Notes under the pieces: generated by a model
What the model saw: only the letters and a program-made list of their open reading frames with translations
Database searches by the model: none
Told to the model about the DNA's origin: nothing
Shown: in pieces, positions 1-40,198 of the stretch
Numbering within the stretch: position 1 is the first letter of the stretch
Layout of the letters: each line of letters starts with the position of its first letter
Made by a program: the position numbers and the translations under genes
Virus record (IMG/VR): IMGVR_UViG_3300025468_000005
Coordinates: 1 to 40,198 of that record
Strand: one strand, 5' to 3'
Source: a virus
DNA length: 40,198 nt

Positions 1-101
1 CAAAAGGTAATACTGTTAGTCCTGCCGCAGCTTCTTTTTGGGGTGCTGGTGGTAGATCTGCTAATACACCAACTTGGTTGGTAAATATTTTTAAGGCGTA
101 A
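1..101 (+). CDS. C-terminal end of an upstream gene, possibly baseplate hub (gp5-like)
   Basis: An open frame enters from the left edge (codons start at base 3) and stops with TAA at 99-101, leaving 32 residues. The tail reads GAGGRSANTPTWLVNIFKA. Only six bases separate its stop from the ATG of the PAAR gene, so the two are co-transcribed. In T4 the spike tip gene 5.4 follows the hub/lysozyme gene 5 and in many relatives the hub gene precedes the PAAR gene, so a gp5-like hub is the best guess from context. The fragment is too short to identify by itself. Confidence 0.4.
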   Translation, partial: KGNTVSPAAASFWGAGGRSANTPTWLVNIFKA

Positions 102-106
102 TCGAT

Positions 107-490
107 ATGGCTGCTTTAGCAAAGATGGGTGGTGAGAGTGAAGTAAAATGCACTGATGGTGCTTTAAAAGACCCGCCAACTGAGTGTGTGACGCTAACTG
201 TTTATGGGAATAAATGGGATAAAGAGACAACTCAAAAATCTGCTGCTGGTAGTTCTGATGTTCTTGTTAATAGTAGTGGCACTGTTCGTAATGGTGATGC
301 AATGGTTACACATCCTGATGGGGATCCTTGTGTAGTCGCCGCCGTAAATCACGCACCCACTCTTAGCACCTATAGTGCTACTGTATTTGTAAATAGTAAA
401 AACATTGGAAGAATAGGTGACAAGTATAATTCTGATGAACATTTTGATCATGAAATATCATCAGGTTCGGTAAATGTTTTTGCTGGTTAA
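107..490 (+). CDS. 5.4: PAAR-repeat tail spike tip protein (gp5.4-like)
   Basis: The 127-residue protein has the look of a PAAR tip: short beta-rich repeats, a central segment GDAMVTHPDGDPC, then VNSKNIGRIGDKY, a histidine pair near EHFDHE and the terminal SGSVNVFAG. PAAR proteins form a metal-stabilised cone that caps the central spike of contractile tails and first meets the cell envelope. Candidate zinc or iron ligands are the His residues around 104 and 113-116 together with Cys residues in the first half. Length fits the family (T4 gp5.4 is about 97 residues). It lies between the probable hub gene and gp25, the expected place for a spike tip. Confidence 0.75.
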   Translation: MAALAKMGGESEVKCTDGALKDPPTECVTLTVYGNKWDKETTQKSAAGSSDVLVNSSGTVRNGDAMVTHPDGDPCVVAAVNHAPTLSTYSATVFVNSKNIGRIGDKYNSDEHFDHEISSGSVNVFAG

Positions 491-500
491 TAAAAAGGAA

Positions 501-508
501 TATAAATA
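501..508 (+). promoter_or_regulatory. T4-type late promoter box TATAAATA before gp25
   Basis: Exact TATAAATA, the consensus recognised by T4 gp55-RNA polymerase. It lies between the AAGGAA ribosome-binding-like sequence (495-500) and the ATG at 514. If it is used with T4 geometry (box at -13 to -6), the transcript would begin at the ATG itself, so its function is less sure than for the other boxes. Confidence 0.4.
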
Positions 509-513
509 AAGAC

Positions 514-957
514 ATGAGTACATTAAACTTATCAGATAATTCTGACATAACAAAAGATTCACAAATTGTATCAAGAGTTAAGTCTTATTCAGATCTTGAT
601 TTACGATTTAAACCCCATCCTAGTTATGGTGATATTGTTCCTATAAAGGATATTGCAGCAATCCAGAGTTCTATTCGTAATATATTATTAACCAATTATA
701 ACGAGAAACCTTTCGAACCAGACTTTGGATCTAACATTACTCAGTTTCTATTTGAACCAAGTAATCCTATTACAATATCATTGATGGTTGGAGAGATTAA
801 AAGGTCTATAAAAAATCATGAACCTAGAGTTGTGGTTCGTGATGTTACTGTTACTGATGATAGTGATTTAAATGCACTTTCAATATCGGTTACAGTATTG
901 ATAATTAATTCTCAACAAATCGTTGATATATCTTTATACTTAGAGAGAACAAGATAA
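514..957 (+). CDS. 25: Baseplate wedge subunit gp25
   Basis: 147 residues matching the gp25/GPW lysozyme-like wedge family: an N-terminal DLDLRFKPHPSYGDI segment, then IKDIAAIQSSIRNILLTN, the family signature PFEPDFGSNITQFLFE, and NHEPRV containing the conserved E-P-R motif near residues 108-110. gp25 sits at the inner ring of the baseplate, starts sheath polymerisation and forms the wedge core with gp6 and gp7. Length agrees with T4 gp25 (132) and its phage relatives. The stop is two bases before the gp6 start, so the genes are tightly coupled. The gp25-gp6 order is typical of exo-T4 phages. Confidence 0.9.
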   Translation: MSTLNLSDNSDITKDSQIVSRVKSYSDLDLRFKPHPSYGDIVPIKDIAAIQSSIRNILLTNYNEKPFEPDFGSNITQFLFEPSNPITISLMVGEIKRSIKNHEPRVVVRDVTVTDDSDLNALSISVTVLIINSQQIVDISLYLERTR

Positions 958-958
958 C

Positions 959-2812
959 ATGGCATCCATAAAGAACGTAACAGAATTAGACTTTGATCAG
1001 ATAAAAGATAATCTAAAAATATTTTTATCAGCACAAGATAAATTTAATGACTATGATTTTGATGGTTCGGGTCTTAATGTATTATTAGATGTATTAGCAT
1101 ATAATACACAATACAATGCATTATTAGCTCATATGTCCGCAAACGAAACTTTCTTAGATTCTTCACAACTAAGACAAAATGTGGTTTCTCATGCCAAATC
1201 CCTTGGATATCTTCCTAGATCCGTTAGATGTTCTGATGCTAATATGAAATTAGTGGTGACAGGGGATTCACAAGGTCCAGCAGAACTTCAAATACCTAGA
1301 GGCACAACCTTTAATGGTGCAATCGGATCTAAACAATTTACATTCGTAACTAATGTATCACATAAAGCATCTAAAGATGTTAATAATCAATATACATACG
1401 ATTCTGTTATTGCTAAAGAAGGTGCATTAAAAAGTATCACATATCGTGTTACTGGTAATGAATTTCAAAAGTTTAGAATTTCGGATAAGAAGATTGACAC
1501 CTCAACTTTAAGTATTAGAGTTAGATCATCTTTGACATCTGCTGATTATCAAACATATAATTTCTTTCAGAATATTAATGATATTACAGCAACATCCTTT
1601 GTATATTTTATCCAAGAAAACTCTTATGGTGAATATGAGTTTTACTTTGGGGATGGTGTGCTTGGATATAAACCTGCTATAGGTCAAATAGTCGAACTGT
1701 CTTATATTTCTACTAATGGTGTGGATGGTAATGGTGCAAAAGCATTTACTATCAATTCTAGTATTGGTGGATATACTTCTATAGTAGTACAACCCGCAAC
1801 AGGATTCATTAGAACTTCTACAGGCACTAATGTTGAATCTATAAATTCTATTAAGTATAATGCCCCAAAGGTATTTTCAACACAAAATAGAGCAGTAACA
1901 GCACAAGATTATAGATCTTTATTATTATCAGAATATGATTTTATTGAAGATATTTCTATATGGGGTGGAGAAACTGCGGAACCTCCAGTATACGGTAAAG
2001 TTTATATCTCTATTAAACCTATTGATTCTGAATATCTTTCTCAACGTTTAAAACGTACCATTTATAAAACATTAAAATTGAAAAACATTGGATCAGTTAC
2101 ACCCGAATTTCTTGATCCTGATTATACTTTTGTTACAATGGATGTGCTATTTAAATTTAATCCTAATGAAAGTTCTAATAGTAAAGTGCAACTAGAATCA
2201 TTAGTTTTACAAGGAATAAACGATTATAATAATACAATCCTAGAAAAATATGATGGGGTGTTGAGACATTCTAATATACTTAGTCTTATTGATAATACTG
2301 ATGCTGGTATATTGAATAGTACAATCAGATTAAAAATGCATAAACATTTAGTTCCTATCACAGGATTAACATCTAATTATAATCTTAAATTTTCATCACC
2401 AATATACACATCAATTAATAGTGAAGAGGTAATTACATCAAGTACTTTTACTTATGAAGGCACTACTTGTAAGTTCACAGATATTGCAACTGAGGCTGTT
2501 GGTTTTAGAAAGATATTAATATTGGATACTGTCACAAACAATATTGTGAATAATCAGGCTGGTATTATTAATACAGCAACAGGACTTGTTAGTATAGTTT
2601 CGATTATCATAGAATCTACGGATGATATTTTAATATATTGTAGTCCAGATTCAAATGATATTGCTCCTAAGTTTAATCAATTGGTTTCTATCGATTTCAC
2701 AACTGGACTTGATGGTTTGCCCGGTGTTAACGTTGCAGGAGAAGAAGATGGTATATCAGTTCTAGGATCTACAGCATCCTCAACATACAATACATTCCCA
2801 AGACATGGATAA
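959..2812 (+). CDS. 6: Baseplate wedge subunit gp6
   Basis: 617 residues, close to T4 gp6 (660). The N-terminus (LDFDQIKDNLKIFLSAQDKF, DYDFDGSGLNVLLDVLAYNT, NETFLDSSQLRQNVVSHAKSLGY) is the highly conserved start of gp6/BaseplateJ-like proteins. The middle contains YEFYFGDGVLGYKPAIGQIV, another gp6 core signature, and TAQDYRSLLLSEYDFIEDI. gp6 dimers bridge neighbouring wedges and form the baseplate iris that opens on contraction. The last eight bases overlap the next gene, consistent with translational coupling. Identification is from sequence pattern and synteny and is firm. Confidence 0.92.
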   Translation: MASIKNVTELDFDQIKDNLKIFLSAQDKFNDYDFDGSGLNVLLDVLAYNTQYNALLAHMSANETFLDSSQLRQNVVSHAKSLGYLPRSVRCSDANMKLVVTGDSQGPAELQIPRGTTFNGAIGSKQFTFVTNVSHKASKDVNNQYTYDSVIAKEGALKSITYRVTGNEFQKFRISDKKIDTSTLSIRVRSSLTSADYQTYNFFQNINDITATSFVYFIQENSYGEYEFYFGDGVLGYKPAIGQIVELSYISTNGVDGNGAKAFTINSSIGGYTSIVVQPATGFIRTSTGTNVESINSIKYNAPKVFSTQNRAVTAQDYRSLLLSEYDFIEDISIWGGETAEPPVYGKVYISIKPIDSEYLSQRLKRTIYKTLKLKNIGSVTPEFLDPDYTFVTMDVLFKFNPNESSNSKVQLESLVLQGINDYNNTILEKYDGVLRHSNILSLIDNTDAGILNSTIRLKMHKHLVPITGLTSNYNLKFSSPIYTSINSEEVITSSTFTYEGTTCKFTDIATEAVGFRKILILDTVTNNIVNNQAGIINTATGLVSIVSIIIESTDDILIYCSPDSNDIAPKFNQLVSIDFTTGLDGLPGVNVAGEEDGISVLGSTASSTYNTFPRHG

Positions 2813-4364
2813 TTTAAAAAAGTTAAATATTGAGCATTCCAAGGTTGAGCAGTTAATACCTCAACAACTCCTTGGCGATGCTCAACAACTTGTAGAGTTT
2901 CTAAAGGAGTATTATAACTTTCTGAATGTTGATGGAAATCCATCAGACATTATTAATAATATGCTACGAAATAAAGATCTTGATCTTCTTGTAGATGCTT
3001 TTATTGATTTAGTTCGTAAAGAAATTGGTGAAGGTTTAGCAAGAGGTTTAGTAGCAAATAAGGTTAATGTATATAAAAACATTGTACAATTATATCAAGC
3101 AAAAGGTTCACTTGCTTCATTCAAATTGTTATTCAGAATTTTATTTAATACAGAGATTGATATAGGTCTACCAAAAGAACAAATTTTCATTGCTTCGGAT
3201 GGTAGATGGAATCAACAGAATGCTTTATTTGTTGAAACTATTTCTGGTGATCCTTTCATTTCCGTTGGTAATATTGTATTAATTACAACACCAACAGGAA
3301 CAAAGATTAAAGTTGATGTTGAACGTGTTAAAAAAGTTAGTGCCACTGTTCATGAAATTATTATATCAAAAGAATATATTGGTAATATATCTCCAAATTC
3401 TGTAATATCATATAACACTTTTAGTGGTAACATTAAAAATGCACTTAATAAGTTTAAGATAAAATCATCGGGTAGAAACTTTAAGGTTGGACAATTTATT
3501 ACCATTAATGATCATGATGGTACTAATACAAGAATTAAAGTAACAGCAGTTGATGCTAATAGTGGTATCTTAGATATAGATTTTATTGAATTTGGTACTG
3601 ATTATCCAGATACTTATAATATCCAAATAATACCTAAAGGATATGATTATAATACATACCCTGATCCATCAGATCCTCTTATAGCAACTATAACAGATAT
3701 ATATGAAACTTGCTATACTCATGATAATGGATATATTCAATTAAATTCTGATACACCAATTGCCTTTGGTACTGAATATGTGCCTAATGAAAATGATGTG
3801 AATAACATTAACATGGAGATTTCTGTAGATCCTGTTAATGATGCTATAGCATATCCATCAAGAGCAATAATAGAATTTACATCAAATCCTGTATCAAAAT
3901 ATAAGGGGGCATATACATCCAATAAAGGATTTTTATCGGATGGCATATATGTACAAGATGGATATTATTATCAACCATATTCTTATGTAATTAAATCACC
4001 AATCGATTTCTCTACTTATGAAAATCTGGTAAAACAATCAGTACATCCCGCTGGTATGATAATGTTTGGTGAGATTAATATTAATAATATAATTGATGCT
4101 TCTACTTCTATCAAATTATTATTAAATTACTTTAATGATAGATTATATGATGCTGTCGATACTTCAGATATTATGGTTGTATTATATTTCAAACCTTTAT
4201 CCGATAATGTATCTACAACAGATAGTGTATCATTTGGACAAGATAAATCTATATCAGAAATATATAATATAAATACAATAGAAGATGGGTTTATTGATTT
4301 AAATCCTTATGCTCTTGATTATTTTGCTGAAGAATATACTGATTCTAGAGTAGGAACATTTTAA
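2805..4364 (+). CDS. Baseplate wedge protein in gp7 position
   Basis: 519 residues in the slot between gp6 and gp8 where T4 encodes gp7 (T4 gp7 is twice as long and not visibly similar). The N-terminal 130 residues are helical and well patterned (VEFLKEYYNFLNVDG, NKDLDLLVDAFIDLVRKEIG, YQAKGSLASFKLLFRILFN, DIGLPKEQIFIASDGRWNQQ). I recognise this as the start of a structural protein common to marine T4-like phages. The rest is beta-rich, with SSGRNFKVGQFITIND and VKQSVHPAGMIMFGEI near the C-terminus. The start overlaps gp6 by eight bases. A wedge/tail role is inferred from neighbours; calling it true gp7 is uncertain. Confidence 0.6.
   Translation: MDNLKKLNIEHSKVEQLIPQQLLGDAQQLVEFLKEYYNFLNVDGNPSDIINNMLRNKDLDLLVDAFIDLVRKEIGEGLARGLVANKVNVYKNIVQLYQAKGSLASFKLLFRILFNTEIDIGLPKEQIFIASDGRWNQQNALFVETISGDPFISVGNIVLITTPTGTKIKVDVERVKKVSATVHEIIISKEYIGNISPNSVISYNTFSGNIKNALNKFKIKSSGRNFKVGQFITINDHDGTNTRIKVTAVDANSGILDIDFIEFGTDYPDTYNIQIIPKGYDYNTYPDPSDPLIATITDIYETCYTHDNGYIQLNSDTPIAFGTEYVPNENDVNNINMEISVDPVNDAIAYPSRAIIEFTSNPVSKYKGAYTSNKGFLSDGIYVQDGYYYQPYSYVIKSPIDFSTYENLVKQSVHPAGMIMFGEININNIIDASTSIKLLLNYFNDRLYDAVDTSDIMVVLYFKPLSDNVSTTDSVSFGQDKSISEIYNINTIEDGFIDLNPYALDYFAEEYTDSRVGTF
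4268..4275 (+). promoter_or_regulatory. Intragenic TATAAATA box
   Basis: Exact late-promoter box inside the 3' end of the gp7-position gene, about 110 bases before the ATG at 4388. It could fire the next gene, but AT-rich codons such as TAT AAA TA produce this string by chance. Confidence 0.25.
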
Positions 4365-4387
4365 ATACAAAAATAGGAATAACATAA

Positions 4388-4831
4388 ATGAATATGCAAG
4401 AAGTTGTAAAATCTACGGGTGAAGTATCAATCAAAATATTTGATGCTGCTGGTAAATTAAAAGAAAAAATATTTGTACCAAATCTAGTCGTGCAATCTGG
4501 TAGAGATTGGATAGTTTCTAGAATGGGTTCTGATACACCAGTATTAATGAGTCATATGGCCATTGGTAGTGATGCTACTGCAACAAGCACAAGTCAAACA
4601 ACTTTAATATCTGAATTGGGTAGAACAGTATTAGGTTCAAGTGTTGTTGTCGATAACACTATCACTTATACTTCCGCATTTGCGCCTGGAGTTGGTACTG
4701 GTTCTATTGTAGAAGCTGGTATCTTTAATGATGTGACTGCTGGAACTATGTTATGTAGAACAGTATTTGGTGTTGTAACAAAAGACGCGGCAGATACTAT
4801 GACTATTTCTTGGACTATTACAGTATCTTAA
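4388..4831 (+). CDS. Phage virion-associated tail protein, unknown role
   Basis: 147 residues. Recognisable pattern of a small beta-sandwich tail protein found in many dsDNA phages: an opening GEVSIKIFDAAGKLKEKI, then VPNLVVQSGRDWIVSRMG, the sequence SHMAIGSDATATSTSQTTLI, and the closing GSIVEAGIFNDVTAGTMLCR followed by DTMTISWTITVS. No catalytic residues are apparent. It has its own AGGAA ribosome site (4376-4380) and lies between two wedge genes, so a baseplate or tail-tip structural role is likely. A second in-frame ATG at 4394 is possible. T4 has no obvious counterpart at this position. Confidence 0.6.
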   Translation: MNMQEVVKSTGEVSIKIFDAAGKLKEKIFVPNLVVQSGRDWIVSRMGSDTPVLMSHMAIGSDATATSTSQTTLISELGRTVLGSSVVVDNTITYTSAFAPGVGTGSIVEAGIFNDVTAGTMLCRTVFGVVTKDAADTMTISWTITVS

Positions 4832-4853
4832 TTATTACGAATAGAGAGAAATT

Positions 4854-6416
4854 ATGAGTGCATCAATTACACCATTATTCCACCATAATATAGCAAGAAC
4901 GATTTATGAAGATATTCAAAGTCGTAAATCTATCTATCATACCTTTGTGGGACAAATTCTACCTTGGACAAGTGAACTAGATCCACCTGCCGTAGAAACT
5001 AATATATCTTACACTAATGATGTTAGAAATAATATCATTTCGACTAAACAAACTTCTTTGCAAGATGTTTCTTATGTTGTAAATGAAAATGTGTGGACGT
5101 TTAACGCAATTTATGATATGTATGATGATAATATTAGTGTAATTAATCCAAGCACTTCTGGTGCTACTTCATTGAATACTGCTAAGTATTATGTACTTAC
5201 CGATGATTATTATGTCTATAAATGTATCTTTAATAATAATGGTGTTGCTTCTACTATACAACCAACAGGAACTTCTATTGGTTATATAGAAACTTCTGAT
5301 GGTTATGTATGGAAATTTATGGCATATGTACCATTAACTCTAAGAAATAAATTCCAAGGATCGGGGTATTTTCCCATCACACAATCTGTTAAGAATCAAT
5401 ATTATAGTAACGGCACAATATCTGCTTATACTATTCTAGATTCTGGATCAGGTTATTTACCAGAGGAAACTTATGTTTCAATTGATGGTGATGGTGATGG
5501 TGCTGATATAAGTCTTGTATTCAATTCGGGACAGATCACAGATATTATAATTAATGATGCTGGGTATGGTTATACTTACGCTAATTTAATTGTTACTAAA
5601 GGACCTTCAGATGCTGGTTCTGGTGTTAATATTGTTTTAGATCTAGCATTTGGTAACTTAGATACCCAGCAATCTACCGTAGAATTATCTGCTGTAAAAG
5701 GTGCTTTAAGTTATGCGGTTGTTTCAAATGGTGGTTCTGGTTATACTACTGCTAGTGTTGCTATCTCTGGCGATGGGACTGGTGCTGTTGGCACTGTTGA
5801 AATTTTGAATGGTGTTATTACTAATATAAACTTATCTAGTTATGGTACTGGATATTCTTATGCTAATATTGTTATCACTGGTGATGGTACTGGTGGTACA
5901 GGAAGAGCAATTATATCACCAATAGGTGGTCACGGAAGTAATGCTCCATCAGAATTATTATCAGACATATTGTGTTTTTATAGTTCACTTGAAAATGAAA
6001 GTAATCAAGGATTGCTTGTAGATAATCAATATAGACAATATGGTTTAATTAAAGATGTTGAAACTTATGATTCATCATCCAAATTAAATGTGTTACTTGG
6101 ATCTGGATGTTTCCTAGTAACCGCACCAACTGTCACTAATGTATTAGAAGATATGGTTCTTGTATCAGGAACTAAAACCTTTAATGTGATTACATCTACA
6201 AGCACTCAAATATTATTACAATCTAAGGATAGTTCTGTTCCTACAGTGGGAAATGTTTTAGTTAATCCGTCAAGTGAAGATGTGTGTACTATAAGTGATG
6301 TCATCGATCCTAGTATTAATAAATTCTCTGGTGATATGTTAATCGTGGATAACAGATCTGCTTTCACTTCATCCGAACAACAAGCAGTTATATTTAGATC
6401 TTATATTAAATTTTAA
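4854..6416 (+). CDS. 8: Baseplate wedge subunit gp8-like
   Basis: 520 residues. The first 170 resemble gp8 of marine T4-like phages: YHTFVGQILPWTSELDPP, then TNDVRNNIISTKQTSLQDVS, YVLTDDYYVYKCIFNNNGVA, ETSDGYVWKFMAYVPL. Between about residues 190 and 365 there is an insertion of Gly-Tyr repeats (ILDSGSGYLPEETYVSI, SNGGSGYTTASVAISGDGTG, SSYGTGYSYANIVITGDGTG) that T4 gp8 (334 residues) lacks. This accounts for the extra length. gp8 joins the peripheral wedge and contacts gp7 and gp10. The ribosome site is AGAGAGAA just upstream of the ATG. The family call rests on the N-terminal half. Confidence 0.75.
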   Translation: MSASITPLFHHNIARTIYEDIQSRKSIYHTFVGQILPWTSELDPPAVETNISYTNDVRNNIISTKQTSLQDVSYVVNENVWTFNAIYDMYDDNISVINPSTSGATSLNTAKYYVLTDDYYVYKCIFNNNGVASTIQPTGTSIGYIETSDGYVWKFMAYVPLTLRNKFQGSGYFPITQSVKNQYYSNGTISAYTILDSGSGYLPEETYVSIDGDGDGADISLVFNSGQITDIIINDAGYGYTYANLIVTKGPSDAGSGVNIVLDLAFGNLDTQQSTVELSAVKGALSYAVVSNGGSGYTTASVAISGDGTGAVGTVEILNGVITNINLSSYGTGYSYANIVITGDGTGGTGRAIISPIGGHGSNAPSELLSDILCFYSSLENESNQGLLVDNQYRQYGLIKDVETYDSSSKLNVLLGSGCFLVTAPTVTNVLEDMVLVSGTKTFNVITSTSTQILLQSKDSSVPTVGNVLVNPSSEDVCTISDVIDPSINKFSGDMLIVDNRSAFTSSEQQAVIFRSYIKF

Positions 6417-6418
6417 GG

Positions 6419-6426
6419 TATAAATA
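6419..6426 (+). promoter_or_regulatory. Late promoter box TATAAATA
   Basis: Exact box two bases after the gp8 stop codon and 33 bases before the ATG at 6460. With T4 spacing transcription would start near 6432, leaving a leader with AAAGAG as ribosome site. Confidence 0.7.
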
Positions 6427-6459
6427 TAGTTAATATCAATTTAAAGAGTAATTATCAAT

Positions 6460-9400
6460 ATGACAATTAATTTAAATGCTGATCCATATTTCGATGATTT
6501 TGATGAAGATAAGAACTTTCATCAAATATTATTTAAACCTGGTTTTGCTGTACAAACAAGAGAACTAAATCAACTTCAATCTATATTAAGAGATCAAACA
6601 AAGAAGTTTGGTAATCATGTTTTTAGACAAGGTTCTGTGGTAATTCCTGGTAATTCCCTTAGCGACTTGGCAGTACCTTATATCAAACTACTACCTACTT
6701 ATGGTGGGTTGGCACTTGATCTTACCACATTTATTGGTAAAACTCTTGTAGGCACAACTTCGGGGTTGACTGCCATTGTTAAACATTCAGCAGCCGCTAC
6801 TCTAACAGATTCTGATACACTATACCTCTCGTATACTTCAGGTTCTGCTACTGGTGCAGTATCGTTTATAGATGGTGAAGAAGTTACTGTCGCGTCCACT
6901 TCTATTGGTGCAACTTTAATAGCATCTAGTGCTACTGGTGTGGGTTCACTTGCATTTATAAACTCTGGGGTTTATTATGTAAATGGTACATTCGTTTCAG
7001 TATTACCACAAACAACAATATTATCCAAATATGATTCTTCTCCTGATTGTAAAGTATTACTAAAAATTACAGAAGAAGTTGTTAATACTAATACAGATGA
7101 AACTTTATTAGACAATGCTAATGGATCTTATAATTATAATGCTCCTGGTGCTGATAGATTAAAAATTACTCTTACTCTAACAACATTAGAAACTGGTGTA
7201 ACCGTTGCAGATGATTATGTCGAGATTATGAGATATGCTGCTGGTATATTAACAGAACATGCTTTGAATCCAAAATATACCGAATTAGAGAAATCTCTTG
7301 CTCGTAGAACCTTTGACGAATCTGGGAACTATGTTGTTGATGGTTTAGAACCAATAATTAAAGAACATCTTAAATCTAATAATAATGGTGGTGTTTATCC
7401 AAGTGGTGACATTTCTAAATTAGTAGTTGATGTGTCACCAGGAAAAGCGTATATCAGTGGGTTTGAAGTAGATAAAATTGCTTCTACTAAACTTGTTATT
7501 GATAAGGCAAGAACTGCTTCTCACATTAAAGATACCGATATTACACTAAGACCTGAATTTGGTCAATATATTATTATTTCGGATATTGTTGGGTATTTTG
7601 ATATTCATAGTCAAGCAACAATTAATCTTTATAATGATAATGATCCTGCTAATGTTTCTGCTACTCAAATAGGAACTGCTACTGTTGTTGGCATTGATTA
7701 TCTTGCGGGTGATATTGCCACGGGTGCTATCTATAAATTATGGGTATCCAAAGTTGCAATGTCTGGATCTTATACACTTAATTCTACTGGTGGGATTCGA
7801 TATGGATCTAGTTATTCTGCTCATGTATTAACAGAATATAATGCTCCTGTTTCATTAGGGACATTCCAAGTTGCGGAATTGATTACTCATACAACATCTG
7901 GAAGAACTGCAACAGTTGCTTATTGGAATCCAGTTAGTGCCACACTTTATGCTTTTAAGCATGACCATACAAAGGAAACGCCGAGTGTTGGTGATAGTAT
8001 TGTGGGTTCAGTTTCAACTACTGTTTCAACAATAAAATCTAAAAGCACCTTAACTTCTGTTGGACAATCTGGTTTAGTTTTTAGATTGCCAAAAGCCGTT
8101 CCTTATACATTGAAGAATCCTGTATCAACATCTTATGATTTACGATATACGGTACAGAAAGAACTTAGTATTACAACAAATGCCAGTGGAGATGGATCTG
8201 TATCCGTATCATCCGGTGAAACCATTTCACCTATTGAGGTTGGTACATTTCAAGCAATTGATGTTTCTGGTGTAGTACAAAATACTTTATTTTCTTTGAA
8301 CGTAGATGGTACAACTTTAACCGTTACTGGTGCTGCTATTAGTACAGTAATTAAAGTTTATGCTAATGTCGAAAAGGATAGTGTTTCACCTAAAACTAAA
8401 ACGGTAACTTCACATGCTCAAGTAGTTTCTTCTCCTACATCTGTTACGGTTCTTGATAAGACTGATATTATTCGTATCACTTCTGTTATTGATACTGTTG
8501 GTGATATTACTTCTAGTTATCAATTATGGGATGGTCAAGATGACACCAACTATAATTTTGGTAAACTTACTTTAAAATCTGGTAAGTCTGCTCCTGTTGG
8601 TGCTATCACAATCACTTATCAGTATTATCAACATTCTATAGCGGGTGATTTCTTTTGTGTTGATTCTTATCCTGTAGGTTCTTTAGAGTCTGTTATTAAT
8701 TATAATTCACTATCAACAGGACAATTATTTGATTTACCAACTTGTATCGATTTTAGATCTTCTGCTTCAAATAGGAACGACTTAATTGTAAATGGTACAA
8801 CTTTTACAAGTTCATTACAATTTTATGTGCCACGTATAGATACTTTATGTGTGAATCCTCAAGGAACTTTAACGATATTTTCAGGAGTTCCTTCAGAAAA
8901 TCCAGTTGCTATTAATATACCAACAGGACAGTTCGCTTTAAATCTATTATATATATCAGCATACACCAAATCTAGTCAAGACACAATTGTAGCAAGATTA
9001 GATGTTGAAGGTTTCACTATGAAGGATATTAAAAAGATATCTAGAAGAGTGATAAACGTTGAAGATTTTGCCACATTAACTGCCTCAGAATTATCTGTAA
9101 CCACTGAAAATGTTATAGATGCAGCAACTGGTCTTGATATGTTTAAAACTGGTTATCTTGTTGAAACTTTTAATACGCCATTAACAATAGCAAGAACTAC
9201 TGCTTCGGATTATTCAGCATCATTTGTTGAAGGTGTATTATATAGTGCTATAGAGGAATTACAATGTGACTTAGTGATTAGTGATCAAGGCGACCTAGTG
9301 AACAGGAATGGGTATTTGATGTTACCTTACACTGAAACGGCATTTGCTTCACAAACATTAAGTTCAAGAACTACTAACTTAAATCCATTTTTAATGATAA

Positions 9401-9903
9401 AATGGGATGGTTTACTTTCTTGTGTTCCTGCATCGGATGATTGGACAGAAGTTAGAGATAATGCTACAATATTTGAAGAAACAACAGAAGATGTTGAAAT
9501 AATTACCTATATCAACTGTCCTGTTAATGGAGGTGGTGGACCTCCTCCACCTCCACCACCTCCTCCACCACTTCCTGCAACAACTTATGGCGGATTTTAT
9601 GGCGCTGCGTTCGATCGTGCAGGAGAAGCTGCTGGAGTTGCTTGGTGGGTGAACGATAGTACTAATCTTGGGGTATCAAAACAGCAAATTGCAGAACATT
9701 TTATTTCTTCGAAGGAAAATACAGATGCTATTGCAGCAAATGCAGCTCTTGGTGGAGTTTTTAATCCAATATCACTTGAAACACTCATGCAAGAATCTGT
9801 ATTAACATCAACAACATCATATTCATATGGTTCTGGTGGTAAACTAATATCCACTAGAACAGGAACTAATTTTGATGGCACAACCTTTACTGAAATAAAA
9901 TGA
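6460..9903 (+). CDS. Giant DUF4815-type baseplate/tail protein with C-terminal poly-proline and DUF4214-like module
   Basis: 1147 residues. The N-terminus (NADPYFDDFDEDKNFHQILF, KPGFAVQTRELNQLQSILRD, FGNHVFRQGSVVIPG) is the hallmark of DUF4815 virion proteins of marine T4-like phages, usually encoded among gp8-gp10. Later sections are beta-rich, with SLARRTFDESGNYVVDG near 285 and LPTCIDFRSSASNRND near 765. Around 1025-1039 a Gly run is followed by ten prolines. After it comes FYGAAFDRAGEAAGVAWWVN and SKQQIAEHFISS, which match the DUF4214 pattern (Y-x-x-x-x-x-R-x-x-x-x-x-G-x-x-x-W-V-N), a module better known from secreted bacterial adhesins. A peripheral baseplate role with a surface-binding tip is inferred. 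Confidence 0.75.
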   Translation: MTINLNADPYFDDFDEDKNFHQILFKPGFAVQTRELNQLQSILRDQTKKFGNHVFRQGSVVIPGNSLSDLAVPYIKLLPTYGGLALDLTTFIGKTLVGTTSGLTAIVKHSAAATLTDSDTLYLSYTSGSATGAVSFIDGEEVTVASTSIGATLIASSATGVGSLAFINSGVYYVNGTFVSVLPQTTILSKYDSSPDCKVLLKITEEVVNTNTDETLLDNANGSYNYNAPGADRLKITLTLTTLETGVTVADDYVEIMRYAAGILTEHALNPKYTELEKSLARRTFDESGNYVVDGLEPIIKEHLKSNNNGGVYPSGDISKLVVDVSPGKAYISGFEVDKIASTKLVIDKARTASHIKDTDITLRPEFGQYIIISDIVGYFDIHSQATINLYNDNDPANVSATQIGTATVVGIDYLAGDIATGAIYKLWVSKVAMSGSYTLNSTGGIRYGSSYSAHVLTEYNAPVSLGTFQVAELITHTTSGRTATVAYWNPVSATLYAFKHDHTKETPSVGDSIVGSVSTTVSTIKSKSTLTSVGQSGLVFRLPKAVPYTLKNPVSTSYDLRYTVQKELSITTNASGDGSVSVSSGETISPIEVGTFQAIDVSGVVQNTLFSLNVDGTTLTVTGAAISTVIKVYANVEKDSVSPKTKTVTSHAQVVSSPTSVTVLDKTDIIRITSVIDTVGDITSSYQLWDGQDDTNYNFGKLTLKSGKSAPVGAITITYQYYQHSIAGDFFCVDSYPVGSLESVINYNSLSTGQLFDLPTCIDFRSSASNRNDLIVNGTTFTSSLQFYVPRIDTLCVNPQGTLTIFSGVPSENPVAINIPTGQFALNLLYISAYTKSSQDTIVARLDVEGFTMKDIKKISRRVINVEDFATLTASELSVTTENVIDAATGLDMFKTGYLVETFNTPLTIARTTASDYSASFVEGVLYSAIEELQCDLVISDQGDLVNRNGYLMLPYTETAFASQTLSSRTTNLNPFLMIKWDGLLSCVPASDDWTEVRDNATIFEETTEDVEIITYINCPVNGGGGPPPPPPPPPPLPATTYGGFYGAAFDRAGEAAGVAWWVNDSTNLGVSKQQIAEHFISSKENTDAIAANAALGGVFNPISLETLMQESVLTSTTSYSYGSGGKLISTRTGTNFDGTTFTEIK
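9529..9563 (+). repeat. GC-rich perfect 11-bp inverted repeat inside the giant tail gene
   Basis: GGAGGTGGTGG (9529-9539) and CCACCACCTCC (9553-9563) are exact reverse complements separated by 13 bases. They encode the Gly-rich and poly-proline linker. In DNA that is otherwise very AT-rich this could form a stable hairpin at the junction between the DUF4815 protein body and the DUF4214-like tip. Confidence 0.75.
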
Positions 9904-9913
9904 GGAATAACTA

Positions 9914-12397
9914 ATGGCAGCACCAAATCTTGATACAGAGGTAGTTTCAAAAAATGATCTTGTTAGTCAAGAATCTATACAATTTATACGAGCACAAACT
10001 CTAACTTTAACTTTAGTCGAAACTAGACCTAATACTAAAATGTATGTCTGGTTTGGTGATACTGATGTAACACATTTGTGTAATTTAGAGGGTAATGTAT
10101 TAGGAACAGATCTTGTCACGGATACTATAGGTCAAGCAGTAATAGAATTTAAATTGCCGAGTGGAACTTTTAATGTCGGTAACACAGAAATTATAATATC
10201 CGATACTGATAATTTAGATTTGCTTAATAGTACAGGTTCTGTTTATGGTTCTGCTTCCACAACATTCCAAGCAAATGGGATATTAGAAATATTCCAAAGA
10301 ACCGAAACAACTATAAAGAAAATAGCAAGAGCTAAAACAGTTCAAAGAGATCCATTAGCACAATCATTCTTTACTTTTGGTGTTGAAGGTGGAATGTTTT
10401 TATCATCAATTGATGTGTTTTTTCAAACCAAAGATGATACACTTCCAGTAACATGTGAAATACGACCAATGGTTAATGGATATCCAGCTCCATTAGAAGC
10501 AGGTAATATAAAACTAGTTTCTATATTACCACCTTCTAGTGTTTTTACTTCATCTGATGCATCTCTGCCCACTAAATTTTCATTTAATCCACCTATATAT
10601 ATTGCGGAAAATTCGGAGAATTGCTTTGTATTAAGAACTAATTCTATGGATTATAATGTATTCACTTCTAAACTTGGGGAATCCTCTTTAGAAGATGGTG
10701 CTAAGATTTATGATAACCCTTATGTTGGTTCTTTATTTAAATCTGAAAATAACATCACTTGGACTGCTGAACAATTTGAAGATATTAAATTTAATATCAA
10801 TAAAGCAGTGTTTGATACAGGTAGTTCCGGTATCCTTGAATATGCAGTAGAAGTTCCTGCTTTGGCAGCATTTGGTAATCAATTTTCAACCGTATCTGGT
10901 TCTAATGTTGTTACATTTAGACACGACCAAGAACATGGTCTTGAAGTTGGTTCCAAATTTAAACTACTTACAAGAAATGATTCGCTATGGCCTGATGCAT
11001 TATATGTTAATGCTAGTTTCAATGGCATTCCTCATACAGAAATGAGTACTATTCATAATATCACCGAAATTATAGATAGAAACACTTTGAAATTTCAAGT
11101 GACTACTCCAGCAACCAGTACTGGTATAATGGACTCTTGTAATATTGTTAATGTAATAACAGTATTATCTGAAGGTATTAATTATAGTGTTGCAGATACT
11201 ATTACATTTTCTGGTGGAGGAGGAGTTGATGCCGCCGCTACTTTAAATGTTATTGATGGTAAAGTAAAATCTGTCACAATCACTAATTCTGGTACAGGTT
11301 ATACATCTCGTCCCACAATAACGATTAATACATTAACTGGTACTGGATTGTCCATAGTTGCTTCTGTTACACCAGCATTTAGAATATATGTGAATAAACC
11401 AATGACCGGATTTATTCCTAAAGTTAATATGCACAATGTGGGTTCTACTACTACTACTGGTGTAATATCAACCACTTTAGGTAATTATGATGGTGGTAAT
11501 CTTGTAACATACAATTCTGGTAAAACTTTCGATATTGCTGATAGATCACTTGATATAAACTTGAAACAGAATTCGGTTATTGCATCAACATTTAATGAAA
11601 CTTCTTTGATGAGTGGTAATATTTCTACCAAACTTACGGTAGAATTGAAGTCAGATAACCCAAACATTTCTCCTATTATTGATACAAACTCTGCTCAATA
11701 TCTTAAAGCATTTTCTAATAAAATTAATAATCAAACGGGTGAAACTCTTACTTCATTAAATTCTTCTGGTACAGTCGATTCGATTGTTATCTCAGCTGCT
11801 GGTTCTGCTTATACTATTGATCCTATTATTACAATATCTGCTCCTGATCTTGAAGATGGTGTTCAAGCAACAGCAACATCCGTATTAACTGGTGGAGCAA
11901 TTACTGGTTCTGTTATCTCTGCTGCTGGTTCTGGTTATACTTCTACACCTACTATTGTTATTACAAGAGCTGTTGGTGATACTACTGGAATAAATGGTGC
12001 TGCTCAAGCAGTTTTAACACCATTCAATTCAGAATTGTTACCTACTGGAGGTACTGCTAAATCAAGATATATAACCAAAAAGAATTCTTTACAAATCATT
12101 TCATCCGGTTTAAGATTATATTCTGTTATTAGTTCTACAACAAGTTCTTCGGTTGATTGGTATGTTAGAACTTCATTATCAGCGGCAGGTGTTGATCATA
12201 GTTTAGAGGGGTGGCAAAGATTGAGTTGTGATACTCCAAGGGACAAATCATCTTATGTTGGTGAAGGACTTGAGTATTTATTTTATCTTGATGGTATCTC
12301 ACAATTTGATAATTATGATTTGAAATGTGTATTAACAACATCTAATCCGGCAATTGCTCCTATTGTAGATTCTTATAGAGTTATTGTGGTATCTTAG
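9914..12397 (+). CDS. Large baseplate/tail structural protein (gp10-position)
   Basis: 827 residues. The N-terminal third carries features of a large structural protein seen beside DUF4815 genes in marine T4-like phages: TRPNTKMYVWFGDTDVTHLC, the motif VQRDPLAQSFF near residue 150, then GMFLSSIDVFFQTKDDTLPV and CEIRPMVNGYPAP. The middle contains three Gly-Tyr repeat units like those of the gp8-like protein (ITNSGTGYTSRPTITI, SAAGSAYTIDPIITIS, SAAGSGYTSTPTIVITR). The C-terminal part has DWYVRTSLSAAG and ends in a beta strand. By position it could correspond to T4 gp10, but I see no direct residue match to T4 gp10. AGGA (9903-9906) serves as ribosome site. Confidence 0.65.
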   Translation: MAAPNLDTEVVSKNDLVSQESIQFIRAQTLTLTLVETRPNTKMYVWFGDTDVTHLCNLEGNVLGTDLVTDTIGQAVIEFKLPSGTFNVGNTEIIISDTDNLDLLNSTGSVYGSASTTFQANGILEIFQRTETTIKKIARAKTVQRDPLAQSFFTFGVEGGMFLSSIDVFFQTKDDTLPVTCEIRPMVNGYPAPLEAGNIKLVSILPPSSVFTSSDASLPTKFSFNPPIYIAENSENCFVLRTNSMDYNVFTSKLGESSLEDGAKIYDNPYVGSLFKSENNITWTAEQFEDIKFNINKAVFDTGSSGILEYAVEVPALAAFGNQFSTVSGSNVVTFRHDQEHGLEVGSKFKLLTRNDSLWPDALYVNASFNGIPHTEMSTIHNITEIIDRNTLKFQVTTPATSTGIMDSCNIVNVITVLSEGINYSVADTITFSGGGGVDAAATLNVIDGKVKSVTITNSGTGYTSRPTITINTLTGTGLSIVASVTPAFRIYVNKPMTGFIPKVNMHNVGSTTTTGVISTTLGNYDGGNLVTYNSGKTFDIADRSLDINLKQNSVIASTFNETSLMSGNISTKLTVELKSDNPNISPIIDTNSAQYLKAFSNKINNQTGETLTSLNSSGTVDSIVISAAGSAYTIDPIITISAPDLEDGVQATATSVLTGGAITGSVISAAGSGYTSTPTIVITRAVGDTTGINGAAQAVLTPFNSELLPTGGTAKSRYITKKNSLQIISSGLRLYSVISSTTSSSVDWYVRTSLSAAGVDHSLEGWQRLSCDTPRDKSSYVGEGLEYLFYLDGISQFDNYDLKCVLTTSNPAIAPIVDSYRVIVVS

Positions 12398-12398
12398 T

Positions 12399-12653
12399 AT
12401 GAGAGTAAAGGATGCATCTGATAATATTATTGATGGTTTAATAAAGAAAGATAATGGTAGTATTATTGTTGATAAGTCTGATTCTTATAATAGATATATG
12501 CAACATAAAAAACAAGCAGAGAGATTAGTTTCTTTATCGGAAGATTCTGAAACTAATTCTCTCAAGCTAAATGAATTAGAAACGAGCATAAATAATATTA
12601 ACAAAGATGTAACTGATATTAAATCATTACTTCAGCAATTGTTATATAAATAA
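12399..12653 (+). CDS. Small coiled-coil protein, unknown function
   Basis: 84 residues from ATG 12399, one base after the preceding stop; an in-frame ATG at 12384 would add five residues and overlap the upstream gene. I prefer 12399 because its junction is tight. The protein is hydrophilic, with a C-terminal heptad pattern (LNELETSINNINKDVTDIKS then LLQQLLYK) that predicts a short coiled coil. No enzyme motif is visible. Similar short coiled-coil proteins follow large tail genes in marine T4-like phages, so an oligomerising or assembly role is plausible but unproved. The stop codon lies inside a late promoter box. Confidence 0.6.
   Translation: MRVKDASDNIIDGLIKKDNGSIIVDKSDSYNRYMQHKKQAERLVSLSEDSETNSLKLNELETSINNINKDVTDIKSLLQQLLYK
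12645..12652 (+). promoter_or_regulatory. Late promoter box TATAAATA
   Basis: Exact box overlapping the stop codon (12651-12653) of the coiled-coil gene and 26 bases before ATG 12679. It marks the start of the tail-fibre locus. Confidence 0.7.
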
Positions 12654-12678
12654 CTGTATATAACTTATAGGAAATTTC

Positions 12679-13137
12679 ATGTCAACATTAGTCCTTAGAA
12701 ATACAAAAGGTACGCCTTTAACCAATACCGAAGTTGATGCTAACTTTAGTAATCTTAACACTGATAAACTAGAACTTGCTGGTGGTACTATCACTGGCGA
12801 TTTAACAATTCAAGGTGATGTTTCAAATACATCAACAACAGCATTAAAACTTCCTGTTGGTATTACGAGTGAAAGACCAGGAACCCCTTCAACCGGGCAA
12901 ATGAGATTTAACTCTGAGTTAAACCAATATGAAGGTTATAATGGATCTGCTTGGGGTGCTATCGGTGGTGGTGCTACTGGTGGTGTTGGTGATTCTGTAT
13001 TCTTTGAAAATAGTACAAATATTGCTTCATCTTATACTATAACAACAGATAAAAATGCTATGTGTACAGGACCAATAACTATTGCAACAGGTGCAACTAT
13101 AACAGTTCCATCGGGTTCTCGTTGGGTAGTATTGTAA
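12679..13137 (+). CDS. Short tail-fibre-like structural protein
   Basis: 152 residues. The N-terminus LRNTKGTPLTNTEVDANFSN with LNTDKLELAGGTITGDLTI is the standard opening of marine phage fibre proteins (baseplate-docking segment followed by a Gly-Thr-Gly-Asp-Leu repeat). Next comes SERPGTPSTGQMRFNSEL and a Tyr-Gly-rich YEGYNGSAWG segment, then a compact C-terminal unit ending TVPSGSRWVVL. It probably trimerises as a thin fibre or connector. Ribosome site TAGGAAA. It is first in a chain of fibre genes read from the 12645 promoter. Confidence 0.65.
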   Translation: MSTLVLRNTKGTPLTNTEVDANFSNLNTDKLELAGGTITGDLTIQGDVSNTSTTALKLPVGITSERPGTPSTGQMRFNSELNQYEGYNGSAWGAIGGGATGGVGDSVFFENSTNIASSYTITTDKNAMCTGPITIATGATITVPSGSRWVVL

Positions 13138-13163
13138 TAATTTAATCAAAGGATAAATTTAAT

Positions 13164-13559
13164 ATGGCTTCATTTATAAATGCTATTACCACTAGTGGTG
13201 GTGGTATAGAAACTTCTGCTGATGCTTCGGGTGTTCTAGAACTAAAAACTGATGGTGTTACTGCCCTTACTGTTGATGCTAGTCAGAATGTAGTTCTAAC
13301 AAACCCTCTTCCGGTTGCTTCGGGTGGTAGTGGATTAACTTCTGTCGGTGTTGCTGGTAATATAATGGTATCTGATGGTACTACTTTGGTTTCTAATACT
13401 TTAGCACAAGCAGCAATTGTTGCTGTTGCTGATATAGGAACAACAGTACAAGCATTTGATGCTACTATTGTAGTAGATGCTGATATTGGAGTTTCTGTAC
13501 AAGCATTTGACGCTACTATCCTTACAAACACTACTGCCATTTCTGGAGGTACATTCTAA
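13164..13559 (+). CDS. Short tail-fibre-like protein
   Basis: 131 residues, Ala/Val/Thr-rich with no charged core. It contains LTNPLPVASGGSGLTSVGVA, a common fibre segment, and two copies of the unit ADIGxxVQAFDATI (around residues 89-104 and 108-122). The same unit occurs in the fibre gene at 19940. The stop overlaps the next start by one base (TAATG at 13557-13561), so it is translationally coupled to the first propeller gene and may be its N-terminal adaptor. AGGA ribosome site. The binding partner is unknown. Confidence 0.6.
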   Translation: MASFINAITTSGGGIETSADASGVLELKTDGVTALTVDASQNVVLTNPLPVASGGSGLTSVGVAGNIMVSDGTTLVSNTLAQAAIVAVADIGTTVQAFDATIVVDADIGVSVQAFDATILTNTTAISGGTF

Positions 13560-15154
13560 TGACGAATATCATCACTTTAAAAAAGGGGTTAGAGAGTAGT
13601 CGGCTTTCGATTACTCCTGCATCGGGTGAGGCTATTTATACAACGGATGATAAAAAAGTCTATATAGGTGATGGCGTAACAGCAGGTGGTAATCCTGTAG
13701 GCGGTGGTAACGCAGGGGTTGAAGCAGTTGCTACGGGTGCTTTGAGTAATGGTAGTAAGGTTATTCTAAATAGCGATGGGACTGTTGAGGTTGTTGCTCA
13801 GACTGTTATACCTGAGGCTATTCCAGCGGGTTCTGCAAGTGTATTTAATTCTGCGAATACTCAACACACCTCATGTGCTTTTGACCCAAACACCGCAGGT
13901 AAGTTTGTTATTGCTTATAAGGATCAGGGTAATAATGGATCTGGCACAGCTATAGTGGGTACTGTATCGGGTACTACTATTTCCTTTGGTGCTGAATATG
14001 TGTTTAATTCAGGTGATACTCGATACAACTCCATCTCATTTGACCCTAATACTCCAGGCAAGTTTGTTATTTCTTATAATGATATTGTTAATTCTAACTA
14101 CGGCACAGCAATCGTAGGTACAGTTAGTGGTACTACTATTTCTTATGGTGCTGAGTATGTCTTTAATTCAGGGATGACCCACTACGTATCCTGCGCCTTT
14201 GATCCTAATACCGCGGGTATGTTTGTTGTTGCTTATAGGGATCTTTCTACTTCTGGTAGAGCAATAGTAGGAACAGTAACTGGCACTACAATAAGTTTTG
14301 GGGCAGAGTATGTCTTTAATTCAGGGGATAGTCAATACAACTCCTTAGCCTTTGACCCTAATACAGCAGGTAAGTTTGTTGTTTCTTATAGGGATAATGG
14401 TAATTCTTATTATGGTACAGCAATAGTTGGTACAGTAAGTGGTACTACATTATCCTTTGGTGCTGAGTATGTTTTCGAATCCACAGGGAACGGTAACTTC
14501 ATCTCCTGCTCGTTTGACCCTAATACTGCTGGACAATTTGTTATTGCCTATTGTTTGAACTATACAATAGGCACTGCAATAGTTGGTACCGTAAGTGGCA
14601 CTACTATTGCTTATAGCACTAAGTATACGTTCGAATCATTGTTTGGGTGGTATCCTGACATTGCCTTTGACCCTAATACAGCGGGTAAGTTTGTGATCGC
14701 TTATCGGGATTATATTGACCCTATTGCTTATGGCCGTGCGATAGTAGGTACAATTATCGGTACATCTATAAGCTTTGGGTCTGAATATACTTTTAATTCA
14801 GGGGATACTAATTGGGTTTCCATCGACTTTGACCCTAATACTACTGGACAATTTGTTATTTCTTATCTAGATGAATCTAGTGTTCTCTATGGCACAGCAG
14901 TCATAGGGGTACTAGAATTGACCACAACCAACCTAACCTCAGACAACTTCATTGGTATCTCGGACGGTGCATATCTAACAACTGAACTAGCAACTATCCA
15001 AGTGGTGGGTGCGACTAATTACGCTCAGTTAGGTCTTACTCCTGCTTTAAAATACTATGTACAAGGTGACGGTACACTAAGCACTACCCCAGACACTCCA
15101 TCCGTCTATGCTGGTAAAGCGTTATCGGCAACTAACCTAATTATAAAAGGCTAA
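13559..15154 (+). CDS. Receptor-binding-like protein: Mtd-type N-terminus plus seven propeller-like repeats (copy 1)
   Basis: 531 residues. The N-terminus (LKKGLESSRLSITPASGEAI then YIGDGVTAGG) matches the phage tropism-determinant/hyaluronidase-type N-terminal domain that docks fibre tips. From about residue 92 to 454 there are seven ~53-residue repeats with consensus YVFNSG...SFDPNTAGKFVVAYRD...GTAIVGTVSGTTISFG. Seven such blades would close a beta-propeller. The C-terminus (SDNFIGISDGAYLTTE, LTPALKYYVQGDGTLS) is a widespread marine-phage fibre end domain, perhaps for trimerisation. It is followed three bases later by a near copy of itself. Binding to a surface glycan or protein is inferred from the architecture. 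Confidence 0.75.
   Translation: MTNIITLKKGLESSRLSITPASGEAIYTTDDKKVYIGDGVTAGGNPVGGGNAGVEAVATGALSNGSKVILNSDGTVEVVAQTVIPEAIPAGSASVFNSANTQHTSCAFDPNTAGKFVIAYKDQGNNGSGTAIVGTVSGTTISFGAEYVFNSGDTRYNSISFDPNTPGKFVISYNDIVNSNYGTAIVGTVSGTTISYGAEYVFNSGMTHYVSCAFDPNTAGMFVVAYRDLSTSGRAIVGTVTGTTISFGAEYVFNSGDSQYNSLAFDPNTAGKFVVSYRDNGNSYYGTAIVGTVSGTTLSFGAEYVFESTGNGNFISCSFDPNTAGQFVIAYCLNYTIGTAIVGTVSGTTIAYSTKYTFESLFGWYPDIAFDPNTAGKFVIAYRDYIDPIAYGRAIVGTIIGTSISFGSEYTFNSGDTNWVSIDFDPNTTGQFVISYLDESSVLYGTAVIGVLELTTTNLTSDNFIGISDGAYLTTELATIQVVGATNYAQLGLTPALKYYVQGDGTLSTTPDTPSVYAGKALSATNLIIKG
13832..14920 (+). repeat. Seven tandem ~159-bp repeats (propeller copy 1)
   Basis: Each unit encodes one FDPNTxGxFVxxYxD motif; seven are counted in order. 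The fifth (ending in a Cys-Leu instead of Arg-Asp) and the seventh are the most diverged. Spacing of the motif is about 53 codons. Confidence 0.8.
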
Positions 15155-15157
15155 CCA

Positions 15158-16765
15158 ATGGCGAATACAATATCATTTAAACAAGGCACAGAAGCCAATA
15201 GAGTTGGGATAACACCCACTGAGGGAGAGTTTGTTTACACGACCGATGATAAGAAGTTATATATCGGTGACGGGGCAACAGCAGGGGGCAATGTAGTATC
15301 AGGTGCTGGCGGCAGTATAGAAGCAGTTGCTACTGGTGCTTTGAGTAATGGTAGTACGGTCATTCTAAATAGCGATGGGACTGTTAGTATTGTTGCTGAG
15401 ACTGGTAGCCCCTTAAGCATCCCAGCGGGTGCTGAGTATGTCTTTAATTCAGGGGGGTATACTCAATCCATATCCTGCTCATTTGACCCAAATACTGCTG
15501 GTAAGTTTGTTGTTGCTTATCAGGATCATGGTAATTCACTCTATGGTACAGCAGTTGTAGGTACTGTATCTGGTACAACTATAAGTTTCGGTTCTGAGTA
15601 TGTCTTTAATTCAGGAGATTCTCAGTGGGTCTCCGTCTCCTTTGACCCAAACACTGCGGGTAAGTTTGTTGTTGCTTATACGGATGCGGGTAATTCTTAC
15701 TATGGTACAGCCGTTGTAGGTACAGTATCTGGTACTGCTATCACATTCGGTGCTGAGTATGTTTTTAATTCAGCGGGTACTAGCTACAACTCCATCTCAT
15801 TTGACCCTAACACAGCTGGTAAGTTTGTTGTTGCTTATAGAGATGGTGGTAGTATTAACCGGGGTACGGCAGTTGTAGGTACTGTTTCTGGTACTACTCT
15901 CTCCTTTGGTGCTGAGTACGTTTTTAATCCCGTGATTACTGACCACATCTCCGTCTCCTTTGACCCAAATACAGCAGGTAAGTTTGTGGTGGCTTATAAT
16001 GATGCTGGCAATGCTGACAAAGGCACAGCAGTAGTAGGTACAGTATCTGGTACTGCCATCTCATATAGTGCTGAGTATCTGTTTAATTCTGTGGGGGATA
16101 CTGCCTTCTGCTCCCTCTCGTTTGACCCTAACACAGCAAATAAGTTTGTAGTTGCTTATAGGGACGGCGGTAATTCTTACTATGGCACAGCGATAGTAGG
16201 GACAGTATCTGGTACTACTCTTTCTTTCGGTGCTGAGTATGTGTTTAATTCAGGGACTGCTAGCTACATCTCCTGCTCCTTTGACCCATCTACATCAGGT
16301 AAGTTTGTTGTTGCTTATCAGGATAGTGGAAATGCTGGTTATGGCACAGCAGTAGTAGGTACAGTTAGTGGCACTGCCATCTCATATAGTGCTGAGTATG
16401 TGTTTAATTCAGGGAGTACTACCTACAACTCCTGCTCCTTCGACCCAAATACAGCAGGAAAGTTTGTGGTGGCTTATACGGACGATGGTAATTTTTTATA
16501 TGGCACAGCCATAGTAGGTCAAATATCAACAATAGCAACCAACCTAACCACCACCAACTTCATTGGTATCTCGGACGGTGCATACCTAGATACAGCCACA
16601 GCAACTATCCAAACCATAGGTGCAGTAAACGTAGCACAATCTGGGCTAACGCCAGCACTTAAATACTATGTACAAGGCGATGGTACAATAGCTACAACAC
16701 CCGATACCCCTGACGTTTACGCAGGATTAGCGACAACCTCTACTAACTTATTAATTGAAGGATAA
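15158..16765 (+). CDS. Receptor-binding-like protein: Mtd-type N-terminus plus seven propeller-like repeats (copy 2)
   Basis: 535 residues, a paralogue of the preceding gene with the same order: an N-terminal docking domain (FKQGTEANRVGITPTEGEFV, YIGDGATAGG), a shared linker IEAVATGALSNGS, seven FDPNTAGKFVVAYxD repeats from about residue 92 to 456, and the same C-terminal domain (NFIGISDGAYLDTATATIQ, LTPALKYYVQGDGTIA). Its repeats are more uniform than those of copy 1. Stretches such as the linker are almost identical at DNA level, so the duplication looks fairly recent or is kept alike by recombination. The pair could form a heteromeric tip or give alternative receptor specificities. Confidence 0.75.
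   Translation: MANTISFKQGTEANRVGITPTEGEFVYTTDDKKLYIGDGATAGGNVVSGAGGSIEAVATGALSNGSTVILNSDGTVSIVAETGSPLSIPAGAEYVFNSGGYTQSISCSFDPNTAGKFVVAYQDHGNSLYGTAVVGTVSGTTISFGSEYVFNSGDSQWVSVSFDPNTAGKFVVAYTDAGNSYYGTAVVGTVSGTAITFGAEYVFNSAGTSYNSISFDPNTAGKFVVAYRDGGSINRGTAVVGTVSGTTLSFGAEYVFNPVITDHISVSFDPNTAGKFVVAYNDAGNADKGTAVVGTVSGTAISYSAEYLFNSVGDTAFCSLSFDPNTANKFVVAYRDGGNSYYGTAIVGTVSGTTLSFGAEYVFNSGTASYISCSFDPSTSGKFVVAYQDSGNAGYGTAVVGTVSGTAISYSAEYVFNSGSTTYNSCSFDPNTAGKFVVAYTDDGNFLYGTAIVGQISTIATNLTTTNFIGISDGAYLDTATATIQTIGAVNVAQSGLTPALKYYVQGDGTIATTPDTPDVYAGLATTSTNLLIEG
15431..16526 (+). repeat. Seven tandem ~159-bp repeats (propeller copy 2)
   Basis: Seven units, each with one FDPxTxxKFVVAYxD motif. Variation is concentrated just before the motif (for example GYTQSIS, GDSQWVS, GTSYNSI, ITDHISV), where a propeller would expose loops. 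Confidence 0.8.
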
Positions 16766-16769
16766 CACA

Positions 16770-17057
16770 ATGCAAACTATTACTTTTAACGATTCATCTA
16801 TCTCTGCTTATACTTTTGACGATGCTCACGACCTAGTGGCAACAGCAGAAAACATCACTTGCCCTCATTTTGTAATTGGTGACATGAACACTTCTAATGC
16901 AACTATCCACACTGGTGTAACACCTCCAGCAGATTGGCAGGGTGGAATGTATCTATTTGATGGAGCAACATGGACTCTTAATCCTAACTGGACTGATCCT
17001 AAGTTAGCAGAGATTGAAAGATTAACTGCTGAGTTAGATGCTTTACAATCTGTATAA
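16770..17057 (+). CDS. Small tail-fibre assembly-like protein
   Basis: 95 residues from ATG 16770, chosen over the in-frame ATG at 16755 because AAGGA (16757-16761) is correctly spaced and the upstream gene ends at 16765. The protein has FVIGDMNTSNATIHTGVTPP followed by GGMYLFDGATWTLNPNW and a C-terminal helix (LAEIERLTAELDAL). This layout, a small beta part with a Trp-rich strand and then a charged helix, resembles phage tail-fibre assembly chaperones. Its position directly after the two propeller genes fits a chaperone dedicated to them. The family assignment is tentative. Confidence 0.5.
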   Translation: MQTITFNDSSISAYTFDDAHDLVATAENITCPHFVIGDMNTSNATIHTGVTPPADWQGGMYLFDGATWTLNPNWTDPKLAEIERLTAELDALQSV

Positions 17058-17060
17058 ATA
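17053..17060 (+). promoter_or_regulatory. Late promoter box TATAAATA
   Basis: Exact box containing the TAA stop of the preceding gene (17055-17057) and 29 bases before ATG 17090. Confidence 0.7.
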
Positions 17061-17089
17061 TAACAAATAACAATATAAAGGTGTCATAA

Positions 17090-17374
17090 ATGGCTGTAGT
17101 AATTGATGGAACATTAGGTATAAATTCAAAGAGTGTTACTCTAACCGATCCTTTACCAGTAACATCGGGTGGTATTGGTGCGTCTACCTTAGCACAAGCT
17201 GGACTTTACACAAAGACAGAAACGGACAACATTGTAGCAAATAGAATAATGTATTTTGAACAAGCAACAATGCCCACTGGTGTTCCATCGGGTAGTGTTT
17301 GGTTAGATACTGATACTGGTGTTAAAGCAATGTTAAATATAGATAACGGTGTTGACATATGGGTGGAGTTCTAA
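17090..17374 (+). CDS. Short tail-fibre-like protein
   Basis: 94 residues. It starts MAVVIDGTLGINSK and contains VTLTDPLPVTSGGIGASTLA, clearly related to the segment in the gene at 13164, then YTKTETDNIVANR, a frequent fibre connector, and finally PSGSVWLDTDTGVKAMLNID. AGGTG (17079-17083) is the ribosome site. It ends one base before the next start and is probably an adaptor or thin-fibre piece used with the following genes. No enzymatic motif seen. Confidence 0.6.
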   Translation: MAVVIDGTLGINSKSVTLTDPLPVTSGGIGASTLAQAGLYTKTETDNIVANRIMYFEQATMPTGVPSGSVWLDTDTGVKAMLNIDNGVDIWVEF

Positions 17375-17375
17375 G

Positions 17376-17726
17376 ATGAGTATAAAATCAAAATTTAAAC
17401 GTAGATTAAAAACTTCTGCTCGTGGATCAGAAACAAGTATAACAACTAAAGATGATATGGATAACTCGATTGCTAGTAATGACGATCTTGTTATTGTTGA
17501 TACCAGAGGTCAAGAGTTTGAGTTGAGTGTGAAAGGTGTTTGGGTTAAAACCGCAAATGCTGGTGTTCAGGAAAATATCACAGATATAGCGGATAATGCC
17601 ACAGACACCACCATACTAAGGACATCACATATAGGTTCTACAGTACTTTCTCCTACAGGCGATGGTAGTCAATTAACTAACATGCCTCCTGGTTGGTCAT
17701 ATGCATCAACACTCAAATTCTCATAA
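17376..17726 (+). CDS. Short fibre-like protein with basic N-terminus
   Basis: 116 residues from ATG 17376. The start is preferred to the in-frame 17349 codon because GGTGGAG (17362-17368) lies just upstream and the preceding gene ends at 17374. The first 20 residues are strongly basic (SIKSKFKRRLKTSARG). The middle has DDLVIVDTRGQEFELSVKGV, and the end contains SPTGDGSQLTNMPPGWSY, a motif common in fibre tips and collar proteins. Function unknown; likely part of the fibre chain in which it lies. Confidence 0.55.
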   Translation: MSIKSKFKRRLKTSARGSETSITTKDDMDNSIASNDDLVIVDTRGQEFELSVKGVWVKTANAGVQENITDIADNATDTTILRTSHIGSTVLSPTGDGSQLTNMPPGWSYASTLKFS

Positions 17727-17750
17727 TATAAACATTAAGGATCACAAATT

Positions 17751-18938
17751 ATGGCCGATCAAGTAAAAGTATTTAAAAACGTAATCAACCAAACTGCCTT
17801 AGGTGCTGCACACTCAGTAACACTCGCATCTACTGGAGCAACTGAAAGAGCAGTGATTAAAGATGTGAGTTGCAGGGGGGTTCTGAATGCAACTCTAGAC
17901 CTAGATGGTCGAACTGTACTTACAAGTACCCAAGATATGGTAGCAAGTGGTTCTCTTATCATGGATGTTAGCTCTGTGTTATCATTGAAATTTCCTTATA
18001 TAGATGTTGCAGTTCCTAATAGTTTTAAAGGTATGTTTTTTAGTGGTTATGCCGATGGAGTAAACTACATTGAAGGGGATGGTGTAGGGGATGGTTTAAA
18101 TACCACAATGACGGAAATCACAAACAACCGTGCCTATGGTCTTGATACCTACAGCTCCTTTGCTGCAATGAAAAATGGGACTCTAACCTTCTTCCGTTAT
18201 TACTCCAATACAATCTACGAATATGAAGCAACGTCTGCTAGCCCTATAACATCTTATAGTTTTGGCTCTGGATTTGGATCATGTACAGATGGTACATATA
18301 TGTACAATATTCCAGCTGGAAATACTACCACTATATACAGGCGACACATTGAAACAGGTGTAAGTACGAACTTCAATGTATCAACGGGAACTGTCAACGG
18401 GCAAGTTGGAAACCAAGGGTCTTTCTTGGAGTACCACGATGGTCATCTATACACTAAGTCGACTGCAAGTGCTAATACTATGGAGATCATCAAGATTTCT
18501 GATGGGTCTGTTACTACTATAACCAGTGGGTCTGTTGGAAACTATTCAGACGGTGGTTGTATCGTGACTACAGTGGCAGGTACATCTTATGTAGTAGAGC
18601 AAGGTACCAGCTACTGGAACTGGTATGAAATTGGTGGTACATCAACCACTTTCACAAACGTAAGTGGTGGTTCTAATGCGTCTACAGAGTATGGTGATGG
18701 TGCTGTTGAGGTTGCCCCTGGTATTGCAATGATCTTCTGTGAATACTCGGACGATCTTACTATCATTGACATGAATAATATAGCACGGCTACATATCTCA
18801 AGTGCATCAGATAGAAAAATGGCTGTTAATGACGCATTTAGTGACAGTTTCAGTGCATGTGGATTACTTACTAGGGAAGTAAAAGCGGTTAACTACGATG
18901 CCTACACATCAGGAATTCTAATCACAGAGGACGCATAA
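17751..18938 (+). CDS. Putative fibre/receptor-binding protein with propeller-like body
   Basis: 395 residues. About 100 N-terminal residues form a beta-sandwich-like adaptor (VFKNVINQTALGAAHSVTLA, LNATLDLDGRTVLTST, KFPYIDVAVPNSFKG). Residues from about 130 to 360 show repeated Tyr/Trp-Gly strands typical of Kelch-like propellers (TYMYNIPAGNTTTIYRRHIE, EYHDGHLYTKSTASANTMEI, TSYVVEQGTSYWNWYEIGG, IAMIFCEYSDDLTIIDMNN). The repeat is not like FDPNTAGKF in the neighbouring genes. It is followed two bases later by the next gene. A carbohydrate- or protein-binding fibre role is inferred from locus and fold pattern only. Confidence 0.5.
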   Translation: MADQVKVFKNVINQTALGAAHSVTLASTGATERAVIKDVSCRGVLNATLDLDGRTVLTSTQDMVASGSLIMDVSSVLSLKFPYIDVAVPNSFKGMFFSGYADGVNYIEGDGVGDGLNTTMTEITNNRAYGLDTYSSFAAMKNGTLTFFRYYSNTIYEYEATSASPITSYSFGSGFGSCTDGTYMYNIPAGNTTTIYRRHIETGVSTNFNVSTGTVNGQVGNQGSFLEYHDGHLYTKSTASANTMEIIKISDGSVTTITSGSVGNYSDGGCIVTTVAGTSYVVEQGTSYWNWYEIGGTSTTFTNVSGGSNASTEYGDGAVEVAPGIAMIFCEYSDDLTIIDMNNIARLHISSASDRKMAVNDAFSDSFSACGLLTREVKAVNYDAYTSGILITEDA

Positions 18939-18939
18939 T

Positions 18940-19251
18940 ATGTCATTAATTCAAGAAACAAAAAGTTTAGGATTTGCAAGTACCGATAAAACAATTATCA
19001 GAGGTAATGTGGCTCAATACGGAGTGATATACACTGTACCCTTTGGAAGAAAATGGGTCGGTACATTAAACTGTGGGTCTACAAACCCCCCTAATGTTAA
19101 CGGTGTGCCTCTTCGTTGTTTTGGTGGGTCGGGCACTTCTGTTGCAAGTCCAGGAGGATTTAATACATACACCTTTCTTGGCGGCACTGTAATTAAAGAA
19201 GGATACAGTGTGAATACTACTTCCATTTTCGGTATTGAATCTGATGCATAG
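18940..19251 (+). CDS. Hypothetical fibre-locus protein
   Basis: 103 residues, beta-rich, with YGVIYTVPFGRKWVGTLNCG followed by a loop rich in Pro, Gly and Asn (STNPPNVNGVPLRCFGG) and GGTVIKEGYSVNTTSIFGI. The pattern resembles the small C-terminal sandwich of some phage structural proteins, in which a VPxGRKW-like strand opens the domain. It starts two bases after the preceding stop and ends nine bases before a chaperone-like gene. I do not recognise a family. Confidence 0.45.
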   Translation: MSLIQETKSLGFASTDKTIIRGNVAQYGVIYTVPFGRKWVGTLNCGSTNPPNVNGVPLRCFGGSGTSVASPGGFNTYTFLGGTVIKEGYSVNTTSIFGIESDA

Positions 19252-19260
19252 GGGATTATT

Positions 19261-19686
19261 ATGAATATAACCATTAACGATGATTTATCATCACTTGTAG
19301 TTTCAGAAGATGGTCTAATGGAGTGCATATTGCCTCCTTATAACCCTGAAACGCAAGTACCCTTTACCTCAGAAGCAGAAGTTAATGCTTTTGCTTCCAC
19401 TATTAATACTAATCCTAATTACTTCAGTATAAAATTATCGGATGAAGAGAAAGCGGTTATAGTCTTTGATATTGAATCAGAAAGTGTACGTCAAGAACGT
19501 GATATGTTATTAACGTCTATCGTAGATGCTATTAATCCTATGCGGTATAAAGCATTATCAGAAGCGGATCAGTTGTCTTGGGATCAATATAGATTGGATT
19601 TATTAGCAGTTCCTCAACAAGTGGGTTTCCCTTTTGATGTAGTGTTTCCTGATAAGTTTTGGATTGTTGAAGAAACTATAGTATAA
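19261..19686 (+). CDS. Tail-fibre assembly chaperone-like protein
   Basis: 141 residues. The C-terminal half has the pattern of phage tail assembly chaperones: RQERDMLLTSIVDAINPMRY, then LSEADQLSWDQYRLDLLAVP and GFPFDVVFPDKF, matching the usual R-x-x-R-D-x-L-L ... W-x-x-Y-R-x-x-L-x-x-x-P-Q ... F-P layout. The N-terminal half (MNITINDDLSSLVVSE, ILPPYNPETQVPFTSEAEVN) corresponds to the variable beta part. Such proteins fold or trimerise adjacent fibres. It follows the propeller-like gene cluster. A similar gene occurs at 23495. GGGGAT upstream is the ribosome site. Confidence 0.65.
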   Translation: MNITINDDLSSLVVSEDGLMECILPPYNPETQVPFTSEAEVNAFASTINTNPNYFSIKLSDEEKAVIVFDIESESVRQERDMLLTSIVDAINPMRYKALSEADQLSWDQYRLDLLAVPQQVGFPFDVVFPDKFWIVEETIV

Positions 19687-19689
19687 ATA
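19682..19689 (+). promoter_or_regulatory. Late promoter box TATAAATA
   Basis: Exact box containing the stop codon (19684-19686) of the chaperone-like gene; the next ATG is at 19751, leaving a leader of about 50 bases with AGAGAGG as ribosome site. Confidence 0.65.
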
Positions 19690-19750
19690 ATAGTAACAAC
19701 AACTAAACATATTCTATATTGGAATGTAGTAAATTAAGAGAGGTAGCATA

Positions 19751-19936
19751 ATGTCTGCGATAATCGTATCCGGAAACACATCTGGAACAGTAACTATACA
19801 AGCACCTGATATTGCAGGTAATACAATATTAACTTTACCTACATCTGGTACTGCTATAGTAACAGACGTAGATTTATCATTGGCTATTCAAGGAATAATT
19901 GATCCTATAGCAGCAGCAATCATATTCGGAGGATAG
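19751..19936 (+). CDS. Very short fibre-like structural protein
   Basis: 61 residues: SAIIVSGNTSGTVTIQAPDI, then AGNTILTLPTSGTAIV and a hydrophobic end (IIDPIAAAIIFGG). The Gly-Thr-Val-Thr-Ile/Pro-x-x-Ala-Gly-x-Thr-x-L-x-L-P sequence is a repeat found in many tail-fibre shafts, so this looks like a detached shaft unit. It ends three bases before the next fibre gene, which could be its partner. An intact AGAGAGG ribosome site supports translation. Confidence 0.5.
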   Translation: MSAIIVSGNTSGTVTIQAPDIAGNTILTLPTSGTAIVTDVDLSLAIQGIIDPIAAAIIFGG

Positions 19937-19939
19937 AAA

Positions 19940-20854
19940 ATGGCTTTTAAAAATATAAAGATAGTGGGTAATGGTACTGCTCAAACAGTACTAACAAATA
20001 CAAGTATACTAGAAGGTGTGACAACAGGACTTGTTGCATACAATTCTACAGCAGGTGCTTTAAGTTTTAGCCTATTAATAGATGGCGTATCTGTAATTTC
20101 AGAAAGTGTTGATGCTAATACTAGTTATAGACTACCAGACAAAGTTAATATCCCCGTTAATACTGTACTAACGGTTAATGCAGCAACAGGTCTTGATATC
20201 ACTGTAAGTGCTTATCAAACTGCTATTGATGTAAATGCTGCACTATCACTTGCACAAACAAGTGCAGCTGCTGCTGCTCAGTCCGCTATTGATGCAGTTA
20301 ATGCGTTACCAGCAGGTACACTAAATGACATTACCCCAGCTTTAGATAAGGCGTATAGTTCAACTAAGATTGAATCTGAATTAACATTAAAAGAAGATGC
20401 GGATGCAACTATTCTTAAAGATGCTGACATTGGTGTTTCTGTTGTCGGTGTTGCAGACATTGGTTCTACAGTACAAGCATACGATGCAGACACCTCTAAG
20501 CTAGATGTAGCAGAAACTCGCACAGCAAACATTGACTTACTAACCTACGCTGAAACCAAAGTAGCAATGGCAGCAGATGATGTAGACCTATCACTAGGTA
20601 ACATCTTCACCAAGACAATCTCAGTAGGGACTACTCTAACCATTAGTAATCCAGCAGCATCGGGTAAAGGCTCAGCATTTACGTTGATCTTAACCAATGG
20701 TGGTGCAGCGGTTATTACATTTCCTGCTAGTGTTAAATGGGCAGCAGCAACAGCACCTACACTCACAGCAGCAGGTATTGATGTATTGACCTTTACTACA
20801 GTAGATGGTGGGACAAACTGGTATGGTATTGCTGCTGGCATAGGGATGGCATAG
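19940..20854 (+). CDS. Tail-fibre-like protein
   Basis: 304 residues. The N-terminal ~100 residues are a beta domain (FKNIKIVGNGTAQTVLTNTS, YRLPDKVNIPVNTVLTVNA) that resembles adaptor domains of fibre proteins. An Ala-rich helix follows (ALSLAQTSAAAAAQSAIDAV), then two ADIGxxV units shared with the gene at 13164. The C-terminal part (LSLGNIFTKTISVGTTLTIS, VITFPASVKWAAATAPTLTA, TFTTVDGGTNWYGIAAGIG) is a widespread marine phage fibre end domain. The stop is separated by one base from the next large fibre gene. Probably a shaft or connector for it. Confidence 0.65.
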   Translation: MAFKNIKIVGNGTAQTVLTNTSILEGVTTGLVAYNSTAGALSFSLLIDGVSVISESVDANTSYRLPDKVNIPVNTVLTVNAATGLDITVSAYQTAIDVNAALSLAQTSAAAAAQSAIDAVNALPAGTLNDITPALDKAYSSTKIESELTLKEDADATILKDADIGVSVVGVADIGSTVQAYDADTSKLDVAETRTANIDLLTYAETKVAMAADDVDLSLGNIFTKTISVGTTLTISNPAASGKGSAFTLILTNGGAAVITFPASVKWAAATAPTLTAAGIDVLTFTTVDGGTNWYGIAAGIGMA

Positions 20855-20855
20855 T

Positions 20856-23483
20856 ATGAGTATTGAAAGGAAAGTATTAGGGACAAGCCCTAGTGGTGGT
20901 GATGCTTTGACTGTTGAGGATGTGTTCTCGACTTATCTTTATACGGGTAATGGTGCTACCCAAACCATTGAGAACGGTATTGCTTTAGGTGATAGCAATT
21001 ATGGAGCAAGTGTCGAATTTGATGGGGTTGGTGATTACTTGAGTCGGAGTTCTGATCTCACGGGTAATGCTGATGGGAAGACTTTTACTATTAGTGCTTG
21101 GGTTAATACCAAAAATGCGCGCGCTCCCTTCTATTACAACAGTTCGTCATCAGCAAACAACATTGGCATTGAGTTAAGTAGCGGAGGGAATTTTTCATTC
21201 ATCAATAGCGTTAGTTCTGCTAGTCGGTGGAATATAAATTCAACATCAGCAGTTGGGGTCTTAAACACTTGGCAACATGTTTTATTTTCTTTCGATGCTG
21301 ATAGTCAGGCTAACTGCAAGCTGTACGTAGACGATGTAGCTGTACCATTGACTTTTACAACATTTTCCACTGGATCTAATGTTGTTTTCACTTCCGCATC
21401 TCAAGTAGTTGGCGCAATATCATGGGCGTTAAGCGTAAAAACTAAAGGTAGACTCTCAAACCTATTCCTAGACTACACCTACCGTGACCTATCAATAGAA
21501 TCTAACAGACGATTATTCATCACTGCTGATGGTCAACCTGCAAGTAAAAGTGGTCTTGAGGCTCTTAACCCAATCATGTATATGCCTTTAAATGACACAG
21601 ATGGTATCGGTTCTAACTTAGGTACTGGTGGTGACTTTACTGTTAATGGTAGTCCAAAGGCATTATCAATAGGTGGACCTTATATCGGTGATGGTGTTGG
21701 GCAAGGGGGCATGATTTGGTTGAAGAATAGAACTCAAGCGTCCAATCACATGCTAATGGATACTGAACAGGGCGTTAACAGACAACTTCGCTCAAATGAG
21801 ACTGGGGCAGCAGAACCACTTTCATCGATCCTTGACAGCTTTAATAGTGATGGGTTTTCACTAGGAGTAGGAAACGGCAACTCTAACGGAGTGGGAGAAT
21901 CCTACGCCTCTTGGACATTCCGCAAAGCCCCACGATTCTTTGATGTGGTTACTTATACTGGTGATGGTGTTACTGGTAGAGAGATAGCACATGACTTGGG
22001 TTGTGATGTTGGGATGCTGATTGTTAAGAGAACGGATATAGCAGATGATTGGGATGTCTTACATAAAGATGTTGAGGTATTAAGGCTTAACACAACTGAC
22101 GCAGTATTAGCAGGATATGCGCCGATACGTTTCGGTGATGGCTCAAACCTGATAAGACCAACAAGTAGTGTGTTTACGGTAGGCTCTTCTGGAGAGACTA
22201 ATGGCTCAGGAGGAACATACGTAGCCTACCTATTCGCCCACGATCCAGAGGGTGAAAATGGGGATGATGGGATGATTGCTTGTGGGAGTTATAACGGAGC
22301 TTTTACTTACCAAGAAATAGACTTAGGTTGGGAAGCACAATATGTAATGATTAAACGTACAGATTCCGCACAAGATTGGATGGTGTTTGATAGTATGCGT
22401 GGGATGACTGCTAATACCACTGGTGGTGACGTTCCAGGAGGTAATGATAATAGGCTGAGGCCAAATGACTCAGCACTGGAAGAGTCAGACACTTACGGTA
22501 TTGATCCGCATGCTTCTGGCTTTAGTGTTAGAGGTAGTAATATATCAGTGTCAGGCTCAACCTACATCTACATGGCTATCCGCAGACCCATGAAGACTCC
22601 AGAGGTGGGGACTGAGGTTTTTGCTATTGATACTAGGCTTGCTACTGAACCTAGTTTTATTGCTGGCTTTCCTTTGGATTTATCTATTAGTACAATCACA
22701 AGTGGGGGTGTTAATCGGTTAGTTAATAGTAGAATAACAGGGATTACAACCTTAAAAACTAATTCAACAGTGGCAGAGGGATCTGAGACTGGGTCAACAT
22801 TTGATTATATGGATGGATGGAATAGTAATACTGGACTTAACACCTCTCTTTACTCTTGGATGTGGAAACGTGCCACCGGCTTCTTCGATGTGGTGGCGTA
22901 TACTGGTGATGGTACAAATCCTGCTACTATTAGTCACGGTCTCGGTGTTGAACCAGAGTTGATTATCTATAAAAACAGAAGTGCCGCACAAGACTGGTTT
23001 GTGTCATGGGGGCATCTAGGTCTAAAACTCAACTCCAACGCTTCCCATCTCTTTGCTGGAACTCCAATGACTGTAGGGAGATGGGGAATAAAGGCATACG
23101 CCAGTATCTATTCTGGCGCATGGACAACAAACACAACTGGCGATAACTATATCGCCTACCTCTTCGCAACCCTAGATGGCATCAGTAAAGTCGGATCTTA
23201 CACAGGTAACGGCACTAACCAAACCATAGATTGTGGATTCTCAACTGGTGCTAGATTCATCCTAATCAAACGGACTGACTCAACAGGTGACTGGTTCACT
23301 TGGGATACTGAGCGTGGAATCGTGGCAGGTAATGACCCACATCTATCATTGAACACAACAGCAGCAGAAGTAACAACCGATGACTCTGTAGACCCTGATA
23401 GTTCAGGTTTTATAGTGAATCAAGTAGCAGCAACTAATATCAATGTATCCGCTGGCGAATACATTTTTTACTCAATCGCATAG
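20856..23483 (+). CDS. Large tail fibre with LamG-like domain and repeated W-x-V-x-D modules
   Basis: 875 residues. A concanavalin-like (LamG) domain spans about residues 45-215: ASVEFDGVGDYLSRS, KTFTISAWVNTK, LNTWQHVLFSFD, CKLYVDDVAVPL. After it come at least five units of the kind seen in DUF7483 phage fibres, for example MIWLKNRTQASNHMLMDTEQ (about 286), MLIVKRTDIADDWDVLH (about 385), VMIKRTDSAQDWMVFDS (about 497), LIIYKNRSAAQDWFVSW (about 700) and FILIKRTDSTGDWFTWDTER (about 800), with linkers like FFDVVAYTGDGTNPATISHG. LamG folds often bind glycans, so this is a strong candidate receptor-binding fibre. A chaperone-like gene follows directly. Confidence 0.75.
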   Translation: MSIERKVLGTSPSGGDALTVEDVFSTYLYTGNGATQTIENGIALGDSNYGASVEFDGVGDYLSRSSDLTGNADGKTFTISAWVNTKNARAPFYYNSSSSANNIGIELSSGGNFSFINSVSSASRWNINSTSAVGVLNTWQHVLFSFDADSQANCKLYVDDVAVPLTFTTFSTGSNVVFTSASQVVGAISWALSVKTKGRLSNLFLDYTYRDLSIESNRRLFITADGQPASKSGLEALNPIMYMPLNDTDGIGSNLGTGGDFTVNGSPKALSIGGPYIGDGVGQGGMIWLKNRTQASNHMLMDTEQGVNRQLRSNETGAAEPLSSILDSFNSDGFSLGVGNGNSNGVGESYASWTFRKAPRFFDVVTYTGDGVTGREIAHDLGCDVGMLIVKRTDIADDWDVLHKDVEVLRLNTTDAVLAGYAPIRFGDGSNLIRPTSSVFTVGSSGETNGSGGTYVAYLFAHDPEGENGDDGMIACGSYNGAFTYQEIDLGWEAQYVMIKRTDSAQDWMVFDSMRGMTANTTGGDVPGGNDNRLRPNDSALEESDTYGIDPHASGFSVRGSNISVSGSTYIYMAIRRPMKTPEVGTEVFAIDTRLATEPSFIAGFPLDLSISTITSGGVNRLVNSRITGITTLKTNSTVAEGSETGSTFDYMDGWNSNTGLNTSLYSWMWKRATGFFDVVAYTGDGTNPATISHGLGVEPELIIYKNRSAAQDWFVSWGHLGLKLNSNASHLFAGTPMTVGRWGIKAYASIYSGAWTTNTTGDNYIAYLFATLDGISKVGSYTGNGTNQTIDCGFSTGARFILIKRTDSTGDWFTWDTERGIVAGNDPHLSLNTTAAEVTTDDSVDPDSSGFIVNQVAATNINVSAGEYIFYSIA

Positions 23484-23494
23484 GACAATCAACT

Positions 23495-23995
23495 ATGAAA
23501 TACAGAAATAAAACTAGTGGCTTAGTTAGCACTCAAGGTGAGATCCGCCGAGCTAATTCAAACTCTTCATTCCCTCGTGTATGGGACTCAGCAGTCTGTG
23601 AGAGCCTAGACATTGACCCAGTACTTGAAGCACCTAAACCAGAGGTTACTAATCTACAACAAGTAGTAGCTGATGGTGTAGAACTTGATGCTTTAGGTAA
23701 CTGGGTAAACAAGTGGCTCATCATTGATAAGTTTACTACTTATACTGATGATGCTGATGTAACCCATACCCAATTGGAACAAGAAACTGCTTACTTACAA
23801 TCTCTCGAAGATATTGCTACTGAAGCACTAAGAGCAGAACGTAACAAGTTACTGGCGGCTACAGACTTCTATGCCTTGACTGATGTAACTATGAGTCCAG
23901 AAATGACTACTTACCGCCAAGCACTGAGAGATTTACCGGCTAATACGGTAGATGTATTTAATCCTGTTTATCCTGAGTTATTAATCGTCTCGTAG
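23495..23995 (+). CDS. Tail-fibre assembly chaperone-like protein
   Basis: 166 residues. The C-terminus has the assembly-chaperone pattern ALRAERNKLLAATDFYALTD, then MTTYRQALRDLPANTVDVFN and PVYPELLIVS, the common R-x-x-R-x-x-L-L-A-x-x-D ... Y-R-x-A-L-R-D-L-P form. The N-terminus (KYRNKTSGLVSTQGEIRRAN then SFPRVWDSAVCESLDIDPV) is the variable part that usually copies features of the cognate fibre end. It sits 11 bases after the LamG fibre, and an intrinsic terminator follows, so the pair closes this transcription unit. Chaperone role by family and context. Confidence 0.7.
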   Translation: MKYRNKTSGLVSTQGEIRRANSNSSFPRVWDSAVCESLDIDPVLEAPKPEVTNLQQVVADGVELDALGNWVNKWLIIDKFTTYTDDADVTHTQLEQETAYLQSLEDIATEALRAERNKLLAATDFYALTDVTMSPEMTTYRQALRDLPANTVDVFNPVYPELLIVS

Positions 23996-24001
23996 TTTAG
24001 T

Positions 24002-24028
24002 AAAGGAGGTGTAAAATCCTCCTTTTTT
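24002..24028 (+). terminator. Strong intrinsic terminator
   Basis: An 8-bp perfect stem AAAGGAGG (24002-24009) / CCTCCTTT (24018-24025) with an 8-base loop is followed by further T residues, giving a six-T run at 24023-24028. It ends the fibre/chaperone unit and is the clearest terminator of the window. Confidence 0.9.
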
Positions 24029-24094
24029 CTTTAAAATAGTCATTTATATAATGGTTTCTGCTTATGAATTGAAACTGAATCAAATTAAAATTAT

Positions 24095-24102
24095 TATAAA
24101 TA
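24095..24102 (+). promoter_or_regulatory. Late promoter box TATAAATA
   Basis: Exact box 66 bases after the 24.0 kb terminator and 37 bases before ATG 24140, so the fibre at 24140 starts a new late unit. The stretch 24030-24139 holds nothing else recognisable. Confidence 0.8.
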
Positions 24103-24139
24103 ATATCACATAATAACACTTCGTGGATAGGGAAACGAA

Positions 24140-25933
24140 ATGGCAATAAGTAAGGATTTTATAGTAAAGAGTGGGCTAGTAGTAACTAGTCCTTTAGGCG
24201 TGTCATCAACACCTATTACAACAGATGAATCTGGTAAGGTGGTATTACCTAATGCAATAATATTAGAGGATGGTTCAGACATCCCTAAAGCCAATTTAGT
24301 AATCACCCCAGAATCTTTAGCAATACAAGTTGATGCTGTTATGGCTGGTGATGATATGCCTTGGGTTTGGACTTGGGAAAACTCTTCTCTACCATTTGCA
24401 AGAACTCCTATCACAAATAGTTTTCAGTTATCAGTCCCTTTATATGAGGACGGAAATTATACTATTAGTAACTTTACTAATACGATTCATGGTATGTTGG
24501 ATCAAACCCACGGAGCTTCACTAAAATGGGTTGATGGTGCTGGATTTGATAATGAAATATCTTGGGCAAGTACCAAATCAGTTGTATCAGAAAGTCACCC
24601 AGATATTAATGGTGGCGTTGCCATTGATGTTCAAAAGATAACGATTAATTTACCCACAAATATCACCCCACCAGTTCTAACTGCTCCTAGTGGTATTGGT
24701 TATATGGTTTCACATGCAACAGCTGGTTCTTATACATTCGGTGCTAGTAATGTTGGTGGAGGCGATTTAACATCGGTTGTTGAAGGTGATAATCCAAATA
24801 TTGGTCCAATGTATAGAGGATCAACGTATACCTTTACCCTTGATGCATCACTTGCGGGTCATCCATTTTACCTAAGTACAGACAACGGAGCAAATTATGT
24901 TTCTGGTTCGTATGTTGGTGAATATACAACAGGAGTTACTGGTTCAAGGAATGATGGGTCAACAGGTAAAACGACATTATCCTTTGCTGTTCCTGCTGAT
25001 GCACCTGATAACCTTTATTATCAATGTGGCAATCATAGTTCAATGCGTGGTGTTATTACCATTAAAGACTTAGCGGTTGAGGTTAATGACGCTGGTAACT
25101 TTGTTGTTTATTTCCAACATACCCATGAGGGCATGAAAACCCCTATTGAGTTAAGACCTCTTCCTACTCTTGTTAATCAGATGTGTCTTGTTTATGATGC
25201 ATCAAATAACCAGTTTGTGCCACAAGATTTGGCAACCTATGTAGAAAATACACCATCATTCAAAAACAAGATTAAAGAAGTTGCTGGTACTGCAACACTT
25301 GTTGCTGCTGACGGAACTTCACTTGTTGCCTCTATTAAACTTTATGAAGATGCTTCGTACCTACCTTATGTGAGTAACAAAGGTGGTGACTTAGCTTATG
25401 CTAAAGATACTAAATACATTTATATTTGGGATGTGATCACAAGCGGTTGGGAAGTAACTGGTACCAACGTTGCTAGTGTAACTGGACTTCAAGGTTTACT
25501 TGATGGTTATGCACCACAAACAACAACATATACAAAGACTGAAGTTGATACTAAACTAGATTTAAAATTAAACATTTCATCTAACTATTCTGATTATAGA
25601 TTAAAAGAAAATGTTGTTCCTTTGTCAGATCCAATTGATAGATTAGTAGCACTAAATCCTTCTAGGTTTAATTTTATATCTGATCCTGAAATTGTTATTG
25701 ATGGTTTCTTGGCACATGAAGCACAAGAGATTGTTCCCGAAAGTGTTATTGGTACTAAGGATGCTACACGAACTGAAGTTTATGAAATATCTCCTGGTGT
25801 TAATGCTGAACGACAAGTTCCAGTTTATCAAGTAATCGATCTTGCTAAAATTGTTCCTCTACTAGTTGCATCTGTGCAAGAACAACAAAAGGAAATTGAT
25901 ACACTAAAAACTTTAGTCCAATCATTGTTATAA
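24140..25933 (+). CDS. Tail fibre with cupredoxin-like domain and S74 self-cleaving chaperone
   Basis: 597 residues. Start ISKDFIVKSGLVVTSPLGVS is a typical marine phage fibre opening. Residues about 225-308 form a cupredoxin-like insert: GSTYTFTLDASLAGHPFYLS carrying His241, then PDNLYYQCGNHSSMRG carrying Cys296, His299 and Met302, a Cys-x2-His-x2-Met type-1 copper arrangement like amicyanin. A short shaft follows (YAPQTTTYTKTEVDTKLDLK). The last 114 residues are a peptidase S74 intramolecular chaperone: SDYRLKENV with Ser484 and Lys489 as the likely catalytic dyad, DGFLAHEAQEIVPE, and a C-terminal coiled coil. Cleavage before Ser484 should release the trimerised fibre. Confidence 0.8.
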   Translation: MAISKDFIVKSGLVVTSPLGVSSTPITTDESGKVVLPNAIILEDGSDIPKANLVITPESLAIQVDAVMAGDDMPWVWTWENSSLPFARTPITNSFQLSVPLYEDGNYTISNFTNTIHGMLDQTHGASLKWVDGAGFDNEISWASTKSVVSESHPDINGGVAIDVQKITINLPTNITPPVLTAPSGIGYMVSHATAGSYTFGASNVGGGDLTSVVEGDNPNIGPMYRGSTYTFTLDASLAGHPFYLSTDNGANYVSGSYVGEYTTGVTGSRNDGSTGKTTLSFAVPADAPDNLYYQCGNHSSMRGVITIKDLAVEVNDAGNFVVYFQHTHEGMKTPIELRPLPTLVNQMCLVYDASNNQFVPQDLATYVENTPSFKNKIKEVAGTATLVAADGTSLVASIKLYEDASYLPYVSNKGGDLAYAKDTKYIYIWDVITSGWEVTGTNVASVTGLQGLLDGYAPQTTTYTKTEVDTKLDLKLNISSNYSDYRLKENVVPLSDPIDRLVALNPSRFNFISDPEIVIDGFLAHEAQEIVPESVIGTKDATRTEVYEISPGVNAERQVPVYQVIDLAKIVPLLVASVQEQQKEIDTLKTLVQSLL

Positions 25934-25936
25934 ATA
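25929..25936 (+). promoter_or_regulatory. Late promoter box TATAAATA
   Basis: Exact box containing the TAA stop (25931-25933) of the S74 fibre; ATG 25961 follows after 24 bases with AAGGAAG as ribosome site. Confidence 0.7.
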
Positions 25937-25960
25937 ATAGTGTAAATAAGGAAGAATTTA

Positions 25961-26176
25961 ATGAGTGTAATTAACGCTAGAATATCACCCGACAGTAAAA
26001 ACATTAAAACACAATCTATAATAATAGGCGCCTCTAATAAACTTACAGAATTAAGTGATATAGATTCTTCTCAAATAGAACAAGGGTCATTGTTAATTTA
26101 TGATGCAACCCTTGAAATATGGAAAGCAAAATCTACATTAGACGATGGAACTTATATAGAGTGCGGTCATTATTAA
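25961..26176 (+). CDS. Small structural-locus protein, unknown
   Basis: 71 residues: SVINARISPDSKNIKTQSII, then NKLTELSDIDSSQIEQGSLL and IYDATLEIWKAKSTLDDGTY. The segment from LTELSDID to WKAKSTLDDG is the frequent phage-fibre repeat in which a variable is declared and its element weighed (L-x-x-L-x-D-x-D ... G-x-x-L-x-Y-D-x-x-x-x-x-W). It may be a detached shaft or collar segment. Its own promoter box and ribosome site support expression. T4 counterpart not apparent. Confidence 0.55.
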   Translation: MSVINARISPDSKNIKTQSIIIGASNKLTELSDIDSSQIEQGSLLIYDATLEIWKAKSTLDDGTYIECGHY

Positions 26177-26207
26177 AATTACATTTTAAAAACAGGAAAT
26201 AATAAGT

Positions 26208-27128
26208 ATGTCAACAATTATTCGTATAAAACGTACAACAACTGCTGGAGATCCTTCTGTTTTAGGTGATGGCGTTTTAGCATACTCAGCAGCTGATTAT
26301 GGAAATGTAGCGGGTGGTGGCAGATTATTTATTGGTGTCGGTGCTGAAACTGCTGGAGATGCTGCTTCTCATCTTGTTATTGGTGGACAATACTTTACAG
26401 ATAAATTAGATCATGCACCTGGTACTCTAACTGCATCTTCTGCCATTATTACTAATACAGATAATAAAATTGATATTCTTAATGTCGATAATATTACTCT
26501 AAATGGTAATACTATATCAACTACTAATGCCAATGGAAATCTATCATTCACTCCTAGTGGTAAATCAATATTCTCTACTAATGTTGAACTTACTTCTGAT
26601 TTATTAGTTACCGGTAATCTAACCGTTAATGGTACCACAACGACTATTAATACAACAGAACTTGTTGTTGCTGATCCTATTCTGTATATCGCGGAAGGAA
26701 ATAATGTAACAAACTCTGTCGATATTGGTTTCATGGGTGGTTATAATAGTGGCACTTATGCACATACTGGTTTATTAAGAAATCATGCTGATAATGAATG
26801 GTATCTGTTTAATAACTATAGTTCTGAACCAACTGATAATACTATTAACTTTACGGGTATTAATCTTGCTTCTTTAAATGCTAATGTTATTGGTGGATTA
26901 ACTGGTAATGCTTCTACAGCAACTACACTTGAAACAGCAAGAACAATATCATTATCTGGTGATGTTCAAGGTTCAGTTTCATTTAATGGTTCATCTAATG
27001 TTTCTATCAACGCAAATATTAATACTGCTTCAACTTCTGTTTTAGGTGTTGCTTCATTTAATGCTAATAACTTTGATGTCACTGCTGGTGCAGTTTCTAT
27101 TACTGTAGTGGATGGCGGAACTTACTAG
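26208..27128 (+). CDS. Tail fibre/collar-like structural protein
   Basis: 306 residues. N-terminal IIRIKRTTTAGDPSVLGDGV with LAYSAADYGNVAGGGRLFIG is the docking domain typical of marine T4-like fibre proteins. The middle has a strong shaft pattern: DLLVTGNLTVNGTTTTINTT, ELVVADPILYIAEGN, DIGFMGGYNSGTYAHTGLLR. The end (GLTGNASTATTLETARTISL, SGDVQGSVSFNGSSNVSINA) is a common fibre repeat that assembles as an intertwined trimer. AGGAAAT ribosome site. Could correspond to a short-fibre or whisker-type protein; position shortly before gp13 is where T4 keeps gp12 and wac, but direct homology is not evident. Confidence 0.7.
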   Translation: MSTIIRIKRTTTAGDPSVLGDGVLAYSAADYGNVAGGGRLFIGVGAETAGDAASHLVIGGQYFTDKLDHAPGTLTASSAIITNTDNKIDILNVDNITLNGNTISTTNANGNLSFTPSGKSIFSTNVELTSDLLVTGNLTVNGTTTTINTTELVVADPILYIAEGNNVTNSVDIGFMGGYNSGTYAHTGLLRNHADNEWYLFNNYSSEPTDNTINFTGINLASLNANVIGGLTGNASTATTLETARTISLSGDVQGSVSFNGSSNVSINANINTASTSVLGVASFNANNFDVTAGAVSITVVDGGTY

Positions 27129-27136
27129 TATAAATA
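27129..27136 (+). promoter_or_regulatory. Late promoter box TATAAATA
   Basis: Exact box beginning at the base after the preceding stop codon and 61 bases before ATG 27198. A hairpin (27144-27165) follows almost at the predicted start site. Confidence 0.7.
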
Positions 27137-27143
27137 TATAAAA

Positions 27144-27165
27144 AGAGGGGATTTTTATTCCCTCT
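27144..27165. terminator. Hairpin; terminator-like on the minus strand, 5'-leader hairpin on the plus strand
   Basis: AGAGGGGA (27144-27151) pairs with TTCCCTCT (27158-27165) with one G-T wobble and a 6-base loop. On the plus strand no T-run follows. On the minus strand the stem is followed by TTTTATATATTTA, so it reads as an intrinsic terminator for leftward transcripts. On the plus strand it would lie at the 5' end of the transcript from 27129. Confidence 0.55.
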
Positions 27166-27197
27166 ATTATTAACACTATTATTTGTGAGTCATTTTT

Positions 27198-27656
27198 ATG
27201 TCTAAACTGTTATTAAAAAAATCTTCTATATCCGGAAAAGTTCCACTAAATGCGGATCTGGATTATGGTGAATTAGCATTAAACTATGCTGATAATAAAT
27301 TATACTTCAAAGATTCATCCAACGCAATAACATCTATCGGTAGTGGTGGTTTATTTGAAACTATAGTATATAATACCACCACTACTAATACCAATCAAAT
27401 AATAGATTCTTTTGATATAACAGAATACTCTAGTGTTAAGTTTTTAATACAAGTTAAATCTGGTACTGATATTCATTGTACAGAAGTATTTCTTATGCAT
27501 AATGGCACTAATGTGTTTTTATCAGAATATGCTACAATGTATTCTACAGTATCATTAGGTATTCTCGATGCCGATATATTAACGGGTACTTGTAGAATAT
27601 TATTCTCTCCTACTAATGCTATTAATAATATAACTATTAAACGTATCGGTTCTTGA
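27198..27656 (+). CDS. Small tail-fibre/virion protein
   Basis: 152 residues. The N-terminus LLLKKSSISGKVPLNADLDY then GELALNYADNKLYFKDSSNA is the standard marine phage fibre opening in which Gly-Glu-Leu-x-Leu-Asn-x-x-Asp-x-x-Leu-Tyr-x-Lys is conserved. The C-terminal 90 residues (SVKFLIQVKSGTDIHCTEVF, LMHNGTNVFLSEYATMYSTV, LTGTCRILFSPTNAINNITI) form a beta sandwich frequently found as a fibre C-terminus in this phage group. It lies in its own unit between two late boxes. Role as short fibre or decoration is inferred. Confidence 0.65.
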   Translation: MSKLLLKKSSISGKVPLNADLDYGELALNYADNKLYFKDSSNAITSIGSGGLFETIVYNTTTTNTNQIIDSFDITEYSSVKFLIQVKSGTDIHCTEVFLMHNGTNVFLSEYATMYSTVSLGILDADILTGTCRILFSPTNAINNITIKRIGS

Positions 27657-27660
27657 ACTA

Positions 27661-27668
27661 TATAAATA
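27661..27668 (+). promoter_or_regulatory. Late promoter box TATAAATA heading the neck/terminase unit
   Basis: Exact box five bases after the preceding stop and 28 bases before ATG 27697. No further intergenic box is seen until after the terminase gene, so this may read the 27697 gene through gp13-gp17. Confidence 0.75.
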
Positions 27669-27696
27669 CTATAAAATATATCGGAGTTAATTAATT

Positions 27697-28029
27697 ATGG
27701 CAGTTTATGCAAACCTTATAGTAGATCAAGGATCAGATTTTTCATCAACAATATTCGTAACTGATAATGTCGGTGATATCCTAGACCTTACAAATTATAC
27801 ATCTAGTGCTCAAATTCGTAAATCCCATTCATCATCAACAGCAGTGGATTTTATAACATCTATACTGAATCCTACTGATGGGCAAGTGCAAATTAAATTG
27901 ACCAATGATCAATCACTAGCAATGAAAGCTGGTAGATATGTTTATGATGTTGAAATTGTTAGTGATATTGGTGTTGTTACAAGAGTCGTTGAAGGTCAAT
28001 TAGAAGTAACTCCTACCGTAACAAGATAA
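27697..28029 (+). CDS. Small virion protein upstream of gp13 (Ig-like)
   Basis: 110 residues: VYANLIVDQGSDFSSTIFVT, then ILDLTNYTSSAQIRKSHSSS, DGQVQIKLTNDQSLAMKAGR and YVYDVEIVSDIGVVTRVVEG. This is a recognisable family of about 110-residue beta-sandwich proteins in marine and other phages, similar to the N-terminal domain of BppU-type baseplate proteins; in marine T4-like phages it is usually found just before gp13. CGGAG (27682-27686) is the ribosome site. The precise place in the virion is not known to me. Confidence 0.65.
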   Translation: MAVYANLIVDQGSDFSSTIFVTDNVGDILDLTNYTSSAQIRKSHSSSTAVDFITSILNPTDGQVQIKLTNDQSLAMKAGRYVYDVEIVSDIGVVTRVVEGQLEVTPTVTR

Positions 28030-28050
28030 TATATATCGGAATATAAAATT

Positions 28051-28803
28051 ATGGCAAATCCAACATCAAGACCAACTCTTATAGATTATTGTCTACGTAG
28101 ACTTGGAAGCCCAGTAATCGAAATAAATGTAGATGAAGACCAAGTAGAAGATAGAATAGATGATGCTCTTCAGTTCTATCAAGAGTACCATTCTGATGCT
28201 ACCATGAGGATTTATCTTAAACACCAAATTACAGCAGATGATATTGCAAATAAATATCTTACTCTAAATGATAATATCCTTTATGTGAAAAGAATATTCT
28301 CTAATGCTGAAGGATTAGATAGTGCTAATGATATGTTCTCAATTAAATATCAAATGCACCTAAATGATTTCCAAGACCTGTCCTTTATTGGTGATCTTGT
28401 GAATTATGAAATGACTCAACAATATCTTTCTTTGATTGATATGAAAATTAATGGTGTAGGTGAAGCAATTAGATTTAATAGAAATATGAATCAACTTCAT
28501 CTAGATCTTGATTGGTCAACAGAGATTTATGAAGGTAAATATGTTATAGTTGAATGTATGAGAATTGTGGATCCCGCTACTTATCCTGATGTTTACAATG
28601 ATATGTTTCTTAAACAATATGCTACTGCTTTATTGAAACAACAATGGGGATCAAATCTTATCAAGTTTGAAGGTATGCAACTTCCTGGTGGTGTTAGTAT
28701 TAATGGTAGACAACTCTTTGATGATGCTACAACAGAATTGGTTGCTATAAGAGAACAAATGCAACTCAATTATGAGATGCCAGCCGACTTCTATACAGGT
28801 TAA
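28051..28803 (+). CDS. 13: Neck protein gp13
   Basis: 250 residues (T4 gp13 is 309). Diagnostic stretches are TLIDYCLRRLGSPVIEINVD, DEDQVEDRIDDALQFYQEYH, ERIV-like ECMRIVDPATYPDVYNDMFL, KQYATALLKQQWGSNLIKFE and QLPGGVSINGRQLFDDA, all typical of gp13 in T4-like phages. gp13 and gp14 form the neck under the portal after DNA packaging and provide the attachment point for the finished tail. It is followed six bases later by gp14. The start fits the AT-rich leader after the 27697 gene; no promoter box precedes it directly. Confidence 0.9.
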   Translation: MANPTSRPTLIDYCLRRLGSPVIEINVDEDQVEDRIDDALQFYQEYHSDATMRIYLKHQITADDIANKYLTLNDNILYVKRIFSNAEGLDSANDMFSIKYQMHLNDFQDLSFIGDLVNYEMTQQYLSLIDMKINGVGEAIRFNRNMNQLHLDLDWSTEIYEGKYVIVECMRIVDPATYPDVYNDMFLKQYATALLKQQWGSNLIKFEGMQLPGGVSINGRQLFDDATTELVAIREQMQLNYEMPADFYTG

Positions 28804-28808
28804 TCAGT

Positions 28809-29726
28809 ATGGCAACTAATGTATATTTCTCTGGTAAAGTGGCATCCGAACAAAATCTTTATTCTGATTTGATTATCGAATCTGTTAAGATGTACGGTCA
28901 AGATGTTTATTATCTTCCAAGAGAAATGGTATCGGTTGATAATATCCTTAATGAAGATATTGAATCCAATTATGATACCGCATATACTATTGAAATGTAT
29001 ATTGAAGGTGCTGATGGATTCGCGGGTGAAGGTGATATTCTTCAAAAGTTTGGTATTGAACTAAGAGATCAAGCAACCTTTATTGTTTCTAAAAGAAGAT
29101 GGGAACAACTTGTTGGTGTTAATAATAACGGTATAAATTCATCTCGACCTGCTGAAGGTGATTTGGTTTATTTACCTTTATCTAAATCACTATTCGAAGT
29201 TAGATTCGTTGAACATGAATCCCCTTTCTATCAATTACAAGATCTACCAGTTTATAAAATTCAATGTGAATTATTTGAATATTCAGGTGAATCTATTAAT
29301 ACTGGTATAGATAACATTGATGATATTAATGTTAGTATTGCTGCTCAATTAACTTTAATTATTAATAATACTAATGCTATAGATTTTATTATTAACGAAA
29401 ATGTCCAACAAGAAATTACTTTAGGTTCTGGTGAATATGTCACTGGTAGAGTAGTCACAAAAGAAATTGTTGATGTTGATAATACTAAAATTACTTTAAC
29501 TGATTGGGCAACTACCGATGGTTTATATCATAACTTTAATAACACAACACCTCTTACAGGATTAACTTCTGGTGCTATTTGGGATGTTGTTGAAGTATAT
29601 GATATCAATTCTGTTGTATCAAAAAATGCTTTTAGTGATGAACCTTATGCCGATAATCAAGTATTTGAACAAGCAGGAGATTCTATTATAGACTTCTCAG
29701 AAACTAATCCATTTGGTGACATATAA
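28809..29726 (+). CDS. 14: Neck protein gp14
   Basis: 305 residues (T4 gp14 is 256). Typical segments: NLYSDLIIESVKMYGQDVYY, LPREMVSVDNILNEDIES, YTIEMYIEGADGFAGEGDIL, KFGIELRDQATFIVSKRRWE, RPAEGDLVYLPLSKSLFEVR and VEHESPFYQLQDLPVYKIQC. The Gly-Asp-Leu-x-Tyr-Leu-Pro and Phe-x-Val-x-Phe-Val-Glu sequence is diagnostic of the gp14 core. A C-terminal extension from about 170 to 305, rich in Asn and Asp, carries a SGEYVTGRVVTKEIVDVDNT unit not present in T4. The stop overlaps the gp15 start by one base (TAATG), so translation is coupled. Confidence 0.9.
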   Translation: MATNVYFSGKVASEQNLYSDLIIESVKMYGQDVYYLPREMVSVDNILNEDIESNYDTAYTIEMYIEGADGFAGEGDILQKFGIELRDQATFIVSKRRWEQLVGVNNNGINSSRPAEGDLVYLPLSKSLFEVRFVEHESPFYQLQDLPVYKIQCELFEYSGESINTGIDNIDDINVSIAAQLTLIINNTNAIDFIINENVQQEITLGSGEYVTGRVVTKEIVDVDNTKITLTDWATTDGLYHNFNNTTPLTGLTSGAIWDVVEVYDINSVVSKNAFSDEPYADNQVFEQAGDSIIDFSETNPFGDI

Positions 29727-30472
29727 TGTTGAATAATCATTTTTATCATGCCTCAATTAGAAGAACAATTGCCGCTTTTGGTTCATTATTTAATGATATA
29801 AAAGTTATAAGAAAGGATTCTGCTGGAGAAGTAAAACAAATTACAAGAGTACCTTTAGCATATGGACCAAGACAGAAGTTCCTTGCTAGATTAGAAGAAC
29901 AAAGCAACTTGAATGATCCTAAAGTTGCTATTAAATTACCTCGTATGTCTTTTGAAATTACTTCTTTGACATACGATAATACTTCTAAACTTAATAAAAT
30001 GAACAGGATGTCTAAACCTATTATTGGTGATCCTGATAATAAAAGTGTAGTATATACTAGTGCTCCTTATAGAATGGGTATTCAATTATCCATTATGGCA
30101 AAGAACCAAGATGATGCTCTTCAAGTAATAGAACAGATAATGCCATATTTTCAACCAGAATATACTATCACTATTAATGAAGTTCCTGAGTTGGGTATTA
30201 AAGGGGATGTTCCTATTGTATTAACTGGTGTGACTTTATCAGATGATTATACTGGTGACTTTATGACTCGTAGAGCAATTGTATATTCTTTAGACTTTGA
30301 TCTAAGAGTAAGATTCTATGGTCCAGTTTCTACTCATGCTATTATTAAAACTGCTGCTATTGATTTTATTGATGGTGATACATTTGGGTTCTTAGAAGAA
30401 ATCACTGTTGATGGTACTGTCGATCCTATAGTAATAGGTATTGATAATATTAATAATAATGTTAAAGATTAA
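29726..30472 (+). CDS. 15: Tail sheath stabiliser/completion protein gp15
   Basis: 248 residues (T4 gp15 is 272). Conserved features: NHFYHASIRRTIAAFGSLFN, VPLAYGPRQKFLARLEEQ, KVAIKLPRMSFEITSLTYD, APYRMGIQLSIMAKNQDDAL and IEQIMPYFQPEYTITINEV. These are signature sequences of gp15, the hexameric terminator that caps the sheath and tube and docks the tail to the neck. The start overlaps gp14's stop by one base. The gene end is opposed by a minus-strand sigma70-like promoter (30504-30532) that would make RNA antisense to its 3' part. Confidence 0.92.
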   Translation: MLNNHFYHASIRRTIAAFGSLFNDIKVIRKDSAGEVKQITRVPLAYGPRQKFLARLEEQSNLNDPKVAIKLPRMSFEITSLTYDNTSKLNKMNRMSKPIIGDPDNKSVVYTSAPYRMGIQLSIMAKNQDDALQVIEQIMPYFQPEYTITINEVPELGIKGDVPIVLTGVTLSDDYTGDFMTRRAIVYSLDFDLRVRFYGPVSTHAIIKTAAIDFIDGDTFGFLEEITVDGTVDPIVIGIDNINNNVKD

Positions 30473-30503
30473 TAGTATCCCAATCTTTCCCAGTGACATA
30501 TCT

Positions 30504-30532
30504 ATTATACTACATTTTATAACAAATGTCAA
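30504..30532 (-). promoter_or_regulatory. Perfect consensus sigma70 promoter on the minus strand
   Basis: Read on the minus strand, TTGACA (30532-30527) is followed by exactly 17 bases and TATAAT (30509-30504). Transcription would begin near 30497 and run leftwards against gp15. It lies in the 78-base gap between gp15 and gp16, a non-coding stretch long enough to hold it. No convincing minus-strand gene lies ahead, so a non-coding antisense RNA is the simplest product. A chance match in AT-rich DNA cannot be excluded, though both hexamers and the spacer are ideal. Confidence 0.6.
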
Positions 30533-30550
30533 CCCACTAGGAACTAAATT

Positions 30551-30898
30551 ATGAAAACTGAAATAGATGCAGATTATGAGTATGCAAGATCTAAATACTA
30601 CGACATGATCACCAAGAATGATGAAGCAATTGATATGATGATGGAACTGGCAAGAGAACAAGAAGCACCACGTACCTTTGAAGTTCTATCTAATATGATC
30701 AAACAAAACTCTGAGATTGCCGATAGATTAATGGAACTACAAAAGAAGAAAATAGAAGTCATTAAATCTGGTGAACTTGAAACCCCAGCACAATTAACTC
30801 AAAATAATGTTTATATTGGATCTACAACAGATCTACAGAGATTGTTATTAGAGAATGTGAAAGATGTGACTCCAAATGAAATCGATTCAGAAAGTTGA
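30551..30898 (+). CDS. 16: Small terminase subunit gp16
   Basis: 115 residues (T4 gp16 is 164). The protein is helical: DYEYARSKYYDMITKNDEAI then MMELAREQEAPRTFEVLSNM, IKQNSEIADRLMELQKKKIE, and the C-terminal APAQ-like TPAQLTQNNVYIGSTTDLQR. The Pro-Arg-x-x-E-V-L-S-x-x-I-K and NxxVFVGSTxELxK-like parts are typical of gp16. It forms rings that recognise DNA and regulate gp17 ATPase and nuclease activity. Its 3' end overlaps the large terminase start by 23 bases, consistent with coupled synthesis. Confidence 0.9.
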   Translation: MKTEIDADYEYARSKYYDMITKNDEAIDMMMELAREQEAPRTFEVLSNMIKQNSEIADRLMELQKKKIEVIKSGELETPAQLTQNNVYIGSTTDLQRLLLENVKDVTPNEIDSES

Positions 30899-31253
30899 AA
30901 CAAAGGGGTATCTTGGTAATCCCCTTGTCAAAAAAGATGGTATAAATCAGAACTGGACTCAAGAAGAGATTGATGAATACTCAAAGTGTATGAATGATCC
31001 TGCATACTTTGCTAGAACTTATCTAAAAGTTATTCATCTTGATAGAGGTTTAGTTCCATTCGATCTATACGATTATCAAGAAAATATGTTCGATCACTTC
31101 AATAATAATAGATTCTCTATTGTTCTTGCTTGTAGACAATCTGGTAAATGTCAAACTTTTAATTCTTATATATATATTAGGAACAAGAAAACTAATATAG
31201 AAGAACGTATAAGCATTGGAGATTTTCATGAAAGAATTAAAAGAAATATGTAA
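30876..31253 (+). CDS. 17: Large terminase gp17, N-terminal fragment fused to N-intein
   Basis: 125 residues. Residues 1-91 are the start of the gp17 ATPase domain: DPAYFARTYLKVIHLDRGLV, PFDLYDYQENMFDHF and FSIVLACRQSGK, which is the Walker A motif cut off after its lysine. Residue 92 is Cys, followed by a 34-residue N-intein ending in a stop at 31251-31253. The missing part of the P-loop is supplied by the gene at 32255, whose extein begins with Ser, so the joined motif reads CRQSGKS as in other gp17 proteins (T4 has SRQLGKT). The start codon overlaps gp16. The fragment alone cannot hydrolyse ATP. Confidence 0.9.
   Translation: MKSIQKVETKGYLGNPLVKKDGINQNWTQEEIDEYSKCMNDPAYFARTYLKVIHLDRGLVPFDLYDYQENMFDHFNNNRFSIVLACRQSGKCQTFNSYIYIRNKKTNIEERISIGDFHERIKRNM
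31149..31250 (+). other. N-terminal half of an atypical split intein (IntN, 34 residues)
   Basis: It starts with the splice nucleophile Cys1 immediately after Walker A lysine and reads CQTFNSYIYIRNK ... RISIGDFHERIKRNM, fitting intein block A (Cys, then two short beta strands ending in an Ile-x-x-Gly-Asp-like turn). Block B is not here; it is in the C-half. A 34-residue N-half is far shorter than in classical split inteins such as gp41-1 or DnaE (about 90-100) and resembles the AceL-TerL type. Net charge is positive. Confidence 0.85.
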
Positions 31254-32274
31254 CAGAATAATTAAAGAATCTAACAACAAAGGTAGATCTAAACATGTGT
31301 TATATAAAGATAACATAGAAAATATCATATCCACGCATGATATGATATTTGAGAATATGAAGAATAAACCTATAGGTCAAAAGATCTCAAGATTATATAA
31401 TGAATTGGAAAGACCTGATATTGGTGGTGTTACTTGTAGAATATGTAATATATATTACAGAGATGATATAAGACAACATATAATAAATTCCCATAATGTT
31501 ACTATAAGTGAATATAAGGATAGATATGATTCTGCTGCTATATTGTCTGATAAAGTATTAACTAAATATTCTGATAGAATGTTAGGTAGTAAGAATCCAG
31601 CATTTCAGCATGGAGGGAGATTAAGTCCATTTTCAAATAAGTTTGTGAAATATCAAGATGGTTCTGTTGATTATTCAATTGAAGATGTTGTTAAAAAGAA
31701 GATGCAAAGTGTTAAAGATAATCCACAAAATCAACACACAAATATTGAATTTTATTTAGCACAAGGTTTATCAATAGATGATGCTAAGGCAGCACTATCA
31801 GAAAGGCAATCGACATTCTCACTAAAATCGTGTATTGAAAAATATGGAGAAGAAGCGGGAAAATTAAGATGGCAACAAAGACAAGATGTGTGGCAAGAAA
31901 CCCTTAAAGATAAGACACCTGAAGAAATTGATATTATTAATCAAAAGAAAGGTACAGGAAGAATGAACCAATTGTTTAACAGGAAACCTGAGATGAAAAA
32001 TATACCAGGTATATTATATCTTATTAAATTTTATAATGAAGATATAGTATTTTGGAAGGTTGGTATAACATCACGTACAATAAAAGAACGTTTTGGTTCA
32101 ATGAATAAATATAATCTTAATATGGATATTATTACTGAAAATAAAAATATGACATTCTATGAGTGTTTTAAAGCAGAACAATCTATATTAAATTTGCATA
32201 AAGATATAAGAATTAACGTGAACTATAATGGATTTAAAACCACAGAGGCATTTGATGAACCAATTACTATCTGA
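31228..32274 (+). CDS. Homing-endonuclease-like protein nested in the split terminase (zinc finger + GIY-YIG-like)
   Basis: 348 residues from ATG 31228, preceded by GGAG (31218-31221) six bases away; an in-frame TTG at 31216 is less likely. Residues 70-89 form a Cys2-His2 finger (TCRICNIYYRDDIRQHIINS H, ligands Cys70, Cys73, His84, His89). Then comes GSKNPAFQHGGRLSPFSNKF (120-139) and FSLKSCIEKYGEEAGKLRW (197-215), segments shared by many phage homing endonucleases. The C-terminus (GILYLIKF at 261, WKVGITSRTIKERFG at 276, Glu317) resembles a GIY-YIG/T5orf172 nuclease. It likely cuts intein-less terminase genes, spreading the element. It overlaps both terminase fragments, in a third frame. Confidence 0.8.
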   Translation: MKELKEICNRIIKESNNKGRSKHVLYKDNIENIISTHDMIFENMKNKPIGQKISRLYNELERPDIGGVTCRICNIYYRDDIRQHIINSHNVTISEYKDRYDSAAILSDKVLTKYSDRMLGSKNPAFQHGGRLSPFSNKFVKYQDGSVDYSIEDVVKKKMQSVKDNPQNQHTNIEFYLAQGLSIDDAKAALSERQSTFSLKSCIEKYGEEAGKLRWQQRQDVWQETLKDKTPEEIDIINQKKGTGRMNQLFNRKPEMKNIPGILYLIKFYNEDIVFWKVGITSRTIKERFGSMNKYNLNMDIITENKNMTFYECFKAEQSILNLHKDIRINVNYNGFKTTEAFDEPITI

Positions 32275-32626
32275 TAAAACTGAAAGAAAGTTTATTGAAG
32301 AATTTGATGTGAGTGATTATGAAATTCTTACAGAGGATGGATATAAGGATATAACATCTAGTAAGAAAACTATTGAATATGATGTGTGGAAATTGGTTAC
32401 AGAAAATGGACATTTCTTAGAGTGTGCGGATACACACATCGTTATAGATTCATTTGGTAATGAAGTTTATGCCAAAGATTCTCTAGGGGTTATGATACAA
32501 ACTATTGAGGGTAATAGTATAGTATCTTCAGTGGTTAAACCAGATTATCTTAAAGAACATATGTATGATCTGTCAATAGATTCGGATAATCATACATTTT
32601 ATTCTAATGGTATATTAAGTCATAAT
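32255..32626 (+). other. C-terminal half of the split intein (IntC, ~124 residues)
   Basis: Block B is YDVWKLVTENGHFLECADTHIV with the catalytic His61 (the usual Thr three residues earlier is Ala58). Blocks F and G are YDLSIDSDNHTFYSNGILSH then Asn124, with penultimate His123 and block F His113. The +1 residue is Ser. No endonuclease domain remains inside. The half is strongly acidic (about 24 Asp/Glu against 10 Lys/Arg), opposite to the basic N-half. Confidence 0.85.
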
Positions 32627-33952
32627 AGTATATCATCTGTTGCATATCTGCTATGGTATGCTATATTCAATCCAGAAAAAGTGATCGCAATACTAGCAAA
32701 CAAAGGTGCCACTGCTCGTGAAATGTTGTCACGTGTCACCCTAATGTTAGAAAACTTACCATTCTTCTTACAACCAGGATGTAAAACCCTAAATAAAGGT
32801 TCAATAGAATTCTCTAATAACTCTAAGATTGTTGCTGCCGCAACTTCTGGCTCTTCTATTCGTGGTTTATCTGTATCATTATTGTTCTTGGATGAGTTTG
32901 CTTTCATTGAGAATGATGCTACATTTTATACATCAACTTATCCTGTTGTATCTTCTGGTACATCTACAAGAATTATTATCACCTCAACCGCTAATGGTAT
33001 TGGTAATGTATTCTATAAGTTATGGGAAGGTGCTAATCAAAAGACTAACGACTTTAAACCATTCAGGGTAGATTGGCAAGATGTTCCTGGACGTGATGAA
33101 GAATGGAAAAGACAAACTATTGCTAACACTTCTGAATTGCAATTTACCCAAGAATTTGGTAACTCATTTATTGGTGGTTCTGATACACTGGTAACACCAG
33201 AATGTTTATTAACACTTAATGCGATTGATCCAATAAAGGAAACTTATAATCTAAGAGTTTATAAAGATCCAGAACATGGTCATGAGTATATGATGTTCGT
33301 TGATATTGCTAAAGGTCGTGGTCAAGATTATTCTACATTTAATATTATTGATATAACATCATCACCTTTTGAACAAGTTTGTGTTTTCCAAGATAATAAT
33401 ATATCTCCTTTATTATATCCTGATGTATTATATAAATATGCTATGTTATATAATGAGGCATATATAATAGTAGAATCAAATGATCAAGGTTCTATTGTTT
33501 GTAATGGATTATATTATGAACTAGAATATGAAAATGTTTATGTTGAATCGATAATTAAAAGCAATTCTATTGGTGTTACAATGACCAAGAAGATCAAAAG
33601 AATTGGTACATCTAATATGAAAGATATTATTGAGCAGAATAAATTAAAGATAAATGATGCTAATACAATTATTGAGTTATCTACTTTTATATCACGAGGT
33701 TCTTCTTTTGAGGCATCACGAGGAAACCATGATGATTTAGTAATGAACCTTGTTCTGTTTGCTTGGTTCACTTCCACACCATTCTTTGGTGAAATGACTG
33801 ATATAAATATTAAGAATTTATTATATTCAGAGAAAGTAAGAGCAATGGAAGATGATATTGTTCCTGTAGGCATTTTTGATGATGGTAGAGAAGATGCTTT
33901 TACAGTAGAAGATGGGGTACAATGGGAAACTATAAATACTGGTATGTTCTAA
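32255..33952 (+). CDS. 17: Large terminase gp17, C-intein fused to C-terminal ATPase and nuclease domains
   Basis: 565 residues from ATG 32255, chosen because GAGG lies six bases upstream; ATG 32228 would add nine residues. Residues 1-124 are the C-intein ending in His-Asn. The extein begins with Ser125 and runs 441 residues: LLFLDEFAFIE (Walker B, about 205), RIIITSTANG (coupling motif), YMMFVDIAKGRGQDYSTF (first nuclease Asp), YIIVESNDQG and SRGNHDDLVMNLVLFAW (further metal-binding acids of the RNase H-like nuclease). Joined to residues 1-91 of the first fragment it gives about 532 residues, right for gp17. It drives ATP-dependent DNA packaging and headful cutting. Confidence 0.9.
   Translation: MNQLLSDKTERKFIEEFDVSDYEILTEDGYKDITSSKKTIEYDVWKLVTENGHFLECADTHIVIDSFGNEVYAKDSLGVMIQTIEGNSIVSSVVKPDYLKEHMYDLSIDSDNHTFYSNGILSHNSISSVAYLLWYAIFNPEKVIAILANKGATAREMLSRVTLMLENLPFFLQPGCKTLNKGSIEFSNNSKIVAAATSGSSIRGLSVSLLFLDEFAFIENDATFYTSTYPVVSSGTSTRIIITSTANGIGNVFYKLWEGANQKTNDFKPFRVDWQDVPGRDEEWKRQTIANTSELQFTQEFGNSFIGGSDTLVTPECLLTLNAIDPIKETYNLRVYKDPEHGHEYMMFVDIAKGRGQDYSTFNIIDITSSPFEQVCVFQDNNISPLLYPDVLYKYAMLYNEAYIIVESNDQGSIVCNGLYYELEYENVYVESIIKSNSIGVTMTKKIKRIGTSNMKDIIEQNKLKINDANTIIELSTFISRGSSFEASRGNHDDLVMNLVLFAWFTSTPFFGEMTDINIKNLLYSEKVRAMEDDIVPVGIFDDGREDAFTVEDGVQWETINTGMF
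33931..33938 (+). promoter_or_regulatory. TATAAATA box in the end of the terminase gene
   Basis: Exact late box in the last codons of gp17, 33 bases before a second identical box. It may add to late transcription of the sheath gene or may be a chance AT-rich codon string. Confidence 0.35.
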
Positions 33953-33963
33953 ATATTAAATAG

Positions 33964-33971
33964 TATAAATA
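33964..33971 (+). promoter_or_regulatory. Late promoter box TATAAATA before the tail sheath gene
   Basis: Exact box 11 bases after the gp17 stop and 81 bases before the gp18 ATG, giving the longest leader in the window; the leader contains an AT hairpin and the strong ribosome site GGAGAGGAAA (34038-34047). Fits a highly expressed structural gene. Confidence 0.75.
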
Positions 33972-34010
33972 GTATTGAATGAGTAATAATCTTATTATGA
34001 TTCTTATTAC

Positions 34011-34031
34011 ATTATAATCATTTTTTATAAT
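34011..34031 (+). promoter_or_regulatory. AT-rich hairpin in the gp18 leader
   Basis: ATTATAA (34011-34017) and TTATAAT (34025-34031) form a perfect 7-bp stem with a 7-base loop, followed by CTTTTT and then the ribosome site. Stability is low because there are no G-C pairs. It could be a weak terminator for terminase read-through or a leader element. Confidence 0.35.
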
Positions 34032-34052
34032 CTTTTTGGAGAGGAAACAAAT

Positions 34053-35732
34053 ATGGGCTTTCAAGTTTCACCTGGCGTTCAGGTAAAAGAAATAGACCTA
34101 ACAAATGTTGTTCCCGCGATATCTACCTCTATTGGTGGTTTTGCTGGTGCATTCAATTGGGGTCCCGTAAACGAAATTCGGATGGTAGGTTCAGAATCAG
34201 AACTTGCCTCAACCTTCGGTATACCCGATGATAATACAGCACCTTACTTCTTATCAGCAGCTGCTTTCCTGCAATATGGAAGAGCTCTTAAAGTTGTTCG
34301 TACCGCTACTACTAATTTAAACGCGACAAGTTCTGGTGTTGGTCAGTTAATCATGAATCGTGATGATTATGAGGAAGCGACTGTAACAGATTCTTGGGTT
34401 GCGAAATATCCAGGCATATTAGGAAACTCTTTAAAAGTTTCTATTTGTCCTGCTGATACTACTGTATTTGCTAGTTGGGCATATGCAGACAACTTTGATT
34501 CTGCACCAAGTACTTCAACTTATGCTGCTGCACATTCTTCTAGTAATGATGAAATGCATATAGCAATAATCGATGAAGATGGTTCTTGGACAGGTCTTGC
34601 TGGTTCTGTTCTAGAAACATTTCCATTTGTATCTCAAGCATCTGATGCTAAAGCAAGTGATGGAACTTCTAGTTACTACAAAGATGTATTAAACGGAAAC
34701 TCTAATTATGTTTGGTTTGGTGATCATGACGCTACATTAGTAAATGCTGGTGGTCTTACTTCTGCTGTTGCAGATTTTAATGCTACTGTTATTGCTGCTG
34801 AAGTTTCTGATTCGTTTTCTGGTGGTACTGATGATAATTTACCTACACTTGGTGAACTTCAAACTGGATTTGATTTTTTCTCTGATGCAGATACTGTTGA
34901 TGTAAATTTAATATTCTCTGTTCCTGGTGTTGATGGTGGTGAAGATGTTACATTTGCTAATTACCTTATTGCATTAGCAGAAGCACGTAAAGATGTTGTA
35001 GCATTCATTTCTCCTCCTATTCAAGATACTGTTGGTACTTCTACTCCTGCAACTGATGTAAAAACATTTGCTGATCAGGTAAGTTCAAGTTCTTATGCTG
35101 TTATAGATTCAACCGCATTAAAAGTATACGATAAATATAATGATGTATACCGTTGGATTCCTGCTGCTGGTGTTATGGCTGGTTTATGTGCTAACACAGA
35201 TACAGTTGCAGATCCTTGGTTCTCTCCTGCTGGTTATACACGTGGTCAAGTATTAGGTGTCACTAAAATTGCTTTTAACCCTAAGCAAGCAGATCGTGAT
35301 ACACTTCACAAAGCAAGAATCAATCCAATTGTTTCTTTTCCTGGTCAAGGTACACTTCTTTATGGTGATAAAACTGCTCAAGCAAAACCATCTGCTTTTG
35401 ATCGTATTAATGTCCGTAGATTGTTCATCGTTTTAGAAAAAGCAATTGCTACCGCAGCTAAATATCAATTGTTTGAACTGAATGACGAATTTACAAGAGC
35501 AATGTTCCGTAACATGGTTGAACCATTCTTACGTGACGTAAAGGGTCGTAGGGGTATTACTGACTTCGCAGTTATCTGTGATGAAACTAATAATACCGGA
35601 GAAATTATAGGATCTAATCAGTTTGTTGCTGATATCTATATTAAACCTGCTCGTTCAATCAACTTCATTACTTTGAATTTTATCGCCACTCGTACTGGTG
35701 TTCAATTCGCAGAAATTATCGGTCAAAAATAA
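34053..35732 (+). CDS. 18: Tail sheath protein gp18
   Basis: 559 residues (T4 gp18 is 659). N-terminal FQVSPGVQVKEIDLTNVVPA, STSIGGFAGAFNWGPVNEIR and AAAFLQYGRALKVVRT are the classic gp18 start. The C-terminal core has RWIPAAGVMAGLCANTDTVA, DPWFSPAGYTRGQVLGVTKI, INPIVSFPGQGTLLYGDKTA, FDRINVRRLFIVLEKAIATA and YIKPARSINFITLNFIATRT, the conserved sheath interface of contractile tails. The central part (about 190-300) is the variable outer domain, shorter than in T4. The protein forms the contractile tube around gp19. It has its own late promoter and strong ribosome site. Confidence 0.96.
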   Translation: MGFQVSPGVQVKEIDLTNVVPAISTSIGGFAGAFNWGPVNEIRMVGSESELASTFGIPDDNTAPYFLSAAAFLQYGRALKVVRTATTNLNATSSGVGQLIMNRDDYEEATVTDSWVAKYPGILGNSLKVSICPADTTVFASWAYADNFDSAPSTSTYAAAHSSSNDEMHIAIIDEDGSWTGLAGSVLETFPFVSQASDAKASDGTSSYYKDVLNGNSNYVWFGDHDATLVNAGGLTSAVADFNATVIAAEVSDSFSGGTDDNLPTLGELQTGFDFFSDADTVDVNLIFSVPGVDGGEDVTFANYLIALAEARKDVVAFISPPIQDTVGTSTPATDVKTFADQVSSSSYAVIDSTALKVYDKYNDVYRWIPAAGVMAGLCANTDTVADPWFSPAGYTRGQVLGVTKIAFNPKQADRDTLHKARINPIVSFPGQGTLLYGDKTAQAKPSAFDRINVRRLFIVLEKAIATAAKYQLFELNDEFTRAMFRNMVEPFLRDVKGRRGITDFAVICDETNNTGEIIGSNQFVADIYIKPARSINFITLNFIATRTGVQFAEIIGQK

Positions 35733-35743
35733 GGGGATCTTAA

Positions 35744-36277
35744 ATGGCAATTTTAGGCGTAGATGACTTTAAGTCAAAATTATTCGGTGGTGGTGCAAGA
35801 TCAAACCTTTTCAAAGTTGAAATGGGTTGGCCAGCAGTAGCACTTGCGGGTTCTGGGGAATCTGAACTTGCGGGGTTTTTAATCAAAGCAGCAAGTTTAC
35901 CTTCTTCAGTTATTGCACCAATTGAAGTACCATTTCGTGGTAGAAAGTTACAAATTGCGGGAGATCGTACATTTGAACCTTGGATTATCACTGTAATCAA
36001 TGATTCTAACTTTGCACTAAGAAATGTATTTGAAAAATGGATGGATGGTATTAATGCACATTCTGCTAATACTGGTGTAACCAATACTTCAGATTATTTT
36101 GCGGATGCAAGTATCTATCAATTAGATAAGAGTGGTGAGCAACTAAAAGGTTATGTTTTTAGAGGTCTTTGGCCTAGTAACTTATCAGCAATTGATGTAA
36201 GTTATGAAACTGAGGGTATCCAAGAATTCACCGTTGAACTTCAAGTTCAATATTGGGAATCTGATACAACTAACTAG
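35744..36277 (+). CDS. 19: Tail tube protein gp19
   Basis: 177 residues (T4 gp19 is 163). Typical sequence: GVDDFKSKLFGGGARSNLFK, VEMGWPAVALAG, FLIKAASLPSSVIAPIEVPF, RGRKLQIAGDRTFEPWIITV, NDSNFALRNVFEKWMDGINA and a closing beta strand IQEFTVELQVQYWES. Hexamer rings of gp19 stack into the inner tube through which DNA passes. It follows gp18 by 11 bases and shares its transcript. GGGG (35733-35736) is the ribosome site. Confidence 0.95.
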   Translation: MAILGVDDFKSKLFGGGARSNLFKVEMGWPAVALAGSGESELAGFLIKAASLPSSVIAPIEVPFRGRKLQIAGDRTFEPWIITVINDSNFALRNVFEKWMDGINAHSANTGVTNTSDYFADASIYQLDKSGEQLKGYVFRGLWPSNLSAIDVSYETEGIQEFTVELQVQYWESDTTN

Positions 36278-36287
36278 AAAATTATTA

Positions 36288-36295
36288 TATAAATA
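36288..36295 (+). promoter_or_regulatory. Late promoter box TATAAATA before the portal gene
   Basis: Exact box 11 bases after the gp19 stop. Predicted start near 36301, just before a stable hairpin (36305-36328) and 52 bases before ATG 36353. Confidence 0.75.
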
Positions 36296-36304
36296 TAAGT
36301 GAAT

Positions 36305-36328
36305 GGAGGGGTAAGAAATTATCCCTCC
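36305..36328 (+). terminator. Stable GAAA-tetraloop hairpin between gp19 and gp20
   Basis: GGAGGGGTAA (36305-36314) pairs with TTATCCCTCC (36319-36328) with one G-T pair and a GAAA loop; only three T residues follow after two C residues. It may terminate part of the sheath/tube transcript, but it also lies at the 5' end of the transcript from the 36288 promoter and could protect it. Confidence 0.6.
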
Positions 36329-36352
36329 CCTTTATAACTTAGGAAAAATACT

Positions 36353-37846
36353 ATGGCATCATTATTTGGATTTGAATTTAAAAGAAAGTCCCAAGATAAA
36401 GAAGACGATAAAAAACAATCGTTTGTTGCTCCAATGGAAGATGATGGTTCCAGTTATGTATCTGCTGGTGGTCATTATGGACAGTATGTAGATATTGGTG
36501 GTACTGACGGTGATAAGAATGAAGCAGATAATGTTAGACGATATAGAGATATAGCACAACATCCAGAATGTGATGCTGCTATTGAAGATATTATCAACGA
36601 AGCAATTGTTTCAGATTCTAATTCGGCACCTGTTGAAATTATTATGGATGACTTAGATCAACCTGATAATATCAAAAAGACTATCAAAGAAGAGTTTGAG
36701 AATGTTGTAAGGTTATTACAATTTAATCATTATGGTCATGAGATTTTTCGTAAATGGTATGTTGATGGTAGATTGTTCTATCATATCATTATTGATGAAA
36801 AAACTCCAAAGAAAGGTATATTGGAATTAAGACCAATTGATCCTACACGAATTCGTAAAGTAAAAGAGATTGATAAAGTCAAAGATCCTGTAACAGGGGC
36901 AGAACTTATCAAATCAGTTGATGAATATTACATTTATCAAGATACAAGTTTAAATAAATCTAATCAAGGTTTAAAGATTTCATCTGATGCAGTTCAATAT
37001 ACTACTTCTGGTTTACTAGAAGGTAATAAGAAAACTGTATTAAGTTATTTACATAAAGCAATTAAACCCGTAAATCAATTACGGATGATGGAAGATTCTC
37101 TTGTAATTTATAGATTATCAAGAGCACCAGAAAGACGTATATTTTATATTGATGTTGGTAACTTGCCAAAAGGTAAAGCAGAAGAATATCTGAAAGGTAT
37201 TATGAACCAGTATAGAAATAAATTGGTGTATGATGCTTCTACTGGTGAGATTAAAGATGATCGCAAGAATATGTCTATGCTGGAAGATTTTTGGTTACCG
37301 CGTAGAGAAGGTGGTCGTGGTACTGAAATTACTACACTTCCTGGTGGCGAAAACCTTGGACAAATTGATGATATACTATACTTCCAAAAGAAACTATATA
37401 AATCATTGAATGTACCAGTAGATAGATTAGAATCAGAAAATGGTTTTAGTTTAGGTAGATCAACTGAAATTTCAAGGGATGAAGTTAAGTTTCAGAAGTT
37501 TATTAATAGATTACGCAAGAAGTTTTCTTGGTTATTACTTGATTTACTGAAAACCCAATTATTACTTAAGGGTATTATTACTGAGAGTGATTGGTATGAT
37601 TTCAGAGAGAATATTGTTGTTGATTATATTAAAGACTCTTATTTCTCAGAACTTAAAGAAAATGAGATCATAAGAGAACGAGTTGGATTATTAACCGAAC
37701 TTGATCAATATGTTGGTGATTATTATTCTAAAGATTGGATTCGTAAAAACGTTTTAATGTTATCAGAAGATGATATTAAACAAATGTCTGATGAAATCGA
37801 TGAAGAAAGAAAATCGGGTGATATTCCAGATGAAGATGACATATAA
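36353..37846 (+). CDS. 20: Portal protein gp20
   Basis: 497 residues (T4 gp20 is 524). Signature segments: VRRYRDIAQHPECDAAIEDI, INEAIVSDSNSAPVEIIMDD, IFRKWYVDGRLFYHIIIDE, RPIDPTRIRKVKEI, SLVIYRLSRAPERRIFYIDV, GNLPKGKAEEYLKGIMNQYR, EDFWLPRREGGRGTEITTLP and GGENLGQIDDILYFQKKLYK. Twelve copies form the head vertex that nucleates the prohead, docks terminase and later joins the neck. The C-terminus is acidic (MSDEIDEERKSGDIPDEDD). It leads the head operon gp20-gp23, behind its own late box. Confidence 0.96.
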   Translation: MASLFGFEFKRKSQDKEDDKKQSFVAPMEDDGSSYVSAGGHYGQYVDIGGTDGDKNEADNVRRYRDIAQHPECDAAIEDIINEAIVSDSNSAPVEIIMDDLDQPDNIKKTIKEEFENVVRLLQFNHYGHEIFRKWYVDGRLFYHIIIDEKTPKKGILELRPIDPTRIRKVKEIDKVKDPVTGAELIKSVDEYYIYQDTSLNKSNQGLKISSDAVQYTTSGLLEGNKKTVLSYLHKAIKPVNQLRMMEDSLVIYRLSRAPERRIFYIDVGNLPKGKAEEYLKGIMNQYRNKLVYDASTGEIKDDRKNMSMLEDFWLPRREGGRGTEITTLPGGENLGQIDDILYFQKKLYKSLNVPVDRLESENGFSLGRSTEISRDEVKFQKFINRLRKKFSWLLLDLLKTQLLLKGIITESDWYDFRENIVVDYIKDSYFSELKENEIIRERVGLLTELDQYVGDYYSKDWIRKNVLMLSEDDIKQMSDEIDEERKSGDIPDEDDI

Positions 37847-37866
37847 TATCTTGAAATATTAAATGT

Positions 37867-37874
37867 TATAAATA
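37867..37874 (+). promoter_or_regulatory. Late promoter box TATAAATA
   Basis: Exact box 20 bases after the gp20 stop and 19 bases before ATG 37894; the predicted transcript start is near 37880, just upstream of the TAGGAATA ribosome site. Confidence 0.7.
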
Positions 37875-37893
37875 TAATAATATAGGAATAAAC

Positions 37894-38064
37894 ATGAATA
37901 ATATAAAAGATTTAATAGATAATATATCAGTGGGTGATAATACAAAGACTGTTGATATGTTTAATAGTACAATGAAATCCAGAATTATGGATGCCATTGA
38001 AACTCGTAAAGTTGAACTTGGCAATTCAGTATACAACAGAGAACCTGACAATGAAGACATTTAA
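37894..38064 (+). CDS. Small prohead core protein (gp67-like)
   Basis: 56 residues, start ATG 37894 with AGGAAT about eight bases upstream. The sequence reads NNIKDLIDNISVGDNTKTVD, then MFNSTMKSRIMDAIETRKVE and LGNSVYNREPDNEDI. The form L-x-x-x-I-x-x-G-D ... F-x-x-x-M-x-x-x-I-x-x-x-I-x-x-x-K-x-x-x-x-x-S-x-Y is shared with the small head-core proteins that marine T4-like phages encode between gp20 and gp21 (place of T4 gp67). Such proteins enter the scaffold core and are cut by gp21. The next gene begins inside its last codons. Confidence 0.65.
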   Translation: MNNIKDLIDNISVGDNTKTVDMFNSTMKSRIMDAIETRKVELGNSVYNREPDNEDI

Positions 38065-38257
38065 AGAACTAAGAGAGTTTGTTGATATTCAAGAATCTGT
38101 TAAAAGTTATACTGTAGGCAAACATAAAATAACTATTGATAAGAACGGATCTAAATTCTCTGCTAGTATTGATGGGGAATTATTAGATTCAAGTTTTAAA
38201 TCAGAAAAGGATGCTGTAACTTCAGTATCTGAGTTTATTGATTTAATGAAACTTTAA
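38051..38257 (+). CDS. Small prohead-region protein (gp68 position)
   Basis: 68 residues from ATG 38051, which overlaps the end of the gp67-like gene by 14 bases; upstream in-frame starts would run far into that gene and lack a ribosome site. The protein reads KTFKELREFVDIQESVKSYT, then VGKHKITIDKNGSKFSASID and a helical end DAVTSVSEFIDLMKL. The N-terminal K-T-F-K-E-L-x-E-F form is common in small head-module proteins of marine T4-like phages. Position between portal and prohead protease equals T4 gp68, but sequence similarity to T4 gp68 is not evident. Confidence 0.55.
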   Translation: MKTFKELREFVDIQESVKSYTVGKHKITIDKNGSKFSASIDGELLDSSFKSEKDAVTSVSEFIDLMKL

Positions 38258-38267
38258 AGGAAATAAA

Positions 38268-38912
38268 ATGTATCTTATTACAGAACATCTTGAATCTAAT
38301 TTAGACTATATAACCGAAGAAAAGAACGGTAAGAAGAGTGTTGTCATTGAAGGTATCTTCATGCAAGCAGAATCTAAAAACCGTAACGGTAGAGTTTATC
38401 CGCGTCCAGTCATGGAAAGAGCAGTAGATAAATATGTTACAGAACAAGTTGTAAAAGGTCGTGCGGTTGGTGAGTTAAATCATCCGGATGGTCCATCTAT
38501 TAATTTAGATAAAGTTTCACACAGGATTACCGAACTTAATTGGGATGGTAATAATGTTAATGGAAAAGCACTTATATTAGATACTCCTATGGGTCAGATC
38601 GTAAAGGGTTTGGTTGAAGGTGGTGTCCAACTAGGTGTTTCAAGTCGTGGTATGGGAAGTCTTGTTACTAGAAATGGTGTGAATATGGTTGGAGATGATT
38701 TTCATCTTTCAACTATTGACATTGTTCAAGATCCGTCAGCACCAGAAGCCTTTGTTAATGGGATTATGGAAGGTGTCGATTGGATTTGGGATAATGGTAT
38801 ACTAAAGCAACAAGATATTGAAAAATATGGGACTGAAATCAAGAAAGCATCTAAAAAACATCTAGCGGAAGCACAGATGTTGGTGTGGAAAGATTTCCTC
38901 TCAAAACTTTAA
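38268..38912 (+). CDS. 21: Prohead core protease gp21
   Basis: 214 residues (T4 gp21 is 212). It has the herpes-type protease features of the family: FMQAESKNRNGRVYPRPVME, then GRAVGELNHPDGPSINLDKV with catalytic His, GVQLGVSSRGMGSLV with catalytic Ser, and DDFHLSTIDIVQDPSAPEAF with the conserved Asp. gp21 is built into the prohead core, activates itself and cuts scaffold and shell proteins after sites of the type (Leu/Ile)-x-Glu, allowing DNA entry. AAAGGAAA before the ATG is a good ribosome site. Order gp21-gp22-gp23 as in T4. Confidence 0.95.
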   Translation: MYLITEHLESNLDYITEEKNGKKSVVIEGIFMQAESKNRNGRVYPRPVMERAVDKYVTEQVVKGRAVGELNHPDGPSINLDKVSHRITELNWDGNNVNGKALILDTPMGQIVKGLVEGGVQLGVSSRGMGSLVTRNGVNMVGDDFHLSTIDIVQDPSAPEAFVNGIMEGVDWIWDNGILKQQDIEKYGTEIKKASKKHLAEAQMLVWKDFLSKL

Positions 38913-38937
38913 CTCTAGATTATTAAAGGAATCTATT

Positions 38938-40023
38938 ATGTCTGAGAAGACCAAAAACGAAGAGTTGGATCTTATTGAAGATATTACTGAAGTAGAACTC
39001 CAAGATGAAATCCTTGTTGAAACCGTTGAAGTTACGACAGAGGAAATCGTTGAGGAAGTTGCTGTAGAAAAACCTGCTACTAAAGCAGGGTTATTAGCAT
39101 CTATCTACGAAGAAATGTCTAAATTGGATAAAACCAAATTAGCAAAAGCCTATGAATCTATTCTTGGCGAAAAAGTCGAAATCGATGACGAAGATGAAGA
39201 ATCTGATGAGGAAGAATCAAAAGAATCTGATGAGGAAGACGAAGACGATGAAAAAGTAGTTGTAGAGAAAAAGAAAAAGGGTAAAGTTAAAGAATCTTAT
39301 GATTTTAAAGACGACCTTGACGCTTTAGTAATTGCAGATTCTACTCTTTCTGAAGAGTTCCAAGAGAAAGCTGGAACAATCTTTGAAACTGCTGTTAAGT
39401 CTAAAATCACTTCAGAGATCGAAAGATTAGAAGAAGAGTATGCTGTTCAACTTCAAGAAGAAAGTGAAGTTATCAAAGAAGGACTTGTAGAAAAAGTAGA
39501 TGGTTACTTGAACTATGTAGTCGAATCTTGGATGGAAGATAACAAACTTGCAATTGAAGCTGGTATCAGAACTGAAATTTCTGAATCATTTATGCAATCA
39601 TTGAAAGGTTTATTTACAGAACATTATATTGATGTTCCTGAATCTAAAGTCGATCTGGTTGATGATTTAGTTGAAGAAGTAACTTCTTTAGAAGAGCAAG
39701 TTAATAATATGGTTGGCGATAACATTAAATTGACAGAATCTGTTCAATTGTTAAAACGCGAAATGATTATTGATGAAGCTGCTAAAGATCTAGCAGGTAC
39801 TCAATCAGAGAAATTAAAAGGTCTTGTAGAAGATCTTGAGTTCGAAGACGAGAAAACTTTTATTAAGAAAGTTTTTACTGTCAAAGAATCTTATTTTTCT
39901 GACAAACTAAGCGATTTCGATGTTGAAAAAGCTGAAATGGAAAATGGAAGTCTTGCTGAATCAGTACAACTATCATCTTCAATGGAAAAGTACTCTTCAG
40001 TACTTTCTAAAACACTTAAATAA
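38938..40023 (+). CDS. 22: Prohead scaffold protein gp22
   Basis: 361 residues (T4 gp22 is 269). It is highly acidic and helical. The first 130 residues include repeats of Glu/Asp runs (EIDDEDEESDEEESKESDEE) followed by a Lys patch (VVVEKKKKGKVKES), an insertion that explains the greater length. The second half has the gp22 pattern: EEYAVQLQEESEVIKEGLVE, KVDGYLNYVVESWMEDNKLA, IEAGIRTEISESFMQSLKGL, EHYIDVPESKVDLVDDLVEE, then coiled coils. It forms the inner scaffold with the protease and is degraded on maturation. AAAGGA serves as ribosome site. Confidence 0.92.
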   Translation: MSEKTKNEELDLIEDITEVELQDEILVETVEVTTEEIVEEVAVEKPATKAGLLASIYEEMSKLDKTKLAKAYESILGEKVEIDDEDEESDEEESKESDEEDEDDEKVVVEKKKKGKVKESYDFKDDLDALVIADSTLSEEFQEKAGTIFETAVKSKITSEIERLEEEYAVQLQEESEVIKEGLVEKVDGYLNYVVESWMEDNKLAIEAGIRTEISESFMQSLKGLFTEHYIDVPESKVDLVDDLVEEVTSLEEQVNNMVGDNIKLTESVQLLKREMIIDEAAKDLAGTQSEKLKGLVEDLEFEDEKTFIKKVFTVKESYFSDKLSDFDVEKAEMENGSLAESVQLSSSMEKYSSVLSKTLK

Positions 40024-40047
40024 CAACAAACCCTAGGAGATTCAAAA

Positions 40048-40198
40048 ATGTTTAATTCAGAAACCGCACAAGGTAAATGGCAGCCAATTTTAGAACACGC
40101 TGCAATTCCTGAAATTACAGATACATACCGTAAATCGGTAACTGCTGTATTATTAGAAAACCAAGAAAAAGCAATGACAGAAGAACGTTCTGCAATGG
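40048..40198 (+). CDS. 23: Major capsid protein gp23, N-terminal part
   Basis: Fifty codons are inside the window, starting at ATG 40048 after TAGGAG (40034-40039). The visible sequence, FNSETAQGKWQPILEHAAIP then EITDTYRKSVTAVLLENQEK, matches the gp23 start in marine T4-like phages (WxPxLEHxxxPxIxDxYRxxVTAxLLENQEK). gp23 builds the hexamers of the head shell and is trimmed at its N-terminus by gp21. It lies 24 bases after gp22 without its own TATAAATA box in the gap. The gene runs off the right edge. Confidence 0.92.
   Translation, partial: MFNSETAQGKWQPILEHAAIPEITDTYRKSVTAVLLENQEKAMTEERSAM

What the first reader, a model, noticed from the sequence alone, without database searches (positions are those of the whole stretch)
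30876..33952. Large terminase gene fractured by an atypically split intein with a nested endonuclease gene
Seen: gp17 is encoded as two pieces. Piece one ends in a 34-residue segment starting with Cys; piece two begins with ~124 residues that contain intein blocks B, F and G and end in His-Asn before Ser. A 348-residue endonuclease-like gene fills the space. Known: fractured phage genes with split inteins and free-standing endonucleases occur in environmental sequences, and AceL-TerL is an atypical split intein with a very short N-half (about 25 residues) in a terminase. Inferred: this is a related trans-splicing system and the motor protein forms only after both halves meet. The short N-half with block B moved to the C-half is rare among split inteins.
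Basis: partly seen in the sequence, partly recalled or inferred. Interest (0 to 1): 0.95.

Follow-up and report, generated by a model that had tools for sequence, protein, structure and literature searches.

The report
Phage motor gene split by an intein
A T4-like phage encodes its DNA-packaging motor in two pieces, each carrying part of a self-splicing protein tag (a split intein) that should weld the pieces together, with a selfish DNA-cutting gene wedged between them; relatives show the same element intact, split, and hidden out of frame, which suggests how such splits arise.

Summary
TerL (gp17) is encoded as a 91-residue N-extein plus a 34-residue Int-N (30876-31253), and a 124-residue Int-C plus a 441-residue C-extein (32255-33952). 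A 348-codon T5orf172/GIY-YIG-type homing-endonuclease (HE) gene (31228-32274) overlaps both halves. Seven other IMG/VR contigs are 100% identical, and 71 homologous terL genes are continuous exactly at the predicted splice point, so it is not an assembly error. The Int-C model has the Hint fold (best PDB match VidaL, an atypically split intein); catalytic residues are conserved in 36 relatives. Trans-splicing is inferred, not shown.

Split inteins, fractured genes and short-N TerL inteins (AceL, GOS) are known kinds. New here: the GIY-YIG-type nuclease, and a large family at the Walker-A site (RQSGK|S/T) in which the HE gene sits at the atypical (S2) split point. Members are continuous, split with GIY-YIG or Vsr-like nucleases on one shared module, or carry HE scars. 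Four distinct uncultivated relatives keep one open TerL frame across the intein while the HE is coded in the +1 frame (0 stops against 8-23 expected). Cultured phages CP220 (continuous) and F379 (split with HE) are a near-isogenic pair.

The parts
30551..30898 (+). terminase small subunit (gp16), the gene just upstream
   Evidence: phrog_445 E=1.5e-29
30876..31148 (+). TerL N-extein, 91 codons, ends CRQSGK (Walker A)
   Evidence: phrog_5989 E=1.3e-20; continuous with the C-extein in 71 homologues
31149..31253 (+). Int-N, 34 residues starting with Cys1, plus stop codon
   Evidence: 62-85% identical in split relatives L009 and L010
31218..31221 (+). GGAG, likely ribosome-binding site of the HE gene, inside the Int-N codons for I-G-D-F
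   Evidence: sequence; same motif before the HE start in L013, L137 and L186
31228..32274 (+). homing-endonuclease gene, 348 aa, +1 frame relative to the N-half, overlaps both TerL halves
   Evidence: shared module with relatives in alignment A3
32008..32256 (+). T5orf172 (GIY-YIG superfamily) domain, HE residues 261-343
   Evidence: Pfam PF10544 24 bits, cut-off 20, E=5.6e-5; phrog_681 endonuclease E=4e-9
32244..32248 (+). AGAGG, likely ribosome-binding site of the C-half, inside the HE 3' end
   Evidence: sequence, conserved in L009 and L010
32255..32626 (+). Int-C, 124 residues: block B (ECADTHI), block F (MYDLSIDSDNHTFY), block G (GILSHN)
   Evidence: TIGR01443 above cut-off; Hint fold, best match VidaL 6vgv TM 0.76
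32627..33952 (+). TerL C-extein, 441 residues, Ser+1: rest of ATPase and nuclease domains
   Evidence: Terminase_6N E=4e-18, Terminase_6C E=9e-13; T4 gp17 3ezk E=2e-83
34053..35732 (+). tail sheath gene (gp18) downstream, T4-like order
   Evidence: phrog_23 E=1.5e-131

Best explanation
The locus is a fractured terL of a T4-like (cyanophage-type) myovirus held together by a naturally split class-1 intein with an atypical split near its N-terminus (S2, after the first helix), inserted at the Walker A motif RQSGK|S. Inferred working: TerL-N/Int-N, the HE and Int-C/TerL-C are translated as three overlapping cistrons. Int-N docks into the preformed Int-C. Cys1 (N-S shift), Ser+1 (transesterification) and the terminal Asn124 (cyclisation) join Lys91 to Ser92, giving an intact P-loop and a 532-residue motor. 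The nested T5orf172/GIY-YIG nuclease would cut intein-less terL alleles near the site in co-infecting phages, so that repair copies the cassette. Shown: gene anatomy, exact fit to empty sites, predicted Hint fold, conserved catalytic residues, discordance between intein and TerL relationships. Inferred: splicing, cleavage specificity, homing.
For: Exact junction: 71 intein-less homologues join residue 91 to 92 without gap. The Int-C alignment of 36 relatives keeps His61, Asp105, Ser122, His123 and Asn124 invariant and His113 nearly so. Int-C model pLDDT 89; the 47 PDB matches at E<=0.001 are inteins or intein-like Hint domains, best VidaL, then gp41-1 and Cat. TIGR01443 above cut-off. Int-N dN/dS 0.095/0.63 against L009 indicates purifying selection. 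This terL is the only one found in the record and sits in T4-like gene order. Cultured, infective phages carry the same family split without HE (PhiW-14) and split with HE (F379). Mobility: window and L009 Int-C are 80% identical against 66% for TerL-C, and the AU test rejects their TerLs as one clade (p=1.3e-5; with L010, p=2.8e-4).
Against: No biochemical or proteomic data. The HE structure model is poor (pLDDT 68) and found no PDB match; the T5orf172 score is only modestly above cut-off. Sequence similarity to solved inteins is weak (E 1e-4 to 2e-3). The usual block B Thr is replaced by Ala. The scattered distribution could in part be loss rather than transfer.
Confidence: 0.92

Rival explanations
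1. Assembly or sequencing errors broke one continuous gp17 frame.
For: None found.
Against: Seven contigs from differently numbered metagenomes are 100% identical. Divergent relatives (51-80% Int-C identity) have the same break. An annotated isolate, F379, has the same three genes.
Confidence: 0.01
2. A self-splicing RNA intron with an intron-encoded HE splits terL, as reported for the ICP1 terL with a T5orf172 gene next to it (PMC10448857).
For: T5orf172 HEs do neighbour a spliced terL in ICP1; F379's annotators called the HE intron-associated.
Against: No Rfam family matches 30500-34100 even at E<=1. 34+124 residues of intein sequence continue the TerL frames, with the splicing residues and a Hint fold. 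Intein members of the family are continuous single ORFs in Ackermannviridae and CP220.
Confidence: 0.02
3. TerL works as two unligated polypeptides, like the genes-in-pieces ribonucleotide reductase.
For: Both extein pieces are intact and the larger one retains most of its domains.
Against: The break separates the Walker A Lys from Ser, inside the P-loop, so an unligated ATPase is unlikely (inference). The intein catalytic residues would not be expected to stay conserved without splicing.
Confidence: 0.03
4. A decayed, non-splicing element; the phage is defective or uses another terminase.
For: The record is a 40 kb fragment, so a second TerL elsewhere cannot be excluded.
Against: Purifying selection on Int-N, Int-C and HE; only one TerL in the record; the identical haplotype recurs in several datasets.
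Confidence: 0.02

Closest known systems
AceL-TerL and GOS-TerL split inteins, and the Cat consensus derived from them (PDB 6dsl)
   Same: TerL host protein; naturally split; short Int-N (25 and 37 aa in the literature, PMC11766414), split after the first helix (S2, PMC13014065); Cat is among the best sequence and fold matches.
   Different: Weak sequence similarity (CatC E=1.5e-4). The insertion site of AceL/GOS in TerL could not be read here. Whether those loci carry an HE could not be checked.
VidaL atypically split intein (PDB 6vgv)
   Same: Best fold match of Int-C (TM 0.76, 29% identity); atypical N-terminal split.
   Different: VidaL is split at S1 with a 16-aa Int-N (PMC13014065); here S2 with 34 aa.
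Fractured genes with split inteins and free-standing Vsr-like (EDxHD) HEs (Dassa et al. 2009; paper not held, known here through citing papers and own knowledge)
   Same: Gene in two pieces, split intein at the break, free-standing HE gene between the pieces.
   Different: Here the HE catalytic domain is T5orf172/GIY-YIG. Relatives at the same site carry a Vsr-like type on a shared module.
TerL inteins of Ackermannviridae and of Campylobacter phage CP220
   Same: Same Walker A region and related Int-C (roughly 35-45% identity).
   Different: One continuous ORF, no HE; CP220 and F379 insert three residues upstream (RQ|SSKS).
ShiLan element: out-of-frame HNH endonuclease in a phage methylase (PMC11855218)
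   Same: Precedent for an HE hidden in another frame of an open insertion; resembles relatives L136, L139, L179 and L186.
   Different: No splicing domain there; the window itself is not in the overprinted state (59 stops in the N frame).

Membership tests
Class 1 intein | Cys/Ser at 1, block B His, block F, penultimate His and terminal Asn, Cys/Ser/Thr at +1 | tested here: met
   Cys1, His61, Asp105, His113, His123, Asn124 and Ser+1 present; Int-C residues conserved in 36 sequences. The usual block B Thr is Ala (C-A-D-T-H).
Class 1 intein | Hint fold | tested here: met
   Int-C model; PDB matches at E<=0.001 are inteins or intein-like domains
Class 1 intein | precise gain/loss relative to intein-less homologues | tested here: met
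   71 empty sites
Naturally split intein | two separate ORFs, each with its own start and stop | tested here: met
Naturally split intein | trans-splicing activity | not testable with these tools
   needs co-expression or mass spectrometry
Atypical split at S2 (AceL/GOS TerL type) | Int-N of about 25-37 aa ending after the first helix | tested here: met
   34 aa ending after IGDFHERIKRN; 30-55 aa in 26 split loci; nomenclature from PMC13014065. Placement by motif, not by a solved structure.
Atypical split at S2 (AceL/GOS TerL type) | same insertion site in TerL | not tested
   AceL/GOS sequences and papers not held
Fractured gene sensu Dassa 2009 | split intein plus free-standing HE between the pieces | tested here: met
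Fractured gene sensu Dassa 2009 | HE of the Vsr-like/EDxHD family | tested here: not met
   Window HE hits T5orf172, not DUF559/MTES_1575; relatives L012, L137, L139 and L186 hit DUF559
T5orf172/GIY-YIG homing endonuclease | domain match above curated cut-off | tested here: met
   24 bits against 20; the stretch LYLIKF..KVGIT..TIKERF..FKAEQ is visible
T5orf172/GIY-YIG homing endonuclease | GIY-YIG fold | tested here: inconclusive
   model pLDDT 68, no PDB match
T5orf172/GIY-YIG homing endonuclease | site-specific cleavage of the empty allele | not testable with these tools
   bench assay needed
Out-of-frame (overprinted) HE insertion, ShiLan-like | host frame open across the HE gene | tested here: not met
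   59 stops in the N frame over the window HE; met in L136, L139/L138, L179, L186

The most novel reading that the evidence does not exclude
In this TerL family the atypical split point is a second, N-terminal homing-endonuclease nesting site of inteins. Some members keep a continuous intein whose roughly 300-codon linker is the out-of-frame reading of a complete HE gene (dual coding). Fracture of terL, as in the window, is the state in which the HE gene has been freed from that no-stop constraint, so an atypical split intein is a by-product of nesting a nuclease gene out of frame.
Probability: 0.5. Interest if true: 0.82.

Novelty: new variant of a known kind. Interest (0 to 1): 0.68.

Why it matters
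It has been stated that all HEN domains in inteins sit at one conserved (C35) site, and that it is puzzling why none occur elsewhere (PMC6801210). This family places an HE gene after residue ~34, at the S2 split site; gives a near-isogenic pair of continuous and split inteins in cultured phages (CP220/F379); and shows the nuclease type being exchanged on a conserved module. That makes the origin of atypical split inteins directly testable, and supplies many natural short-Int-N inteins for protein labelling.

Tried and rejected
Assembly error: rejected by identical contigs and divergent relatives. RNA intron: no Rfam match. In-frame fusion of the HE in the continuous members: looked for, and the HE turned out to be in the +1 frame instead. 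The HE structure model was too poor for fold search. Comparing the AceL/GOS insertion site: the key papers (PMC2677866, PMC4661395, PMC7232844, PMC4133565) are not held, and I did not reconstruct those sequences from memory. Equating the split with the N35 site of PMC6801210: not claimed, since it was not mapped here. The direction of change (overprinted to split or the reverse) is undetermined: both need explaining. An ungapped TerL-C dN/dS was discarded because the pair was not aligned for indels. The scan for relatives of the window HE in viral contigs found only the window haplotype; more distant GIY-YIG-type relatives came through the intein.
Full report
WHAT IS THERE. The record is a 40,198-base virus contig with the structural module of a T4-like myovirus: baseplate and tail genes, adaptor, TerS (phrog_445), the terL region, tail sheath, portal, scaffold. 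terL is in two ORFs. 30876-31253 encodes 91 residues of TerL ending CRQSGK and 34 further residues starting with Cys. 32255-33952 encodes 124 residues ending GILSHN and then 441 residues of TerL starting SISS. The 348-codon ORF 31228-32274 fills the space, in the +1 frame to the N-half, and overlaps both halves by 26 and 20 nt. Its likely ribosome-binding site GGAG lies in the Int-N codons for IGDF, and that of the C-half, AGAGG, lies in the HE 3' end.

IT IS NOT AN ARTEFACT. Seven other IMG/VR contigs from differently numbered datasets match at 100% over 4.3-12.4 kb; whether their samples are fully independent is not known. A set of 71 TerL homologues (67-77% identical in the C-extein) is continuous exactly at residue 91|92, so removing the two intein pieces restores the family sequence to the residue.

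IT IS A SPLIT INTEIN. The C-half matches TIGR01443 above its cut-off and the solved inteins CatC, gp41-1 and VidaL. The Int-C model (pLDDT 89) matches inteins and intein-like Hint domains only at E<=0.001, best VidaL with TM 0.76. Over 36 relatives the block B His, block F Asp and the terminal Ser-His-Asn are invariant, and the block F His nearly so. Int-N ends after the segment IGDFHERIKRN, which by motif is the S2 split described for AceL and GOS TerL (PMC13014065). Rfam finds no intron. The break falls between the Walker A Lys and Ser, so the motor should be inactive until the halves are ligated (inference).

THE NESTED GENE. Residues 261-343 match Pfam T5orf172, a GIY-YIG subfamily (24 bits, cut-off 20); the fold was not confirmed. 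T5orf172 HEs are common phage HEs and one neighbours a spliced ICP1 terL (PMC10448857). The middle of the protein (G..NP.YQHGG..SPFS, RQ.TFSL..CIEKYG.E.G) is shared with nested genes of relatives whose C-terminal domain is instead Vsr-like (DUF559/MTES_1575; L012, L137, L139, L186). The same module therefore carries two different nuclease domains at the same intein site.

THE FAMILY. Relatives at the RQxGK|[ST] site fall into several states. (a) Continuous without HE: Ackermannviridae such as Kuja and VAP7/BX-1. (b) Split without HE: L014, Delftia phage PhiW-14. (c) Split with an HE scar: L009/L015 keep the HE ends in a 143-codon ORF; L010/L011 keep a ~30-codon remnant. (d) Split with GIY-YIG-type HE: window, L013, L175, L131. 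(e) Split with Vsr-like HE: L012, L127, L137, L157 and others. Of 60 loci left after removal of near-copies, 26 are split (Int-N 30-55 aa), 9 continuous, and in 25 the N-half was not seen in the stretch held or by the motif used. In isolates, 351 phage records match Int-C. Campylobacter phages CP220 (continuous, 47 nt between the conserved parts) and F379 (split, 1159 nt with the HE) are 96-97% identical on both sides; they insert three residues upstream, RQ|SSKS.

OVERPRINTED RELATIVES. In L136, L139 (also L138, L144) and L186 one ORF runs from TerL-N through Int-N, a linker of roughly 270-300 codons, Int-C and TerL-C, while the complete HE gene lies in the +1 frame of that linker; L179 shows the same for the part held. 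The TerL frame has 0 stops over the HE; permuting synonymous codons gives 15.3, 15.6, 22.9, 14.8 (L138) and 8.1 (L179) on average and never 0 in 5000 trials each. The third frame shows no depletion, and the split relatives of the same type (HE in the +1 frame) have about as many stops as expected. Between L136 and L139 the HE frame is 62% identical and the TerL-frame reading 30%, so the HE is the conserved protein and the TerL frame is only kept open. L142 is close to L139 with the HE removed by a deletion that keeps the TerL frame. A hidden out-of-frame HNH HE in a phage methylase (ShiLan, PMC11855218) is the one precedent found; it has no intein.

MOBILITY. The inteins are more alike than their hosts: window and L009 Int-C 80%, TerL-C 66%; L012 59 and 41; L014 51 and 31. 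On a careful TerL tree the intein-bearing near relatives do not group together among intein-less phages, and holding them together is rejected (p-AU 2.8e-4; window with L009 1.3e-5). Transfer by homing explains this best; repeated loss may contribute.

HOW IT MOST LIKELY WORKS. Three coupled cistrons give TerL-N/Int-N, HE and Int-C/TerL-C; the halves associate, splice in trans through Cys1, Ser+1 and Asn124, and yield a 532-residue motor; the HE spreads the cassette to empty alleles. Anatomy, predicted fold, residues and phylogenetic discordance are shown; splicing, cleavage and expression are inferred.

NOVELTY. Split inteins, S2-split TerL inteins and fractured genes with HEs are known, so the window is a variant of a known kind. 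The new points are the GIY-YIG-type nuclease in a fractured intein gene (no description found in the held library; key papers not held), the HE site at the atypical split point although in-frame HENs have been said to occur only at C35 (PMC6801210), and the overprinted relatives.

Noticed in passing
L136 2780-5653, L139 2804-5653, L186 2729-5776, L179 1-1182, L138 1-2460: Continuous TerL-intein ORFs in which the HE gene is coded in the +1 frame of the linker; 0 stops in the TerL frame against 8-23 expected.
   Followed up: yes
L098 (F379) 873-4219 against L099 (CP220) 78-2312: Cultured sister phages with the same TerL intein split by an HE gene in one and continuous in the other, 96-97% identical flanks.
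   Followed up: yes
L102 (Escherichia phage kaaroe) 802-3913: A second intein site at Walker B (YIDE|C): TerL-N, Int-N and an HE are fused in one ORF and Int-C/TerL-C is separate. 72 phage records match this Int-C, several with the overlapping upstream ORF annotated as hypothetical protein or endonuclease.
   Followed up: partly
L194 1933-5784: TerL apparently in three pieces: split inteins at both Walker A and Walker B sites, each break with an HE-like gene, so two trans-splicing reactions would be needed.
   Followed up: partly
L179 1-3445: Overprinted continuous intein at Walker A and a second break at LLY|C with a ~300-codon gene between the TerL pieces.
   Followed up: no
L192 3-2642: A different TerL carries nearly the same HE-less linker as L142, suggesting transfer of part of the intein between terminases; L192 and L139 come from the same dataset number.
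   Followed up: no
L107 (Caulobacter phage Cr30) 2842-3864: A free-standing relative of the HE module lies directly upstream of an intein-less terL.
   Followed up: no
L101 (Vibrio phage VP-1) 2000-4216 against L110 (BX-1) 2000-4270: The VP-1 TerL ORF changes into a GIY-YIG-like endonuclease sequence after DQEYDC, with a further terminase-like gene downstream; possibly another insertion at a later TerL site.
   Followed up: no
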